From NCBI GenBank assembly GCA_016933965.1, contig JAFGTS010000037.1, forward strand, positions 1 to 64,000: a stretch of DNA of 64,000 nt, read 5' to 3'. Below, piece after piece: positions 1 through 64,000 of this stretch. The notes below the pieces were generated by a model that did no database searches, was not told the origin of the DNA, and was given only the letters and a program-made list of their open reading frames with translations. Each line of letters starts with the position of its first letter. Position 1 is the stretch's first letter. The DNA comes from Deltaproteobacteria bacterium. Lineage in GTDB: Bacteria > Desulfobacterota > Syntrophia > Syntrophales > UBA2210. The translations under genes and the position numbers were made by a program.

Positions 1-325
1 TGACACGGAATCCAGTATTTTTAAGCAGTTATGGGCTCCCGCTTTCGCGGGAGTGACACGATATTTGACTTTTTGCGAGACTGTCAAAAATAGTTGCACA
101 ACACCGGAAGAATTGTTTTAATGGTGCCGTTTGCAACCTGCGGCCGGGGCTTCGGCATCCTCCCTGTCATGCATCCAGGGTGAAGACCAGCTTGCAATCA
201 CACCGGCAGTCCGCACGGCGAACCGGGTGTATTGGAAACGAGGAGTATCCGCTCTCCGGCCGGCCGATCGGTTCGAAGAGCGGGCATTTTACTATAGATT
301 GTAGGGGTACCTTCGGGGGTCGATA
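1..325. repeat. non-coding upstream region with short palindromes
   Basis: No gene is visible in these 325 bases. A perfect hairpin lies at 36-53 (CTCCCGC, loop TTTC, GCGGGAG), and the heptamer TGACACG occurs at 1-7 and again at 54-60 around it. A second inverted repeat has TTTGAC at 64-69 and GTCAAA at 83-88. Short elements of this kind are commonly dispersed in deltaproteobacterial genomes, but their copy number cannot be judged from one window. The bases just before 326 presumably hold the transketolase promoter; I see no convincing -35/-10 pair. Confidence 0.5.
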
Positions 326-2383
326 ATGAGCAGTGATGATTCAAAGCTGGTTGAACGTTCCATTAATACGATTCGTTTCCTCGCCGTCGACGCGATCCAA
401 AAGGCCGATTCGGGCCATCCGGGACTGCCCATGGGCGGGGCGGCCATGGCGTATGTGCTCTGGATGCGTTATCTCCGGCACAATCCGGTCAATCCGGGAT
501 GGTTTGATCGGGACCGCTTCGTGCTGTCCGCCGGGCACGGCTCAATGCTCCTTTACGCGCTGCTGCACCTGACGGGATATGACCTCTCACTGGCCGATAT
601 AAGGAATTTCCGCCAGTGGGAGAGCAGGACCCCCGGTCATCCCGAATACGGGCTGACACCGGGTGTTGAGGTTACTACAGGTCCCTTGGGGCAGGGTATC
701 AGCAACGCCGTCGGCATGGCCATCGCGGAAGCCTATCTCGGCGCCCGGTATAATGAGGCGGGGTATCCCCTGGTCGATCACCGCACCTATGTCATCGCCG
801 GTGACGGAGACCTCATGGAGGGCGTTGCGGCTGAGGCCTGTTCCCTGGCGGGTCATCTCCGCCTGGGAAAACTGATCGTTCTTTACGATGATAACCGGAT
901 CTCTCTTGCCGGCTCGACAAGCCTTGCCTTTACGGAGGATGTGGAAAAGCGGTTTGCGGCTTACGGCTGGCAGGTCATTGCCGTCGAGGACGGAAACGAT
1001 ACGGAGGCTATTGACGCCGCTCTCGGCGAGGCCGGGAGAGAACGGGAGAAACCCTCTCTGATCCGTATCCGCACCGTGATCGGGTACGGTTCGCCCCGGA
1101 AGCAGGGGTCCTATACCTGTCACGGCTCTCCCCTGGGACCGGAAGAGGTGGCGGAGGCGAAAAGGAATTTGAAATGGCCGGCGGACAAGGAATTTTTCAT
1201 CCCTGATGACGTGGCCGAACATATGAGAAGCTCCGTGGAAAAAGGCATTGAGGACGAGGCCGCCTGGGAGCGGCTCCATGCCGAATATGGAGCGAAATTC
1301 CCCGACGCGGCCGATGAATTCGACCGCATCATCACGGGGAAGCTCCCCCCCGGCTGGGATGCGAACCTTCCCCGTTTCGACGGTGATAAAAGCATCTCCA
1401 CCCGGAAGGCCTCCGAAAGCGTCCTGCAGGCTCTCGCACCCCATATGCCCGAATTGATCGGCGGAACGGCCGATCTGAATCCCTCGACCCTGGCCTGGGT
1501 AAAAGGATGGGGTGATTTCCAGCCGCCGGAATGCATCGACCTGGACTGCCAGGGAACCACCGGCGGGGGATGGGATTACAGGGGGCGAAACATCCATTTC
1601 GGTGTCAGGGAACACGCCATGGGGGCGGCGGCGGCGGGACTGGCCCTCCACGGGGGAATCCTGCCCTTCACGGGGACATTCTTCACCTTCTCCGATTACA
1701 TGCGTGCGGCCATGCGGTTGGCGGCGCTCATGGCGCTCCGCGTCATCTATGTTTTTTCCCACGACAGCATCGGCGTCGGCGAAGACGGCCCGACCCATCA
1801 GCCAGTCGAACACCTGATGAGCCTTCGGGTGATTCCCGGGATGACGGTTATCCGTCCGGCCGACGGCGCCGAGACGGTGGAGGCCTGGCGCTATGCCGTG
1901 GAGAAAAGCACGGGGCCCGTTGCGCTGGTGCTTACCCGCCAGAATGTTCCCGTTTTTGATCGCGGTGTGTTCGCCCCGGCGGAAGGACTGCAACGAGGGG
2001 GGTACATCCTGTGGGAATCGTCTCAGGGGATGCCGGAGGTGATCCTGATAGGGACGGGATCTGAACTGGCGATCGCCGTCGAAGCCGGCAAAGAGATCGC
2101 CGCCGGCGGTACGGCCGTTCGGGTCGTGTCTCTGCCGAGCTGGGAGCTTTTTGACCGCCAGACCCCTGATTACCGGGAACATGTTCTCCCTCCGGCGGTG
2201 AAACGACGGGTCGCCGTGGAAGCGGGCATCGTCCTCGGCTGGGAACACTATGTGGGACTTGACGGTGCGGTGGTCGGAATGAAAGATTTCGGGGCAAGCG
2301 CGCCCGGCGGAATTCTCTTTAAAAAATTCGGCATAACCACTGAAGGGGTCGTTGAAACAGTCCGGGACCTTTTGAAACGATAG
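326..2383 (+). CDS. tkt: transketolase
   Basis: Cytosolic thiamine-diphosphate enzyme of the non-oxidative pentose phosphate pathway. It moves two-carbon ketol units between sugar phosphates. The 685 residues match full-length bacterial transketolases. Visible landmarks are the N-terminal substrate-site segment SGHPGLPMG, the ThDP/metal motif starting GDGDLMEG (about residue 155) followed by the VLYDDN element, the central pyrimidine-binding domain with FGVREHAMG and GEDGPTHQP, and a C-terminal domain with VSLPSWELF. The ATG at 326 is preceded by a G-rich stretch (GGGGGT) at suitable distance. The phosphoglucose isomerase gene starts 9 bases after its stop, so the two are probably co-transcribed as a sugar-phosphate unit. 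Confidence 0.95.
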
Positions 2384-2392
2384 AGAAGGCAA

Positions 2393-4081
2393 ATGCTGAG
2401 AGACAACCTCAGGATACAACTCGGTGACTATCGGCCGCTCCTTGACGATGCATTCGCGGAGCTGCGCGACGAGAACGTGGTGGAGCGCATATATGACGGT
2501 GATCACCGGCTCTGGAAATCGACGCCGGAAGAAGTGGCGGACAGGCTCGGGTGGGTGGAGAGCCCGCGGGCCATGCTCAACGAGGCGAAACGCTTTCAGC
2601 GGTTCACGGACAGCGTCCTTGAAGAGGGGTTTACCCACGCGCTGCTTCTCGGTATGGGAGGATCAAGCCTTGCTCCCCACGTGGTAAGCTCGATACTCGG
2701 TTGCCGGAGCGGCTATGTGAATCTCGACGTTCTCGACAGCACGGATCCCGCGATGGTCCTGTCTCATTCCCGACGACTTGAACCGGCGAAAACGCTCTTC
2801 CTCGTTTCCACCAAGTCGGGAACCACGGTGGAAACGGTATCCTTGTTCAAGTATTTCTATAACTGGCTTTCCAGCAGTGTGGGAAAGGAGCGGACGGGCA
2901 GGCACTTCGTCGCCATCACCGATCCGGCCTCCCCCCTTGAAGAGAAGGCACGACGCTATGGTTTCCGGGATATCTTTTTAAACGATCCGGCCATCGGGGG
3001 ACGATACTCGGCCCTGTCCTGCTTCGGTCTGGTGCCGGCGTCGCTGATCGGTGCCGATATCCGTTTCATCCTGAACCGGGCGCTTCAGGAGCGGAACTTC
3101 CGGCGGGGTGATCCGGAATTCAGCACAGGGATCGTTCTCGGCGCTCTTCTGGGGGCTCTCGCCCGTGCGGGCCGAGATAAGATGACCCTGGTAACGTCAC
3201 CGCAGATCGCTTCTTTCGGCGACTGGGTGGAGCAGCTCATCGCGGAAAGTACCGGCAAGGAGGGGAAGGGTATTCTGCCCGTCGTCGGTGAACAGATCGG
3301 GGATCCCGATGTCTACGGAACGGATCGTCTGTTCATTTACCTGTGCCTTGAATGGGACCGGAACCGTGAGGACGAGCGTATGTCGCAATTGAGCGAGGCG
3401 GGTCATCCGGTGATATATCTGTACCTGAAAGACCTCTATGACGTCGGGAGACAGTTCTTTCTCTGGGAGCTGGCAACGGCCGTGGCAGGGTATTTCCTGC
3501 GTGTCAACCCCTTTGACCAGCCCGATGTAGAAGCGGCGAAGGTCCGGACCCGCGAGATCATCGATGGACGTCGGAAAAAAGGACGCCCGGCTTCGGATGG
3601 GCCGGATTTCTCCGCGGGAGGCGTCAGTGTGTTCGGGTACGGTGGAGATGACCCGGCGGCGATCCTTTCGGAATTTCTTGACGGCGCGGCTGACGGGGCC
3701 TACGTCTCGTTGCATGCCTATGTAAAACAGACACCGGAGATGGACAGCGCCCTGGCGGGTCTTCGTGCGAAGATACGGGACACCCGGCGGGTGGCCACGA
3801 CCGTCGGGTACGGTCCCCGGTTTCTTCATTCCACCGGCCAGTTGCATAAGGGCGACGGCGGGGCGGGCCTTTTCGTTCAGATAACTGCCGAGGACCTCCT
3901 CGATGTTCCCATTCCCGACGAGGCGGGACTCTCCTCCTCCTCGACGACCTTCGGCGTGCTGAAAGCGGCGCAGGCCGAGGGAGACAGAAAAGTCCTGGCT
4001 GACCGCGGAAGGCAAGTCATCCGGTTTCATTTTCAGGAGGATGTGCCCGGCGGCATCGAAGCTCTGGCGGCGTCCCTATGA
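2393..4081 (+). CDS. pgi: glucose-6-phosphate isomerase (transaldolase-fusion type)
   Basis: Interconverts glucose-6-phosphate and fructose-6-phosphate. The 562-residue protein has two SIS sugar-isomerase domains. The first shows GMGGSSLAP (about residue 88) and the phosphate-binding STKSGTTVET (about 140). GGRYSALSCFGLVPA follows, and the C-terminal part has the HSTGQLHKGD signature. This sequence type is the one usually fused behind transaldolase in bifunctional Tal-Pgi proteins; here it stands alone with an intact N-terminus and no transaldolase domain. It lies between transketolase (9-base gap) and the MetH reactivation gene (start overlaps the stop by 4 bases). The isomerase assignment is firm. 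Whether a separate transaldolase gene exists cannot be seen here. Confidence 0.88.
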   Translation: MLRDNLRIQLGDYRPLLDDAFAELRDENVVERIYDGDHRLWKSTPEEVADRLGWVESPRAMLNEAKRFQRFTDSVLEEGFTHALLLGMGGSSLAPHVVSSILGCRSGYVNLDVLDSTDPAMVLSHSRRLEPAKTLFLVSTKSGTTVETVSLFKYFYNWLSSSVGKERTGRHFVAITDPASPLEEKARRYGFRDIFLNDPAIGGRYSALSCFGLVPASLIGADIRFILNRALQERNFRRGDPEFSTGIVLGALLGALARAGRDKMTLVTSPQIASFGDWVEQLIAESTGKEGKGILPVVGEQIGDPDVYGTDRLFIYLCLEWDRNREDERMSQLSEAGHPVIYLYLKDLYDVGRQFFLWELATAVAGYFLRVNPFDQPDVEAAKVRTREIIDGRRKKGRPASDGPDFSAGGVSVFGYGGDDPAAILSEFLDGAADGAYVSLHAYVKQTPEMDSALAGLRAKIRDTRRVATTVGYGPRFLHSTGQLHKGDGGAGLFVQITAEDLLDVPIPDEAGLSSSSTTFGVLKAAQAEGDRKVLADRGRQVIRFHFQEDVPGGIEALAASL

Positions 4082-4722
4082 ACGAGGTTCGGTATTTCCC
4101 CGCCATTACGGTACCGGTCCCGAAGGAACGGATATACAAACGGCTCGGGTTTCGAAGAGACCGGACAAAACTGGATGCGGCATCCAGGTTGGAGATCGAT
4201 CGGGTCATCGACGATGCCGTTTCGATGATCCAGCTTCGAGGGGTGGCGCGGAAAACAGCTATCGTCGGGAACGACGGGACGAGAACGGAGCTCGGTTCAG
4301 GCCACACCATTACCAGCGCGAAGCTGGCCGCATTTCTTTCCGGCGCCGAGGAGGCGCTTCTGATGGGTGCCACGGCCGGACGCGATGTCATTACCGCTAT
4401 TGATGAAGAGACCGGGCGGGGTGCCATGACCCGCGCCGTCGTGTATGATGCCGCGGCAAGCGAGATGGTGGACGATGCCCTCGACTGGCTCTGCACGTAT
4501 TTCAACCGTGAACTGAGCAGGGAGTGCAGGCTGGTAACGAAAAGGCGGTTTTCAGCGGGATACGGCGATTTTGCCCTTGAAGAACAGAGATACATCCATG
4601 CCTTTCTCCACATGGATAAACTGGATGTTCACATCAATGAGAACCATATACTCATACCGGAGAAATCGGTAACGGCCGTGACCGGCGTGTGGTTGAAAGA
4701 AGGCGGCAGTGAAAAAAAGTAA
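4078..4722 (+). CDS. methionine synthase reactivation-domain protein
   Basis: A 214-residue stand-alone protein resembling the C-terminal AdoMet-binding activation domain of cobalamin-dependent methionine synthase (MetH). That domain reductively remethylates inactive cob(II)alamin using AdoMet. Supporting features are the central LMGATAGRDV region and the C-terminal block containing RRFSAGYGDFALEEQ followed by ILIPEKSVTAVTGV, which matches the R-x-SPGYG and P-x-KSV elements of split activation proteins. The ATG overlaps the pgi stop (ATGA-type) and the metH GTG start overlaps its end by 14 bases, so translation is probably coupled and the product likely serves the adjacent MetH core, which lacks this domain. 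Confidence 0.82.
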   Translation: MNEVRYFPAITVPVPKERIYKRLGFRRDRTKLDAASRLEIDRVIDDAVSMIQLRGVARKTAIVGNDGTRTELGSGHTITSAKLAAFLSGAEEALLMGATAGRDVITAIDEETGRGAMTRAVVYDAAASEMVDDALDWLCTYFNRELSRECRLVTKRRFSAGYGDFALEEQRYIHAFLHMDKLDVHINENHILIPEKSVTAVTGVWLKEGGSEKK

Positions 4723-7126
4723 GACCGCGATAGGCAGAAACATTCGAGAGAGGGTAATGCTCCTCGACGGGGCAATGGGGACGGAGCTTCAGAAACGGGG
4801 CATGCCGGCGGGAGAGTGCCCGGAACTGTGGTGCAACCGGAACGAAGATGTTCTTGAGGCGGTCCACGGCCGGTATCGTGAGGCCGGTGCCGAAGTTATT
4901 TATACGGCGACCTTCGGTGCGAATCGGTGCAAACTCGGCCAGTATGGTATTTCCGATGCGGGCGACATCAACCGGCGGCTCGCCCGGGCAGCGAAAAAAG
5001 CGGCGGGAAGAAATATCCTCGTCGCCGGTGATATCGGCCCCACAGGGAGGTTTGTCAAGCCCTTCGGGGACCTCGATTTTGATGAGGCCCTCTCGATCTT
5101 TCGCGAGCAGATCCGCGGCCTTGTCGAAGGCGGCGTCGATCTCTTCGTCATAGAAACGATGATGGACATCCAGGAGGCCCGGGCGGCCCTTATCGCTGTC
5201 AAGGAGACCGCTGACATCTTCACCATCGTCACCATGACCTATGAGGAATCCGGCCGGACATTGAACGGGACCGACCCTGTTTCCGCCCTGATCACCCTTC
5301 AGAGCCTCGGGGCCGATGCCGTGGGATGCAATTGCTCCACAGGGCCTGAGGAAATGGTGGGCCTGATTGCCGCCATGAAACCCTATGCCACGGTTCCCCT
5401 CGTGGCGAAGCCGAACGCCGGGATCCCCCGATTGGAAGGGAATGAATCGGTCTTTACCATGGGGCCGGACCGGTTCGCCGCTTTTGCGGCACCTCTGGTC
5501 GATGCCGGTGTGAACCTTCTGGGAGGATGCTGCGGCACGACACCCGATCATGTGGAGAAGCTGCGGAACGCCCTGGCGGGATTGCGGCCCCGCCTTCCTG
5601 AGCGAACATCACTGAGCGCGGTCAGTTCGGCTGCCGGTCATGTGATCTTTGACCGGGAGAAACCACTGGTGATCATCGGAGAGCGGATCAATCCCACGGG
5701 GAAGAAGGACCTGCAGGAAGAACTCCGGGAAGGGAGGACGGGACTCGTTCAGTCAATGGCGCGACGGCAGGAAGGGGAGGGCGCCCGTCTTCTCGATGTC
5801 AACGTGGGGCTTCCCGGGATCGACGAAAAAAGGACCATGGAGGAAGTCCTGTCCGTCCTGTCGGTCACGACGGCCCTCCCCCTGGTCATCGATTCACCCC
5901 GGGTGGAGACCGTCGAGCAGGCGCTCAAGGTATACCCCGGCAGGGCGCTCATCAATTCCATCTCCGGCGAGCGGGAAAAGATGGAAAGACTGCTCCCCGT
6001 AGCCGCGAGATACGGAGCAATGTTCATCCTTTTGCCCCTCGTCGGGGGAGGTGTTCCGGCGACGGCGGTGGAGCGGATAGAGATCATACGGTCCATTTAC
6101 GCGGCGGCTCGGCGGTTAGGTTTTACGCGGGATGACATCATCGTGGACGGTCTCGTCATGACCGTTTCTTCCCATTCCCGGGGACCGTTGGAAACACTGA
6201 GGACCATTGAATGGTGCTCCCGTGCGTCCCGGTTCCGTTCCGTCATCGGTCTTTCAAATGTATCTTTCGGCATGCCCGAGCGCAGATGGCTGAATGCCTC
6301 CTTCCTGTCAATGGCCGTTGACAGGGGATTGACGATGGTCATCGCCAATCCCGGCTCGGAGGAGGTCATGAACGCGGCGGCGGCCGCGTCGGTCCTGAGC
6401 GGGAATGACCGTGACGCGGCGGCCTATCTCGGCCGGTTTGCCCCGCCGGGGGGAGGGGGGGGAACGCAACAGGTCCGCCGGAAAACGCCCGGCACCGGAG
6501 ATGACCTGTTCAACGCCGTTCTGGAGGGGAACCGTGACGATGTCGAATCGATCCTCGCGCGCCTCCTGCAGGAGGGCAGTGGTGCCGCCTCGCTCCTGAA
6601 CACATTCATGATCCCTGCAATAACCGAAGTCGGTGAACGTTACGAACGAAAGGAATATTTTCTCCCTCAGTTGATCGCCAGTGCCGAGACGATGAAACGC
6701 GGCGTGGCCTATCTCAGACCATTCCTCACGGACGAAAAGGCCGTCACCGAAAAACGGGGGACCGTTCTGCTCGCCACGGTCGAGGGTGACATTCATGATA
6801 TCGGGAAGAATATCGTGGCACTGATACTTGAAAACCACGGATTCAAGGTGGCGGACCTGGGGAAGGACGTGCCTGCGCGGGCCATCGTTGATGAAGCGAA
6901 ACGGATACGGCCCGATGTCGTCGGTCTCTCGGCCCTCATGACCACCACCATGGTCCACATGAAGGACGTGATCGATCTGGTGCGGAAAGAGGGGCTTACC
7001 TGCTCGTTTCTCGTGGGCGGGGCCGTCGTGAGCCCTGCCTTTGCCGAGTCGATCGGCGCCCGTTATGCGAAGGACGGTGTCGAGGCCGTCAAGGTTGCCG
7101 GGAGCATTGCCGTCCACCCGGAATGA
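4709..7126 (+). CDS. metH: cobalamin-dependent methionine synthase core (no activation domain)
   Basis: Transfers a methyl group from methyltetrahydrofolate through cobalamin to homocysteine. Domains in order are a homocysteine S-methyltransferase barrel (about 1-300) with zinc ligands in GCNCS and GGCCGTTP; a pterin-binding barrel (about 315-575) starting near IIGERINPTGKK; a helical cap (about 590-680); and a B12 domain (about 680-805) with the lower-ligand motif GDIHDIGKN. At 805 residues it stops before the AdoMet activation domain, which the preceding overlapping gene supplies. The GTG start at 4709 lies inside the end of that gene. The permease gene converges 4 bases after the stop with no terminator between them. 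A B12 uptake operon lies elsewhere in the window. Confidence 0.92.
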   Translation: MKKSKTAIGRNIRERVMLLDGAMGTELQKRGMPAGECPELWCNRNEDVLEAVHGRYREAGAEVIYTATFGANRCKLGQYGISDAGDINRRLARAAKKAAGRNILVAGDIGPTGRFVKPFGDLDFDEALSIFREQIRGLVEGGVDLFVIETMMDIQEARAALIAVKETADIFTIVTMTYEESGRTLNGTDPVSALITLQSLGADAVGCNCSTGPEEMVGLIAAMKPYATVPLVAKPNAGIPRLEGNESVFTMGPDRFAAFAAPLVDAGVNLLGGCCGTTPDHVEKLRNALAGLRPRLPERTSLSAVSSAAGHVIFDREKPLVIIGERINPTGKKDLQEELREGRTGLVQSMARRQEGEGARLLDVNVGLPGIDEKRTMEEVLSVLSVTTALPLVIDSPRVETVEQALKVYPGRALINSISGEREKMERLLPVAARYGAMFILLPLVGGGVPATAVERIEIIRSIYAAARRLGFTRDDIIVDGLVMTVSSHSRGPLETLRTIEWCSRASRFRSVIGLSNVSFGMPERRWLNASFLSMAVDRGLTMVIANPGSEEVMNAAAAASVLSGNDRDAAAYLGRFAPPGGGGGTQQVRRKTPGTGDDLFNAVLEGNRDDVESILARLLQEGSGAASLLNTFMIPAITEVGERYERKEYFLPQLIASAETMKRGVAYLRPFLTDEKAVTEKRGTVLLATVEGDIHDIGKNIVALILENHGFKVADLGKDVPARAIVDEAKRIRPDVVGLSALMTTTMVHMKDVIDLVRKEGLTCSFLVGGAVVSPAFAESIGARYAKDGVEAVKVAGSIAVHPE

Positions 7127-7130
7127 GACC

Positions 7131-8840
7131 TCAGTGATCGAAATGCATCTGGATCCGGTGGTTATCACCGGTGCTGCTCGAGTGCAGCTTGTCCACGTAA
7201 TGCCTGATAAGGAACCCGGCGAGCTTCGCCTGGGCCTCGGGATCCGTCAGGAGCTCCTCCTCACCTGGTTTCATGCGGGGAACATCCAGGAGAATGCCCC
7301 GGTACTGGATAGTGACATCGAGATTATACTCGTCGAAGCGGGCCTCCATGGTGATGGGTGACTGTGTCAGATGAAAGGCCGTCGCGGCCTCCATGAATTC
7401 GTTCATGGCCGCCATTGCCTTGTAGACGACCTCCCTCCGCGCCCCCCAGGCGCCTCCCTGTTTTTCCATGAACTGGAATATCCGGTCTGAAAAATCAACT
7501 CCCGGTGTCAGCTCAAGAGAAGCCTTTTCGGCGATACCGATCCTGAACAGGAGATTCAGGATCACGGCGGAAATGGCCGCCAGCGAAAGGGACGAGGAAA
7601 AGATCGGCTGGATCGAGTGGGGCAGATCGCTGAACGCGCCAGGGATGATGTCCACGGAGAGGCCGAAGATCATTGAAATACCGACAACGAAGGTCTTTCG
7701 GGCATCGATCATCCGCGACATGATGATCTGGATTCCTGCCACGATCATGAAGCTGAGCGCGAAGATCAACGTGGCGCCCATGACCGGCTTCGGCATGATG
7801 GCGAAAAGGGCGCCCAGGACCGGGCAGAAGGCCATAACGAAAAGAATGGCCCCCATCGCATAGGCGATCGTCCTGCTCGTCGCACCCGTGGCGATCGAGA
7901 GGCCGATGTTTGAAGAAGACGTCGATTGCCCCAGGCCGCCAAGCAGGCCCGCAGAAAGGCACCCCGTTGCATCGGCGAGGATACCCCTGCTGATGTTATC
8001 CATGTCGGGACGTTTCCATTCGGCGTCGTTTATCTTCTGACAGGTCGTCAGGTCGCCGATGCTTTTCAGCGATGAACAGAGCATCGCGACGATAAAGGGA
8101 ACGAAAAGTCCCAGGTCGAAAGACCAGCCCGGATGCGAGGTAAAAGGAAAATAGATGAGGGGTTTTCCAAGCATATCGTTTATATGGTCCATGGTAAGGA
8201 CACCCGCCAGGAATGATATGATATATCCGCCGATCATCCCGATGAGGACGCTGAACAGCCTGAAGTTCCCCTTGCCCCAGACGTTCAAGCCGATGATGAG
8301 ACCAAGCGTGGAAAAGGAGACGAGCAGTTCCCGTGGTTCCATCATCGTGTCCGTCCCACCCATGCCGAGAAAATAGGTCGCCGCGAGACGGATGACGGTG
8401 ATCCCCACCATGGCGACAATCAGACCCGTCACTTCGGCGGGAAAGAGAAAGCGAAGCCGGTTGACGACCCGTGAGAAAAGCGCCTCGAAAAACCCGGAAA
8501 CCGCCGTCATGCCGAACAACAGGGAGAGGCCGCCCGTTTTCGCGGCAAGGATCGAGGCGGCGAGAAAGGAGGGGCCGCATACCTGGGGGCAGAAGTACCC
8601 CGACCCGACAGGACCCCGTTTCAATGCCTGAACAATAACGCCGATGCCGCCGGCTATCATGGACATGCTCAGAAGATGGACGGCCTGTTCCGTCGTGCCG
8701 CCGATCTCCCTGATGATGACGACGGGGAATATCAATGAAATGGCGATTATGCAGATATGTTGAAAACCGAGGAACGTGGTGATGGTCACGGGAGGTTTTT
8801 CATCAACACCATAGATGAGATTCGCCGGCTTCACCGCCAT
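7131..8840 (-). CDS. NCS2 purine/uracil permease with RsbW-like C-terminal domain
   Basis: Inner-membrane nucleobase:cation symporter of the xanthine/uracil permease (NCS2) family. The N-terminal 430 or so residues hold about 12-14 hydrophobic segments, starting at TITTFLGFQHI, with the characteristic QSTSSSNIGLSIATGATSR-type loop (about residue 310). Unusually, about 130 residues follow. They contain a helix with MNEFMEAA, a strand pair around EARFDEYNLDVTI, and an end with FLIRHYVDKLH, an order resembling a degenerate anti-sigma-factor (RsbW-type) ATPase fold. The fold assignment is my inference. The ATG at 8840 has a strong AGGAGG-type site. Substrate cannot be told from sequence alone; purines or uracil are typical. 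No nucleobase catabolic gene is adjacent. Confidence 0.85.
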   Translation of the reverse strand: MAVKPANLIYGVDEKPPVTITTFLGFQHICIIAISLIFPVVIIREIGGTTEQAVHLLSMSMIAGGIGVIVQALKRGPVGSGYFCPQVCGPSFLAASILAAKTGGLSLLFGMTAVSGFFEALFSRVVNRLRFLFPAEVTGLIVAMVGITVIRLAATYFLGMGGTDTMMEPRELLVSFSTLGLIIGLNVWGKGNFRLFSVLIGMIGGYIISFLAGVLTMDHINDMLGKPLIYFPFTSHPGWSFDLGLFVPFIVAMLCSSLKSIGDLTTCQKINDAEWKRPDMDNISRGILADATGCLSAGLLGGLGQSTSSSNIGLSIATGATSRTIAYAMGAILFVMAFCPVLGALFAIMPKPVMGATLIFALSFMIVAGIQIIMSRMIDARKTFVVGISMIFGLSVDIIPGAFSDLPHSIQPIFSSSLSLAAISAVILNLLFRIGIAEKASLELTPGVDFSDRIFQFMEKQGGAWGARREVVYKAMAAMNEFMEAATAFHLTQSPITMEARFDEYNLDVTIQYRGILLDVPRMKPGEEELLTDPEAQAKLAGFLIRHYVDKLHSSSTGDNHRIQMHFDH

Positions 8841-8956
8841 GTCCTGTTCCTCCTTTTCCTTCGATTGGCCTGGGTCCGTTTTTCCGATCCATCGGCATTG
8901 CCTCCCCCTTTTGTAAGGAAGGCCGGGAGGAATTTGCGCATGTAAAATCCCCCCAA

Positions 8957-8977
8957 CCCCCCTTTATCAAAGGGGGG
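8957..8977. repeat. C6T3/A3G6 perfect hairpin (dispersed repeat or terminator)
   Basis: CCCCCCTTT, ATC, AAAGGGGGG forms a perfect 9-bp stem and is followed on the plus strand by CTTTT. It sits in the 223-base gap between the permease start and the end of the acyl-CoA dehydrogenase operon, and could end transcription of that minus-strand operon. Similar C-run/G-run palindromes are frequent dispersed repeats in related genomes. Confidence 0.5.
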
Positions 8978-9063
8978 CTTTTCACTGTGTCGCTTTGCCA
9001 CTGACTGTAGCAGTGATAAAGAATAAAGCCGGGCGCAGCATGTGGACCGTCTGTGAAGTCCTT

Positions 9064-10326
9064 TTACAAGGTCCTGCAGTCAAAATAGAACCGAGCCGTA
9101 TCCATCTGGGCCAGTTGTTTTCCCCCTTCATAGAGCTGTCCCATCTTGATATCGCGCCAGTGCTTTTCGATATCATGATCCCGGTCGGCGCCGCAAGCCC
9201 CCAGTATTTCCATGGCCTTCTCACAATCCTCAACACACCGGTCGGCGACGAACATCTTTGTCAGCCGGGCCTTTGCGAGGATCTCAGGTGACCACCGCGG
9301 GCCGTAGCGTTCGGGTTTATCGAGATACTCCGCAAGCCGGTAGGTCGCCGATCGGGAGATCTCGATCCCCGTTACGATCTCAGCGAGCTGCGCGGCCACG
9401 GCGTCGTGTTCTTTCAGCGGCCTGCCGTGAAGCGTGGTGCGGGAGCAGAAATCCTGGAGGATCTCATAGACGTTGAGCATCGGGCCGAGGGAGAAAGTGG
9501 CCGACATCATTCCCAGGGTCAGCACCTCCTTGAAATACAGCGCATCCAGTCCCGGGCCGTGGGCACGATACCTGAGGGGGACCCGGACGTCTTCGAACCA
9601 TACATCACCGTTTTTATCGGCCGCCATGCCGGCCTTTTCATATGCCCGTCCCTGGGTCACGCCGGGCGTGTCGGCCGGCACATAAATGTAGGCGATATCC
9701 TCTTCTCTTTCAGAACCGGGGCTGGTGGTGCACACCACGCCGAAAAGGTCCGCCAGTCCTCCCGTGTTGGTGGGCCACAGCTTGTGACCGTTGATCACCC
9801 AGTGATCATTGTCCTGGCGGGCCGTGGTTTTAATGGTCCTTCCATGGATGAGCTCGATGTTCTCAATATCCGAGCCTCCCTGGGGTTCCGTCATGGCCAC
9901 GACCCCGTAGACGGGTTCCTTGGAATCAACGAAGATGGGCGCCAGTTCGGCGCAGAGGCGCCGGTTGATGTGCGGCTTGACGGCTATCATTACCATAGGC
10001 CAGTAACAGACGCCGAAGGCCAGCGCGATACCTGCGTCGGCCCGGGCCACTTCCTCGAACATCCATCCAGAGGCGGTGGCCAGCAGGTCCGTTTCACCGA
10101 AACTCCAGCCGCCGAATTCCGCCGGTATGAGCGCCTTCTGAAAACCCAGGTCGACCATCAATGTCTTGAATGCCGGTTCTATCAGGCGGTGTTCCTCCCA
10201 GTCCTCGTCAAAGTTCCTCCTGTTCGGGATGACCACCGTGTCGGCCCAGTTTCTGATGATCCTGCGGATGTAGGTTTCGGCGGGGGAATTCGTCACGTTC
10301 TTCAAAAACGGTTTGTGTCCGGTCAT
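9064..10326 (-). CDS. acyl-CoA dehydrogenase (catalytic Glu retained)
   Basis: Flavoprotein that forms an alpha,beta double bond in an acyl-CoA thioester and passes electrons to ETF or a similar carrier. The 420 residues span the usual N-terminal helical domain, the middle beta domain (MTEPQGGSDI and the following GHKLWPTNT) and the C-terminal helical domain. LYEGGKQ near the end corresponds to the IYEGT motif that carries the catalytic glutamate in many family members. I start at the second ATG (10326) because AAGGGGG precedes it; an ATG 18 bases upstream has no site. It follows a second acyl-CoA dehydrogenase by 14 bases and is the last gene of a minus-strand operon with two Fe-S proteins. 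Substrate unknown. Confidence 0.9.
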   Translation of the reverse strand: MTGHKPFLKNVTNSPAETYIRRIIRNWADTVVIPNRRNFDEDWEEHRLIEPAFKTLMVDLGFQKALIPAEFGGWSFGETDLLATASGWMFEEVARADAGIALAFGVCYWPMVMIAVKPHINRRLCAELAPIFVDSKEPVYGVVAMTEPQGGSDIENIELIHGRTIKTTARQDNDHWVINGHKLWPTNTGGLADLFGVVCTTSPGSEREEDIAYIYVPADTPGVTQGRAYEKAGMAADKNGDVWFEDVRVPLRYRAHGPGLDALYFKEVLTLGMMSATFSLGPMLNVYEILQDFCSRTTLHGRPLKEHDAVAAQLAEIVTGIEISRSATYRLAEYLDKPERYGPRWSPEILAKARLTKMFVADRCVEDCEKAMEILGACGADRDHDIEKHWRDIKMGQLYEGGKQLAQMDTARFYFDCRTL

Positions 10327-10340
10327 GTGCGCCCCCTTCC

Positions 10341-11594
10341 TCATATGGTCGATGATCCGTAATAATGACGTGCCACGTCCATTTCCACGGGGGTCCTCCC
10401 TCCCAGGAGGACCTGCATGGTCTTTATGTCGCGCCAGTGTTTTTCAACATGCCACTCCTTCGCGTATCCGGCGGAGCCCATCATTTCCATGGCCCTGTTG
10501 ACGGCATGCATGCAGCAGTCGAAAACCCGCACCGATATGCTTTCCGAGAAGACAACGAGCTCTTCGGCTCCTTTAAGGCTGAAGCCCGCCGGCCGGGCGA
10601 CGGCCCGGGCCTGGCTGTGTATCAGGATCCGGGCGGTAACGATATCCATTGCAACCTGGGCCAGCACGGCCGCGTCCATGGGGTTTTCCTTCAGAAGCCC
10701 TTTACCCTTGATCACCCTGCTGTCCGCCCAGTCTTTCACGAGCCCGTACACGTCCGTCGCCGAGCCGACGGCCAAGGCCCCCGTCAGGAGGGTAAACCAG
10801 GGAATGAGTCTTCGATACAGGCGTTCTCCGCCTTTCAGGACCTGGTGATCGGCTACGGGAACACCGTCGAAATCAACATCGCAATTGACGCTCGCAAGAA
10901 GTCCCGTTGTTTTCAGCGGGCTGCCTTTCTTGACGCCCTGTGTATCGGAGGGAATGATGATTAGGACAATGCCGTCGGGAGCGGCGGCAAAGACGGCGAA
11001 ACGGGAGGCGGTATATCCCGAATTGACGGGTCGTGCGGCGCTTCCACTCAGAAGCCATCCATTGTCCCCCGGGGACATATCGGCAGCAACCTCACGGCCT
11101 GAAATAAAAGGTCGCGCCGGCCGGCCGTTCTCGCCGAGACCGGGAGGAATGAGTGCCAGCGGGGCTGTTGCCGGATCATCACCGCAGAAGAGCGATGCCA
11201 GGTCTTCAATGAGCGCCGGCGGTACGTCTTCCTCCTGCAGTATCGAGGCCGCGACGGCCATTGCCGCCGCCGAAACATAGCCGATCGCCGGATCGCCCCT
11301 GCCGATCTCCTCGTAGGCCCGTGCCAGCGCCGATGCCGCGTCGGGAAGGGGAAACCCCACTCCACCCATGGCTTCCGGCCATATCAGCCGATGCAGGCCG
11401 ATCTCGCCGGCGAGGATCTTGAGGGCCGACATCTGGTGTTCGAACTGTTCCCGGTATTCCAGCCGTTTTTCGACGCACTCCGTCCGGACCCACCGGTCGA
11501 CGCTTCTGGCGATCTCTTCTGATTCGGCGTCCAGCCACTCGGTGGGATAGGGGAAATATCCCACGCCGGAAGCGCCCGTATCGGTGCTGTTCAT
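10341..11594 (-). CDS. acyl-CoA dehydrogenase homologue, IYEGT Glu replaced
   Basis: A 417-residue acyl-CoA dehydrogenase-fold protein, co-transcribed with the neighbouring paralogue. The start is set at 11594, where AGGAGG lies just upstream; the longer open frame upstream has no ribosome site. The family C-terminal region is present (MMGSAGYAKEW, then EKHWRDIK), but the segment aligning with IYEGT reads VLLGGRT, so the usual catalytic glutamate position is glycine. The middle FAD/substrate domain is also less canonical. It may form a heteromer with the downstream subunit, as in known two-gene acyl-CoA dehydrogenases, or use a glutamate elsewhere as long-chain and isovaleryl enzymes do. Both are inference. 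Confidence 0.82.
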   Translation of the reverse strand: MNSTDTGASGVGYFPYPTEWLDAESEEIARSVDRWVRTECVEKRLEYREQFEHQMSALKILAGEIGLHRLIWPEAMGGVGFPLPDAASALARAYEEIGRGDPAIGYVSAAAMAVAASILQEEDVPPALIEDLASLFCGDDPATAPLALIPPGLGENGRPARPFISGREVAADMSPGDNGWLLSGSAARPVNSGYTASRFAVFAAAPDGIVLIIIPSDTQGVKKGSPLKTTGLLASVNCDVDFDGVPVADHQVLKGGERLYRRLIPWFTLLTGALAVGSATDVYGLVKDWADSRVIKGKGLLKENPMDAAVLAQVAMDIVTARILIHSQARAVARPAGFSLKGAEELVVFSESISVRVFDCCMHAVNRAMEMMGSAGYAKEWHVEKHWRDIKTMQVLLGGRTPVEMDVARHYYGSSTI

Positions 11595-11605
11595 GAGAAC
11601 CTCCT

Positions 11606-12490
11606 TTATTCCGTCTCCCGGAGCAGGTCCAGGTCGAGAGGGAGCGACTTGCCGGGATCGCGGTAAAGCGTCAGGGCATCTTCCGGGCAGTGTTCCACAC
11701 AAAGCTCACACCCCATGCAGAGCTCCCTGTTATAAAGAAAATTTCCATCTTTCCATTGAATTGCCTGAAAGTGGCAGAAAGACTCACAGATGCCGCAATC
11801 AGTGCATTTTTCCGCGTCTCGTATCACCGAATAGCCTGATTCGACCGACTGGGACAGGTCGGGACGCAATTTCACGCCATGGCGGGAGGCGATCAGGCTC
11901 ACGCAGGTATCGGGATGACAGTTGCAGATGACACCCGTCCCTCCCCCGGTAGCCACCTTGAAGAACGCCTGGGTGACGTACCCCTCGTCCCGGAATTTTC
12001 TGACGAGGTCCAGGGCTTCCTCCTGGGATATCCTGCGGGCATTGTACTTTTCACAGTGCTCCAGCCAGAATGTCGCCAGGTCCTTGCCCACGGCAAGGCA
12101 GGAATTGATGGACCACGCCGGGGCGTTCGTGGCCAGCTTGCAGGGACAATCCATGACGGCTATGAACTCGGGTTCCTGGAAGATGATCTTGTAGGCATAC
12201 TTGAACGGGATCGCCCGGCGGTTCTCTTCGGAAAGGACGCTGACGTCCTCATTGAGGGTCAGGATCTTTTCAATGTCCTTTCCCGACAGCACCTTGGCGT
12301 GATACCGGTTGAAGGCCATCCGTCCCAGGGGAGCCAGCGGTTTGAACCAGGTCAGGTATTTCAGTCCCCGCAGAAGCACTTCGACCGTTTTCACATAGGG
12401 ATAGTAGAAAACGAAGTAGATATAATTGTGGATCGCCCGGTCGACCCTCCATCCGTGTTTCTTGAAGATGAGCTTCGTCGAATCTTTCAT
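11606..12490 (-). CDS. 4Fe-4S ferredoxin-domain protein (acyl-CoA dehydrogenase operon)
   Basis: A 294-residue protein with an N-terminal domain of unknown function (about 1-210) and two C-terminal 4Fe-4S motifs (CTDCGICESFC and CMGCELCVEHC). The N-terminal domain has extra cysteine groups: MDCPC and CNCHPDTC. Start 12490 is chosen for GGAGGGATCC directly upstream. It shares architecture with the next upstream gene, so the two are paralogues. Lying 11 bases before two acyl-CoA dehydrogenase genes, it may carry electrons to or from those flavoproteins; this is inferred from position. No exact family name is claimed. Confidence 0.75.
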   Translation of the reverse strand: MKDSTKLIFKKHGWRVDRAIHNYIYFVFYYPYVKTVEVLLRGLKYLTWFKPLAPLGRMAFNRYHAKVLSGKDIEKILTLNEDVSVLSEENRRAIPFKYAYKIIFQEPEFIAVMDCPCKLATNAPAWSINSCLAVGKDLATFWLEHCEKYNARRISQEEALDLVRKFRDEGYVTQAFFKVATGGGTGVICNCHPDTCVSLIASRHGVKLRPDLSQSVESGYSVIRDAEKCTDCGICESFCHFQAIQWKDGNFLYNRELCMGCELCVEHCPEDALTLYRDPGKSLPLDLDLLRETE

Positions 12491-12528
12491 CCGGATCCCT
12501 CCGGTCTCCCGCCTTTCCTGACAGGCCG

Positions 12529-13611
12529 TCAGGCGAACCTGCTGAAATCGACCCCCCGCTGCCTGCCCCGCTCCCGGAACCATTCCTGTTCATTCTGTGG
12601 CGGGGTGTCCTGTTCCTCCGGCGTCTTGCGGACAAGCGTCACCGCCTCCATTGGGCAGGTGGTCACGCAGAGCCCGCAACCGATGCACCGTTCTTCAATG
12701 ACGTGCCACACATCGCCCCGTTCCTCGATGGCCGATACCTGGCACCGTTCATCGGCGCAGATGCCGCAACCGCTGCAGAGCGCCGGATCGATGCGGGCGA
12801 TGTAGTTGGAATTGATGGCATCCCGGATCCCCAGTTCATTGATGGACCGGAGAATGCCGCAGCAGCACCCGCAGCAGTTGCAGATGAAGAAATGTCCCTT
12901 TTCCACGTTGAGGGTCTGGTGGACAAGGCCGATTTCTTCACAGTACCGGATCAGTTCGTATGCTTCTTTCTTGGTAATGGGCCTGCCCCAGTGATAGTTG
13001 TCGAAAAGGCCCGGGACAGGAGCGATGGCCATGCAGACCTCCAGCGGCCTGTCGCAGCCGCGGCCCAGTAACCGCTGTTCCTTCCGGCACACGCACTCGC
13101 CGACGGCAAATGATTGCCCCTTTTCGATCAATGTCGAAACCTGCTCGTAGGGGAGCGTTTCCGTTTTGTCGGGAACGGTCGTTTCAACAGGGATCACGCG
13201 CGTCTGCTGTGGCTTTACCGCAAAGAACTGGTGTGAAAAGATCCTGTTGTATTCATTGCAGAGCCGCGCTAATTCCGCGTCCATCCTGTCGACCTGGTAT
13301 TCATAGATGCCGACGGCCCAGGGCACCATTTTGAAGAGCTTGAGGGAACCGCCGTCGATGCCGAGTATCTGCCCGCGCTCCCGCCACATGGCGGTCAGCA
13401 TCTCTTCAAGCCCTTCCAGCGGTCGTCCCGTCCGCTGGGCGATCTGTTGCGGTGTTTCGAAGGAGAGCCGCAGGTCACAGAACAGCTCCGCTTCTTCGGG
13501 GGTAAAAACTTTTTTTAGGATCTTCAGTTCGATGCCCGTCTCGGTTGCCGGAAAACCGTTGGGCAGCGTGTCAAGGACTCCGGCCAGTTTTCGATACACC
13601 TCTTCGCTCAT
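12529..13611 (-). CDS. 4Fe-4S ferredoxin-domain protein, larger paralogue
   Basis: A 360-residue protein. An N-terminal helical part (about 1-110) may be winged-helix-like. It is followed by a cysteine-rich middle domain with GECVC, then FICNCCGCCCG, and two C-terminal 4Fe-4S motifs (CSGCGICADERC and CIGCGLCVTTC). The middle-plus-ferredoxin order matches the downstream gene, with CNCCGCCCG in place of CNCHPDTC. The dense cysteine run suggests a further cluster or metal site, which is unproven. It is placed between the aminotransferase (62-base gap) and the smaller Fe-S gene (38-base gap). Probably an electron-transfer partner of the two acyl-CoA dehydrogenases; specific role unknown. Confidence 0.75.
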   Translation of the reverse strand: MSEEVYRKLAGVLDTLPNGFPATETGIELKILKKVFTPEEAELFCDLRLSFETPQQIAQRTGRPLEGLEEMLTAMWRERGQILGIDGGSLKLFKMVPWAVGIYEYQVDRMDAELARLCNEYNRIFSHQFFAVKPQQTRVIPVETTVPDKTETLPYEQVSTLIEKGQSFAVGECVCRKEQRLLGRGCDRPLEVCMAIAPVPGLFDNYHWGRPITKKEAYELIRYCEEIGLVHQTLNVEKGHFFICNCCGCCCGILRSINELGIRDAINSNYIARIDPALCSGCGICADERCQVSAIEERGDVWHVIEERCIGCGLCVTTCPMEAVTLVRKTPEEQDTPPQNEQEWFRERGRQRGVDFSRFA

Positions 13612-13673
13612 GATGATTCCGCTCCTTTTCAGCTTTCAAAAGAACTTGATGTTCCAGCACTCAATCCCGTTGG

Positions 13674-14978
13674 CTATTTCGAAGATTCCACGTATTCCAC
13701 GATCTTTTCTGCTATCGTATTGATGGTCTTTTCAAACTTTGAAACATCCCGTTCAAGGAGCGTGAAGCGGAACCCCGGCAGGGCGGTGAAAAAGGAGGTC
13801 AGCGGTACGACGCAGATGCCCGTCGCGGCCAGGAGGTAGTAAACGAAACGCTTGTCCTTTTCCATGCGGCCGTCGATTATCGTGTCGACGTAATCCTTGA
13901 CGGCGGCATTCTCGATATGCAGTTTCTGTTTGCCATTCAGCACCGCATCGTTGAAGACGACGGTCATGTAAAAGGCCCCGTTCGTCCTGTTCACGACGGT
14001 GTACGGTACGTCCTTGAGGATATTGAAGGCGATATTCGACAATTTCTCGTAGTGGCGAGTCCGCTTGTTCAGATACTTGTGATATTCGGGGTGGCTCATG
14101 ATGACGGGGATCGACATCTGCGGCAGGGTGGTGGAACAGACCTCGGACATCTTCTGCGTAAAGATGGTGTTGATGTACCGTGCGAAGGTCTCGTCCTTGT
14201 CGGCGTTGTATACCTCGATCCAGCCGCACCGCGAGCCGGGCCAGGGGAACTCCTTCGAGATCCCTTTCATGCTGACGGCGGGGACGTCCTCGATGACATC
14301 GGAGAGGGGAACGGTTTTCTGCCCGTTATAGACAAGATTCCGGTACGTTTCATCGAACACCAGGAAAAGGTCGTATTCCTTTGCGATGCGGACGATATCC
14401 CGGATGGTTTCCTCGGGGTACACGTATCCTGTCGGATTATCGGGGTTGATGACCAGGATCCCCACGATGGTATTGTGGCTCTTGACCTTGCGCTCCATTT
14501 CGGCGATGTCCGGCTGCCAGTTGTGATAGGGGTTCATGCGGTACGTGTTCGGCGGAAATGAAGCATGATGAACCTCTGCGAGCAGATGGGTGGAGTAGGT
14601 CGGTTCCGGCATGATGATGCGGGCGTCGATACGCATCGAACTGTAGGCGCGGGCGATGGCGTCGCCGAGACCGTTGAAGAAAATGATATCGTCCTTATGA
14701 AGTTTGTACTGTCCCCGTTTGTTGACCAGTTCTGCCAGGAACTCGCGGGTTTCGTCCATCCCCTTGGTCGGCGAATAGGCGAATGATGAATCGTTACTGA
14801 TGATTTCCTTGACACAGTCCTTCATCCAGGCCGGTATTTTTTCCCCTTTTATGACGGGGTCTCCGATGTTCTCCCAGGTGATGCTGACACCGTTTTCCAT
14901 CAATTTGTTGGCTACGCCCACGATATTTCGTATCTCATAGGTCAGGCCGGTCCCCGTTTTCGCGATGTCGAATCTCAT
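13674..14978 (-). CDS. pyridoxal-phosphate aminotransferase, class I/II
   Basis: A 434-residue fold-type I aminotransferase of the AspC/alanine-aminotransferase group. It shows NPDNPTGYVY for cofactor binding, FDETYRNLVY with the pyridine-nitrogen aspartate, and the Schiff-base lysine K242 in GISKEFPWPGSRCGW. The tyrosine-containing N-terminal segment (FAYSPTKGMDETREFLA) is also typical. Substrate is not resolved by sequence; alanine or aspartate-type activity is plausible. It is the first gene of the minus-strand run that continues into the Fe-S and acyl-CoA dehydrogenase genes, though the 62-base gap leaves the link open. The 163-base region upstream is shared with the divergent acetyltransferase gene. 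Confidence 0.88.
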   Translation of the reverse strand: MRFDIAKTGTGLTYEIRNIVGVANKLMENGVSITWENIGDPVIKGEKIPAWMKDCVKEIISNDSSFAYSPTKGMDETREFLAELVNKRGQYKLHKDDIIFFNGLGDAIARAYSSMRIDARIIMPEPTYSTHLLAEVHHASFPPNTYRMNPYHNWQPDIAEMERKVKSHNTIVGILVINPDNPTGYVYPEETIRDIVRIAKEYDLFLVFDETYRNLVYNGQKTVPLSDVIEDVPAVSMKGISKEFPWPGSRCGWIEVYNADKDETFARYINTIFTQKMSEVCSTTLPQMSIPVIMSHPEYHKYLNKRTRHYEKLSNIAFNILKDVPYTVVNRTNGAFYMTVVFNDAVLNGKQKLHIENAAVKDYVDTIIDGRMEKDKRFVYYLLAATGICVVPLTSFFTALPGFRFTLLERDVSKFEKTINTIAEKIVEYVESSK

Positions 14979-15063
14979 AAAACCCCCAATGGATTTGCGA
15001 TTTTTGACGAAATAGATTAATACAGTTCAATGAAAAAAGCCATGATAATTTTTATCCGTACCA

Positions 15064-15091
15064 TTGCAATCGGCCGTTTCGTGCATACTAT
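15064..15091 (+). promoter_or_regulatory. candidate sigma-70 promoter for the acetyltransferase/M20 pair
   Basis: TTGCAA (15064-15069) and TACTAT (15086-15091) are separated by 16 bases, about 50 bases before the acetyltransferase start. Each hexamer matches consensus at four or more positions. Sequence-only prediction. Confidence 0.4.
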
Positions 15092-15141
15092 AGGGGGCAA
15101 CCACTATTTTATTTTGGACGGTACGTGCACATAAGACGTCC

Positions 15142-15723
15142 GTGATGAAAGGGAACATGGAAAAAGAACAGCAACAGAAGGGGAACAACAACGGTAACCG
15201 GGAACGGGTTGAGATCGACATTCGTGAAATGGAGATAGACGACCTGGCAACAGTGTTTCACATGGGCGAGCAGCTCTTCAAGGCCAAGGATGTACCGAAC
15301 CTCTACCGGACCTGGGATGAATATGAGGTCATCACGTTTTTCCAGGGCGATACGGAACTCTGCCTCGTGGCCGAGGTGGAGGGTCGTGTGGTGGGGTTTC
15401 TCCTGGGCACGACGGTGACCAAGAGCCGCTCCGCATGGAAGTACGGCCTCATGGCATGGCTCGGTGTCAATGCATCGTGCCGCCGTCACGGTGTTGCGAA
15501 GAAGCTTTTCGAGGAATTCAGGGATATCATGGAGGAACAGGGGGTCCGCATGCTTCTCGTCGATACCGAGGCCGACAATGAGGAGGCCCTGCGGTTTTTC
15601 GAGAAAATCGGCTTTGACAGTCCCGAGGAACATGTGTACCTGAGCCTCAACCTTGCAACGAAGAGGCGCCGGTCGAGAAAATTGAAAAAGAACAATGGAA
15701 ACAACAGGCGTAAAAAGACATGA
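15142..15723 (+). CDS. GNAT-family N-acetyltransferase
   Basis: A 193-residue predicted acetyl-CoA-dependent N-acetyltransferase. The GNAT core runs from about 25 to 170: acceptor-side strands around VAEVEGRVVGFLLG, the acetyl-CoA loop in CRRHGVAKKLFEEF (R-x-x-G-x-A pattern), and the C-terminal TEADNEEALRFFEKIGF typical of RimI-like enzymes. Both ends are low-complexity and charged: N-terminal Q/N/K-rich and C-terminal K/R/N-rich. Several start codons are possible (GTG 15142, ATG 15145, ATG 15157); the last has GGGA upstream and may be the real one. The reading frame overlaps the M20 hydrolase start by 29 bases, suggesting translational coupling. Substrate unknown. Confidence 0.82.
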   Translation: MMKGNMEKEQQQKGNNNGNRERVEIDIREMEIDDLATVFHMGEQLFKAKDVPNLYRTWDEYEVITFFQGDTELCLVAEVEGRVVGFLLGTTVTKSRSAWKYGLMAWLGVNASCRRHGVAKKLFEEFRDIMEEQGVRMLLVDTEADNEEALRFFEKIGFDSPEEHVYLSLNLATKRRRSRKLKKNNGNNRRKKT

Positions 15724-16834
15724 CCAGGCGGGACCCGTCCAACCCCGAAGGCTCAGAAAGCTCCTGAAACGGATGATCGATATCTACAGTCCTTCGGGCA
15801 AGGAGGAGGAACTGCTTGCGTATCTTTCTTCCTACCTGAAACGCCAGGGGCTTCCGGTCATGCGGCAGGAGGTGGATGACAGCCGGTACAATATCGTGGT
15901 TCATCCGCCATCGGGTGATGCCTGTCTCTGCCTGGTGGGTCACCTCGATACGGTCGTAGCCTACGATCTTGATCAGTACGGGTATGACACGGAAGAAGAC
16001 AGGGTGACCGGCCTGGGCGCGGCCGATATGAAGGGAGGGTGCGCCGCCATGATTGAGGCCTATATGGCGGCATGGGAAACCCTTTCCGGCAGGGTTCCCG
16101 CTGCCCTTGCACTGGTCGTCGGAGAGGAAGAGGACGGAGACGGCGCGCAACGGCTGGTCGAGGAATATCATTTTCCCTGGGCCATCATCGGTGAACCGAC
16201 GAACCTCATGCCCTGCCTGGGGCATTACGGATATCTGGAGATCCAGCTGGTAACCAGGGGAACACGGGCGCATGCCTCGCTGGCAAACCGGGGGAAAAAC
16301 CCCGTGGAGGCCATGCTCAGGGTCCTTCTTGCCCTGACCTCTCATATCGAGAAGAAACGGCCGAGGCTGGTCTGTAATATCCGTGAACTCTACAGTTCCC
16401 CCGCGGGGTTCGTCGTTCCCGACCGGTGCGAGGTCTGGATCGATGTACACATGCCTCATGACGCTCCCGTCGGGGCCATCACGGTGGAACTCGAGGAAGT
16501 GGTTGCGGAGGAACAGAAGAGGAATGCCGACCTGGAAACATCGCTCTCTTACAGCACTATCAACGCCGGCTATGATATTCCGGAAAAGGGTACACTCGTC
16601 CAGGTGCTGAAGGATGTTTTCAGGGAACGGTCCCTTCCCTGGTCGCCGCAGGTATTTCGCAGTCATTCCGATGCCGGCATCCTCTGGGAGGCGGGAATAA
16701 AGCCCCTGATCCTGGGACCGGGAGGTATCGAGCAGGCCCATGCTCCGGAAGAGTCGGTTTCCTTTGAAGAGGTCCTTCGGGCGGCCGTCCTCTACCGGGA
16801 CTGTCTCGTCGCGTTGTCAACGAGGCAGGTGTGA
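15695..16834 (+). CDS. M20-family metallohydrolase (ArgE/DapE/CPG2-like)
   Basis: A 379-residue zinc-dependent amidohydrolase or peptidase of the M20 family. Metal and catalytic motifs are in order: GHLDTV, GAADMKGG, GEEEDGDGA, GEPTNL, and a C-terminal histidine region (IEQAHAPEESV). A dimerisation insert (about 180-290) is present. Members hydrolyse N-acyl amino acids or dipeptides; which one here is not evident, but overlap with an acetyltransferase gene (29 bases) hints at paired acetylation and deacetylation. The first about 20 residues before the catalytic domain are poorly conserved in character, so a later start is possible. No signal peptide, so cytosolic. Confidence 0.85.
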   Translation: METTGVKRHDQAGPVQPRRLRKLLKRMIDIYSPSGKEEELLAYLSSYLKRQGLPVMRQEVDDSRYNIVVHPPSGDACLCLVGHLDTVVAYDLDQYGYDTEEDRVTGLGAADMKGGCAAMIEAYMAAWETLSGRVPAALALVVGEEEDGDGAQRLVEEYHFPWAIIGEPTNLMPCLGHYGYLEIQLVTRGTRAHASLANRGKNPVEAMLRVLLALTSHIEKKRPRLVCNIRELYSSPAGFVVPDRCEVWIDVHMPHDAPVGAITVELEEVVAEEQKRNADLETSLSYSTINAGYDIPEKGTLVQVLKDVFRERSLPWSPQVFRSHSDAGILWEAGIKPLILGPGGIEQAHAPEESVSFEEVLRAAVLYRDCLVALSTRQV

Positions 16835-16864
16835 CCGGTCTTTGCTGGATTTAGCCGCGACCCG

Positions 16865-18364
16865 TCAGGTATTGAACCCACCAGCCCGGTTTCTGGCCTT
16901 GAGTACATACTCGACCAGGCATTTACCGAAATCTGATGCAGTTTTAATGTCTTCTTCATTTCCGACGTCCAAGTTGTTGAGATACTGCAGGTGCAGGACG
17001 TCTCCTTCGGATTGTTCGGGAACGATGCCGGCAAAGAAAAATCCCAAAAGTTCCAGTCGTGGTACTGAACTCTGCACTGCGGGATCGGCAAGCGGCAGCT
17101 CGACATAGATGGCGTCAATGTGCCGGAGACACAATTCCTTCTTGCGGAACGCAACCAATTGCTCAAGATCGGCCCCGAATCTGGTCACCTGAATGGAAGC
17201 AATTCCTAATTCCGCCATCACTCTGACATTCACCTCCGCATGCGGGCATTTGATGGCCTGTTCCCTTGAGTCATCCGCACTTATGATGGTGCGCTTCAAT
17301 GTCCCGTGCCTGTATATGTCGCGGATAATAGCCTCGTGATGAAACGGCGGGTACACGTCCCTGGGCGGTTCTCCTCCCATACTTGTATAGAGGAGCATCG
17401 CCGTCCGGCGTAGCCCGGTCTCTTCCTCAATTTTTCTAAACACCATATCAGCAGGGAGAAACCCCAAGAGGACGCCCGTCTCGAATCCGCCGATGGCAAG
17501 ACACGCTTTCTGGCTGTAGCTGTGGATGGTCACAGCTTCACTGTAAGTTCCGTTAAGCCCCTGTTTCTTTGCATAATCGATAAAGGAGTGAATCATCTGT
17601 CCCAGGAAACCATTGCCCCTGTAACGGGGGTCGACGACAGCCTGGCCTAATACGCCGATATGTGCATCTTTCCGGTTTCTCTGAATGGCTATGTGTCCTA
17701 TGATCTCACCCTCGGGGTTCACGGCGACATAGGAAAGGAGCAGGCCGCTTTTCAGCAGTTCCTTCAGCCTGTCCGGATAGTAGATGTTATGGTTGGGATA
17801 GCTGTAACCATAGCAGCGGTAAATGCACCGGGCAAGGCCTACTGAATCCTCCGGCATTGTGGGCCGCACTGTTATGGGAATATCCGGGGACAATGCGGGA
17901 ACCGTTGGTGATAGGACCTTCTCCTCTTGCGTTACATAGGCCGAGATATCCTGGAAGGGAAGATTTTTAATCAATTCAACGCGTTTGCCCTGATGTCCCC
18001 TGTTGAGGAAATGGACCTCGTCGATGAAGGCTTTCATCAGTATAACACCGAGGCTGGATCCCCGGCCGGTCTCGTATTTCATTAAATCGAAGGGGATACC
18101 CCGGTCGTCCACGGCTACGACCAGCTGTCCCGGCCTGCGCAGGATTGTTACATCATAGGTGCCGAGCTCATCGGGATCAAAGGCATGTTCGATAACATTG
18201 GTACAGGCTTCTTCCACCACCAGTTCAAAGTGCTGTGCCTCTTTCCCGCTTAATCCCAGTGTGATTGACGTCTCTCGTACCAGGCCCGTCACAGCGGGCA
18301 GGAATTCCACCTTCGCCATGATCGATATTCGGGCTATCTGCTGTTCTTCCTGTCTTCCGTTCAT
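16865..18364 (-). CDS. RsbW-like ATPase domain fused to GNAT acetyltransferase
   Basis: A 499-residue two-part protein. Residues about 10-150 form an anti-sigma-factor type HATPase domain: VVEEACTNVIEHAF (N box), VDDRGIPFD (G1), and RGSSLGVILMKAFIDEVHF (G2 and last helix). Residues about 175-330 form a GNAT domain with PRYRGNGFLGQMIHSF as the acetyl-CoA loop, and about 170 further residues (LGIASIQVTRFGADLE onwards) look like a second, degenerate acetyltransferase-like half. RsbW-type domains bind anti-anti-sigma proteins, so this may be a regulated acetyltransferase in a partner-switching pathway (inference). The open frame extends to 18472, but the ATG at 18364 best fits the domain boundary. 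Divergent from the secreted-protein gene. Confidence 0.75.
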   Translation of the reverse strand: MNGRQEEQQIARISIMAKVEFLPAVTGLVRETSITLGLSGKEAQHFELVVEEACTNVIEHAFDPDELGTYDVTILRRPGQLVVAVDDRGIPFDLMKYETGRGSSLGVILMKAFIDEVHFLNRGHQGKRVELIKNLPFQDISAYVTQEEKVLSPTVPALSPDIPITVRPTMPEDSVGLARCIYRCYGYSYPNHNIYYPDRLKELLKSGLLLSYVAVNPEGEIIGHIAIQRNRKDAHIGVLGQAVVDPRYRGNGFLGQMIHSFIDYAKKQGLNGTYSEAVTIHSYSQKACLAIGGFETGVLLGFLPADMVFRKIEEETGLRRTAMLLYTSMGGEPPRDVYPPFHHEAIIRDIYRHGTLKRTIISADDSREQAIKCPHAEVNVRVMAELGIASIQVTRFGADLEQLVAFRKKELCLRHIDAIYVELPLADPAVQSSVPRLELLGFFFAGIVPEQSEGDVLHLQYLNNLDVGNEEDIKTASDFGKCLVEYVLKARNRAGGFNT

Positions 18365-18524
18365 CTCTATCACAGCTTCATGAGCGTAACTTGTGGTGGT
18401 TGATGGTAGGCAACAAGTTGCTTTAACTCGATAAAAAACCGCCATTACGGAGAAAGAGCATAGGGTGGTCATGCCTGTTTGTCAATGGTAAATCGCCTCT
18501 CCGGACATTGACAATATTTTTATA

Positions 18525-18552
18525 TTGCATTCGCGATTTTCTATGTTACAAT
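18525..18552 (+). promoter_or_regulatory. candidate promoter of the small secreted protein
   Basis: TTGCAT (18525-18530) and TACAAT (18547-18552) lie 16 bases apart in a locally AT-rich stretch, 42 bases before the start codon at 18595. Confidence 0.5.
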
Positions 18553-18594
18553 ACAAAACCTATTTCTGTAAGAAAATGAGGGTAGAGGGGTGAA

Positions 18595-19233
18595 ATGAGA
18601 AAGAAGAGACATCAATCCATCCTTACATATATCATGCCGGCACTGATGGTGTGTCTCTTGGCCATTCTTTTCACGATTGTTCCGGCGTCGGCCCAGATGG
18701 CCCTGATGAGCGATGAAGACCTTGAGGGTGTCTATGCCATGGGTTTTTCCACCTTCAGTGTGACCAACGGGGTGGCGAACGCGACTTTCAACGTGAACGC
18801 CGCCATTTACGCCGATATCGACTCCATCAAGCTTGGCTACCACGACGAATATAATTACAAGGACCCCAACCCGGGATTCGGCTGGGATGAGGACTGGACC
18901 GACGCGGAGCTGGGGACCTCCAGTCAGGACCTTGTCCTTGAAAGTGTTTATATAGAGGCGAAGTTCACCAATATCGATAATCCGGCGACCCGCCAGCTTG
19001 AATACGTCAAGATCGGGTTTACCAACGTAAACGGCGATATCAGCGCCGATTTCAATTCCTTCAGCGGATACATCGATGATTCCGATGATGGAACGCCCGA
19101 GGTGAACGGCCACGGACTGAACCTTGGATCAAAAACGATCACCTCGACGAATTCGGAATTCTACCTGAAGCTTTCGGCGAGCGGTGCCGGCAAGGGCTGG
19201 ACGGTCTACTTCGACAAGGCCACGGTCAACTGA
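18595..19233 (+). CDS. small secreted protein of unknown function
   Basis: A 212-residue protein with a clear Sec signal peptide: a basic start, a hydrophobic core (about residues 12-28) and a cleavage-like PASA just before QMALMSD. The mature part is acidic and rich in Asn, Thr, Ser and Asp, with alternating polar/hydrophobic patterns that suggest a beta-rich fold. There are no cysteines in the mature part and no membrane anchor. EEDLEGV-like acidic residues right after cleavage (SDEDLEGVYAMGF) recall short leader motifs of some exported proteobacterial proteins, but I do not recognise a family. It is a single-gene unit with its own promoter and a strong terminator, so it may be abundantly made. 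Confidence 0.7.
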   Translation: MRKKRHQSILTYIMPALMVCLLAILFTIVPASAQMALMSDEDLEGVYAMGFSTFSVTNGVANATFNVNAAIYADIDSIKLGYHDEYNYKDPNPGFGWDEDWTDAELGTSSQDLVLESVYIEAKFTNIDNPATRQLEYVKIGFTNVNGDISADFNSFSGYIDDSDDGTPEVNGHGLNLGSKTITSTNSEFYLKLSASGAGKGWTVYFDKATVN

Positions 19234-19268
19234 CCTGGGTGGCTCACATTAAAAACAGATTATTATGT

Positions 19269-19300
19269 GGTGCTTTCCGTGAAGGGGAGCACCTTTTTTT
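19269..19300 (+). terminator. Rho-independent terminator
   Basis: GGTGCTTTCC pairs with GGGGAGCACC (two G-U pairs) around a short GTGAA loop, followed by seven T residues. It ends the secreted-protein transcript 36 bases after the stop codon. Confidence 0.85.
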
Positions 19301-19338
19301 GTCGGAGGTGGATTTTTTTTAAATTTAAAGGAGATGGA

Positions 19339-21816
19339 TCACTTGCGGGAAATGGAGGAAATGAAACAGCCGCCCCCGCCGCTGTCTCCCGAGGAACCTG
19401 AGGGAAGCCTGAAGGAAGCCGCAATGGTGTGATCCGCCTGGATATTTTCAAAAGTATAGGTATCGACGGCGCCGACCGAAGAGCCGTCGACCAGGACATC
19501 GGCTATTCGATATCCCGCATCCGGCGTTATGGTAAAGGTCTGATCGGTGCCCTCGATCACCCGGACCGTTCCCGCGGGGGATATGGTCCCGTTGCTTCCG
19601 GAGGTGGCCGTGATGGTAAAAGCCCCGGCGATGGGTCCGGTCTGGTATATCTTCAGCCGGGTGGCGGGATCACCCACCAGGTGGAACATCTCGACAATGT
19701 CCGCCGATTCCCCCCGGACATAGGATGCGATCTTTGCTTCCGTCGTGATGGAACCGATGATATTGTCCTCACCGTCGAATATTCTCGAGAACAGTTCCCT
19801 GTTCAGGATTTCATAACTGCTGAGGTAGGCGAGGCCGCTTGGTGAAAAGGTGGCGATAGCCCCCCCGTTCGAGGTGATCACGAATTCTTCCCCAAGGGAA
19901 TACTGGTAGGGCTGTGCGAAATATCCGTTGAGGCAGTCCAGGGCGATGACAAAGGCGAGGGTCTCGGCGTTTTCAAGCGTTTTTACATCAAAGGACTCGA
20001 AAATGAATTCATCGGTGAACGTCGGACCGCCACCCCAGCGGGTGAGATCGCCGTGCCCCACGTAATTGGTCAATAATACCCCTTCTTCCATGATTTCGAT
20101 GATGTCATCGGTTACCCCGTTCACCCCGGCATAGCTTGCCGCGTATATCTTGCGGGTGGTGAAGCCCTCCGGGAGACCGTTGGCCAACTCGTCATTGAGG
20201 ACCTCAAAGGATATGTCGTCATCATCGGCGACGAACAGGACCTGGCGCGGCTCATAGTCCGCCGCCAGTTCATAGCCGGTGATCTTGTTGATCGTCCTGG
20301 CCACATCGGCGGCTGTTGCGCCGGGTATCCTTCCGATATACATTTCGGGGATGATATCATCTCCTTCGAGGCACACGTACCAGTTGTCTGACGGGGTCAA
20401 TCCAAGTTCTTCCGTGATGGTGAGATGCACGGGAACCCGGTTCATCTTTCCTGTTCCAAAATAATCGCGGTAGTCGATGGAGGCATCACCGACGAGGAAG
20501 ACATACCGGGGTGCCGGGCGCTGCCAGTTCTCGTAGGCATATTGAATGAACTCCTTTACCGCCGCGGGATCGACTATGCCTTCATTGAATTGGCCGTATA
20601 TGTCCTCCACGGAAACCGCCCGTACCCGAAGTCCCTGGAGCTCACGAAGCTCCAGAACAGGTTCGACGGCGTCGAGAAAGTCTTCCGCCGTGATCAGGAT
20701 GTAGTCGGCACCGTTGTTCGGATCGGTCAGGGTGTCCGCGTACCGGCAGGCGATGCGCTCCGGTGTTTTGACGCCGCTGCCGGCGGTGACGTGGAACGTC
20801 GCGGTCTCTTGCACGATGGCGTCAAAGAGAACCGAAAAGGAGCCTCCCTCGGCGGTGACGCTCATGTCTTCTATCTTCCGGGGGGATGCCGGGTCGCTGA
20901 TGTCGAGGACACTGATCTCATCATCACCGAGGTTCGATACTTCAAAGGTGCGAGTTGACCCTGTTCCTGCGGCGGAAAAGGGCAGGACATCGCTGTCGGC
21001 CTCCAGGTCTCGCCGGTACGTTATGTCGATCCAGTTGAAATAGACGATGTCCGTCTCTGCCCCCGTATCACCAGGCAGTTCCAGCTTCAACGCGTTCGCC
21101 CCTTCCTCAAGAAGCGTTCCGGCGATGGTGATCTCATGGAGGTATTCCTCTTCCCCGTCCCAGAAGATGTCACCGATGGCCGTCCCGTTCAGGGATATGT
21201 GCACGTGATGGTCCAGATCGATCCAGGTGTTCGACCGTCCTCTGAAGGATATGAGTGCCGTCGCATCACCGGTCCCCGCCGTGGGTGACGGGATGGTCAG
21301 GGTGTATTGAACGGTGACCGGGGCCGTCAGTTTTTCCCGGAACCAGTAGTCGCTTTCCGGAGCACCCGGTGTCTCGGGCCACATGACATGATTTTCTTCG
21401 AAATGGACCGTGTAGTTCGCCGACGTGACCGGTTCTCCCGACGGCGCTCCGCTGATGCCGGTGATCATCGGCCCGGCGGTACCGCTCCAGGTAAGCCGAT
21501 AGACGTTGGTTCCCGTGAATTGCGTATCCAGGGCTTCGCCGTAGAATTCCAGGTAATCGCCGGGAGCAAGGTATGACCCCGCGGCGACGATTGAGACCGC
21601 CGAATCGATCCCTCTCTGAGTAAGCCGTATCTGAGAGACAGGTATAACAGAGGGGTCCACCCCAGCCGTTTCGATGTTTTCACAGGTGACGCGGTACAGG
21701 CCGTTCTCGCTGACAAACAGGTCGACTCCCGTGACCGCCTCTTCCTGCCCTCTCGATGCCGCCGGCGAAAGAAGAAGGATCGCGCATACAAGATAGGCTG
21801 TGATCTTCCGTATCAT
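19339..21816 (-). CDS. gingipain-type (C25) cysteine protease, exported, CFI-box end
   Basis: An 825-residue exported protein. It has a signal peptide (residues 1 to about 23, ending ASRG) and a beta-rich N-terminal propeptide or lectin-like region (about 30-330). The C25/gingipain catalytic domain (about 350-690) carries H588 in NYVGHGD and C628 in IALDCLNGYF, the expected His/Cys dyad. A C-terminal InlB-like repeat (SNGTISPAGTV to HTIAASFRL) is followed by a short Gly-rich tail ending GGGGCFISSISRK. That tail resembles the CFI-box C-terminal motif (usually CFIATAAYG) and could be processed or lipid-linked after export. AAGGA precedes the ATG. No sorting enzyme is adjacent. Substrate unknown. 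Confidence 0.85.
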   Translation of the reverse strand: MIRKITAYLVCAILLLSPAASRGQEEAVTGVDLFVSENGLYRVTCENIETAGVDPSVIPVSQIRLTQRGIDSAVSIVAAGSYLAPGDYLEFYGEALDTQFTGTNVYRLTWSGTAGPMITGISGAPSGEPVTSANYTVHFEENHVMWPETPGAPESDYWFREKLTAPVTVQYTLTIPSPTAGTGDATALISFRGRSNTWIDLDHHVHISLNGTAIGDIFWDGEEEYLHEITIAGTLLEEGANALKLELPGDTGAETDIVYFNWIDITYRRDLEADSDVLPFSAAGTGSTRTFEVSNLGDDEISVLDISDPASPRKIEDMSVTAEGGSFSVLFDAIVQETATFHVTAGSGVKTPERIACRYADTLTDPNNGADYILITAEDFLDAVEPVLELRELQGLRVRAVSVEDIYGQFNEGIVDPAAVKEFIQYAYENWQRPAPRYVFLVGDASIDYRDYFGTGKMNRVPVHLTITEELGLTPSDNWYVCLEGDDIIPEMYIGRIPGATAADVARTINKITGYELAADYEPRQVLFVADDDDISFEVLNDELANGLPEGFTTRKIYAASYAGVNGVTDDIIEIMEEGVLLTNYVGHGDLTRWGGGPTFTDEFIFESFDVKTLENAETLAFVIALDCLNGYFAQPYQYSLGEEFVITSNGGAIATFSPSGLAYLSSYEILNRELFSRIFDGEDNIIGSITTEAKIASYVRGESADIVEMFHLVGDPATRLKIYQTGPIAGAFTITATSGSNGTISPAGTVRVIEGTDQTFTITPDAGYRIADVLVDGSSVGAVDTYTFENIQADHTIAASFRLPSGSSGDSGGGGCFISSISRK

Positions 21817-21913
21817 CAGAGTCCTTCGGTGTGTTTTCAGACAGTAAAAAGGTTTATAATTCTAACATGTGGCCGGGAATAATCAACCGATAATTTCCCT
21901 TTTCCCTTTCTTC

Positions 21914-21943
21914 TTGACAGGTTCCCCGCTTCCCCGGTAGATT
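21914..21943 (+). promoter_or_regulatory. candidate promoter of ddh
   Basis: A perfect TTGACA (21914-21919) is followed after 18 bases by TAGATT (21938-21943). The distance to the ATG at 21977 supports that start over the upstream in-frame ATG at 21947. Confidence 0.5.
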
Positions 21944-21976
21944 TCCATGAACATACCAGCGAGCGAGGAGCGGAGC

Positions 21977-22963
21977 ATGACACAGGAAATACGCATCGGC
22001 ATCATCGGATACGGAAATATCGGCAGGGCCGTTGAAATGGCAGTTAAACAGAATCCTGATACGGTATGTGCGGGAATCTACACTCGACGCGAGCCGTCGA
22101 AGCTGGAAACGTACTATCCCGAAACACTGGTTTTCCCGCTGGAGGAAGCACAGAAGCATGCCGGCGGCATCGATGTGGCGATCCTCTGCGGGGGGTCTGC
22201 CACGGACCTTCCGGAACAGGGACCGAGATTAGCGGCGCTTTTCAATACCGTGGACAGTTTCGACACCCACGCGCGTATACCGGAATATTACGCCGCTGTC
22301 GACCGGGCGGCCCGGGAGGCAGGAACGACGGCCGTCATTTCCACGGGTTGGGACCCGGGCCTGTTTTCCCTGATGCGGGTTATCGAGGATTCCGTCCTGC
22401 CCGTGGGTGAGAGCTATACCTTCTGGGGGCCCGGCGTGAGCCAGGGGCATTCCGATGCCATACGACGGGTGGAAGGTGTGACGGACGCCCGGCAGTACAC
22501 GATACCCGTAGATAAGGCGGTCGATGCCGTTCGAAGGGGTGAAGCTCCGAAATTCACCTCTCGTGAGAAACATTTCCGTGACTGCTATGTGGTCGCTGAA
22601 GAAGGGGCCGATCTTGACAGGATCGAAAAAGAGATCACGTCCATGCCGTATTATTTTTCGGATTACGACACGCGGGTGACCTTCATATCACGGGATGAAA
22701 TGCGGGAAAAACACGCGACCATGCCCCATGGCGGCTTTGTCATGAGGACCGGTGCCGATGACGCAGGCAACCGAAGCATCATCGAGTTTTCACTGAAGCT
22801 TGCAAGCAACCCGGGATTTACGGCAACCGTCCTCGTGGCATACGCCCGGGCGGCCTGGCGCCTGAACGGGGAGGGGAAAACGGGTGCCCTGACCGTCTTT
22901 GACATCGCGCCGGCCTATCTCTCGGCACGGACCCGGGAGGAGTTGATCAAGAACGAACTCTAG
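21977..22963 (+). CDS. ddh: meso-diaminopimelate D-dehydrogenase
   Basis: NADPH-dependent enzyme that makes meso-diaminopimelate from tetrahydrodipicolinate in one step, for lysine and peptidoglycan synthesis. The 328-residue length is typical. The N-terminal Rossmann motif is GIIGYGNIG (about residues 7-15), and CGGSATDLPEQGP and STGWDPGLFS are family signatures near the substrate pocket. TFWGPGVSQGHSDAIRR is the diagnostic dimer/substrate segment. The start is set at 21977 because AGGAG lies six bases upstream and the predicted promoter is close. It stands alone, between the divergent protease gene and the aldehyde oxidoreductase gene 102 bases downstream. Confidence 0.93.
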   Translation: MTQEIRIGIIGYGNIGRAVEMAVKQNPDTVCAGIYTRREPSKLETYYPETLVFPLEEAQKHAGGIDVAILCGGSATDLPEQGPRLAALFNTVDSFDTHARIPEYYAAVDRAAREAGTTAVISTGWDPGLFSLMRVIEDSVLPVGESYTFWGPGVSQGHSDAIRRVEGVTDARQYTIPVDKAVDAVRRGEAPKFTSREKHFRDCYVVAEEGADLDRIEKEITSMPYYFSDYDTRVTFISRDEMREKHATMPHGGFVMRTGADDAGNRSIIEFSLKLASNPGFTATVLVAYARAAWRLNGEGKTGALTVFDIAPAYLSARTREELIKNEL

Positions 22964-23065
22964 GCCGGCGGACGGAGCGTGGGCAACGAACGGGGATGAT
23001 CAAGGGACCTGCTGAGCGAATAGAGAAGTTGTTTTGTCACTTTTTTAAGAACGTGGGAGGGAACC

Positions 23066-25024
23066 ATGAAAGGGAAGAGTGGATACACCGGGAAAATCCT
23101 GAACGTCGATCTGGACGGGGGAACCATGTCAGAGGAAACGATTCCCGATGAGATTTACGAGAGTCATCTTTCGGGAATGGGCCTGGCCGCCGCCCTGCTT
23201 TACGACCGGATCCCCGCCGGGGCAGACCCGCTGGGGCCGGACAATATCCTCGGTATTGTTTCAGGTCTTCTGACCGGCACGGGAAGTTTCTTCACGGGAC
23301 GGTGGATGGTGGTGGGAAAATCGCCCCTCACCGGTGGCTGGGGAGACGCGAACTGCGGTGGAAGCTTCGCGCCGGCCATCAAGCGGTGCGGGTACGACGG
23401 CATTTTCTTCCGCGGTATCAGTGAAAGACCCGTGTATCTGCTGGTGAAGAATGGAACACCACAACTCCGTGACGCCGCGCATCTCTGGGGAATGGACGCC
23501 GTGGAAACCGAAGAGTTGCTCATCGAGGAGCACGGAAACGGTGCCCGCGTGGCCTGTATCGGTCCCGCCGGTGAAAATCGTTCCCTTATATCAGGTATAT
23601 CGAACGACCGGGGACGGCTTGCCGCCCGTTCCGGCCTCGGTGCCGTGATGGGTGCAAAGAGATTGAAAGCGGTGGTTCTTGCCGGGAAGGGACGGATTCA
23701 TGCCCATGACCCCGATGAGATGAAGCGGCTCAGTGCGGCCTGCAACAAGTGGGTGCGGTTTCAGCCGCCCTTCGTATCGGGTCCGTTCACCGCGAAGATC
23801 GGTGCCCTGCTTCGCGTCATGCCCACACAAATGGCACAGGACGGCATGCTCTTCAAGATCATCCTCAAGAAGTGGGGAACGGCCTGCATGAACCAGATGT
23901 CCATCGAGATGGGCGACTCGCCTATCAAGAACTGGACGGGGAGCAACAGGGATTTCGGCACCGACAGGTCGAAGCCCACGAATCCCGATGCGATCATCGA
24001 GAGGGAACGGATCAAGTATCACTGTTATTCCTGTCCCCTGGGATGCGGCGGCATCTGCACCATGGAGGGGAAATACACCGAGACCCACAAGCCGGAATAC
24101 GAGACGATCCTTGCCTTGGGCGGGCTCTGTATGAACGCCGATGCGGACAGCCTCTTTGAAATGAACGAGATGCTCAACAGGGCCGGCATGGACACCATAT
24201 CGGCGGGAAGCACCGTGGCCTTCGCCATTGAATGTTATGAGCGGGGGATCATTACGAAAGAAGATACGGGCGGTCTGGAATTGACCTGGGGAAATGCACC
24301 GGCCATAGTGGAGCTTGTTCAGAAAATGATCACCCGGGAGGGTATCGGCGATCTCCTGGCGGACGGGTCGAAATTTGCCGCTGAGCGGATCGGAAAGAAT
24401 TCCGCTGCGTTCGCCATGCATGCCGGCGGCCAGGACCTGCCCATGCATGACGGCCGGAACGATCCGGGGTTCGCCCTCCACTACAGCGTGGAACCAACGC
24501 CGGGCCGGCATACGATAGGGGCCCAGCTGTATTACGAGATGTTTCAGCTCTGGAGGAAGGTGAAGGACCTTCCAAAGGCGCAGATGCTCTACAGCAAGGA
24601 CAGGAAGTTTGAGACGGGTGAGGACAAAGCGATCAAAGCCGCCGCGTGCAGCAAGTACGTGAACGTCATGAACGGGGCGGGCCTGTGTCTCTTCTCGGCC
24701 TTTCTGGGCGCGCACCGGCTTCCCCTCTTTGAATGGTTGAACGCGGCTACGGGGTGGAACAAAACGGCGGAGGAATACCTGGAGATCGGAGAACGGATCC
24801 AGACGCTCCGCCAGGCCTTCAACATCAAGCACGGCATAAAACCGCGGACCTTTGTGATCCCTAACCGCGCACTGGGAAAGGAACCGCTTTCCGAGGGAGC
24901 GAACAAGAGCCGCACCGTCGATATCGAGCCCATGATACGTGATTACTGGCGGCTCTTCGGCTGGGACGAGACCTCGGGAAACCCAAAGGAGGAGAGCATA
25001 AAGCGGCTCGGGATAAAACAATAA
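23066..25024 (+). CDS. aldehyde ferredoxin oxidoreductase family protein (tungsten type)
   Basis: A 652-residue member of the AOR family, which binds tungsto-bispterin and one 4Fe-4S cluster. The N-terminal pterin-binding domain has GKSPLTGGWGDANCGG (about residues 87-102). The cluster ligands are in HCYSCPLGCGGIC (about 322-334), with a late cysteine in NGAGLCLF. The family oxidises aldehydes to acids with ferredoxin; one branch (BamB) belongs to class II benzoyl-CoA reductase, has similar length, and is partnered by a polyferredoxin, so that alternative must be kept open. GGGAGG precedes the ATG. A four-cluster ferredoxin gene follows after 20 bases and is the likely electron carrier. Confidence 0.9.
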   Translation: MKGKSGYTGKILNVDLDGGTMSEETIPDEIYESHLSGMGLAAALLYDRIPAGADPLGPDNILGIVSGLLTGTGSFFTGRWMVVGKSPLTGGWGDANCGGSFAPAIKRCGYDGIFFRGISERPVYLLVKNGTPQLRDAAHLWGMDAVETEELLIEEHGNGARVACIGPAGENRSLISGISNDRGRLAARSGLGAVMGAKRLKAVVLAGKGRIHAHDPDEMKRLSAACNKWVRFQPPFVSGPFTAKIGALLRVMPTQMAQDGMLFKIILKKWGTACMNQMSIEMGDSPIKNWTGSNRDFGTDRSKPTNPDAIIERERIKYHCYSCPLGCGGICTMEGKYTETHKPEYETILALGGLCMNADADSLFEMNEMLNRAGMDTISAGSTVAFAIECYERGIITKEDTGGLELTWGNAPAIVELVQKMITREGIGDLLADGSKFAAERIGKNSAAFAMHAGGQDLPMHDGRNDPGFALHYSVEPTPGRHTIGAQLYYEMFQLWRKVKDLPKAQMLYSKDRKFETGEDKAIKAAACSKYVNVMNGAGLCLFSAFLGAHRLPLFEWLNAATGWNKTAEEYLEIGERIQTLRQAFNIKHGIKPRTFVIPNRALGKEPLSEGANKSRTVDIEPMIRDYWRLFGWDETSGNPKEESIKRLGIKQ

Positions 25025-25044
25025 CGATAAAACAGGGGGTTGCC

Positions 25045-25461
25045 ATGTCATATAGCATCACTGATAGTTGCAATGGCTGCGGGGCCTGTGCACGTCTGTG
25101 CCCCGTTGACGCTATTCACGGTGAAAAAAAGGAAAAACACCGGATCGACAAACTGCTCTGCATCGAATGTGGCGCCTGCGGCAGGGTCTGCCCCGAGGGG
25201 GCGATCCTCGACGCCGCCGGCAACCCCTGTACCATGATCAAGCGGTCCCAGTGGGAAAAGCCGCGATTCGACAGGAAGATATGTACCTCCTGCAACATCT
25301 GTATCGATGCCTGTCCCGTGGGATGCCTTGATCTGTCGGAGCCCGATGACAGGAAAGATCCCCATGGATATCCCTGCATGAAGGTTGAAAAGGCCTGCAT
25401 CGGCTGCGGCTTCTGCGCCGCGGAGTGCCCTGTCGGGGCCGTGACGATGGCGGTGGAGTAA
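25045..25461 (+). CDS. polyferredoxin, four 4Fe-4S motifs (AOR partner)
   Basis: A 138-residue soluble electron carrier. Four C-x2-C-x2-C-x3-CP motifs are visible: CNGCGACARLCP, CIECGACGRVCP, CTSCNICIDACP and CIGCGFCAAECP. It could hold up to four 4Fe-4S clusters, twice that of a classical ferredoxin. It is placed 20 bases after the AOR gene and before a shared terminator, so it is very likely the electron-transfer subunit of that enzyme. The pairing resembles AorA/AorB-like and BamB/BamC-like modules. GGGGG precedes the ATG. Confidence 0.9.
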   Translation: MSYSITDSCNGCGACARLCPVDAIHGEKKEKHRIDKLLCIECGACGRVCPEGAILDAAGNPCTMIKRSQWEKPRFDRKICTSCNICIDACPVGCLDLSEPDDRKDPHGYPCMKVEKACIGCGFCAAECPVGAVTMAVE

Positions 25462-25483
25462 CAGCAGGATGCCGAAAGACACG

Positions 25484-25519
25484 AAAAAAACCCGGGCAAT
25501 GACACCGCCCGGGTTTTTT
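25484..25519. terminator. bidirectional Rho-independent terminator
   Basis: AAAAAAA-CCCGGGC, a nine-base loop, then GCCCGGG-TTTTTT. The seven-base GC stem is flanked by A and T runs, so it can stop both the plus-strand AOR/ferredoxin operon and the convergent minus-strand AOR operon. Confidence 0.92.
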
Positions 25520-25544
25520 CATTTGATTTCCTGATTCCGGCGAC

Positions 25545-27410
25545 TTACCAGACGGCGCCGGCTTCATCGGCCATATCGTATTCGACGAGCACCTCTTTCA
25601 CCGGTATGGCCTTTTCGGGATCGATCTTCATCAGTTCGTAGAACCGCTGCTTCATCCCTTCGAAATTGATCTCCACCCCTTCGGGTTCACCATCCGTGGC
25701 CGGCTCCAGCATCCGTTTCGTCAGTTTGTCGTCGTCGGCGGTGCGGCCGAAACGATAGTTGATCATCCGTTTGAGATAGAAGACACGCCTGCCTGCGCGC
25801 ATCATTTCCTCGGCATCCCACTCGTAGCCGGGAACGATGTTGAAAAGTTCAACCCACTCGGGAATGGTCACTTCCGCATCGGCGAACTGGCAGAAACAGG
25901 CGCTGTTCTCGATGGCACCGAAGGCCACCATGTCCACGGCGGCTTCCGCCTTGTTCTCGTCGGTCCTCGGTTCCAGTTCATACTCGAACCCGATCTCCGG
26001 GTAATATCGGGCCCCCATCTCGGCAAACAGCATGGGATCTGCCACGTGACAGGCACCACGGGCTTCCACGGCATAGGTCAATGCCATGCCGTGACCGCCG
26101 CCCCGGGGATCATGCATGGGGGCTTCAAGTCCCTTGGCGTGAACGGTATAATCCGCTCCCTTGCCGATCTTTTTTGAGGCTGCGACGCTGCCGTTGGCAA
26201 GAAGCTCACCAAGTTTTCCCTCACGTGCTGCTATTTTGGGAAGGATCACGTCGATGACCGTTTCCAGATCACCCCAGTTCAGTTCGACACCGTCGGTATC
26301 ATCCTTTGTCAGGTCACCCTTTTCGAAGGCCTCCATTGCCCAGGCGATGGTCCCGCCTGTTGAAATTGTGTCGATGCCGAGATCGTTGCACAACCTTCCG
26401 GCCTTGCAGGTGGCGGCAAGGTCGATGGAGCCGATAAGCGTTCCGAAGGAAACGATCGTTTCATATTCGGGGCCGGGACCTTCCGGAATGGCCCAGGGGC
26501 CTTCCTTGACCTCGACGATTCGCTTGCAGGCGATGTTGCAGTATGCACAAGCGCCCCGCTTGGTAAGGTAGGTTTCCGTCAGGGTGCTTCCCGTAAGGGC
26601 GTCGGCCGCTTCCTCCCAAAAATTGGATGTCCAGTTCCTGATGGGGACGTCACCGGCATACATGCCGCCGATGAGATTGGCGGCCGTCCCGTTCTCATGA
26701 AGAACATCCGAGGCGAGGGCTTCCCGTATCTTCGGATTCAGTTCCTTGCGAAGTTCTTCGAAGCGTTCGGGATCGACCAACTCCATCTTTTTCTTGCTCG
26801 CCTTTACCACGATAGCCTTGAGGTTCTTCGAGCCCATGACGGCCCCGAATCCCGCACGGCCGGTGGCATGATGTCCCTCGTTGAGAATGATGGAATACCG
26901 CACCAGGTTTTCACCGGCCGGACCGATGACAAGCGTACGGTATGCCTTGCCGAAGCGCTTTTTCAGGGACTCGGTCACTTGCGTCGCTCCCTGTCCCCAG
27001 TACTCCGAGGCATCGAGGATTTCGATCTTGTCATCCTCGATCAGGAGCAGTGAGGGCTGTGCCGCCTTGCCCGTCAGTATGAATCCGTCATATCCCGCGT
27101 AGCGCAGCTCAGGTGCGAGGAAGCCGCCGCAGGAGGAATCACCCCAGCCACCCGTGAGGGGTGACCTGCCCGCGGTGCTGTGGCGGCTTGCGCCGGAAAG
27201 CTTCAGCCCGGCGAAGGGACCGTTCATGAAGAGAAGCATCGCTTCCGGTGAAAGAGCATCGGCATCGAAATTCCCCCGTTCCCAGAAGAGCTTCGCCGCC
27301 AGCCCGCTCCCGCCTATATACTTTGTATAGTATTCTTCGGGTAATTGTTCCACCTTCACGGTACCGGCGGAAAGATCTACGTCGATTATCTTTCCCGTAT
27401 TGGCTTTCAT
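25545..27410 (-). CDS. aldehyde ferredoxin oxidoreductase family protein, second copy
   Basis: A 621-residue tungsten-type AOR homologue, distinct in sequence from the copy on the other strand. The pterin-binding segment is GRSPLTGGWGDSSCGG (about residues 80-95). Cluster cysteines are in ACAYCNIACKR (about 287-297), with a further cysteine pair near NSACFCQF. Start 27410 is chosen for GAGGTG seven bases upstream. It lies downstream of an SCP2-domain gene (19 bases) and an iron alcohol dehydrogenase gene, so an alcohol-to-aldehyde-to-acid route is plausible, with reduced ferredoxin as product. No dedicated ferredoxin follows it. Natural substrate unknown. Confidence 0.9.
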   Translation of the reverse strand: MKANTGKIIDVDLSAGTVKVEQLPEEYYTKYIGGSGLAAKLFWERGNFDADALSPEAMLLFMNGPFAGLKLSGASRHSTAGRSPLTGGWGDSSCGGFLAPELRYAGYDGFILTGKAAQPSLLLIEDDKIEILDASEYWGQGATQVTESLKKRFGKAYRTLVIGPAGENLVRYSIILNEGHHATGRAGFGAVMGSKNLKAIVVKASKKKMELVDPERFEELRKELNPKIREALASDVLHENGTAANLIGGMYAGDVPIRNWTSNFWEEAADALTGSTLTETYLTKRGACAYCNIACKRIVEVKEGPWAIPEGPGPEYETIVSFGTLIGSIDLAATCKAGRLCNDLGIDTISTGGTIAWAMEAFEKGDLTKDDTDGVELNWGDLETVIDVILPKIAAREGKLGELLANGSVAASKKIGKGADYTVHAKGLEAPMHDPRGGGHGMALTYAVEARGACHVADPMLFAEMGARYYPEIGFEYELEPRTDENKAEAAVDMVAFGAIENSACFCQFADAEVTIPEWVELFNIVPGYEWDAEEMMRAGRRVFYLKRMINYRFGRTADDDKLTKRMLEPATDGEPEGVEINFEGMKQRFYELMKIDPEKAIPVKEVLVEYDMADEAGAVW

Positions 27411-27429
27411 GTTCAACACCTCATAGAGT

Positions 27430-27849
27430 CTACTTCAGGATTATGCCTTCTTTCCCCTCATCTTTCAGTACCTTGACGTACAGTTCGGCGACCTTCTTGA
27501 GTTTCGGGGCGAGTTTCAGGAGTCCCGTGGCCGAACCCTTCACCCTGATCTTCTTTCTCGTGATCGCCATGACGGGATTGAGCTTGTTCGACCAGGAGCG
27601 ATGGGCGTCATCCGCTGAGAGACTCATGGTCAGGTCCGGTGCATCGGCGGGTTTGCCGGGACCGGTCTTGAGATCACCGCCGCGGCAGTCGACCCAGAAG
27701 GAACAGTTCGGTCCGTCCTGGGTGTAATCGAACCAGATGAGCTGGTTCACTTTCTTCAATCCGCCCGACAGATCAGCATCTTTGAATCCTTCTTCAAAAA
27801 GTTTCACAAACATTTTGATGGGTTCATTTTCGTCCTTCCAGTATTCCAT
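27430..27849 (-). CDS. SCP2 sterol-binding-domain protein
   Basis: A 139-residue protein consisting of one SCP2-like lipid-binding domain: an initial amphipathic helix (MFVKLFEEGF), strands around FWVDCRGGDLKTG, then DLTMSLSADDAHR and the conserved end KIRVKGSATGLLKLAPKL. Such domains bind acyl chains, acyl-CoA or other hydrophobic ligands in a cavity. It is encoded between an iron alcohol dehydrogenase and an AOR, so it may deliver or shelter a hydrophobic alcohol or aldehyde intermediate (inference). GGAGG precedes the ATG. No export signal, so cytosolic. Confidence 0.85.
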   Translation of the reverse strand: MEYWKDENEPIKMFVKLFEEGFKDADLSGGLKKVNQLIWFDYTQDGPNCSFWVDCRGGDLKTGPGKPADAPDLTMSLSADDAHRSWSNKLNPVMAITRKKIRVKGSATGLLKLAPKLKKVAELYVKVLKDEGKEGIILK

Positions 27850-27882
27850 GGTTCTCCTCCTTTGTTTTATGTGTTTGCGCCG

Positions 27883-29079
27883 CTAAAACGCTTTCAAGTA
27901 CAGGTTGCGAATGTCCTCTTCCTCCAGGTAACGCGGGTTATAGCTGATCTGTGAATCACCGGCTGCCAGTTCGACGAGGGCCTGGAGTTCATCCGGGTCT
28001 TTGGGGATCTTCAGGTCCGTCAGCGTGTCCGTCAGGCCCACTTCCTTCTTGAGGTCTTTTACAGCCTTTACGGCAGCCATGCCGGCATCAACGGGATCCA
28101 TGCCCGCCACATCGATACCCATGGCGTCGGCGATCATGAGAAATTTCAGGGGCGCTTCCTCCACATTGAATTCCATGACGATGGGAAGCATGATGCCGTT
28201 GCCCAGACCATGGGGCACGCCGTACTTGCCGCCCAGGGCATGGGCCGTGGAATGAACAGCGCCGGTCATGGTATTGCCGAAACACAGACCCGCCATGCTG
28301 CTGGCGATGAGCATGTTCCCCCGTGCTTCAATGTTGTCCGGTTCCTTCACGGCAAGGGGCAGGTACTTGAAGATGAGCCTGATGGCATGGAGCCCCAGGC
28401 CGTCGGCGATGGGTTCCGCGGCGGTGGATGTGATGCCTTCGACGGCATGTGTCAGAGCGTCCATGCCCGTAAAGGCCGTAATCTTCGCGGGGAGCGCCAC
28501 GGTCAGTTCCGGATCGAGCATGGCGATATCCGCGTTGAAGGGATGACTGACCCCCAATTTTACGCCGCTTTCCGTATCCAGGACAACCAGGGCGTTCGTG
28601 ATCTCACTCCCGGTTCCCGCCGTCGTGGGAAATACAATGTGGGGCGGCAGCGGCTTTGCCCCTTCCCAAAGAGCGGCCTGGTCCGCCAGCGGCTGGAAGT
28701 CGTCGACCTTCCTGCCAATCATGATATTCACGGCCTTTGCCGTGTCCATGACACTGCCGCCGCCGACGACAACCATGCAATCGGCGCCGCTTTTGCGGTA
28801 GAATTCGGCTCCCTTGTTGATGATGTCGATCCGGGCGTCCTGGACTATATCATCAAATATGCCGACCAGTTCCAGTTCTTCGGAACTCCGGATCGCCTCG
28901 GCCACCATGTCGGCGACGCCGGCGTTCACGAGTCCCTTGTCCGTGTACATGACGACTTTCGATCCGCCCAGCTGGCTCATCTCAAAGCCGATCTCGGCCC
29001 TGACACCCGGCGAGTACATTATCCGGGGTCTGTTGTACCAGGAAAAAAACGGTTCAAAGGCAATGTCCGGGTACTTCAT
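27883..29079 (-). CDS. iron-containing alcohol dehydrogenase
   Basis: A 398-residue group III NAD(P)-dependent alcohol dehydrogenase. The nucleotide loop GGGSVMDTAKA lies at about residues 105-115. The family block PTTAGTGSEIT comes next, followed by metal-binding residues in the region containing ALTHAVEG and the HALGGKYGVPHGLGNGIMLP signature with its histidines. The ATG is preceded by a strong GGAGGGAGGG. As first gene of the adh-SCP2-AOR operon it would interconvert an alcohol and an aldehyde that the AOR then oxidises, or the reverse during reductive alcohol formation. The about 245 bases upstream show no gene. Confidence 0.92.
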   Translation of the reverse strand: MKYPDIAFEPFFSWYNRPRIMYSPGVRAEIGFEMSQLGGSKVVMYTDKGLVNAGVADMVAEAIRSSEELELVGIFDDIVQDARIDIINKGAEFYRKSGADCMVVVGGGSVMDTAKAVNIMIGRKVDDFQPLADQAALWEGAKPLPPHIVFPTTAGTGSEITNALVVLDTESGVKLGVSHPFNADIAMLDPELTVALPAKITAFTGMDALTHAVEGITSTAAEPIADGLGLHAIRLIFKYLPLAVKEPDNIEARGNMLIASSMAGLCFGNTMTGAVHSTAHALGGKYGVPHGLGNGIMLPIVMEFNVEEAPLKFLMIADAMGIDVAGMDPVDAGMAAVKAVKDLKKEVGLTDTLTDLKIPKDPDELQALVELAAGDSQISYNPRYLEEEDIRNLYLKAF

Positions 29080-29159
29080 ATCCCTCCCTCCTAATTGTAA
29101 TGATGTTATGAAATTGTAGCCACAAGGCGTAAGTTAGCCGAATTTTGGCGAAACATCAA

Positions 29160-29189
29160 GAAAGAACTAACACAGAAAGAACTAACACA
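29160..29189. repeat. perfect tandem duplication of a 15-mer
   Basis: GAAAGAACTAACACA occurs twice back to back. It lies within the stretch 29080-29324, which has no gene and also contains degenerate AATCGTGAT/CCGTAATC-type repeats at about 29221-29275. Confidence 0.7.
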
Positions 29190-29324
29190 TATATGTGAAA
29201 CACAGAAAACGGGGGTCAGGGATCGGGAATCGTGATTCGGGGAATCGTGATCCGTAATCCGTAATTCATAATCCGGAAATCATCTGACCGTTTCACCGCT
29301 TCACGCCTCACCCCATAATCGGTC

Positions 29325-29354
29325 TTGACAAAAACGATATACTTTTTTTATAGT
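29325..29354 (+). promoter_or_regulatory. strong sigma-70 promoter of the B12 uptake operon
   Basis: A perfect TTGACA (29325-29330), an 18-base AT-rich spacer and TATAGT (29349-29354, five of six consensus bases). It sits immediately before the cobalamin riboswitch, so transcription would begin near 29361. Confidence 0.75.
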
Positions 29355-29366
29355 GCCCCATCAGCA

Positions 29367-29560
29367 GCCGGTCGGTGTGCTGAACGCTTACGGATGGATG
29401 TGAGGAAGAGGGGTGTGAATCCCCCGCTGCCGCGCAGCCGTGAAAGGAACGAAAACCCGAGACGCCACTGTCCGCCCCGTGCGGATGGGAAGGTGGGTGA
29501 GTAGGGAGCCTGAAGCCGGAATACCGGTCCATCCGAGAACCTCGCGGGAGGGATCGTTCC
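29367..29560 (+). ncRNA. cobalamin (B12) riboswitch
   Basis: The aptamer starts with GCCGGTCGGTGTG (P1 side). The core follows as GGGGTGTGAATCCCCCGCTG, GCGCAGCCGTGA and GCCACTGTC, then GGGAAGG, and closes with AGCCTGAAGCCGGAATACC (end about 29530). These are the conserved blocks of B12 riboswitches. Downstream, CCTC (29540-29543) can pair with GAGG (29548-29551), which is part of a Shine-Dalgarno run GGGAGGGA in front of ATG 29561. This suggests control of translation initiation by hiding the ribosome site when adenosylcobalamin is bound. It precedes a FecCD/BtuC permease, an ATPase and a TonB receptor, as expected for vitamin B12 uptake. Confidence 0.9.
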
Positions 29561-29689
29561 ATGTATCCTCTGTTTCACAGGGAAGTTGAAAAACAGGACA
29601 GAAGAGAAGGGTTCAGCGACGAGATGTCCCATGGCTTCCTCCCCGTTTCGATGAGGGAGGGGTCTTTGTGGGTGACGGAGCGATCGTAA
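29561..29689 (+). CDS. possible 42-residue leader peptide of the B12 operon
   Basis: A short open frame beginning ATG-TAT-CCT eight bases after GGGAGGG and ending TAA inside the permease gene, whose GTG start it overlaps by 22 bases. The peptide starts MYPLFHREVEK and ends WVTERS; it has no membrane segment and no known domain. Its ribosome site is the one that the riboswitch hairpin CCTC/GAGG would hide. The permease site (GGGAGGGG before GTG 29668) lies within this frame, so translation of the leader could open it. Its existence as a translated peptide is inference. Confidence 0.35.
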   Translation: MYPLFHREVEKQDRREGFSDEMSHGFLPVSMREGSLWVTERS

Positions 29690-30702
29690 CCAAAGCTCGG
29701 GTGATGCGGGTCTCCCTGGGGCTCCTCTTTCTGTATGGGGCCGTGGTGGTCGTTTCTCTTCTTGTCGGCACTGCTAAGGTGGATGTCGGGACCGGATGCG
29801 CTGGGCTGCTTTGTGCCCTCCGTCAGGGAGGGTTCGACGCGGTGCCACCGGAAACGATGATCCTTTTCTCCATCCGCCTTCCCCGCATAATCTTTGCCGG
29901 TATAGTGGGCGCGTCCCTCTCGATAGCGGGCGTCCTGTTCCAGGGCCTGCTCCGGAACCCCCTGGCGGAACCTTTCATTCTCGGTATTTCCGGCGGAGCT
30001 GCCGTTGGAGCCATAACGGCGATCATTATCGGTGCCGGGTGCTGCGCTCTCGGGATTCCCCTGCTTGCCTTTCTGGGTGCCGCCGCGACGGTGGGGGTCG
30101 TTTTCATAACGGGAAGGCGCAACGGGCGGCTGGAGCCGAACACGCTTCTTCTGGCGGGCGTCATCATCAATGCCTTTTTTTCCGCACTCATCATGTTCTT
30201 TCTTTCCATCAGCGCCGTTGCGGACCTGCACAGTATGACCTTCTGGCTCATGGGAAATCTTGGGCTGGTCGGATGGGGAGAGATACTGACGGCACTGGTG
30301 TTCCTCTGTTGCGGGGCGGCGGTCAGTTGCCGGTACGGGCGTTCCCTGAACCTGATCGTCACCGGTGACGACACGGCCCTGCATCTTGGTGTCAATGTGG
30401 AGCGGACCAAAGTGATCCTCTTCGTCGCCGGATCGCTCATGACCGCCGTCGCCGTCGCCTTCGCGGGGATCATCGGCTTTGTCGGTCTCATCATACCGCA
30501 CATGATGCGGCTTATGCTGGGGTCGGATCATCGTCTTCTTTTGCCCGCCTCCTTTCTTTTCGGAGCGTCGTTCTTGGTGATCGCCGACACGGTGGCGCGC
30601 AGCATTCTTCCCTACACGGAACTTCCCGTGGGTGTCGTGACGGCGCTTTGCGGGGCGCCCTATTTTCTCTATCTGCTTCGCAGCAGGGCGGGTGTGTCAT
30701 GA
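29668..30702 (+). CDS. btuC: B12-type ABC transporter permease (FecCD/BtuC family)
   Basis: A 344-residue inner-membrane permease with about ten hydrophobic segments. It carries family landmarks: RLPRIIFAGIVGASLSIAG near the start, GLLRNPLAEPFILGISGGA, LGVNVERTK (the cytoplasmic ATPase contact loop) and GFVGLIIPHMMRLMLG. FecCD proteins import cobalamin, haem or ferric siderophores; the cobalamin riboswitch upstream makes B12 the most likely substrate. GTG 29668 follows GGGAGGGG. The ATPase start overlaps the stop (ATGA). No periplasmic binding protein (BtuF) gene is in the operon, so it must be encoded elsewhere. Confidence 0.9.
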   Translation: MGDGAIVTKARVMRVSLGLLFLYGAVVVVSLLVGTAKVDVGTGCAGLLCALRQGGFDAVPPETMILFSIRLPRIIFAGIVGASLSIAGVLFQGLLRNPLAEPFILGISGGAAVGAITAIIIGAGCCALGIPLLAFLGAAATVGVVFITGRRNGRLEPNTLLLAGVIINAFFSALIMFFLSISAVADLHSMTFWLMGNLGLVGWGEILTALVFLCCGAAVSCRYGRSLNLIVTGDDTALHLGVNVERTKVILFVAGSLMTAVAVAFAGIIGFVGLIIPHMMRLMLGSDHRLLLPASFLFGASFLVIADTVARSILPYTELPVGVVTALCGAPYFLYLLRSRAGVS

Positions 30703-31478
30703 AGATGGTGGATGCGCACAACCTATGGTTTCGTTACGGGGATGAGTGGGTCCTCCGGGACGTTTCCCTTTCCGTTGAGCAGGGCGCGTTCGTGGGGATA
30801 CTGGGACCCAACGGTTCGGGGAAAACGACGCTTCTCCGCGTGCTCGATGCCGCGCTCGTCCCGCAGAAGGGCGGCGTGATGGTCGCGGGCAGGGACCTTT
30901 CAGGCATCCGGCGAAGGGAACTGGCGCGGCTGATCGCCGTGGTTCCCCAGGAAATGCCGTCAGTGTTTCCCTTCAGGGTCGGGGAGATCGTTCTTATGGG
31001 ACGGGCGCCGCACTTGAGGCCGATGGAGTTTGAGGGTCCCCAGGACCTTGAAAAGGCACGGCGTGCCATGGAGGTCACAGAGATCGTTCACCTGCGGGAT
31101 CGTTTCATGAACGAACTGAGCGGCGGGGAAAAACAGCGGGTCCTGGTCGCCCGCGCACTGGCCCAGGAACCGGAAGTTCTTCTCCTGGACGAGCCCACGG
31201 CCTACCTGGACCTCAAACACCAAGTGGCCCTGCTGCAACTTCTGACCGAACTGAACCGGAAGGAGCGACTGACGGTCATCGCTGTGACCCATGACCTCAA
31301 TCTGGCATCGCTGTACTGTGGTCGGCTCGTGCTTCTCAAGGAGGGATACCTTTACCGGGAAGGCAGTCCCGGGCAGGTCGTTACGGAAGAAACGATCAGG
31401 GAGGTATTTGGAACGCCCGTTTGTGTCGACGGGCATCCCCACTCGGGAACGCCCCGGGTAACGGTATTACCAGAATGA
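30699..31478 (+). CDS. btuD: B12-type ABC transporter ATPase (BtuD/FepC family)
   Basis: A 259-residue cytoplasmic ATPase that powers the BtuC-like permease. Walker A is GPNGSGKTT (about residues 36-44), the Q-loop contains VVPQE, the signature is LSGGEKQR, Walker B is VLLLDEPTAYLD, and the switch histidine is in AVTHDLN. The start is set at 30699 because the ATG overlaps the permease TGA by two bases; the frame is open 51 bases further upstream but lies within the permease. The TonB-dependent receptor follows after 40 bases. Confidence 0.93.
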   Translation: MKMVDAHNLWFRYGDEWVLRDVSLSVEQGAFVGILGPNGSGKTTLLRVLDAALVPQKGGVMVAGRDLSGIRRRELARLIAVVPQEMPSVFPFRVGEIVLMGRAPHLRPMEFEGPQDLEKARRAMEVTEIVHLRDRFMNELSGGEKQRVLVARALAQEPEVLLLDEPTAYLDLKHQVALLQLLTELNRKERLTVIAVTHDLNLASLYCGRLVLLKEGYLYREGSPGQVVTEETIREVFGTPVCVDGHPHSGTPRVTVLPE

Positions 31479-31518
31479 ACCAACGACAACCGGTATACGT
31501 GAAAAAGGAGAATACCAT

Positions 31519-33618
31519 ATGAAACGTGCAGTGAAATGGGTCGTACCGATGCTGATACTTTTCCTTACCATTGTGCCGGCGCCGGCGCAGACAAGGGACG
31601 AACCTGCCGTGATCCTTGATGAAATTGTCGTGACAGCAACAAAGACGACGGAGGTGCGGAAGGATGTTCCCAATGCCGTTATTATTGTCGACGATCTCGA
31701 TATCGCCGAATTTCCCGGAAATTCCCTCGGTACCGTCCTGGCGAATGATCCCGGCATCGATCTGAGGACCTATGGGGATTATGGCGGAGCAGGCGAAGAG
31801 ATCCATATCCGGGGAATGAGCGGCAACGCTTCACAGGTCTATGTGAACGGCATCAGTGTGAATTCACCCTCTCTGGGACTTGCTGATGTAAGCAGGATCC
31901 CGCTGAACAGTGTTGAGAGGATAGAGGTCGTCAAGGGTTCGGGTTCGCTTCTCTATGGTTCGGGTGCCATGGGAGGGACGGTGAATATCACGACCAAAGG
32001 ACCGCGCCGTGATCGGATGGACCTGAAGGCGGAAGCGGGGTACGGCACGGAAAACACCTGCCGCCTGTCCGTGGAACAGGGCATGTTCGTCACCGATTCG
32101 TTCGGCTACTATCTGACGGTAAGCAGACATGAAACGGACGGGTTTCGTGACAACAGCGATCTCGAGCACAACGATGTCTCGCTGAAACTGGTATATGACG
32201 GGGGGGACATGCTCGCCGTCAGCCTCTACGGGGACTATGTCGACCGGGAGTACGGCAGCCCCGGCGTCAAGCCGCCCGAGGGGACACAGGCGTTTTCCGT
32301 CAACGGGGTTCGCGTGTATAACGACGAGGCCGCAAGCCTTCTTGACCACGCCGGCGACGAGGACGGAAACCTGGGAATGCAGATCGTGAGCAGCCCCCTG
32401 GAGTGGATGGAAATTACTCTCAGGGGAAGTTTCTCGTCACTGGAAAGCTATAATTACTCCCGATACTATGATTCATGGGCGGGAGACCTTCCGGGTACGG
32501 AAAGCCGGGTCGCGAATGACGTGAGCGACGGGGAGGCCCTGCTGGAGCTGACGCCTGTCGGGGGTTTTTCCCTGCTGACGGGAGTGGAGTACCGCGATAT
32601 CGAGTGGGAGAGCAGAACGGACACTCTCGACGGACAGGGGGGAAAACTGAGCGAGGTGAAAGAAAACGCCGATGTCTATACGAGAGGGGTCTTTTCCGAG
32701 ATGCAGTACCGCCCCTGTTCATGGTTCAAGCTCCTGGCCGGCGCGAGGCACGAGCAGCATTCCGTGTTCGGATACGCGGTCGTTCCCCGCTACGGGCTGG
32801 TGTTCAATCCTCTCGAGCATACGGTCCTGAAGGCGAGTTACGGGGGACATTTCAACGCGCCCACACCCAACGACCTTTTCTGGCCCGATGACGGGTACAC
32901 GAAAGGTAATCCGGAACTCAAGCCGGAAACGGGCTGGCATACGGATGTGACCATCGAACAGGCCCTGTTCGATGACAGGCTCTTTGTGACCCTTACCTAT
33001 TTCGGCTGGAAGATCGATGACAAGATCCAGTGGGGTCCCGACTCCGCGGGTGTCTGGACACCGCAGAACCTGCGCAAATACACTGCAAAGGGGCAGGAAG
33101 TGGGCGTAAAGCTCGGACCATTCAGCAATATGACGGTGGCATTGAATTATACGCACACCGACGCCGTGGAGGAAAACAGGGACTATACCCGCCAGGACTA
33201 CGGATGGCCGCCGCTGCTGCCAGCAGATTTCCGGTATACCTGGGTCGAGCGCCGTGCCGCCTTGACACCGGAGCACCTGTTCAAGGGCACGCTGACCTGG
33301 TGGACCGATTTCGGGACGACGGTAACGGTCGTCGCGCGGTTCGTGGGGGACCGGTTGTGGTACAGAACCGAGACCGACGGCACCTATCCCGATACGAAGA
33401 CCGTGGAATACGAGCTTGACGCATACTGGACGGCGGATTGCAGGATACAGCAGCGGCTGAATGATCATTGGCTGCTGTCGCTTCAGGGAAACAATATCTT
33501 CAACAAGGGATATGATACCTACTACGGGATATTTTATGACTCAACTGGAGCGGGAACGGTCTGCGGGTTTCCGGGCGCGGGGAGGTCGGTGTATGCGAGC
33601 CTTACTTATGATTTTTGA
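31519..33618 (+). CDS. btuB: TonB-dependent outer-membrane receptor (BtuB-like)
   Basis: A 699-residue outer-membrane beta-barrel receptor. It has a signal peptide (about 1-24, ending APAQ), a TonB box at LDEIVVTAT (about 34-42), a plug domain (about 50-160) with VNGISVNSPS and RIEVVKGSGSLLYGSGAMGG, and a barrel whose last residues (SVYASLTYDF) end in aromatic Phe as needed for BAM insertion. By its position in the riboswitch operon it most likely takes up cobalamins. GGAG precedes the ATG. The gene ends against a short inverted repeat, then ExbB/ExbD/TonB genes follow, which would energise it. Confidence 0.9.
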   Translation: MKRAVKWVVPMLILFLTIVPAPAQTRDEPAVILDEIVVTATKTTEVRKDVPNAVIIVDDLDIAEFPGNSLGTVLANDPGIDLRTYGDYGGAGEEIHIRGMSGNASQVYVNGISVNSPSLGLADVSRIPLNSVERIEVVKGSGSLLYGSGAMGGTVNITTKGPRRDRMDLKAEAGYGTENTCRLSVEQGMFVTDSFGYYLTVSRHETDGFRDNSDLEHNDVSLKLVYDGGDMLAVSLYGDYVDREYGSPGVKPPEGTQAFSVNGVRVYNDEAASLLDHAGDEDGNLGMQIVSSPLEWMEITLRGSFSSLESYNYSRYYDSWAGDLPGTESRVANDVSDGEALLELTPVGGFSLLTGVEYRDIEWESRTDTLDGQGGKLSEVKENADVYTRGVFSEMQYRPCSWFKLLAGARHEQHSVFGYAVVPRYGLVFNPLEHTVLKASYGGHFNAPTPNDLFWPDDGYTKGNPELKPETGWHTDVTIEQALFDDRLFVTLTYFGWKIDDKIQWGPDSAGVWTPQNLRKYTAKGQEVGVKLGPFSNMTVALNYTHTDAVEENRDYTRQDYGWPPLLPADFRYTWVERRAALTPEHLFKGTLTWWTDFGTTVTVVARFVGDRLWYRTETDGTYPDTKTVEYELDAYWTADCRIQQRLNDHWLLSLQGNNIFNKGYDTYYGIFYDSTGAGTVCGFPGAGRSVYASLTYDF

Positions 33619-33619
33619 C

Positions 33620-33635
33620 GACTTCGTAAGAAGTC
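33620..33635. repeat. short inverted repeat between btuB and exbB
   Basis: GACTTC-GTAA-GAAGTC, a perfect six-base stem beginning one base after the receptor stop codon. There is no T run, so it is not a typical terminator; it could be an mRNA stability or processing hairpin, or a remnant of a dispersed repeat. Confidence 0.4.
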
Positions 33636-33690
33636 CTCATATGCTGCGTTGCGCTTTTCCGCATGACACTGCAAAGGAGGAGATGAACTC

Positions 33691-34308
33691 ATGATCGATT
33701 ATTTTTACCGGGGTGGACCGGTCATGTATCCGCTCCTGTTCTGCTCGCTTGTTTCTCTGACGATCATTATTGAACGGTCCCTGTTCTGGTTCCGGGAGCG
33801 GCATCGCGGCGATGCCGCTCTTCGGGACCGGTTCATGAAAATGATAGAGAGGAATGATCTCGAAGAGGCGCGGCGAATCACCGCCGGGACCCGAGATTTC
33901 ATCATCAGTGTCCTTGTCTGCGGCCTGGTGCACCGTGAATTTTCCATGCGCGACGCCCTCCAGATGGGTGCCGATGAGGAGATCGCCCGCATGCGCCGGT
34001 ACCTGCCGGTCCTTGATACGATGATAACGCTCTCACCGCTTCTTGGCATTCTGGGGACCGTGGTGGGCATCATTTCCTCATTCACCATGCTGGGAGAGGT
34101 GGGCGTCGAGAATCCGGGGCTTGTCACGGTCGGGATCGGTCAAGCCCTTATAACGACGGCCTTCGGTCTTATCATCGCCATCTTCAGCCTGATACCGTAT
34201 AACTATTTCCAATCCCGGATAGAACATGCGGTCAGGGAAATTGAAAAATACGGTACCAGCCTCGAGATCGTCGTGGACCGGAATAAAAACGGGGTAAGGG
34301 TAACATGA
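33691..34308 (+). CDS. exbB: ExbB/TolQ-family proton channel subunit
   Basis: A 205-residue inner-membrane protein of the MotA/TolQ/ExbB family. The first membrane segment is at about 8-28 (MYPLLFCSLVSLTIIIERS). A cytoplasmic loop follows, and two more segments contain the family block LPVLDTMITLSPLLGILGTV and then GIGQALITTAFGLIIAIFSL. With ExbD it uses the proton gradient to drive TonB. AGGAGG precedes the ATG; the ExbD start overlaps the stop (ATGA). Its operon position after the receptor indicates a dedicated energiser for B12 uptake. Confidence 0.92.
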   Translation: MIDYFYRGGPVMYPLLFCSLVSLTIIIERSLFWFRERHRGDAALRDRFMKMIERNDLEEARRITAGTRDFIISVLVCGLVHREFSMRDALQMGADEEIARMRRYLPVLDTMITLSPLLGILGTVVGIISSFTMLGEVGVENPGLVTVGIGQALITTAFGLIIAIFSLIPYNYFQSRIEHAVREIEKYGTSLEIVVDRNKNGVRVT

Positions 34309-34712
34309 AAGTTCACCGGTTCCATACAGCGAAGCCGCGAATAGAAATGATCCCCCTTATGGATGTCATCTTTCTGCTCCTGGTCACCTTTATTTTTTTC
34401 TCCATGGCCATGACCGTTCAGCGGGGAATTACCGTGGATTTGCCGGCGGCCGCGACGGCCTCGGTCCGTCTTGATGAATGCACGGTGATATCCGCCACGA
34501 ACGACGGCAGGGTCATGGTCGACGGCGTCGATGTCGCCATGAATGAAGTGTATCAGGTCCTTTTCCGCCTTCATGAACGATGTCCGCAGCGGACCGTGGT
34601 CATTGCCGGTGACAGAAAGGCCCCGTACGAAACAATTGTTTTTCTCCTCGACGAGGCGCGCAGAGCGGGGATATCGTCGATATCGGTGGATACGAAATGT
34701 CTGCGGGATTAA
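34305..34712 (+). CDS. exbD: ExbD/TolR-family energiser subunit
   Basis: A 135-residue protein with one N-terminal membrane segment (about 17-38). It carries the conserved membrane aspartate in MIPLMDVIFLLLVTF and has a periplasmic TolR-like domain ending in KAPYETIVFLLDEARRAG. It partners the upstream ExbB in the TonB motor. Start and end overlap the neighbouring genes (4 bases with exbB, 16 with tonB), so production is likely translationally coupled. Confidence 0.92.
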   Translation: MKVHRFHTAKPRIEMIPLMDVIFLLLVTFIFFSMAMTVQRGITVDLPAAATASVRLDECTVISATNDGRVMVDGVDVAMNEVYQVLFRLHERCPQRTVVIAGDRKAPYETIVFLLDEARRAGISSISVDTKCLRD

Positions 34713-35395
34713 GAGGGGACCTTGTCGCGGCGGCACTGGGGGCATTCCTGATCCACGGGCTCGTGGCGGTGCTTCCGGCCGGTCCACCGCCCTTTTCCGT
34801 GTCTGAGAGTTCCCACGCCGACAAGCGTCTTGAATTATCTCTCGTTTCAACTTATAGAGGAACGGAAACGGTCCGGCGGACGACTGATGCCGTCGCACCG
34901 GTCGCGCTGTCTCCTCCGGTGCGTCGCGAACCGGAAATACCGGAGAAGCGCGAGACGCCGCTCGTTGAGAAGAACGTTGGGAAGAACATTTCCAACGCCC
35001 CGCTCCCTGAACGAGCCGTCGTGGCTGATGGGGTGACCGGTGGAAGTGATGATACCCGTAGACCCGTCGTCACCGGTGACCTGAAGGGACCGGTTGAAAG
35101 GGATGTTACTGAGATTCCTCCCCGCTACCGGCGTGCCCCGGCGCCTCCTTACCCGGAGGCATCCCGCCGGCGTGGACAGGAGGGAGTGGTCGTCCTTTCC
35201 GTGGAGGTCCTCGCCGATGGTTCCGTGGGGCATGTGGAGATCAGGAGATCGTCGGAACACGCCTCGCTCGATGATGCGGCACTCCGGGCCGTGCGGGAAT
35301 GGGTCTTCGAGCCCGCCCGTGTGGGAGGCGAGCCCGTCGCCCGATGGGTGGAGATCCCCCTGCGATTTACGCTGCGAGACGCCGGGAAACCATGA
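34697..35395 (+). CDS. tonB: TonB energy-transducing protein
   Basis: A 232-residue periplasm-spanning protein. It has an N-terminal membrane anchor (about 8-28), a proline- and charge-rich linker (about 45-140), and a C-terminal TonB domain (about 145-232). That domain has APPYPEASRRRGQEG, the strand VVVLSVEVLADGSVG and the end WVEIPLRF. It transmits motor energy from ExbB/ExbD to the outer-membrane receptor encoded upstream. The ATG lies inside the end of exbD. The TPR gene starts at its stop with a 4-base overlap. Confidence 0.92.
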   Translation: MSAGLRGDLVAAALGAFLIHGLVAVLPAGPPPFSVSESSHADKRLELSLVSTYRGTETVRRTTDAVAPVALSPPVRREPEIPEKRETPLVEKNVGKNISNAPLPERAVVADGVTGGSDDTRRPVVTGDLKGPVERDVTEIPPRYRRAPAPPYPEASRRRGQEGVVVLSVEVLADGSVGHVEIRRSSEHASLDDAALRAVREWVFEPARVGGEPVARWVEIPLRFTLRDAGKP

Positions 35396-36366
35396 GAAGA
35401 AAAAGAATCATCCATATCGTCATCATATTCTGTATCGCGACAGCCGCGCTTGCCCCCCCGGCGGTCGACCGCGCCGAAGCAGTTTCATCGCGTACATATT
35501 ACCTCCAGGGGAATTCCTTCCTGGTGAAAAAGAAATACGACCGGGCCATTGAACACTATAAAAAGGCCATTTCGATCAATCCCAAGGTCGCTTCCTATCA
35601 TTATCAGCTTGCGGAGGCCTATCGCTGCAAGGAACTGTATGACGAGGCCGTCAAGAACTATCAGGCGGCCCTGGAAATAAAACCGGACTATTATGCCTGC
35701 CACGCGGCGCTGGGACAGATCTATTTTGATCGGGGTGATCTCAGGAAGGCGCTGGAATATTATCGTACGCTTGCCGACAAGTGTCCCCGTGACAGCAGCG
35801 TTCATTTCTCACTGGCACGGATTTGTGAGATCAAGGGTGATATGGACGGGGCGATAAACGAATATGAAACGGCCCTTCGAATACGTTCCGGTTATTACGA
35901 GGCGCTCTGTAATGTCGCCGCCCTGTATGCCATGAAGGGGGATTTTGAAACGGCTGTTTCCCGGTACGTTGCCGCCAGGAAGCTCCGGCCCTACGAGGAG
36001 GACGTGGTGGTGGCGCTCGGTGTGCTCTATACAAAGCTCAGGGAATACGGGAAGGCCGTCGAGATGTTTGATATCGCCGTGAAAATAAATCCCGTCAACC
36101 GGGACATGAGATTTTACCTCGGTAAGGCCTACTATGGGCTCGGTGACATCAATCAAGCGATCAAACAGACGGAGAAGGCGCTGAAAGCGGATCCGGAAAG
36201 CGCCGAAATCCACTTCACCCTGGGTCTTTACTATGATAAGAAGGGCTGGACCGACATGGCAGCCGCTGAGTACCGGGAAGCGCTCCGCCTTGACCCCGAA
36301 TACCTGCTGAAAAAAGTTGAAAAAGCGGGGAAGGGGAGCATTCCACCCGGTGAGAAGAATGGATAA
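35392..36366 (+). CDS. exported tetratricopeptide-repeat protein
   Basis: A 324-residue protein with an N-terminal signal peptide or anchor (about 1-29, ending VDRAEA). It then has about eight consecutive TPR units of 34 residues, for example YDRAIEHYKKAISINPK, YDEAVKNYQAALEIKPD and INQAIKQTEKALKADPE. The start at 35392 overlaps the tonB stop (ATGA); longer frames run inside tonB. TPR arrays bind protein partners. As last gene of the TonB operon it may organise the receptor or motor at the envelope, but no specific function can be given. Confidence 0.85.
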   Translation: MRRKRIIHIVIIFCIATAALAPPAVDRAEAVSSRTYYLQGNSFLVKKKYDRAIEHYKKAISINPKVASYHYQLAEAYRCKELYDEAVKNYQAALEIKPDYYACHAALGQIYFDRGDLRKALEYYRTLADKCPRDSSVHFSLARICEIKGDMDGAINEYETALRIRSGYYEALCNVAALYAMKGDFETAVSRYVAARKLRPYEEDVVVALGVLYTKLREYGKAVEMFDIAVKINPVNRDMRFYLGKAYYGLGDINQAIKQTEKALKADPESAEIHFTLGLYYDKKGWTDMAAAEYREALRLDPEYLLKKVEKAGKGSIPPGEKNG

Positions 36367-36410
36367 ACGGGTGCGGCCGTCATACCCCCGCCATACATAA
36401 GGAGATTGCC

Positions 36411-36983
36411 ATGGAACCTGGTGCAATGAAAAAGCGTCTTGCCGAGCTCATCATCGAACGGTCATTCCAATATCGTGAAGACCCTCCCTTTACGCTTGCC
36501 TCGGGACGGCAGAGCAACTACTACTTCAACTGCAAGACCACCACCCTCGATCCGGAGGGCATGTACCTGATCGGGAATGTCATCTTCGACATACTCGCAG
36601 GATCGAACGTCACCGCCGCCGGTGGCCTGACCCTGGGCGCCGATCCGATGGCGAACGCCCTTTCCCTTGTCTCCTATGAGCGGGGACGGCCCATCAAGGC
36701 TTTTATCGTCAGGAAGGAAGTGAAGGCTCACGGTACGGGCAGGGCCGTTGAAGGGAACGTCCAGGCGGGAGAGCGGGTCGTTATCCTTGACGATGTCATT
36801 ACCACAGGCGGGTCCACCATAACGGCCATCGAACGGGCGCGTGAAGCGGGCCTCGTCGTTGACCGCGTCATCGCCCTGGTGGATCGCGAGGAAGGGGGAC
36901 GGGAAGCGATCGAGAAACTGGTCGAGACGGTCCAGGCCGTGTTTACCAGAAGCGAGATCATGGAACTGTACGGGAATCGATGA
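36411..36983 (+). CDS. pyrE: orotate phosphoribosyltransferase
   Basis: A 190-residue cytosolic enzyme making orotidine-5'-phosphate from orotate and PRPP in pyrimidine synthesis. It shows FTLASGRQSNYYFNCK near the N-terminus (substrate loop), the flexible-loop region FIVRKEVKAHGTG with catalytic Lys/His, and the PRPP signature VVILDDVITTGGST. Length and motif order are typical. AAGGAG precedes the ATG. It lies 44 bases after the TPR gene and could be partly co-transcribed, though it has no link to B12 uptake. Confidence 0.93.
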   Translation: MEPGAMKKRLAELIIERSFQYREDPPFTLASGRQSNYYFNCKTTTLDPEGMYLIGNVIFDILAGSNVTAAGGLTLGADPMANALSLVSYERGRPIKAFIVRKEVKAHGTGRAVEGNVQAGERVVILDDVITTGGSTITAIERAREAGLVVDRVIALVDREEGGREAIEKLVETVQAVFTRSEIMELYGNR

Positions 36984-37032
36984 CGCGCAATTCCTGAAAG
37001 ACCGACCGGCGGCGTTTTCGGGAAGATCCTTC

Positions 37033-37350
37033 CTATTCTCCGTAAACGATGGTAGTGAACTTTCCGTACACGCCGAAGAGATAGTTGACCATCTCTGCGT
37101 CCACGTGGTGTATCTCAGTGATCCCACCATCCTTCATCGCCCGGGCCACGCTGCAATCTCCCACCACGAAAAACCAGAGAAACATTTCCGCCGAGGCCGT
37201 TCCCGTCTTTTCCTGGCTTTCGGCGCCGAGCTGCATATCCAATGTGGGCATGGGAGTTCTCACATTGGTATAGATCCCACCACACCCCGCACACACGCAA
37301 AGGATACCCAGAAGAACAATGATGGACAGAGAACGGGTTCCGCTCCTCAT
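37033..37350 (-). CDS. TRL-like small lipoprotein
   Basis: A 105-residue predicted lipoprotein. The basic start and hydrophobic core are followed by the lipobox CVCAGC, so acylation would occur on that last cysteine (about residue 24). The mature part contains GGIYTNVRTPMP and the block GDCSVARAMKDGGITEIHHVD, characteristic of the TRL-like family of small exported proteins of unknown function. The ATG at 37350 is preceded by AGGAGGA. It is divergent from the RND efflux operon, with a 199-base gap that holds two palindromes. Confidence 0.75.
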   Translation of the reverse strand: MRSGTRSLSIIVLLGILCVCAGCGGIYTNVRTPMPTLDMQLGAESQEKTGTASAEMFLWFFVVGDCSVARAMKDGGITEIHHVDAEMVNYLFGVYGKFTTIVYGE

Positions 37351-37415
37351 GATGACTCCTCCTTTCGCGGGCATCCCGTCACGGGGAGCCCTTCTTGTGG
37401 AACATTATTCCTTAT

Positions 37416-37458
37416 TGTGATCACATTGTGCGATGATTGTATCAGGTATTGCGCAATA
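37416..37458. promoter_or_regulatory. two palindromes, candidate operators
   Basis: TGTGATCACA (37416-37425) and TATTGCGCAATA (37447-37458) are perfect palindromes in the divergent region between the TRL-like lipoprotein and the RND efflux operon. Their size and position suit regulator binding; no regulator gene is adjacent. Confidence 0.4.
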
Positions 37459-37549
37459 TGAAAACATTTGCCGTCTCTGAAAAAATAGAATAAATAAAAA
37501 ACCTTGTTCATCGGGGAAAAGATGCCATAACCGAATCGAGATACCGCCT

Positions 37550-38719
37550 ATGAAGAAAATAGTGATTGCCGCCGTGCTGGTCCTTCTTATTGTGATCGGC
37601 TGGCAGATGTATAAAAGAACGGGAATATCTTCGGAGCAACCTGCCGGGAGGAACAACCCCGTTGTCGCTGTTGAAACGGTGCCGGTCGCCAGGACGGTCA
37701 TCCGGGAAGTGGGGATTTTTACGGGTACTCTGCTGCCCCGTTCCCAGTTCGATGTGGCTCCGAAGATCCCGGGACGGCTCGAAAAGCTCTTTGTGAACAT
37801 CGGTGACCCCGTGAAGCGCGGGCAGTTGATCGCTCTCATCGATGACGATGAATACGTTCAGCAGGTGAACCAGGCACGGGCCGAGCTTGACGTGGCGATG
37901 GCAAACCGGGAGGAAACCCGCAGTTCCCTGAACCTGGCCGAACGGGAGTATGAGCGCGCCCAGGCGCTTCGGGAAAAGAAGATCCTGTCGGAATCCGACC
38001 TTGATGCCGCCGAAGCGAACTATAAGGTCACCCTTGCCCGGCAGAAGGTCGCCGAGGCCCAGGTGGTCCAGAAAGAAGCTGAACTGAAAACGGCGCAGGT
38101 CCGGCTCGACTATGCCCGCATCGCGGTTACCTGGGAGGTGAACGGGGAATCCCGCTTCGTCGGCGAGCGTTTTGTCGATGAAGGGGCCATGCTGACGGCG
38201 AACACCCCGATCGCTTCGATCATCGATATCAGCTCCCTCAAGGCAGTGATACATGTCATTGAGCGGGACTATACGCGGGTGCGGGTGGGACAACCGGCCA
38301 TCATCAGCACCGATGCCTTCCCCGGCAGGACGTTCATGGGTACCATCGACCGTGTCGCGCCACTCCTCAAGGAAGCGGCCCGGCAGGCTCGTGTGGAGAT
38401 CGATGTGCCCAATCCCGAGGGGGTGCTCAAGCCGGGCATGTTCGTCCGCGTCGATATCGAATTCGACCGGCATGAGGACGCCGTCGTCGTGCCTGTCGAT
38501 TCTCTTGTCAAGAACGGGAACGGCTGGAGCCTCTATCTCGCGGACCTTCAGACGATGAAGGCGGTGCGTGTTCCGGTGAAGGTGGGGATCATCAACGGTA
38601 CCGCGGCCGAGATAGTCGAACCCGCTCTTTCAGGGTTCGTCATTATCGTCGGGCAGCATCTCCTCGAGGACGGTGCAGCCATTTCGTTGCCCGGGAAAAC
38701 GGACGAAACGTCGTCTTGA
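37550..38719 (+). CDS. RND efflux periplasmic adaptor (membrane fusion protein)
   Basis: A 389-residue periplasmic adaptor that bridges the inner-membrane RND pump and the outer-membrane channel. It has an N-terminal membrane segment (about 3-18), a lipoyl half (VAPKIPGRLEKLFVNIGDPVKRGQ), a long alpha-helical hairpin (about 105-185), a second lipoyl half (VDEGAMLTANTPIASIID), and beta-barrel and membrane-proximal domains (LKPGMFVRVDIEF). The pump gene start follows within 60 bases. Substrate cannot be predicted with confidence. Confidence 0.92.
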   Translation: MKKIVIAAVLVLLIVIGWQMYKRTGISSEQPAGRNNPVVAVETVPVARTVIREVGIFTGTLLPRSQFDVAPKIPGRLEKLFVNIGDPVKRGQLIALIDDDEYVQQVNQARAELDVAMANREETRSSLNLAEREYERAQALREKKILSESDLDAAEANYKVTLARQKVAEAQVVQKEAELKTAQVRLDYARIAVTWEVNGESRFVGERFVDEGAMLTANTPIASIIDISSLKAVIHVIERDYTRVRVGQPAIISTDAFPGRTFMGTIDRVAPLLKEAARQARVEIDVPNPEGVLKPGMFVRVDIEFDRHEDAVVVPVDSLVKNGNGWSLYLADLQTMKAVRVPVKVGIINGTAAEIVEPALSGFVIIVGQHLLEDGAAISLPGKTDETSS

Positions 38720-38779
38720 GGAGTGGTTGTTACCGATGAAAGAAGCGATCCGCATACATCGCCCGGGAGGGAACGAGTC

Positions 38780-41700
38780 GTGAATCTTTCCCGCGCCGCT
38801 GTTCACCGACCCGTATTCACCGTCATGGTCATCCTCATCATTCTGATCCTGGGAGCGGTGTCGCTGCTCCATCTTCCCATCGACCTGATGCCCGATATCA
38901 CCTATCCGACGCTGACCATCCGGTGCCTTTATGAAGATGCCAGTCCCGAGGAGATAGAGGAACTGGTGACGAGGCCCATTGAAGAGGCCATGAGCGCGGT
39001 GCCGGGCGTCGAGAGCGTTTACTCAGCTTCCGCCGAGGGGGTGAGTAATGTGCGGGTGACCTTTTCCTGGGGGACGGACCTTGATACGGCGGCGAACGAT
39101 ATCCGCGACCGCCTCGACCGGGTGATATCGGTACTTCCCGATGAGGCCGAACGCCCGACCCTCCGTAAATTCGATATCGCCAATTTCCCCGTTCTCATCT
39201 TCGGGGCGTCGGGCGCAATGGGTCCCCTCCAGTTGCGCAAGATCATCGACGACGATGTCAAGTACCGGATAGAACGGGTCCCGGGTGTGGCGTCACTTGA
39301 TGTCTGGGGCGGGTATGAACGGGAGATCCAGGTCAATCTCGATGCCGCTAAGATCAAGGCCATGGGTTTCCCCCTCGATCAGATCCTCGATGCGATCAAG
39401 GCGGGAAACGTGAACCTGCCCGCCGGGACCGTGGAGCGGGGGCAGATCGAGGTCACCATGCGCACGTCGGGTGAGTTCACTAACCTCGATCAGATCGGGG
39501 GGACCGTTGTGGCGATCCGTGACGGAGCGCCCATCAAGCTCGTCGACATCGCCAGTGTCGATAACACCTGGAAAAAGATCACCCGGATAATTCGCGTAAA
39601 CGGCGAGCCAGGCGTGCGGCTCGGTGTTCAGAAACAATCGGGGGCCAATACCGTCGAGGTCGCGCGGAAAGTCCTCGATGAAGCCCGGAAGATCAACCGT
39701 GACATGCCGCAGATACGGCTCACGCCGATCATCGATACATCGGACTATATCAGGAATTCGATCACCAACGTGGGTTTCATGGCCCTCTTCGGCGGTCTCC
39801 TGGCGGTCCTCGTGCTTCTCTTTTTTCTTCGCAACATCATCAGCACCCTCATCATTGCCACGGCCATACCAATTTCGATTATCGCCACCTTCGCACTCAT
39901 GTACTTCGGGGGGCTTACCCTGAACCTCATGACCCTGGGCGGCCTTGCCCTCGGTATCGGTATGCTGGTGGACAACGCCATCGTGGTATTGGAAAACATC
40001 TACCGGCACCGCGAAGAAGGCGAAACGGCGGAAGAAGGGACCATCCGGGGAAGCGGAGAGGTGACCGCCGCGATCATCGCCAGCACGCTCACGACACTGG
40101 CCGTGTTCCTGCCCCTGGTCTTTATCCGCGGCATGTCGGGTGTCATGTTCAAACAACTGGCGATCGTGGTCAGCTTCGCTCTCCTCTGTGCCCTGCTGGT
40201 CGCCCTGACCCTCGTTCCCATGATGGCGGCGAAACTTATGCACCCGGTCAGGGATTATTCCGGCAACAGAGTGCTGCAGCGGTTGTATCGCTTCAGTTCG
40301 CTCTTTTTCGTCCGCATGGAGGACGGGTACAAACGCCTTCTCCACTTCGCCCTCGATCACACTGTAATGGTCGTTGCGGGAACCCTGCTGGTCCTCGGCG
40401 GAAGCCTTCTTCTGATCCCTGCCGTGGGCGTTGAGTTCATGCCTGCCACGGACGAGGGAGAGGTTCGTGTGAATGCCGAAATGAAGATCGGGACCCGGCT
40501 TGATATTCTTTCCGATGTGTTCCGGAATATTGAAGACGTGGTTGCAAGAGAGGTGCCGGAGGCGAAGAACACGGTTACCAGCATCGGAGGGGCGAGCTGG
40601 CGTTCCCAGGGCTCGCACACAGGGCAAATGCGTATTGCCTTGAAACCAAAGGCGAAGCGCTCGCGTACCAGTGATCAGGTCGCAGCCGACCTGCGCAGGA
40701 AGCTGACCGGCATTCCCGGCGTCGTTATTCGAACGAGATCGGGCCAAGGGCTCATGATTCTCCGGATCTTTTCTGGCGGGGAAACGGAAAGGGTCCAGAT
40801 CGATATCAGGGGATACGACCTGGAAACGGCCGATCTCCTCGCCGGGCGGGTTCAGAAAATCGTCGAGTCCGTTGAGGGGGTGACCGATGCCCAGGTCAGC
40901 AGGGAGTCCGGAAATCCTGAAGAGGTTATTCATGTGGACCGGCAGAAGGCGGCTGACATGAACCTGACGGTCTCGCAGATCGCCAACATGCTCCAGACCG
41001 TCCTTTCAGGCACCAATGCCGGGACCTACCGTGAGGGAGGCGATGAATACGATATCCGTGTCAAGATTGCGGATGCCGACAAACTGGACCTCCGGGAGAT
41101 ACTCGACATGACGCTGGTTTCATCGGGAGGTGAGCCCGTGGTCCTGAGGAATGTGGTCGCCATCGAGCCGAAAACAGGCCCCGCCCGCATCGAGCGAAAG
41201 GATCAGGAACGAACGATCACGGTCTCCGCCAATATCAGCGGGCGGGACATGGGCTCCATTCTTGATGACATCCGTGAAAGACTGACCGCACTGGCGGTTC
41301 CCCGCAATTTCAGCATCGTTTTCAGCGGCGATTATGAAGAACAGCAGAAGGCCTTTCGGGAACTGCTCGTAAGCCTCATCCTCGCGCTGGTTCTCGTCTA
41401 CATGGTCATGGCATCGCTCTATGAATCGCTCCGCTACCCCCTGGTGGTCATGTTCTCCGTTCCATTCGCCGCCATCGGTGTCATCCTGATGCTCTTTTTC
41501 AGCGGTACCACCTTCAATGTCCAGTCCTTCATCGGGTGTATCATGCTGGGCGGGATCGTCGTCAATAATGCCATACTGCTTGTTGACCACATCAACCTTC
41601 TGCGGCGACGCGACGCGATGCTGCTCCGGGAAGCCATCGAGGAAGCGGGACGCCGGCGCCTCCGTCCCATTCTGATGACGGCCATGACGACCATACTGGC

Positions 41701-41875
41701 CATGGTTCCCCTGGCCATCGGACTGGGTGAGGGCGGCGAGGTACAGGCGCCGCTGGCGCGGGCCGTCATCGGGGGCCTTATCAGTTCTACCTTGATCACG
41801 CTCCTCATCGTCCCCACGGTGTATCTCTTCTTCGAGACGCGGCTTACAAGAACGGCGGGAAAGGAAAAACCATGA
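38780..41875 (+). CDS. RND-family efflux transporter, inner-membrane pump
   Basis: A 1031-residue AcrB/HAE1-type proton-driven pump. The first membrane helix begins at LSRAAVHRPVFTVMVILI. The proton-relay aspartates lie in GLALGIGMLVDNAIVVLENI (about residue 390 onward), and the second half repeats the topology with FIGCIMLGGIVVNNAILLVDHI. I start at GTG 38780 because GGGAGGGA lies eight bases upstream and the family N-terminus begins there; an upstream GTG at 38723 is in frame but has no good site. The outer-membrane channel gene overlaps the stop by 4 bases, completing the tripartite system. Confidence 0.93.
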   Translation: MNLSRAAVHRPVFTVMVILIILILGAVSLLHLPIDLMPDITYPTLTIRCLYEDASPEEIEELVTRPIEEAMSAVPGVESVYSASAEGVSNVRVTFSWGTDLDTAANDIRDRLDRVISVLPDEAERPTLRKFDIANFPVLIFGASGAMGPLQLRKIIDDDVKYRIERVPGVASLDVWGGYEREIQVNLDAAKIKAMGFPLDQILDAIKAGNVNLPAGTVERGQIEVTMRTSGEFTNLDQIGGTVVAIRDGAPIKLVDIASVDNTWKKITRIIRVNGEPGVRLGVQKQSGANTVEVARKVLDEARKINRDMPQIRLTPIIDTSDYIRNSITNVGFMALFGGLLAVLVLLFFLRNIISTLIIATAIPISIIATFALMYFGGLTLNLMTLGGLALGIGMLVDNAIVVLENIYRHREEGETAEEGTIRGSGEVTAAIIASTLTTLAVFLPLVFIRGMSGVMFKQLAIVVSFALLCALLVALTLVPMMAAKLMHPVRDYSGNRVLQRLYRFSSLFFVRMEDGYKRLLHFALDHTVMVVAGTLLVLGGSLLLIPAVGVEFMPATDEGEVRVNAEMKIGTRLDILSDVFRNIEDVVAREVPEAKNTVTSIGGASWRSQGSHTGQMRIALKPKAKRSRTSDQVAADLRRKLTGIPGVVIRTRSGQGLMILRIFSGGETERVQIDIRGYDLETADLLAGRVQKIVESVEGVTDAQVSRESGNPEEVIHVDRQKAADMNLTVSQIANMLQTVLSGTNAGTYREGGDEYDIRVKIADADKLDLREILDMTLVSSGGEPVVLRNVVAIEPKTGPARIERKDQERTITVSANISGRDMGSILDDIRERLTALAVPRNFSIVFSGDYEEQQKAFRELLVSLILALVLVYMVMASLYESLRYPLVVMFSVPFAAIGVILMLFFSGTTFNVQSFIGCIMLGGIVVNNAILLVDHINLLRRRDAMLLREAIEEAGRRRLRPILMTAMTTILAMVPLAIGLGEGGEVQAPLARAVIGGLISSTLITLLIVPTVYLFFETRLTRTAGKEKP

Positions 41876-43473
41876 TGGTGAAGGGAGGCGGAAACCTGTT
41901 CGGAAGAAAGGGACTCGTCCGTCCCCTCCTGCTTGCGGGGATCATGCTCTGTCTCTTTTCCTGCATGAAGCCGCAACCGGCTCTTGAGACGAACTACATC
42001 GGGCCCGTCAGGCAGGAAACGCCGGGCGAGACCGCCCGCGAAGAATCGATACAGCCGGTTCAGACCGAGACGGGACCCATGCAGGTGACCGTGCGGGACG
42101 CGATCCTCATGACGCTGGAAAACAACCGCTCGCTGGCCGTAGAAAAGATGAACCCTGAGATCCGGAGGGCGGAAGAGGAAATTGAGCGGGCGCTCTTTGA
42201 CCCCGTCATCGGCACCGTCTATTCCCGATACCGGGAAAAGCGCGATGCCGCGATACTTACAACGAATGAGAAACTGACCAACGAGGTCGATGCGGGAATC
42301 GGCGTGTCCGCATACCTGCCCACGGGGACCGGGGTGGAAGTCGGGTTTTCAACAGAGGAAAGCTGGTCGGATCTTTACAGTGACGATCTTCACGCATCGC
42401 GTCTGGGTGTCAGCGTAACCCAGGCCCTGCTCCAGGGAGGCGGGCTTGGTTACAATCTTGCCGCGCTGCGACAGGCCCGGTTGCAGACGAGGGCGACGGA
42501 GTATGAGCTTCGAGGGTTTGCCGAAGCCCTTGTCGCGGACATTGAAGAAACATACTGGGATTATGCCCTGACGCAGCGACAGATCGCCATTTATTGTGAG
42601 TCGCTGAACCTGGCAGAAAAACAGAAGAGCGAGACCGAAGAAATGATCCGGATCGGTTCCCTGGCAGAATCTGAACTCGTTGCGGCAGAAGCGGAGATCG
42701 CCCTGCGAAGGGAAGGACTCATAAACGCGCGAAGCACCCTGGAAAAAACCCGGTTGCGGCTTCTTAGGCTCTTGAACCCGCCCGGTGAGAATCCCTGGCG
42801 GCGTGATGTCGTACTTCTCGACCAGCCGGTTGTTCCCGATGCACGGCTTGATGATGTTGAAGCCCACGTGGCGGTGGCGCTCCGGATGCGGCCGGACCTC
42901 AACGAATCCCGCGTGCAGGAAAAACAGGGCGACCTGGAGGTCGTCAAAACAAAGAACGGACTTCTTCCGAAGATGGATTTTTTCATCAGCCTGGGAAAGA
43001 CGGGATATGCCGAATCTTTTGGCTCCTCCGTCGGAAACATCGACGGGGATTCCTATGATATCACGGCGGGCGTCACCCTTGCGTATCCGATCATCAACCG
43101 GGACGAACGGGCCCGTCACCGGCGTTCCCTCATAACGGCGCAGCAGAGGCGGGAGTCGGTGAAAAATCTTGCCCAACTGGTGCAGGTAGATGTCCGGTCA
43201 GCCTATATAGAGGTCATGCGGGCGAAGGAACAGCTCAGTGCCACTGAAGCCACCCGAAAGCTGCAGGAAGAGAAGGTCCGGGTTGAAACGGAAAAGTTTC
43301 ACGTGGGCAAGTCAACGACACTGCTTGTTGCCCAGGCGCACCGTGACCTTCTGGAAAGCCGGATATCGGAGACCAGGGCCGTTGCGAACTACCTCAAGGC
43401 GCTGGTCGAACTGTACCGGCTCGAGGGTTCCCTGCTCGAACGTCGCGGTATCGTCTCCCCTGGCGCGATGTAA
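41872..43473 (+). CDS. TolC-family outer-membrane efflux channel, lipoprotein type
   Basis: A 533-residue outer-membrane factor. It has a signal peptide with lipobox CLFSC (lipidated Cys about residue 34), a short Pro/Glu-rich linker, and two OEP halves (about 75-290 and 310-525). Each half has the long helical pattern of TolC proteins, e.g. NRSLAVEKMNPEIRRAEEEIE and the repeat-like VRVETEKFHVGKSTTL. It is coupled to the pump gene by ATGA overlap. It would form the exit duct for the RND pump. Confidence 0.9.
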   Translation: MMVKGGGNLFGRKGLVRPLLLAGIMLCLFSCMKPQPALETNYIGPVRQETPGETAREESIQPVQTETGPMQVTVRDAILMTLENNRSLAVEKMNPEIRRAEEEIERALFDPVIGTVYSRYREKRDAAILTTNEKLTNEVDAGIGVSAYLPTGTGVEVGFSTEESWSDLYSDDLHASRLGVSVTQALLQGGGLGYNLAALRQARLQTRATEYELRGFAEALVADIEETYWDYALTQRQIAIYCESLNLAEKQKSETEEMIRIGSLAESELVAAEAEIALRREGLINARSTLEKTRLRLLRLLNPPGENPWRRDVVLLDQPVVPDARLDDVEAHVAVALRMRPDLNESRVQEKQGDLEVVKTKNGLLPKMDFFISLGKTGYAESFGSSVGNIDGDSYDITAGVTLAYPIINRDERARHRRSLITAQQRRESVKNLAQLVQVDVRSAYIEVMRAKEQLSATEATRKLQEEKVRVETEKFHVGKSTTLLVAQAHRDLLESRISETRAVANYLKALVELYRLEGSLLERRGIVSPGAM

Positions 43474-43514
43474 AAGAAACACGGGGATAACACCGTCTCT
43501 GAATTACCTGGCAA

Positions 43515-44219
43515 TCAACCCCTTGCATTCGCTGTATTTTCAAAGGAAAGCCGCAGCCGGTTCACCGACAGGTGGGCGCGGCGGGTGGGTTCGGGAAGGC
43601 GATAGCCGCGGCAGGAGGCGAGAACGACGGCCTGTGCCGTTGCAAGGCTGATCCGGTGTCCCTGGGAAATGAACAGTGGTTTTACCCGGTTTCGGGTGCG
43701 AAGGACGGAACCCACCACGGCATCATCGTGCAGCAGGTCGGAGAAGTCACCCCGTTCCGGCCCCGGTTCCTGAAAGGTCCCCACGAGCCGTGTCTTGGCG
43801 CACCCGATCGAGGGGATATCGAGGATCAGACCCAGGTGGGACGCCAGCCCGAATCCCCGGGGATGGGCGATTCCCTGGCCGTCGAATATGACCGCATCAG
43901 GACGCCTTCGAAGTTTCTCAAAGGCCCGAATGAGGGGCGGTCCTTCCCTGAATGTGAGGAGTCCGGGGATATAGGGAAATGAGACCCGTTCCGAGAAATA
44001 TGATTCTTCAATAACCTCCATCGTTTCAAAATCAAGGATCAACACGGAGGCGAAAAACAGATCGTTATGCCGTGAATATGATATGTCAGCTCCGGCTATC
44101 GTGCCGATCTTCAATGGCTTGTGATCATCGCGGAGGATCAGTTTTTCCGCAAGTTGTTCCTGGACGGTCCTGGCCTCTCTATACCCGATGTTCCATGCAT
44201 GAGGAGAGGTGATCTTCAC
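43515..44219 (-). CDS. nfi: endonuclease V (deoxyinosine 3'-endonuclease)
   Basis: A 234-residue DNA-repair enzyme that cuts one base 3' of deaminated adenine (hypoxanthine). Family motifs are present: IAGADISYS with the first catalytic aspartate (about residue 45), then YIPGLLTFREGP, VIFDGQGIAHPRGFGLASHLG with metal-binding Asp and His, and GCAKTRLVG. Length is typical. The start is GTG 44219; a weak AAGGA lies about 14 bases upstream. It follows ribF by 35 bases on the same strand. Confidence 0.92.
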   Translation of the reverse strand: MKITSPHAWNIGYREARTVQEQLAEKLILRDDHKPLKIGTIAGADISYSRHNDLFFASVLILDFETMEVIEESYFSERVSFPYIPGLLTFREGPPLIRAFEKLRRRPDAVIFDGQGIAHPRGFGLASHLGLILDIPSIGCAKTRLVGTFQEPGPERGDFSDLLHDDAVVGSVLRTRNRVKPLFISQGHRISLATAQAVVLASCRGYRLPEPTRRAHLSVNRLRLSFENTANARG

Positions 44220-44254
44220 GGTTGCGGTATGTGCATCCTTTTTCCTTTGAGGGG

Positions 44255-45193
44255 TCAGATGACATAGGGTGCCAGGATGTGCTTCGCCTGGTCGATATCG
44301 TGCTTGATCTGTTCCACCAGCAGCTTGGGGCTGTCGAACCGTTGTTCGTCCCTGAGCCGCTCGATAAAGAAAAGATCGATATCCTTTCCATAGATGTCGC
44401 CCTGGAAATTGAGAAGATGTACCTCTATGGTAAACTCATTGTCACCGAAGGTGGGACTGTACCCGATGTTGAGGACCCCCTGGTAGCGGGTTCCCTCGAC
44501 CTCGGCGATGATGGCGTAGACACCCATGCCGGGGATGACCTTTTCCGACTCTATGTTGGCTGTGGGAATTCCGATGTCCGTGCCCCGTTGCCGGCCTCTC
44601 ACGACGACCCCGCTTACATTGTACGGCCTGGCGAGCATTTTTGCCGCCCGCGAGACCTGCCCCTCGTTTATCGAGAGCCGGATATTGGTGCTGCTCACTA
44701 TCATGCCGTCCACAGTGACCGCACCGATCTCCTCCACCTGAAAGCCGAGCTCTTCCCCCATGGTCTTGAGAAACCGAGCGTTTCCCTCCTTTCCCCTGCC
44801 GAAGGCATAATCATAGCCGATATAGATCTTCTGGATCTTCAGCTTTTCCCAGAGAATATTCCGGATAAAGGTACCTGCCTCGTTGCGGGAGAACTCCGGT
44901 GTGAAGGGGATGACGATAACGGCATCGATCCACATCTCTTCCATAAGCTTCAGTTTTTCTTCAAGCAGGGTAAGAAGGTAGAAGGTTTTTTTCTCGGGGT
45001 GAAGGACCTTCTGGGGATGGGGGTCAAAGGTGATGACAAGGGATTTCCGGTTCCGTTCCACGGCCTCTTCCAGGACTTTTCTGAATATGGCCTGGTGACC
45101 GAGGTGTATCCCGTCAAAGTTGCCGATGGTGATGATGGAGTGCTTCAACTCTTTCGGTATGTCATTCAGGTCTCTGATTATTTCCATTGTCAT
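44255..45193 (-). CDS. ribF: bifunctional riboflavin kinase / FAD synthetase
   Basis: A 312-residue enzyme converting riboflavin to FMN and then FAD. The N-terminal adenylyltransferase domain has TIGNFDGIHLGHQ (about residues 20-32), ITFDPHPQKVL and the ISSTNIR-like VSSTNIRLSI. The C-terminal kinase domain has GRQRGTDIGIPTANIE, GVLNIGYSPTFG and IEVHLLNFQGDIYGK. The gene supplies cofactors to the many flavoproteins in the window. The tRNA-Leu promoter lies about 110 bases upstream on the opposite strand. Confidence 0.95.
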   Translation of the reverse strand: MTMEIIRDLNDIPKELKHSIITIGNFDGIHLGHQAIFRKVLEEAVERNRKSLVITFDPHPQKVLHPEKKTFYLLTLLEEKLKLMEEMWIDAVIVIPFTPEFSRNEAGTFIRNILWEKLKIQKIYIGYDYAFGRGKEGNARFLKTMGEELGFQVEEIGAVTVDGMIVSSTNIRLSINEGQVSRAAKMLARPYNVSGVVVRGRQRGTDIGIPTANIESEKVIPGMGVYAIIAEVEGTRYQGVLNIGYSPTFGDNEFTIEVHLLNFQGDIYGKDIDLFFIERLRDEQRFDSPKLLVEQIKHDIDQAKHILAPYVI

Positions 45194-45301
45194 AGGTGGT
45201 CGATATGTTTTCTCTTATTGCCTGGCCGGTCCGCCCCGGCCGTTATCCGGAAAGATGGGGCATGATAGCATGTACAGCTGTATTTTCAAGCGTATTTTTC
45301 C

Positions 45302-45330
45302 TTGACATCATCGGGGAGGAAAAGTATAAA
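45302..45330 (+). promoter_or_regulatory. strong promoter of tRNA-Leu
   Basis: TTGACA (45302-45307), a 17-base spacer and TATAAA (45325-45330). Transcription would start about 12 bases before the tRNA 5' end. Confidence 0.85.
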
Positions 45331-45349
45331 TCTGCCCTACATTGAGCGT

Positions 45350-45436
45350 GCCGAAGTGGCGGAATTGGTAGACGCGCTAGGTTCAGGGTCTAGTGGGCGC
45401 AGGCCTGTCCGGGTTCAAATCCCGGCTTCGGCACCA
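45350..45436 (+). tRNA. tRNA-Leu (CAG anticodon)
   Basis: An 87-base class II tRNA with encoded CCA. The acceptor stem GCCGAAG pairs with CTTCGGC before A-CCA. The D arm contains TTGGTAGAC. The anticodon arm CTAGG, loop TTCAGGG, TCTAG gives anticodon CAG (codon CUG). A leucine-type variable arm is present, and the T arm includes GGGTTCAAATCCC. The tRNA is a stand-alone unit with its own promoter and terminator. Confidence 0.95.
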
Positions 45437-45449
45437 TGAATGAAATCAA

Positions 45450-45492
45450 GGGGTTGGCAGACTGTGAAAATTATTCCTGCCAGCCCCTTTTT
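45450..45492 (+). terminator. Rho-independent terminator of tRNA-Leu
   Basis: GGGGTTGGCAG pairs with CTGCCAGCCCC (one G-T pair), followed by TTTTT. The region 45493-45672 after it shows no gene. Confidence 0.85.
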
Positions 45493-45672
45493 CGTGAAAA
45501 AATCATTAAATCGATAGCATCCGATCTTGAAGGTATTGTGTCGGCTGCTTTTCAATAACTGTCAGTTAGACCGGAACCCACACCATCCGTAAAGCGTGTA
45601 TCTTGAGGCACCCGTTGAAACAAAGGTTCACGAAGCCCTTGCAGGTCTACGCAGATATGTTTCATGGATCGG

Positions 45673-47568
45673 TCATATCCTCTTTTTATATTGCAGCTCG
45701 CTGAAGGTTATTCTGAACGTCGTTCCTTCCGTTCTTTCTATCTCCAGGGTGCCGCTCAACTGATCCGTCAAAATGGAGACAAGCTGCATCCCGAAAGTCC
45801 CTGTACTCCGGGGATCGATATCTTCCGGAAGACCGATACCGGTATCGCTGACCGATAACGTGAGTGTCTGGTCGGAATTTCTATGAAGGGCAACGATGAC
45901 TTCCCCCTTCCTCCCCTGAGGAAAGGCGTACTTCAGGGTGTTCGTGACCAATTCATTGACGATCAGCCCGCAGGGAATGGCCGTCTCGATCGCAAGTGGA
46001 ATATCCTCCACCTGAGGAACGAAAGAGATAATGTCCGAGTAGACATTGTGAGCCACAAAAAGATGCGACACCAGACTTTCAACATATTCGGCGAAGTTGA
46101 TGCTTGACAGGTCCGGAGACAGGTAGAGCTTTTCATGAATGAGTGCCATCGATCTCACCCGTCCTTCACTGTCTCGCAGGATGGATGCGACTTCCTCCTG
46201 CGGGGCGGTATCGGACTGAAGGCTCAGCATGCTGGAAATGATCTGCATGTTATTCTTCACCCGGTGATGAACCTCCTGGAGCAGGGATTCTTTCTCGCGC
46301 AGTGACTGTATTATCATTTCTTCCGCCTGCTTTTGCTCAGTGATGTCGCGGCCGACTCCCAGAACAGCATAGGGTTTCCCATCACGGTAGACGAGGGATC
46401 CTGAAGTTTCCACATATCTGTACCCGCCATCTTTACGGGTGATCCTGAATTCAACGACTCCGCTTTGAGCCCCGTTCTGCACGATGCTTTTCAGTGTTCG
46501 ACTGGCTGTTTTTAGTTGCTCGGAATCTACCAGAGAAGCGAAGTTCAGACGAAGCATTTCATCTCGACTGTAACCGGTCATGTTCGATGTCGGCTGGTTA
46601 ACATCGATAAAATTACCCCTTAGATCGTGGATATACACACATTCAAGAGACCGTTCGAACAAGGCCCGAAAGCGCTCATTGCTTTCACGAAGAAATTCTT
46701 CGGCCTGCCTGCGCTTCGTGATATCTCGGGCCACGGAAACCAGGCCGATGATCTCGCCGTCACGTGTCAGGGACGAACTGCTGACCTCACAGAATTTTCT
46801 TGTCCCGTCCTTGGTGACCAATTCATAGACGCCCGGAGGAACGCTCTCCCCGTTCAAGAGCATGTTTATGCTGAATTCAGCTTGCACAAGAGAATCCGGT
46901 GAAAGCACGTGTCTCAGTTCGGAGGCGGACTTGTCGATAAAATCCTCTGGTTTGTAACCCAATATTTTCTCCACGCTTGGCGTCATGCTGATAATTTTAA
47001 GGTTGTTATCAATCGTAAAAATAACATCCGATACATTCTCAAAGGCAAGACGGTACATCTCCTCCAAAGCCTTGAGCTTCTGGTTTACAGTCTCAAGGGA
47101 CATCATTTTTGATTCAAGTTTTTTGAAAAGGACTTCATTGTGCTTCCTGAAGAACTCCATTTCTTCGCCAAGGGGCTTGCTTTCCACCTGCTTTGCAACA
47201 TAGTTCCCGTCGAGTACCTCCTGTAACATGTTCAGTAATACATCCGGCTCCTGGGGCTTGATGATGAACCGGTCGGCCCCGAGGCTTATCGCAAATTCCT
47301 CGTCCTTCTTTTCGTTGTACGTTCCGGTGTAAAACACCAGAGGTATGTGGTTGAGTGCGGCATCCGATTTCCATTCCCGGCATAAGGTGAATCCATCCAT
47401 TACCGGCATGAAGATGTCCGCGACAACAAGGTCGGGAGGGTCAAGGCGGGCTCTGTCCAGTGCTTCCTGGCCGTTCATTGCCGAAATCACTTCATATCCG
47501 TGACCTTTCAGCAGACTTTCCAGCATGTAGAGATTGGTGCTGTTGTCATCCACAATCAGAATCTTCAT
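45673..47568 (-). CDS. hybrid response regulator - PAS - HisKA_2 histidine kinase
   Basis: A 631-residue cytoplasmic signalling protein. It has an N-terminal receiver domain (about 1-120) with phosphoacceptor Asp in VVADIFMPVMDG, a coiled linker (about 130-165), and two PAS domains (about 165-290 and 295-415), each with a trailing PAC motif (VSVARDITKR and LGVGRDITEQ). A HisKA_2 dimerisation domain has the phosphohistidine in EVHHRVKNNMQ (about 435), followed by an HATPase domain ending near GTTFRITFSELQY. No membrane segment, so it senses an internal signal or another kinase. No output regulator gene is adjacent. The region 47569-47863 upstream is non-coding. Confidence 0.9.
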   Translation of the reverse strand: MKILIVDDNSTNLYMLESLLKGHGYEVISAMNGQEALDRARLDPPDLVVADIFMPVMDGFTLCREWKSDAALNHIPLVFYTGTYNEKKDEEFAISLGADRFIIKPQEPDVLLNMLQEVLDGNYVAKQVESKPLGEEMEFFRKHNEVLFKKLESKMMSLETVNQKLKALEEMYRLAFENVSDVIFTIDNNLKIISMTPSVEKILGYKPEDFIDKSASELRHVLSPDSLVQAEFSINMLLNGESVPPGVYELVTKDGTRKFCEVSSSSLTRDGEIIGLVSVARDITKRRQAEEFLRESNERFRALFERSLECVYIHDLRGNFIDVNQPTSNMTGYSRDEMLRLNFASLVDSEQLKTASRTLKSIVQNGAQSGVVEFRITRKDGGYRYVETSGSLVYRDGKPYAVLGVGRDITEQKQAEEMIIQSLREKESLLQEVHHRVKNNMQIISSMLSLQSDTAPQEEVASILRDSEGRVRSMALIHEKLYLSPDLSSINFAEYVESLVSHLFVAHNVYSDIISFVPQVEDIPLAIETAIPCGLIVNELVTNTLKYAFPQGRKGEVIVALHRNSDQTLTLSVSDTGIGLPEDIDPRSTGTFGMQLVSILTDQLSGTLEIERTEGTTFRITFSELQYKKRI

Positions 47569-47863
47569 TATCAGTATCCTTTCGCTGGAGACTTCCTGTT
47601 CCTGAAAGCCATATTTTTGATGAGAATCAGCATGTGAAGACGATGCAGTGTTTTGTTTGATGCGGCCTTTCCACTTGGTAACGAAGAATAAACCAGTTAC
47701 AGGCTGTAAGTCAACAGCTTGAAGCTGAGCAGCAGGTATATTTCATATCCCCCATGGAAGTCACTGGTGACGGAAAGACACCCTGTTTTTTAAAAAATAT
47801 TCGGCAGAACGGGGAGATTCGTAGTAGGATGCATAATACTTGGTAGCGGTGAACGGAGGCGGC

Positions 47864-48607
47864 ATGGAATTCTTCGAAAAGCAGTTCAATGATGTGTACG
47901 CTTACATGGCGAGGAAAAAAGCAGGAGGCACGCTATCGGTATGTGACGAGCCGCCCGTTGAGGAATGGCCTTCGGAAAAAAACAGGAATATTGTCCTTGC
48001 CGGGGATATGGCGGTCGAGTTGGGAAATCCCTCTCAGGAATCGGCGGCCCTTCTGCTCTGGACGGAGGAGCCGGGAAGGGTTCATCCCGGGAGGATATCC
48101 CTTGTCGGACCGGAATTGCGGGAGTGCGAGGGGGAAAGCAGGCCCTTTGGAAAGGTCGTGCTTGCCGAGGTTCGCGGATTTGATGAGAACAACAGCTATG
48201 ATCGTTACCGTGAGATGGAGGGCGTCCGATACGATCTCGATCTGAAGGGATACATGCTGCGGGCCGCGTCCCAGTACCAGCGGGAATGGAGCCGTGTCAG
48301 CCGGGAAGCGCTTCGTGACGGGTTCTCCCTGCGGTTCCTCGGAGCGTCTCTCATCAGCCGGCTTACGGCCCTTGATTATGTTGATGCCGCTGAGATACTC
48401 TTTGTTACCTCAGGACGTGAAGATGTACTGGAATTGAAGAAGATCGCCGCTGAATCGGCCCTGGTGATCAATGCGATGAACAAGATCGTCGAAGAATTCT
48501 CACACGATTGCGCCACCTGTGACTACGCGTCCGTCTGCTCCGATGTGGAGGCACTTCGCCGATTGCGAAAAGTGCACACCGGTTCCTCTTCATCGGAAAC
48601 CGAATAA
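47864..48607 (+). CDS. acetyl-CoA synthase-like protein (partial ACS fold)
   Basis: A 247-residue protein whose sequence runs colinear with the middle domain of acetyl-CoA synthase (CdhC/AcsB). GDMAVELG, GRISLVGPEL, FGKVVLAEVRGF and YQREWSRVSREALRDGF correspond to GDMYVEMG, IEVIGPDI, PLGILVDIYG and NWLRVSKDAVAKGF of ACS. It stops shortly after DCATCDYASVC, the place of the first A-cluster cysteines (SCVLCQSFAPNHVC). The rest of the nickel-binding domain is missing, so it cannot be a complete synthase. It may be a regulatory, chaperone or repurposed C1 protein; function unknown. Start 47864 has GGAGG upstream. Convergent with the cysteine desulfurase gene. Confidence 0.65.
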   Translation: MEFFEKQFNDVYAYMARKKAGGTLSVCDEPPVEEWPSEKNRNIVLAGDMAVELGNPSQESAALLLWTEEPGRVHPGRISLVGPELRECEGESRPFGKVVLAEVRGFDENNSYDRYREMEGVRYDLDLKGYMLRAASQYQREWSRVSREALRDGFSLRFLGASLISRLTALDYVDAAEILFVTSGREDVLELKKIAAESALVINAMNKIVEEFSHDCATCDYASVCSDVEALRRLRKVHTGSSSSETE

Positions 48608-48622
48608 AAGATCATCTGCTAT

Positions 48623-49756
48623 TCAGGCCTTTTTCATGTGCTGTATGATCAGCGCACCCGCCCGGTTCACCTCGTCCTCCGTGGTGAACCGACCCGTCGA
48701 GATGCGGATCGTTCCCCGGGCGTATTCCGGGGGTACGCCCATGGCGGTCAGGACCGGTGACACGGTCATTGAATCGGCGTGGCAGGCCGAACCCATCGAG
48801 AGGGCAACATCCGTCATAAGTGACGCAATGTCGAAGTAGTCAATTCCGGGAATACTGACGTTCAGGGTATTTGGCAGACATTTCTCCGGGTGACCGTTGA
48901 CACGGATCCCGGTGATGTGTGCCGTGAGCTGTTCTCTGAGCCTGTCGCGCAGCAACGTGAGGTGAGCCATATCGTCTTCGAGTCGTCGCAGGGCGATTTT
49001 ACAAGCCTCGCCCAGTCCGACGATCTCCGGGACGTTTTCGGTTCCCGGTCGCAGGTCACGCTCATGCCCGGCCCCGTGCATCTGCTTTTTTAATTCGATT
49101 CCCTCACGAATGTAAAGGGCGCCGACTCCTTTCGGTCCATAGAGTTTATGACCTGCAAGGGAGAGAAGGTCCACGCCGAGTCCGTCAACAGTGACGGGAA
49201 TTTTTCCCACTGACTGAGCGGCATCGGTATGAACGGGAATCCCCGCCCACCGGGCAAAAGTACAAATCTCTTCAATGGGTTGGATCGTTCCGACCTCATT
49301 GTTGGCATGCATGATGGTGATAAATGATGTGTCGCTTGTGACGGAAATCTCCAGGGTTTCCAACTGCAGGAGACCCTGTTCATCAACAGGCAGGTAGGTG
49401 ATGGAGACTCCCCGGTTTTCGAGGTATCGGCATACTTCGGTAACGGCAGGATGTTCTATGGCCGAGGTGATGATGTGCGTTTGCGCCGTGCCGCGGGCTT
49501 CCATGATCCCTCTGATGGCAAGGTTGTTTGATTCAGTGCCGCCGCTGGTGAAGATAATTTCTCCGGGAGCGCAGCCCAGGAAGTCGGCCACCTGAGCCCT
49601 GGCCTTCTCGACGGCCTCCCGCGCCCTGATCCCATATCGGTGACCGCTTGAGGGGTTGCCGAAATGGCGCTCAAGGTAGGGGCGCATCGCCTCAACCACC
49701 TCTGGGTCGACAGGGGTCGTCGCATTGTAATCCAGGTAGATCGGGTCAGGTTCCAT
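48623..49756 (-). CDS. cysteine desulfurase (NifS/IscS family)
   Basis: A 377-residue PLP enzyme that mobilises sulfur from cysteine for Fe-S clusters or other sulfur uses. The N-terminal LDYNATTPV and the TSGGTESNN loop are typical. The PLP lysine is in SLAGHKLYGPKG, and the catalytic cysteine is C325 in MGSACHADS, within a loop shaped like that of IscS (SGSACTSAS) but with CH instead of CT. The long mobile loop suggests the NifS/IscS rather than the SufS group. The ATG at 49756 is chosen; no strong ribosome site is visible. There is no IscU or scaffold gene nearby. Confidence 0.9.
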   Translation of the reverse strand: MEPDPIYLDYNATTPVDPEVVEAMRPYLERHFGNPSSGHRYGIRAREAVEKARAQVADFLGCAPGEIIFTSGGTESNNLAIRGIMEARGTAQTHIITSAIEHPAVTEVCRYLENRGVSITYLPVDEQGLLQLETLEISVTSDTSFITIMHANNEVGTIQPIEEICTFARWAGIPVHTDAAQSVGKIPVTVDGLGVDLLSLAGHKLYGPKGVGALYIREGIELKKQMHGAGHERDLRPGTENVPEIVGLGEACKIALRRLEDDMAHLTLLRDRLREQLTAHITGIRVNGHPEKCLPNTLNVSIPGIDYFDIASLMTDVALSMGSACHADSMTVSPVLTAMGVPPEYARGTIRISTGRFTTEDEVNRAGALIIQHMKKA

Positions 49757-49801
49757 AATAGAGCAACGGATCAAAACTATGCAAAAACTTCATGATGCAT
49801 T

Positions 49802-50341
49802 TTATTTGAACAGTTTTGCGACCTGCCGGAACGTCTCGCTGCCGGCGACCTTCAGCAGTTCAAATATCGCCATTTCCACACTCGAGAGTCTCCCGCCGGC
49901 CTCACGCATCCGCGCGATCCCCACATCCCGGTTTTCCGGGGTCCGTGAAGCGATGCAGTCGCTGATCACAAACACCTCGTACCCTTCACTGAGCAGGTCG
50001 ATCGTGGTCTGATATACGCAGACGTGGGATTCAATTCCCGTGATAAGGACCTGACGCCTGCCGCTGTCAAGAAGTGATCTGCGGAAGAGCGGTTCACCCC
50101 AGCAACTGAAGGCGGCCTTGGCGATAGGTTGAAAATCGCTGAAAAGCGACGCGATCCGGGGGATCGTCGGGCCCAGTTTTTCCGGTATCTGTTCCGTAAT
50201 GATACTGGGAATATCCAGCAATTGGGTTCCACTGATCAGGATCTCGAGATTGCGGAAGAGTGATTCTTTTTCATGCATTGCCTCGGCGAGATTTCCCTGG
50301 ATATCGATAACGACGAGGACGGTATGTTCAGTGGTGAGCAT
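49802..50341 (-). CDS. isochorismatase-family hydrolase
   Basis: A 179-residue cysteine hydrolase of the isochorismatase superfamily. The catalytic Asp is in VVIDIQGNL (about residue 13), lysine and surrounding residues in AKAAFSCW, and the nucleophile cysteine in ITGIESHVCVYQT. Members include nicotinamidases, isochorismatases and many uncharacterised hydrolases; this one resembles YcaC/MAR1-like proteins, with substrate unknown. ATG 50341 is preceded by AAGGA at eight bases. Same-strand neighbours are a metallo-hydrolase upstream and the cysteine desulfurase downstream, with no clear common pathway. Confidence 0.85.
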   Translation of the reverse strand: MLTTEHTVLVVIDIQGNLAEAMHEKESLFRNLEILISGTQLLDIPSIITEQIPEKLGPTIPRIASLFSDFQPIAKAAFSCWGEPLFRRSLLDSGRRQVLITGIESHVCVYQTTIDLLSEGYEVFVISDCIASRTPENRDVGIARMREAGGRLSSVEMAIFELLKVAGSETFRQVAKLFK

Positions 50342-50405
50342 CGGGTTATCCTTTCTCATGCAGCGGTTCAGTGCTTTCAATTTCCAGGAGATGATGGGGT
50401 AGGAG

Positions 50406-51245
50406 CTACAGCCGTATCTCACTGTCCTGCGTGAGGGCGAAACACTCCAGATCGGCGCCTTTGCGTTCGACGATGTTCCGGCAGTCCTGAACAATGATAT
50501 CGATCTCTTTGTCGGTCCTTTCCTGGTTGTGATGAAAGAGCCCCAGTTTTTTGACTCCCGCCTCCAGCGCGAGCTTCAGCGCGTCGGTATAGACGCTGTG
50601 TCCCCATTCTTTCTTTGTTTTGTAATCGGCTTCAATATACTCGGCGTCATGAATGAGGAGATCGGCGCCGGTGGAAAACTTCAGGTAGTCGTCGTAGTCG
50701 AGACCGCCAGGATGCCTGAAGGTCAGTTCGTTATCGGTCAGGAAGACGAAGGTCTTGCCATCCTCGATGAACTTGTATCCGTTGCCCTGGTTTGGATGGC
50801 TGAGAAAGATCGGGATGACCGTCAGGGAGCCGATGGTGAAAGCCCCTTCGCAGGTTCCGCTGTAGTCTATGGCAGCCCTGAGATCGGAGTATTTTACGGG
50901 GAAATGGGGGGGGCTCATGACGCGCTGGATCATTTCCTGGATGGATGCGTTGGGAAAGGGGCAACCGCACATATTGACCCGGGCGCGTTCAAAATAGAGG
51001 GGCTTGAAAAAGGGAAATCCCATGAGGTGGTCCCAGTGGGCGTGCGTAAAGATCATATGGTATACAAGCCGCTTTTCGGCGATAAGGCTGTTTCCGAGTC
51101 GCCGGATTCCCGAACCCGCATCGATGATAACGATCTCGTCGTCCTTCGTTCTGATCTCGATACAGGTCGTGTCTCCGCCATAGACAAGGAATTCCGGTCC
51201 CGAAACGGGTATTGAACCCCTGGCACCCCAACACCGTATGATCAT
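50406..51245 (-). CDS. metallo-beta-lactamase-fold hydrolase
   Basis: A 279-residue MBL-fold metal-dependent hydrolase. The family motif is FTHAHWDHLMGFPF (about residues 65-78), with further metal ligands likely in FLSHPNQGN, IHDAEY and LFHHNQ. The N-terminal CWGARGSIPVSGPEF and GGDTTCIEI match a common group of cytosolic hydrolases related to PhnP and RNase Z. It is followed by the isochorismatase-like gene after 64 bases and preceded by an epimerase-like gene. Substrate unknown. Confidence 0.88.
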   Translation of the reverse strand: MIIRCWGARGSIPVSGPEFLVYGGDTTCIEIRTKDDEIVIIDAGSGIRRLGNSLIAEKRLVYHMIFTHAHWDHLMGFPFFKPLYFERARVNMCGCPFPNASIQEMIQRVMSPPHFPVKYSDLRAAIDYSGTCEGAFTIGSLTVIPIFLSHPNQGNGYKFIEDGKTFVFLTDNELTFRHPGGLDYDDYLKFSTGADLLIHDAEYIEADYKTKKEWGHSVYTDALKLALEAGVKKLGLFHHNQERTDKEIDIIVQDCRNIVERKGADLECFALTQDSEIRL

Positions 51246-51273
51246 ACCCTGCTCCTCGGATGGTGACGGCTTC

Positions 51274-52188
51274 TCACGACAATATGTCGCGAAGTGCCTC
51301 CTGGATGGTAGGAAAGGAAAAAATGAAACCCCGTTCCAGCAGCCGCTCGGGGAATACCCGCTGCCCTTTCAGTAACACGTTTCCAAACTCACCCAATAGC
51401 GCTCTCAGCACAAATGAGGGAACCGATGGAAGGATGACCGGTTTTTCAAGCGCTTCGGCAAGTGCCTGTGTGAGTTCCCGATTCCGCACCGGGTTTGGAG
51501 CCGAGCAATTAATGGGTCCCTCAATATCTTCCCGTTCCAGAAGAAACGCATACACAGCAGCCAGGTCTTTTTCATGAACCCATGAGAACCACTGCCGGCC
51601 GTTGCCGAGAGGGCTCCCAAGCCATCGTTTAAAAAGTGGCAGCAACTGGCTCAGGGCTCCGCCGTTACGGCCCAGTACGATGCCGAAGCGACAGATGACA
51701 ACCCGTGATCCATAATCAACTGCTTTCATCGCGGCTTGTTCCCAGTCCCGGGCGACGGTCGAAAGGAAATCAGTTCCCGGCGGGTCGTCTTCTTTCAGAG
51801 TGTCATCTCCGTGAAAACCATAATAGCCGACGGCGGAGGTGCTGAGAAGCGTCTTTGTACTCCCCCCGCCACGGGAGAGAGCCTCAACCAGATTTCGCGT
51901 CGTTGCGATACGGCTTTCTCGTATGCGTTTTTTCGTTTTCTCCGTCCAGCGACTGAAGATGGAGGCACCTGCCAGATTTATGAAGACATCATGTCGAGCT
52001 GCCTCGTCCTGCCATTTCCCTTTCAGTGTTGGATCTCCGGTGAGGAAATTGATCATGGCCGGTTCCGCCGCCGCCGGAATAACCTCTCCTGGCCGCGTGA
52101 GTATGGTAACGATATGTCCCTTTCCAGCGAGGTCACGCGAGAGCGTTGTTCCCACAAAACCCGTTCCGCCGGTCATGAATATTCGCAT
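51274..52188 (-). CDS. TIGR01777-type NAD(P)-binding sugar-epimerase homologue
   Basis: A 304-residue protein with an extended short-chain dehydrogenase Rossmann fold: GGTGFVGTTLSRDL at residues 7-20. It has the YfcH/SulA-like marks LSTSAVGYYGFHGD (active-site Ser/Tyr region) and the conserved C-terminal end starting VILPSVPSFVLRALLGEFG. The group binds NADP(H); its physiological substrate is unknown. It belongs to a run of small minus-strand genes. The PNPOx-like gene ends 28 bases upstream of its start. Confidence 0.87.
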   Translation of the reverse strand: MRIFMTGGTGFVGTTLSRDLAGKGHIVTILTRPGEVIPAAAEPAMINFLTGDPTLKGKWQDEAARHDVFINLAGASIFSRWTEKTKKRIRESRIATTRNLVEALSRGGGSTKTLLSTSAVGYYGFHGDDTLKEDDPPGTDFLSTVARDWEQAAMKAVDYGSRVVICRFGIVLGRNGGALSQLLPLFKRWLGSPLGNGRQWFSWVHEKDLAAVYAFLLEREDIEGPINCSAPNPVRNRELTQALAEALEKPVILPSVPSFVLRALLGEFGNVLLKGQRVFPERLLERGFIFSFPTIQEALRDILS

Positions 52189-52216
52189 AACCCGGTTTCC
52201 CTCGGAGATACAGATT

Positions 52217-52603
52217 TCAGGTACCGCTCCCCACCAGGGGCATTTCCCCGTCGATCATGAAATATACCAGAAATTTCGAGTTTCTCTCATCCTTCTCTGA
52301 TTCGCGGCCATGGGAGCTTCTCCTGAGCGCGTCGATCGTTTCAGTGTCCGTTTCTTCCCGTACCTTCGTCATGTGAAACCGTTTGCCCCGGTAAGGCTCT
52401 CCTGCCTCGATAAAAAGGTAGGCCGCCCGCGGATTCGATTGAAGATTCGCATGGGTCAGGCGGTCGGCCATGATGAAGGCGAATGAGCCGTCCTCCATGA
52501 CATGAGGCCGGCCGTACAGGGCCGCGTTCACCCGCCCCTCTGAATCGGCCGTGGCAAGAATTCCCGTTCCTTTTGTGTTCTCGAAATATTCTCTGTGATT
52601 CAC
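52217..52603 (-). CDS. pyridoxamine-phosphate-oxidase-like flavin protein
   Basis: A 128-residue split-barrel protein of the PNPOx-like family, which commonly binds FMN or F420. Supporting segments are NTKGTGILATADSEGRVNAALYGRP, FIMADRLTHANLQSNPRAAYLFIEAG and GKRFHMTKV (flavin-phosphate contacts). The start is GTG 52603 with GGGGGAA upstream; the frame is open further but unconserved in appearance. Reaction unknown. It lies 20 bases after the DUF89 gene on the same strand, so the two are probably co-transcribed. Confidence 0.8.
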   Translation of the reverse strand: MNHREYFENTKGTGILATADSEGRVNAALYGRPHVMEDGSFAFIMADRLTHANLQSNPRAAYLFIEAGEPYRGKRFHMTKVREETDTETIDALRRSSHGRESEKDERNSKFLVYFMIDGEMPLVGSGT

Positions 52604-52623
52604 TCTGTTCCCCCGGTAACAAC

Positions 52624-53487
52624 TCACGGTTCGGCCCGCATGACGACGATATCCCCGGTGTGCGCCCCGACGGTCCGGGCAACGAGAGGACACTTGATCA
52701 TGAGGAGATGATACAGGTTCATTCCCGCGGCATCGTTCATTGCTTCATAATTGCCCTGGCCTTTTGCGATGACCACGTCAAATGCCGACAGCATGTCCCG
52801 GAACCCTGCCTCGCATCGCTGGTCGCGGACACGGTCCAGACCGACCACATCAAGCGTGACCGAATCGACGCCGGCAAAGCCCGCCTGTATGGCTTCCTCC
52901 ATGGTCGCGTCGTTCAGGATGGGCCGTTCCTTCACGAACAGGCGCCATTGCTTTTTCCCGCAGATCCGGTCCACCGTTTCAATGAACAACCGGTCAAAAA
53001 CGATCTCCCCGGCATTGTCGGCGAGGTAGGCGATGCGCCGTGCCGTGAGAAGGTCGTTCTTGAGCCGTGACGAATCGTCGATGTTGAAATGCTTGTTTTC
53101 TATATGCTTCAATGTTTCCAAAATATCAAAGGTTTTTTTGGCACCGTAATCCATAACATTGCCGGCGATGGCGTAAAGGATCGCCCGGTCCAGAGAGTCT
53201 TCGGCGATTTCGATGCTGTGCCGCAATTCCTCATACATGGCGAGAACCGTTTCATTGCTCTTGCGCTTTTCATCCTTGTATGGATCGTCACAGCCGACTA
53301 TGTCCATGACCGTGGCATGAACCCTGACGCCGATCTCCGACGCGCTCTCCGTCCACGAACTTTCGGAAATAACGGCCAGCACGGCCCGAAGGGCCTTTTC
53401 ATGGAGATCTTCCCTGTCGGTCGCGAATCGTGCCGCCTGAAGGGCCTGCCTGAGAAAGCAAGGAATACAGTCTGTATGAACACGCAT
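52624..53487 (-). CDS. DUF89-family damage-control phosphatase
   Basis: A 287-residue metal-dependent phosphatase of the DUF89/ARMT1-like family, proposed to remove harmful phosphometabolites. It has the N-terminal CIPCF cysteine pair of the microbial subfamily, LADNAGEIVFDR with metal-binding Asp/Asn/Glu, and a later AKGQGNYE motif. These are the hallmarks of the active site. The exact substrate, often a sugar phosphate or a cofactor breakdown product, is unknown. It precedes the flavin-barrel gene on the same strand and diverges from the lysoplasmalogenase-like gene. Confidence 0.88.
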   Translation of the reverse strand: MRVHTDCIPCFLRQALQAARFATDREDLHEKALRAVLAVISESSWTESASEIGVRVHATVMDIVGCDDPYKDEKRKSNETVLAMYEELRHSIEIAEDSLDRAILYAIAGNVMDYGAKKTFDILETLKHIENKHFNIDDSSRLKNDLLTARRIAYLADNAGEIVFDRLFIETVDRICGKKQWRLFVKERPILNDATMEEAIQAGFAGVDSVTLDVVGLDRVRDQRCEAGFRDMLSAFDVVIAKGQGNYEAMNDAAGMNLYHLLMIKCPLVARTVGAHTGDIVVMRAEP

Positions 53488-53598
53488 GTCTTTCCTCGAT
53501 GAGCTGGTATGAGTTCGACATCAGGTACCATAAAATGTGTTGACTCCGCAAGGACCCCTGCTATAGTGGACGCGGGTTCGTCAAGGAGGGAACCGGGG

Positions 53599-54249
53599 AT
53601 GAACGCATCCATCATTGCCGTGGCCTGTGTTATGCTTGGTCTGACGCTCTACTGTGTCCGCAGGGACCATCAGCCTGCATACGTGGTCTCGAAAACGACT
53701 CTGTCAGTGATATTCGTTGTTGCGGCGCTTTTGCAGCCTCATCCGGTACCGCTCTATTTCTACATGATCCTCGCGGGGTTGCTCTTTGGTCTCGGCGGAG
53801 ATTTCTTCCTGGCGCTGACGGGGAAAGGGATGTTTCTCACCGGGCTGATCTCCTTTCTTCTCGGTCATATTCTGTTTACGGTCGCTTTCTTTGTTATCGC
53901 TATTCCAGGTCCGGCGGTGCTTCCCGGTATTCTCGCCGTCATCGCGGCGGGATACGTCGTTTTTCGCTGGTTACGGCCCTATCTTGGTACCATGGAAAAA
54001 CCTGTCCTTGTGTATATCGCCGTCATATCGATCATGCTTGTCTCGGCACTGGCCGTTCTTTTCGCACCCCGCCTTTCGGTAACGGCGCGATCGATGATAT
54101 TTACGGGGGCATTTCTTTTCTATCTTTCGGACCTGTTCGTGGCCCGGAACCGCTTCGTGAAGAAAGAATTTCTGAACCGGCTGATCGGGCTGCCCCTGTA
54201 TTACGCGGGGCAGTTCATTCTGGCCTTTTCCGTGGGGGTCGTCGGCTGA
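53599..54249 (+). CDS. YhhN/TMEM86-family membrane protein (lysoplasmalogenase-like)
   Basis: A 216-residue inner-membrane protein with about eight hydrophobic helices. The family features are KTTLSVIFV near the start, GLLFGLGGDFFLA with conserved Gly/Asp, FLLGHILFTVAFF, and the end FLFYLSDLFVARNRFVKKEF followed by LPLYYAGQFILA. TMEM86/YhhN proteins hydrolyse the vinyl-ether bond of lysoplasmalogens in animals and some bacteria, and plasmalogens are typical of many anaerobes. Activity here is inferred from family only. GGAGGG precedes the ATG at 53599. Converges on the C69 gene, 3 bases apart. Confidence 0.85.
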   Translation: MNASIIAVACVMLGLTLYCVRRDHQPAYVVSKTTLSVIFVVAALLQPHPVPLYFYMILAGLLFGLGGDFFLALTGKGMFLTGLISFLLGHILFTVAFFVIAIPGPAVLPGILAVIAAGYVVFRWLRPYLGTMEKPVLVYIAVISIMLVSALAVLFAPRLSVTARSMIFTGAFLFYLSDLFVARNRFVKKEFLNRLIGLPLYYAGQFILAFSVGVVG

Positions 54250-54252
54250 ACG

Positions 54253-55581
54253 TTACCGGTGTTCCGGCATCCCTGCCGTTTTGTTGAACCGTTTCCAGGC
54301 GAGACGGTACAAGAGGTTTCTCCTGTCGAAAACGGGTGTGCCCGACAGCAGGGCCAGCCATTTTTTCTCCGCTACTTCCGCATCCATGAAACAGCGGCGG
54401 GAGAATTCCTCCCGTATTTCTCCGTTGTCCCCGGCGCGGGCGAGGGCCTTTGAAACGAAGCCCTGTTCCAGGCTGTCTCGGTCATGCCGGTACAGCCCGG
54501 TCAGTCTTTCATGATCGCGAAGGGCGCTACGGTGAAGCAGCTCATGACGCCAGAAGAGCGTGGCGGCGTCATAGGTCCCCGCCGGAGCCGGTTCCGAGAA
54601 GGGAAGGGGTATGTCCGTCCAGAGGGGTTTGAAGATCCCCGTGCAGGGAGCCGCCGTACCGGTCACGAAATGAATTGGGTGGATCTTGTGAAGGTGTGAT
54701 ACGAGAGAGCCCGTGGTCTGGCTTCTCCGGACGGGGCCCGCACCGGCATGCATGCACAGGGTTGAGCCCGTCAGTCCTCTGTCCGGCCGGTAGGGTGACA
54801 TGCCGTGATCCCGCAGGATATCCATCATGGTAAGAGGGGTCATGGTTCCCCGGTGCGACCCAAGGAGATCGACTGCGCGGGTGCGGCGATACCGGCAGTC
54901 GCTGAAACGGGTGAAAAGGAAATCGGAATAACAGCGGGCGAAGTGAAAATCCTCTCTGCCTGTGCACCAGCCTCTTTCGACGGCGTACTGAACGAGGTCC
55001 GTCGATGCCAGGTCCCACTCGCTCCCGATGGTAAGGCCGTTCGAAATGGCATACACACCACGGACCTGCCGGGCGGCCCAGTGCCGCCCCGCCGTCTCCA
55101 GGAGCCAGGCATCGCCGGGATCGGCGATGAGAAAGCTGTTATGGTAGTACAGGGCGGAACGGAACCCGCAGTTTCCTCCCTGACCGTGCCGTTCGATAAG
55201 CCCGGTAATGACCCGAAGGGCGCCCCGCGCACCGTCGGAGCGTTCCAGGGCCAGCCGGAGAAGATCCATCCCCGTCAAGCCGCCCTGTTTGTCATAGGGG
55301 GCCTTTGTAAAAACCGCTTCGTTTCCGATGACCACACCGGCATCGTTGGCACCCATCTCGGCCCCCCATGTCCAGAATGGTTTGGAGAGAAGAACGGTAC
55401 GGGTCTTCTCCACCTGGGGAATGTCGATATAGGTGCATCGAACGGTGCTGGCCGGCGGGTGCGTTGCGGCCGGGATCAGCAGTATCTGATGTGCTTCGTT
55501 CGGTTCCCGGTCCGAGTTCTTCGCGAAAAGGGTAATGCCGTCGGCGGTTGCCTCAGCCGTGGCTATGAGCGTGTCGCACAT
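54253..55581 (-). CDS. C69/secernin-like Ntn-hydrolase
   Basis: A 442-residue N-terminal-nucleophile hydrolase. It begins MCDTLIATAEATADGITLFAKNSDR-like, split here into MCDTLIATAE and LFAKNSDREPNEAHQ; after Met removal, Cys2 would be the nucleophile, as in dipeptidase C69 and secernin proteins. Other conserved pieces are WGAEMGANDAGVVIGNEAVF, GGNCGFRS and the aspartate region DPGDAWLLETAGRHW. No signal peptide is seen. Substrate probably a dipeptide or amide; unknown. It lies 50 bases downstream of the cytochrome b/hydrolase fusion and may be the last gene of the redox operon, though a functional link is unclear. Confidence 0.85.
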   Translation of the reverse strand: MCDTLIATAEATADGITLFAKNSDREPNEAHQILLIPAATHPPASTVRCTYIDIPQVEKTRTVLLSKPFWTWGAEMGANDAGVVIGNEAVFTKAPYDKQGGLTGMDLLRLALERSDGARGALRVITGLIERHGQGGNCGFRSALYYHNSFLIADPGDAWLLETAGRHWAARQVRGVYAISNGLTIGSEWDLASTDLVQYAVERGWCTGREDFHFARCYSDFLFTRFSDCRYRRTRAVDLLGSHRGTMTPLTMMDILRDHGMSPYRPDRGLTGSTLCMHAGAGPVRRSQTTGSLVSHLHKIHPIHFVTGTAAPCTGIFKPLWTDIPLPFSEPAPAGTYDAATLFWRHELLHRSALRDHERLTGLYRHDRDSLEQGFVSKALARAGDNGEIREEFSRRCFMDAEVAEKKWLALLSGTPVFDRRNLLYRLAWKRFNKTAGMPEHR

Positions 55582-55630
55582 GATGTTCGTCCCAGTCCCA
55601 ACATGATCGGTGACTCTGGAGATCCGGTAA

Positions 55631-57241
55631 TCACGGGGTTTTACCTTCTTCGGGTTCCGCCGTTTCGAGGCGGGTGATCTCGTCGACGATGAATATGCCG
55701 GCTTTTTCGCTGTGGGTTTCCTTGTTGCTTGCCATCATTTCAAGCCGCGCCGACGGCATGAGCTCGACCATTCTCTCCATCTCCCTGATTCCGTGCAGCT
55801 TGTCGGCCGTCGCGCCGACGATGATGACCGGCGCGGTTATATGAGGCAGCTTGTCCCAGAGGCTGTATGTACTGAGTGCCAGGGCGTTCGCCTGGAGTCT
55901 TCGCGGTTCCGCCGCGTCCATGGTCCCTTCGTACTTCTTGACCTGTTCCGGTTCCTTTTTCTTGTCGAGCCTTACATTCCGAAGGTACCACTTGATGGCC
56001 GGTTTCGCCGCGCCGTATAGGGATGCCGGGGCGTAGCGGATCAGGGGTATTCCCCAGGAAGGGAAGGGAAATGCCGGATTGGGGGCGATCATGACGGCCA
56101 GCCGGCACTGCCTGAGCCCCTGGCTGAGGTAATCAAGCACGACGGTGGAGCCCAGTGAACTGCCGACGAAATAGAAAGGCTGTTCTTCCGGGACGAAACG
56201 TTCCAGTACCGCGTGTATGTCGGCCGTAATGCGGGACACGGAAAAATCGACGTCACATATCTTTTTCGATTCCGGGAGGCGGGCACTGATCTTTTCCCGT
56301 GTCTCCACATAGAGGGTTCGAAAGGAGGGCGTCAGTTTCTTCAAGACCCCCGTCCAGCCTGTTATGAGCGATATCCAGCCGGCCACGAAGACAACCACCG
56401 GCCGGCCCGGCTCGTGTCGGGAGGGGATGAATTCCGTCACCCGAATGGCTGCCCCGTCGGAGAGAGGAACGAAGTGCTCAACCACCGTCGTGTCCGGTTC
56501 CGTAAACGTGCTGTAGTCACCGGTGGTTTCACCGGTACCGTGGAGGGTGGCGGCCCAGGAGGAAGAGGGCTCCGCTTCCATTTCAGCGACCCAGAGGGGG
56601 TGTCGTTCCCGGGCATAGTCGAGTTTCACGGCGCCCGTGAAGATGCCCCGGAGCATGGGACGGTTGGGCTTGATGACAATGGCCGCAATATGGGCGAAAA
56701 AGGCCAGGAGGAAGAGGATGAAGAAGACATTATGTACCCAGGTCGCCCAGAGTGTCATGGTGATGGACATCTGCGGGTCGTAGATATTTTTGTAGGTCTT
56801 GATGAGCCCGGACAAGATGAGCATGGCGATGATGAACGCCATCCCCGCATAGGCGAGGCGCTGTTCCGGAAGATATTTGTGAAAGGGCGGTTCCTTTCCC
56901 AGGCCGAAAAAGGTCTTGATGACCTTGGCCGACTCGGTCAGATCACCCTTCCGGGGTATCATGCCCCGATCACCGCGCAGGCCATGGTAGACGACATGAA
57001 AGAGACAGGCCGCCGTGAAGACGACGGCCGCCGCGTAGTGGATCGTAAGCGATGTTATGAAATCGCCCGACCAGGAAAAACCGGGGATCTCGGTTACGTA
57101 ATATCGTTTTGCGATCGGCAGTTCGAAGATCCCCGTCAGCGTCAGGAGAAGGCCTGAGATCGCGATGGACCAGTGCTCCAGAAGTTCCAGAAGATTGTGC
57201 CGCACCGCCAGGCCTTTGTCCGCAATGATCCTGTCAGACAT
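55631..57241 (-). CDS. cytochrome b561/FdnI-like membrane domain fused to alpha/beta hydrolase
   Basis: A 536-residue fusion. Residues about 1-215 carry four membrane helices with haem-ligand histidines, resembling the gamma (cytochrome b) subunit of formate dehydrogenase N: HWSIAISGLLLTLTGI, IHYAAAVVFTAACLFHVVYH, then AYAGMAFIIAMLILSG and WVHNVFFILFLLAFFAHI. Residues about 260-535 form an alpha/beta hydrolase with VVVFVAGWISL (oxyanion strand), the nucleophile elbow GSSLGS, and a late His in NKETHSEKAG. The hydrolase would sit on the cytoplasmic side if the usual topology holds. Start 57241 follows GGGGGAG; the HybA-like gene ends 4 bases upstream. I know of no characterised protein with this arrangement. 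Confidence 0.8.
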   Translation of the reverse strand: MSDRIIADKGLAVRHNLLELLEHWSIAISGLLLTLTGIFELPIAKRYYVTEIPGFSWSGDFITSLTIHYAAAVVFTAACLFHVVYHGLRGDRGMIPRKGDLTESAKVIKTFFGLGKEPPFHKYLPEQRLAYAGMAFIIAMLILSGLIKTYKNIYDPQMSITMTLWATWVHNVFFILFLLAFFAHIAAIVIKPNRPMLRGIFTGAVKLDYARERHPLWVAEMEAEPSSSWAATLHGTGETTGDYSTFTEPDTTVVEHFVPLSDGAAIRVTEFIPSRHEPGRPVVVFVAGWISLITGWTGVLKKLTPSFRTLYVETREKISARLPESKKICDVDFSVSRITADIHAVLERFVPEEQPFYFVGSSLGSTVVLDYLSQGLRQCRLAVMIAPNPAFPFPSWGIPLIRYAPASLYGAAKPAIKWYLRNVRLDKKKEPEQVKKYEGTMDAAEPRRLQANALALSTYSLWDKLPHITAPVIIVGATADKLHGIREMERMVELMPSARLEMMASNKETHSEKAGIFIVDEITRLETAEPEEGKTP

Positions 57242-57245
57242 GTTC

Positions 57246-58244
57246 TCACTCCCCCTTCCTCTTATCGCGTCCATCGGCCCGCGGCACGAGGGCGCCCGCG
57301 AGACCAGCGATGATGCCTATCAGCGGTGCTCCGATCAACGCGAACTTTCCGGCGAGGTCCGTCTCTTCCATACGGCGCGTTGCCGGACCGAGATGCGGTA
57401 GTCCGGGTCCTTTCGGGATCACCTCGTTCAGTTTCTCAAAGGGGACGGGAGAGACGTAGAGGGTCGCCGTTCCCCCGTTCTCCCGCTCTCCGTAAATATA
57501 ACCGTCCATTGCCGCGGCTCGCCTCCTCGCCTCCTGGTATATCTGGTCCCGCTCTCCAATGAGCAGGGCGCCCCGGGGGCAGGCGGCGATACAGCCAGGT
57601 GTTTCACCACGGGCCAGCAGATCATGACAGAGGTCGCATTTGAAGAGGACACCGTTTCCCGCAAGAGTGGGAAGCAGGTGAAGGTAGATACCCACTCCCG
57701 ATTGGCGTTGCGGGATGGACCAGGGACAGACGGTGCGACACTTCGCACCACCTAAGCAGAGGTGCCTGTTTATCACGACGGCGCCGTCCTCGTACTTGTG
57801 GTTGGCGGAAAAGGGACAGATCGTGGCACAGGCTGGATTATCGCAGTGCATGCACCGGCGGGGGATAAAAAGTGTGCGCCGTTGCCCCTTCCAGGTTACC
57901 TCCGCCTTTTCCACAAAGATCAGATTGTAGGGTGTCAGCCGGTCTGTGACGTCCTTTTTCTGCGACCAGTCTTCAATGATGCGCCGCGGGTACGGTACGG
58001 GGATCGGGTTCACCGGTTCGGGCATCCGCGCCAGGTTGATGTCCCGGCATGCCGCCACGCAGGCCGGCAGTTGCCGGTCCCGGCATCCGTCGCAGAGGGA
58101 AAGGTCGATAATTGTGGTGTATCCCCTCGTTCCGGCGGCACAGGTGCCGCGGGGCAGGGCAATTCCCGCGAGAGACGTCAGGCCGGCCGTCACCGCGAGG
58201 AACGACCGACGTGTTATGCCGGTATTTTCGTGCTGGTCCATCAC
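57246..58244 (-). CDS. HybA/FdnH-like 4Fe-4S electron-transfer subunit, Tat-exported
   Basis: A 332-residue periplasmic Fe-S subunit. The twin-arginine signal is in ITRRSFLAV (about residues 10-18). Cysteine groups for four 4Fe-4S clusters follow: CDGCRDRQLPACVAAC, CMHCDNPACATIC, CLGGAKCRTVC, and CDLCHDLLARGETPGC plus C-x3-C. A C-terminal membrane anchor lies at about 298-318. This is the beta-subunit type of formate dehydrogenase N, hydrogenase 2 and similar complexes. The following gene supplies a gamma-like cytochrome b, but no molybdenum catalytic subunit is encoded here. The 193-base gap upstream (58245-58437) holds no gene. Confidence 0.88.
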   Translation of the reverse strand: MMDQHENTGITRRSFLAVTAGLTSLAGIALPRGTCAAGTRGYTTIIDLSLCDGCRDRQLPACVAACRDINLARMPEPVNPIPVPYPRRIIEDWSQKKDVTDRLTPYNLIFVEKAEVTWKGQRRTLFIPRRCMHCDNPACATICPFSANHKYEDGAVVINRHLCLGGAKCRTVCPWSIPQRQSGVGIYLHLLPTLAGNGVLFKCDLCHDLLARGETPGCIAACPRGALLIGERDQIYQEARRRAAAMDGYIYGERENGGTATLYVSPVPFEKLNEVIPKGPGLPHLGPATRRMEETDLAGKFALIGAPLIGIIAGLAGALVPRADGRDKRKGE

Positions 58245-58437
58245 ATTGTTCCCCTTCTATTTTTTAGAACGATACCTTCATCTTCCTTCTTCGTTACCAT
58301 CCGCAGAGGTGCGTATTTTCTTCCTCTGCCGGTGTGCCCGTCGTTTTATGTGATGTGGCCCGGAACCTGCGTAATTTCCCGATGCTTCTCAGGCAGCGGA
58401 TGCGGTCGGTTCGGTTCGCTCCCCGGTACCTCGAATG

Positions 58438-60345
58438 TCACAGAAACAACAAGGACCACATGATGATAACGGCCAGGAACAGGCCGAGAATCAGACTGGC
58501 CAGCCCGAAGGCTGCGGCGGCAAGCTTGGTGAATATCCCCGGATGTCCCCGTTTGAGTTCCTCCAGCTTTCCCTCGGCGACCAGTTTTTCATAGTGTTCC
58601 CGCTTTTCCTCATACAGTTCATGCAGGCTGAGCCGTCCCGTGAAGATGGTGCGATCCATGGGGAACTTTTTCGGGATCAGGTGAGTATTGAAGAAATGCA
58701 CCGTGAATATGAACAGGGCTGCCAGAAGGGCTTCCTCGGAGTGAAGCAGGGCCGCGACGTTGAGCACCCATCCAGGGAAGAGATAGGAGGTCCATTCAGG
58801 GACCATGAGAAATATTCCCGAACCGCCGATGATCGCCATACCCCAGAAGACGGCGAGGAAGTCGAATTTCTCCCAGTATGTCCACCGGTCGAACTTTGGT
58901 TGTTCTCCCCGGTCAAAGAACCACTTGAACATGCCCTTCATGTCCTGCAAGTCCTTTTTGTTGAAGAAGAGGGATTCGGCACTGAAAAGGCGCGTCAGCC
59001 ATCCCCGCGTCCTCTCCTGTTTCGGGAAGAGGTAGCGCAGGGTGCGTGCCAGGATGTAGAAAAAGAGAACGAAAAGCACTACCGCCGCGGTTCGGTGAAA
59101 TATTCCCGCCAGGGAAACACCGCCCCAGATATCAATAAAGATCCGTGCCCAGGGAGCGTCATGATATTTCAGCGGGAATCCCGTCGCGACAAGCGTCAGG
59201 AAGGAGATCACCAGCAGAATATGGATCAGGATGTCCTTTCGTGAGAACCTCTCGATGGATTGCAGGCTTTCCGTGTCGGACATGGGAAGTTTCGGTTTGA
59301 TGCCCATTTTTTCCATGTAATGTTTGTCCCAGTAAGTTTTGCGCCACCACAGGAAGGTGTGTATCCAGAAAAAGATGAATGTCACCGTCAGCAGCCCGAC
59401 CATGAAGACGTTGGTCCAGTAAAGCGCGGGGTATCGCTCCCGGTTGCTGAAATCGGGATGGGCCTGGTACCGGACGAATCGCGGATGAAACCCTGTGTGA
59501 CATTTTCCGCAGTTGTTCACCAGGTTGTCGGGATTGATCGTCGATGCGGGATCTTCCTTGGGAAGAATGTTGTGCGATGTATGGCAGTCCGCGCACCCGG
59601 CGACACGTGTCGGATGTCCGATATCCTGAACCTTTCCGTGATATGTTCTGCGGTACGCCGCGACGGTCGACAGGGAAAGGCAGTTCCGCGCCATCATTTC
59701 CCGGTCATCGTGACACCGGATACAGGTCAGGGTATAAAATTCCCGCGCCTCGGCGGGATATTCCTCCTGGGATGTGTGATACACCCGGGTGCTGTGCAGT
59801 CCGTGGCAGTCGGAGCAGGTCGCTGCGTCCTCGTTTCCCTCCGCCACGGCGATCCCGTGACCCGAATGAGCGTATTCCTCGTTGGCATGACATTCCGTGC
59901 ATGTATCGAGGACGGCCTTTTTCAATGATGTCTCTCTGGGGGTGACGGCGTGAATGTCCCGGTGACAATCGTAACACTGAAAATCCTGATACAGGTAATG
60001 ATAGTTATGGATGTATTCCTCCGCCACGGCGCCGTGGCAGGCCCCGCAGGCCGTGAGAGAGGGCTTTGTCTCGCCGTTCATGTGACGTTCCATGTTATCA
60101 ATGTTGCCGTGACAACCCGTGCATCCCTGAGGCGCGTGAACTGAAGCGGGATAGGCCGTCCGGTACAGGTGATCGTCATGACAGGAGAGGCAGTCCACAC
60201 AGGTCGCGGCGGTCCCCTCGGCGGCAGGGTACGGCCTGTCCCCGGAGGCTGCGGACAATGGGGGGGAAAGTATCACACAAACCGTTACAGCGGCAAGAAG
60301 ACCGTGAAGTATCCATGCTCTTACCGAAACCGCGCCGTCACCCAT
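58438..60345 (-). CDS. nonahaem cytochrome c fused to membrane cytochrome b
   Basis: A 635-residue protein. After a signal peptide (about 1-34), nine CxxCH haem sites lie at Cys 52, 75, 100, 124, 149, 177, 208, 251 and 279, giving a periplasmic nonahaem domain. Membrane helices begin at about 312 (NVFMVGLLTVTFIFFWIHTF). A second set (about 370-600) has paired histidines (DILIHILLVISF, FHRTAAVVLFVLFF, LHSEEALLAALFIFTVHFF), forming a cytochrome b561-like domain, and the last helix is near the C-terminus. It probably moves electrons between quinones and periplasmic cytochromes. AGGAGG precedes the ATG, and the rhodanese stop abuts its start. Confidence 0.88.
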   Translation of the reverse strand: MGDGAVSVRAWILHGLLAAVTVCVILSPPLSAASGDRPYPAAEGTAATCVDCLSCHDDHLYRTAYPASVHAPQGCTGCHGNIDNMERHMNGETKPSLTACGACHGAVAEEYIHNYHYLYQDFQCYDCHRDIHAVTPRETSLKKAVLDTCTECHANEEYAHSGHGIAVAEGNEDAATCSDCHGLHSTRVYHTSQEEYPAEAREFYTLTCIRCHDDREMMARNCLSLSTVAAYRRTYHGKVQDIGHPTRVAGCADCHTSHNILPKEDPASTINPDNLVNNCGKCHTGFHPRFVRYQAHPDFSNRERYPALYWTNVFMVGLLTVTFIFFWIHTFLWWRKTYWDKHYMEKMGIKPKLPMSDTESLQSIERFSRKDILIHILLVISFLTLVATGFPLKYHDAPWARIFIDIWGGVSLAGIFHRTAAVVLFVLFFYILARTLRYLFPKQERTRGWLTRLFSAESLFFNKKDLQDMKGMFKWFFDRGEQPKFDRWTYWEKFDFLAVFWGMAIIGGSGIFLMVPEWTSYLFPGWVLNVAALLHSEEALLAALFIFTVHFFNTHLIPKKFPMDRTIFTGRLSLHELYEEKREHYEKLVAEGKLEELKRGHPGIFTKLAAAAFGLASLILGLFLAVIIMWSLLFL

Positions 60346-61110
60346 CTATTTCCTCCTCTTCATGAAGGATCGCCAGTCCTTCATCCCGCCGAAAAGCCGC
60401 TGTATGTCGACCAGTCCCCGTTCGTACAGGTAACACGCGGCGAGAAAGGACCGATGGCCCTCTTCGTCAACCACGACGATCTTTCTGTTCATGGGCAGTT
60501 CCCGGCAGGCATCCTCAAGTTCGTCAAAGGGAATGTTGACCGCTCCCGGAACATGCTCCCTCTCGAAGAGGTCCCCGGTCCTGATATCGAGGACCAGGAT
60601 GTTCTGTTTCTCATCGATCAGACGGCTGAGGACTTTCGGTTTTATCGATGCTATTCCTTTTCGGGGAATGCGGCGTTCCGATTCAACGGCATAGCCCGCT
60701 TCCTTCCAGGCGGGAAGGCCGCCGTCAAGGATGAAAACGTTCCGGTACCCGAGACCGCGGGCTTTGTCGGCGGCGTGAATGCTCCGGTGACAGCCGGTGC
60801 TGGCGCAGTAAACTATGATGGGCCGATCCCGGTTTTCGATCAGGGCCGGGGCCGTTTTCTCAAATTCCGGACAGGCGATGCAGAGAGACCCGGGGATCCT
60901 GTGGTCCCGGCATTCGATGGCGCTCATGGTATTGACGAACAGGGTGTCGTCCCGTTCATCCATCATGCGATGCGCTTCACCCGGTGTTATCACCGGCGGT
61001 CCCGTGTCGACGGCCCCTCCGGCAAGAGCGGTTCCCGCGACGATCCACAGCACCGGAAGAAGGCACCACCACCGGCACGTCCTTCTATTTTTTGATGTCG
61101 GTGATCTCAT
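60346..61110 (-). CDS. exported tandem rhodanese protein
   Basis: A 254-residue protein with an N-terminal signal peptide (hydrophobic WWCLLPVLWIVAGTALA) and two rhodanese domains. The first (about 45-140) has the active cysteine in VYCASTGCHRS. The second (about 150-250) reads VVVDEEGHRSF at the same place, so its catalytic cysteine is replaced by Asp and it is probably structural. Rhodaneses carry sulfane sulfur as persulfide. Position between the octahaem cytochrome gene (26-base overlap) and the nonahaem cytochrome-b fusion suggests delivery or binding of sulfur species in the periplasm. ATG 61110 with AGAGGTG is preferred over a TTG at 61131. Confidence 0.85.
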   Translation of the reverse strand: MRSPTSKNRRTCRWWCLLPVLWIVAGTALAGGAVDTGPPVITPGEAHRMMDERDDTLFVNTMSAIECRDHRIPGSLCIACPEFEKTAPALIENRDRPIIVYCASTGCHRSIHAADKARGLGYRNVFILDGGLPAWKEAGYAVESERRIPRKGIASIKPKVLSRLIDEKQNILVLDIRTGDLFEREHVPGAVNIPFDELEDACRELPMNRKIVVVDEEGHRSFLAACYLYERGLVDIQRLFGGMKDWRSFMKRRK

Positions 61111-63106
61111 CGGGTACGGGCACCTCTTCAAATCCCCAGTGGTACATCTGCGGTTCCGCGTTCGGCTCCCTGGGTGTCGGGTAATCCTGCGTCAGAAAAC
61201 GTCCCGGATTGCTGACGATCATTTTTGTGAAAAACACAGATGTGTCTGAGTGACAGTCATAGCATCCCCTGGGTTTTCCTTTTGACCCGTAAGTCATCCG
61301 TTTCTCGACAGGGACGATGTTGTGATGGACGGGGAAGTTGTGGGGGTGAGTGGTGAACGGGTCGTCATAGGAAACAACGACCCCGTCCTTCAGCTCATAT
61401 ATCCTGTCGGACACGAAAACCACGTTGGAAAATCCCATTTCCGTCAGCGCTTCGATCATGGCCTTGATCGTATCATCGGTGGCTATGGTGGGGCGTTTTA
61501 CCGCGTTTCCGTTCACGTCCCTGACGGCGGCGAGGGTGGGTTCGGGAATGCCGTCATAGGCCTTTTTCACGTATTTCAGTATGATGGGCCTGACCTCCAT
61601 CATATCCGTTTTTTCACCGAACCACTGGGCGACCTTGGAGACGACGGGAATATACTGTTCGCCGAGACCGTTCCGGGCATCGTACCGGGTTATCCAGGGA
61701 GTCCAGGGTTCCGGGGCCAGAATGCCGAAATCGTCACTCCAGGTGATGGTTTCCAGGGTTGCCGCCGTGTACCAGACCTGCTTTCCCATGGCCATGTCAA
61801 GCAGGTACCCCGAGAGGGCAGGCTGCCTCGTGGAGTGGCAGTTTGCACAGCTTATCATGTCGAAATGGAACATGGCGCCGGGAAATTTCTCTTGGTGAAC
61901 CGCCGAGGGGTTCTTGGCCTTTTCCGGCATGCCCGGACGTGTCGGCCGGTATTTCCCCTCCAGGTGGCATGCCGCGCAGGTCTTCATTCCCATGCCGTCG
62001 AGATCGTTACGGACGCTCCCCAGGGGATGCCAGCCCTTGGCTATCTGGTGTTCCAGCCGCTCTTTCCCGCTTGTTCCCACGAGACCGTGGCAGTCGGTAC
62101 ATTGAAATCCCGCCTTGACATGGGCGTCGAATTCCGGTTTGTGAACCCAGCCGACCTTTTTCTCGTCGGGGCCTTTGTGACATTGGAGACAGTTCTTTGT
62201 CGCGACCGTCTTCGATATGATGCTTCCGTTGAGCCGGCCGGATCGGTCAAAGATATTCCGGTCTTCCCAGTGATAGGAAACGATCGGACGGTCCGAAAAA
62301 TTCCAGGTTCCCACCATGAAATCCTTTGAACCCGGCACTGCGTCGGGGTCCTTGTACGTGAAAATGGCGCCCTCGATCTTCCCGAGGCCGGCGCCCGCTG
62401 TGGCCGCCCACCGGTAATTCCTGGCGTTTATCTGCTGATTCCGGGCGCCGAAGCTGTATGTTTTCGTATGACAGAGAAGGCAGTCTCCCTCGATGACGCC
62501 GCTTTCCTTGAAATGGCTCTTCCCGTCAGGGCTCAGATTGGATGAGTAATCCCCGTCAAGGGGGTTGACGGACCTCCGTTCTCCCTCGACAAGATTCATT
62601 GAGTAATCGGCGGTTCCGTTCCATTTCCTGCCGTATTCCATGGAGCCGCCGCCGGGATGACACCAGCCGCAGGACGGCGATTTTACCTTTTTGGCGGGGT
62701 TCAGTTTCCCATACCCGCCGATCCAGTCATAGGTGGTCAGATCGATCTGTTTCGGGTCATCGTTGATCTTGCCGGCGACACGGCCGGACCTGCTCGCCGG
62801 CGGTCACCACTTGCCGAACATGCCCGGTGACAGGATCCACGGCTGCCGGGGGTTGTAAGAGTCGCTCATTTCATCGAATCCCTGCTGAAAGTGAAACCCC
62901 GAGGTGATGGTTGAATAGGGATGACATCCGCCGCAGGTCCTGCGCGGACTGTAAGGATCACCGTCGTTCCGTTCAGGGGTGATGATCTCTCCGTGTTCGT
63001 TCTTCAGCCGTACATCACGGTGTTTCCAGACACCGGCGTATGCATAGGATAAGAAGCAGACGATGATAACGGCGGCAACTGTTCCAAGTACCAACTTCGG
63101 TTTCAT
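61085..63106 (-). CDS. octahaem cytochrome c, probable selenoprotein (in-frame TGA, codon 101)
   Basis: Read through one TGA (62804-62806), the frame encodes 673 residues. A signal peptide (about 1-24, ending AYA) is followed by eight CxxCH haem sites with first cysteines at 58, 146, 209, 306, 336, 377, 420 and 615. The residue encoded by TGA lies between haems 1 and 2, in GKW-U-PPASRS. Upstream of it is the only signal peptide and start site; downstream the frame stays open without a new ribosome site, and the CGWCH haem motif lies before the next ATG (62641). A hairpin follows the TGA. I therefore annotate one gene with selenocysteine at 101. A nonsense mutation or sequencing error (Trp or Cys codon) remains possible. 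Function unknown; sulfur or metal reduction is plausible by context. Confidence 0.72.
62771..62801 (-). promoter_or_regulatory. candidate bacterial SECIS hairpin
   Basis: On the coding strand, GCCGGCGA (62801-62794) pairs perfectly with TCGCCGGC (62778-62771), starting two bases after the TGA. The 15-base loop begins GCAGGTC, the heptamer found in the SelB-binding loop of the E. coli fdhF SECIS, and can form a short inner stem (GG/CC). The apical loop lies about 15-16 bases from the TGA, near the lower limit known for bacterial elements. Confidence 0.55.
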
Positions 63107-63187
63107 GTCGGCCTCCTGTCGGCAGCGTCAGCCGAATGCTGGTGGTATGAGACGGTAAACGGTTGCTTGATCGAGTCGTATAGCAAA

Positions 63188-63215
63188 AATATACGGACTT
63201 CGGCCTGTAAGTCAA
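63188..63215 (-). promoter_or_regulatory. candidate promoter of the cytochrome cluster
   Basis: On the minus strand, TTGACT (63215-63210) and TATATT (63193-63188) are 16 bases apart, each five of six consensus bases. Transcription would begin near 63181, about 75 bases before the octahaem cytochrome start at 63106, whose ATG is preceded by AGGAGG. No other signal is visible in 63107-63278. Confidence 0.65.
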
Positions 63216-63278
63216 CGGCAAAGTTCTTTCCGGGGAGAGGGGGGCGGTGACGGTACAACCGGCTTCGCAGGCACTTGC

Positions 63279-64000
63279 TCAGGAATGGGGCATTACCATG
63301 AAGCGGAGGATGAAGACGGTTCCCTGCGGTTCGTTGTTCTCTACATATATGTCGCCGCCGTATGTCTCCATGGCCTTTTTGACGATATGGAGGCCCAGGC
63401 CGGTACCGCCCTCAGTGCCGTGACTGAAGCCCTCTTCGAATATCCTGGCCTTGATCGGATCGGGGATGCCGGAGCCGTGGTCGGCGATATGAAGTTCATA
63501 GGCTCCCTTGAGGTCCATCCCGGTGATGTCGATTCGATCCGTTCCGCTGTGTTTGACGGCGTTACCGATGATATTGTCCAGGACCGATTCGAGGAACTCA
63601 TCGGCCATGACCTGGAACCCGGTTCCCGCCGTGTAAAACTCTATCGATGGGTATGAAGGGATGATCTTTCGGACCATTCCTTCGATGTCGACCGGCTTCA
63701 AGTCCCGGTGCCGCGAGATGAACGATTCAAGCTCCCGCATCTGCCGGATCAGGTCCACGCTTCTGTCGATCTGCTGGTCGGCGTTTTCCAGCAATTCCGG
63801 TTCTTTTGAATCCCGGTAGAGGTCCAGGGCGCTTCTGATAGCCGTGAAATTGTTTATCAGATCGTGGCGCAGTATCTTGTTGATCAGTTCCAGGTGTTCG
63901 CGATAGGCCCGAAGTTCCTCTTCGTTCTTTTTACGGTTCGTGATGTCCTTCGTGACCTCCACGATGCCGATGACATCTCCCCCGTTTCCGAATACGGGAT
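63279..64000 (-). CDS. sensor histidine kinase, C-terminal part (runs off window)
   Basis: The frame is open to the window edge, so only the last 240 residues are seen. They begin with the end of a PAS/PAC domain (VFGNGGDVIGIVEVTKDIT). A HisKA-like helix pair follows with the likely phosphohistidine in LRHDLINNFTAIRSA, and then an HATPase domain with DNIIGNAVKH (N box), IADHGSGIPD (G1) and GTGLGLHIVKKAME (G2). The missing N-terminal part probably holds sensor and PAS domains. It is a separate unit from the cytochrome cluster: its stop lies 172 bases upstream of the cytochrome ATG, so it could regulate that cluster, but this is only positional. Confidence 0.88.
   Translation of the reverse strand, partial: PVFGNGGDVIGIVEVTKDITNRKKNEEELRAYREHLELINKILRHDLINNFTAIRSALDLYRDSKEPELLENADQQIDRSVDLIRQMRELESFISRHRDLKPVDIEGMVRKIIPSYPSIEFYTAGTGFQVMADEFLESVLDNIIGNAVKHSGTDRIDITGMDLKGAYELHIADHGSGIPDPIKARIFEEGFSHGTEGGTGLGLHIVKKAMETYGGDIYVENNEPQGTVFILRFMVMPHS

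Follow-up and report, generated by a model that had tools for sequence, protein, structure and literature searches.

Gene Content and the In-Frame TGA

The window, by which we mean the whole stretch of 64,000 nucleotides that was analyzed, carries on its minus strand a gene for an octaheme cytochrome c with a predicted selenocysteine (Sec) (Table 1). The TGA at codon 101 was the sole interruption of a frame that is otherwise open from end to end, and the CXXCH motifs (n = 8) were located at residues 58, 146, 209, 306, 336, 377, 420, and 615, which places one heme before the TGA and seven after it. Both observations agree with the initial annotation, which had described a single TGA splitting a continuous frame between heme 1 and hemes 2–8. 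No in-frame ATG, GTG, or TTG was found between the TGA and heme 2; the first possible start was the ATG of codon 156, past the CGWCH motif, as had also been described. A second gene with a start of its own was rejected, since no start codon lies ahead of heme 2. Ordinary gene calling splits the genes of this clade at the UGA.

The neighboring genes, which lie downstream, suggest a quinol-linked electron supply and sulfur chemistry. The order octaheme cytochrome, rhodanese, cytochrome c/b was also found in the relatives L003, L004, L011, and L012. The fusion of a b561-type membrane domain with an alpha/beta-hydrolase domain in the window (55631–57274) is an unusual combination.

Table 1. Coordinates of the features at the locus, given as window positions.
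Feature	Position	Strand	Remarks
Octaheme cytochrome gene with predicted Sec	61085..63106	minus	673 codons/aa, signal peptide, 8 CXXCH
In-frame TGA, codon 101, very likely read as selenocysteine	62804..62806	minus	TGA also in L003 and 14 distant genes; Cys in L004
Heme 1 motif CGGCH, residues 58–62	62921..62935	minus
Heme 2 motif CGWCH, residues 146–150, proposed catalytic heme	62657..62671	minus	Colinear with 1SP3 heme 2
Pro103	62798..62800	minus	In 15/15 Sec proteins, absent from every non-Sec homolog compared
Asp314, opposite the acidic residue at OTR Asp150 in the alignment	62165..62167	minus	In every Sec member
Lys317, aligned with OTR Lys153 (heme 2 ligand)	62156..62158	minus	Lys in 15/15 Sec, 5/27 non-Sec
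Candidate bSECIS hairpin	62772..62787	minus	Homolog of the stem that covaries among distant Sec genes
Alternative longer hairpin, same site	62771..62801	minus	MFE −21.3 kcal/mol, z −2.6
Ribosome-binding site AGGAGG, ahead of ATG 63106	63112..63117	minus
Promoter-like TTGACT-16-TATATT	63188..63215	minus	Consensus match only
Two-domain rhodanese with Cys only in the first domain; N-terminus signal-like	60346..61131	minus	Overlaps end of cytochrome gene
Fusion of a multiheme cytochrome c with a cytochrome b561-type membrane domain	58438..60345	minus
Fe-S ferredoxin-type protein (HmcB/HybA/DmsB-like)	57246..58244	minus
Cytochrome b561-type protein, C-terminal alpha/beta-hydrolase domain	55631..57274	minus

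Conservation of Codon 101

Homologs were compared at codon 101, where the initial annotation had expected Cys or TGA in other genomes if the residue were selenocysteine, and both were found. Eleven relatives were taken from a species-genome collection. L003, from an independently assembled genome and with 70% identity to the window protein, contained TGA at the aligned codon. L004 (57% identity) contained Cys opposite Sec101 in an ungapped reading (GKGCAPAS vs. GKWUPPAS); the MAFFT alignment inserted a gap there and shifted the Cys by one column. Most homologs of the same order had Leu, Ser, Phe, Gln, or Gly at this position, and L004 was the only one with Cys.

Across the phylum, 395 genomes were searched with a profile; 54 gave matches, and 24 of these 54 had a match with one internal TGA. 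The TGA lay between hemes 1 and 2 in all 14 of the distant Sec genes that were read, within the motif G(K/R)(W/F)U(P/T/S)P, so that a U-x-P motif is common to the window protein and 14 divergent octaheme cytochromes of the phylum. Within the family, the in-frame stop was always TGA, and homologs were single chains. Some distant Sec members carried a C-terminal membrane cytochrome b domain fused on, and L067 and L070 were 15-heme fusions of an N-terminal Sec octaheme half and a C-terminal half resembling octaheme tetrathionate reductase (OTR), with L070 scoring 112 bits to TIGR04315. Several non-Sec family members lacked the heme 2 motif and were seven-heme relatives.

When the window gene was compared with L003, the stretch past the TGA had a dN/dS of 0.138; before the TGA, dN was low (0.137) with synonymous sites saturated. 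These rates point to purifying selection to either side of the TGA. If the TGA were an error of sequencing, or a recent nonsense mutation in a decaying gene, this would fit the lack of Cys or Sec at this position in most homologs of the same order. The TGA is nevertheless more than chance, because the same codon is TGA in an independently assembled genome, the same motif recurs in 14 remote genes, and selection downstream is purifying (dN/dS of 0.14). Error or pseudogene status was rejected given this conservation and the low dN/dS, and we regard its probability as negligible.

Selenocysteine Machinery and Stop Codon Usage

TGA was the stop codon of 22 of the 37 large ORFs in the window; it is therefore not generally reassigned, and stop-codon reassignment was rejected. 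The window's own assembly contained selA, selB (above the curated cut-off), and selD, itself with one TGA, together with a tRNA-Sec with anticodon UCA that scored 56.9 bits (gathering threshold 47) and whose 3′ end was cut by the contig end. The machinery that the initial annotation had proposed looking for is thus present in this genome, and selA, selB, selD, and tRNA-Sec were all found in the L003 genome as well. As a separate observation, the genomes of two relatives, at L060 (7918–9997) and L061 (6015 onwards), contained a second tRNA-Sec(UCA), immediately followed by a divergent second selB, besides the main copies.

Alternatively, the UGA could be a true stop, or could be translated as some other amino acid, so that two products arise. 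Selenium incorporation is a prediction from sequence, and a product ending at the UGA would be 100 aa long. However, no start codon is available ahead of heme 2, homologs are single chains, the genome holds the full Sec machinery, and TGA is the only in-frame stop used in the family, all of which make this alternative very improbable.

Candidate SECIS Hairpin

Distant Sec genes contained a stem with the loop AGUU 3′ of the TGA. Over 15 Sec genes, 93% of the stem cells were paired, and double-changed stem cells numbered 18 compared to 6.1 expected in shuffles, with none of 500 shuffles reaching 18; slid controls gave much lower covariation. Where Leu occupies the loop position, its codon was TTG in 14 of 14 such Sec genes, a rare codon that accounts for 3–24% of all Leu in these genes; since the sequences are related, these are not 14 independent events. 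The window stem, CCGGC/GCCGG, is as in the distant genes, while its loop is a variant, CGUGUC, rather than AGUU.

A covariance model was built from 13 distant sequences alone, with the window excluded. Over the 64 kb window, the model scored highest precisely at this TGA (21.3 bits, E 0.0015; 12.0 for the next match), and among 22 loci it ranked the L003 site first (14.1 bits, E 0.26); coding conservation adds to these scores because the hairpin overlaps conserved coding sequence. An Rfam scan at the site gave no match to a SECIS family, and the L003 hairpin folded no better than shuffled sequence (z −0.2). The hairpin anticipated after the TGA was therefore recovered through family-level covariation and the model match, with modest support from the single sequence and weak support from L003.

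Given the conserved TGA, the Cys of L004, purifying selection, the ordinary use of TGA as a stop, the machinery, and the covarying hairpin, the UGA of codon 101 is very likely decoded as selenocysteine, and we hold this with high confidence. Homologs, machinery, and hairpin here all support what the initial annotation had proposed for this codon.

Distribution and Evolution of the Selenocysteine

A tree built without the trait columns contained two changes of Sec status, by a method blind to gain versus loss, and ancestral Sec with two losses would be the simplest reading. The window gene and L003 retain Sec, and the earliest branch among non-Sec relatives is L004, with its Cys. In another clade, the non-Sec homolog L084 kept a SECIS-like hairpin (L084:2431–2465, GCCGGUUGGC), which is possibly a relic of lost Sec; such hairpins in non-Sec genes fit Sec loss.

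The selenoprotein clade is new and phylum-wide. Neither the window protein nor any tested Sec relative scored above the cut-off of an NCBIfam model, and a literature search, partial in coverage, found no description of the clade. A widespread selenoprotein clade that current family models leave unnamed is thereby added. Natural controls are available in its series from Sec to Cys to loss, along which heme 2 and its Lys decay.

Fold and Candidate Active Site

An AlphaFold (AF2) model of the window protein had a pLDDT of 88 and a pTM of 0.87, with low confidence around residues 80–110. Foldseek gave a single significant match in the PDB, the octaheme tetrathionate reductase 1SP3 of Shewanella (E 6.6e-6), and the VIA comparison to 1SP3 covered 325 residues (Z 10.9, rmsd 4.6, 18% identity). 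Among the matches listed by VIA-align, no multiheme chain other than 1SP3 appeared, a result that excludes nothing. PDB searches by protein sequence and by profiles returned no full-length match, and OTR was found by the fold search only.

Sec proteins were set apart most clearly by the columns U101, P103, D314, and K317. In an hhalign comparison with OTR-family proteins (98.9%), K317 fell opposite OTR Lys153 and D314 opposite the acidic residue at Asp150; MAFFT likewise aligned K317 with Lys153. In OTR, the second heme takes part in catalysis and has a conserved Lys as ligand (PMC11024163). Lys and heme 2 were also kept in some non-Sec homologs, and with just two changes of Sec status across the tree, the association of Lys with Sec is not statistically independent. 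Sec101 lies 39 residues past the heme 1 His and OTR Cys64 lies 38 past. Neither MAFFT nor hhalign placed the two opposite each other; they share the same inter-heme loop, where the model is weak.

Heme 2 with Lys317, Asp314, and Sec101 is the best active-site candidate because of the OTR match, the Lys at the catalytic heme, and the losses of heme 2 in non-Sec members. By this analysis, the protein probably has an OTR-like active site that includes Sec. The initial annotation had suggested that Sec stands beside a heme as a ligand or nucleophile; the OTR fold and the accompanying Lys and Asp make this more specific, and the contact itself is what we infer from them.

Sec could instead be real but structural or heme-protecting, the protein being an electron-transfer cytochrome. 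Many close homologs do without Sec, the seven-heme relatives have lost heme 2, and the OTR relative MmcA, a seven-heme protein in which heme 2 and its Lys are lost, is an electron conduit (PMC11024163). Against a non-catalytic Sec, the residue is accompanied by Pro103, Asp314, and Lys317, the last two at the position of the OTR catalytic heme, and its replacement by Leu, Ser, or Gln fits loss of function better than a passive role. We consider the non-catalytic alternative unlikely, at odds well above those of an error or a true stop.

Proposed Mechanism

The best overall explanation, to which we assign a probability of roughly 0.7, is that Sec is inserted at codon 101 by SelB and tRNA-Sec with the hairpin, in an exported octaheme reductase of the OTR fold with Sec at heme 2. 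SelB and tRNA-Sec would decode codon 101 through the hairpin just 3′ of the UGA, and the product would be an exported octaheme cytochrome c. By analogy with OTR, Sec101, in the loop between hemes 1 and 2, would sit beside the catalytic heme 2, of which Lys317 may be the distal ligand with Asp314 nearby. Electrons from quinol would pass through the neighboring cytochrome b/c protein into the heme chain, and Sec with the Lys-ligated heme might cleave a chalcogen or other oxidized substrate at an S–S, S–O, Se–O, or N–O bond. The adjoining rhodanese could then handle a sulfane-sulfur product. That the substrate is a chalcogen compound is a tentative suggestion. It is conceivable, at somewhat less than even odds, that these proteins form a separate, phylum-wide family of Sec octaheme reductases with selenium at a Lys-ligated heme, acting as axial partner or attacking nucleophile; Sec would be used in it almost without Cys counterparts, and searches for Cys/Sec pairs would tend to miss the family. 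The little-explored pairing of selenocysteine with a catalytic c-type heme becomes testable here.

Comparison with Known Multiheme Cytochromes

OTR (Shewanella oneidensis, 1SP3, TIGR04315) resembles the window protein in its eight hemes and overall fold, in the aligned Lys and acidic residue after heme 4, and in having Cys64, like Sec101, between hemes 1 and 2. The window protein is 18% identical to OTR and about 200 residues longer, with 45 residues from Sec to heme 2 compared to 10 from the OTR Cys. Membership in TIGR04315 was rejected at a score of 15.4 bits against a curated cut-off of 375.

The OTR family has selenoproteins of its own, among them WP_331457571, annotated as such in GenBank (PMC13188914). 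As in the window protein, their Sec lies between hemes 1 and 2 of an octaheme cytochrome of the same phylum; however, by curated score they are a separate family, and their Sec motif, at the 1SP3 Cys64 position, is NNFU (or NNLU, NSFU). The OTR family thus has NNF(C/U) where the window protein has W/F-U-x-P. Many OTR-family proteins of the phylum contained a TGA (L108, L112, L113, and others), exactly at the Cys64 position in those read. The window genome itself holds a TIGR04315 gene (573 bits) with an in-frame TGA in NNLUVTPQSNW (L118:2176–2178), so it probably has two Sec octaheme cytochromes. The initial annotation knew of no characterized Sec octaheme enzyme, which still seems true, although Sec cytochromes are known from their sequences, namely the OTR-family entry and ExtKL.

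MmcA of Methanosarcina (TIGR04314) is also related to OTR, and TIGR04314 matched distant Sec members weakly; unlike the present clade, MmcA has no reported Sec.

ExtKL (NF040886), a selenoprotein cytochrome of Geobacter, has been implicated in the reduction of selenite (PMC5877670, PMC1914089). Like the window protein, it is a multiheme c-type cytochrome with one Sec, a Pro following in the Sec motif, and a rhodanese gene in its cluster. In contrast to the window protein, it has about 450 aa and five hemes, and its Sec comes after the hemes in GHxIPDGUPxPNR. Identity with ExtKL was rejected, as NF040886 did not match the window protein at E 0.01 and the Sec motif differs; the NF040886 search of the window genome also gave no match. 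In a different genome (G182), the immediate neighbor of an ExtKL selenoprotein gene is a member of the present family, a Sec octaheme gene fused to cytochrome b (L098:7689–11910).
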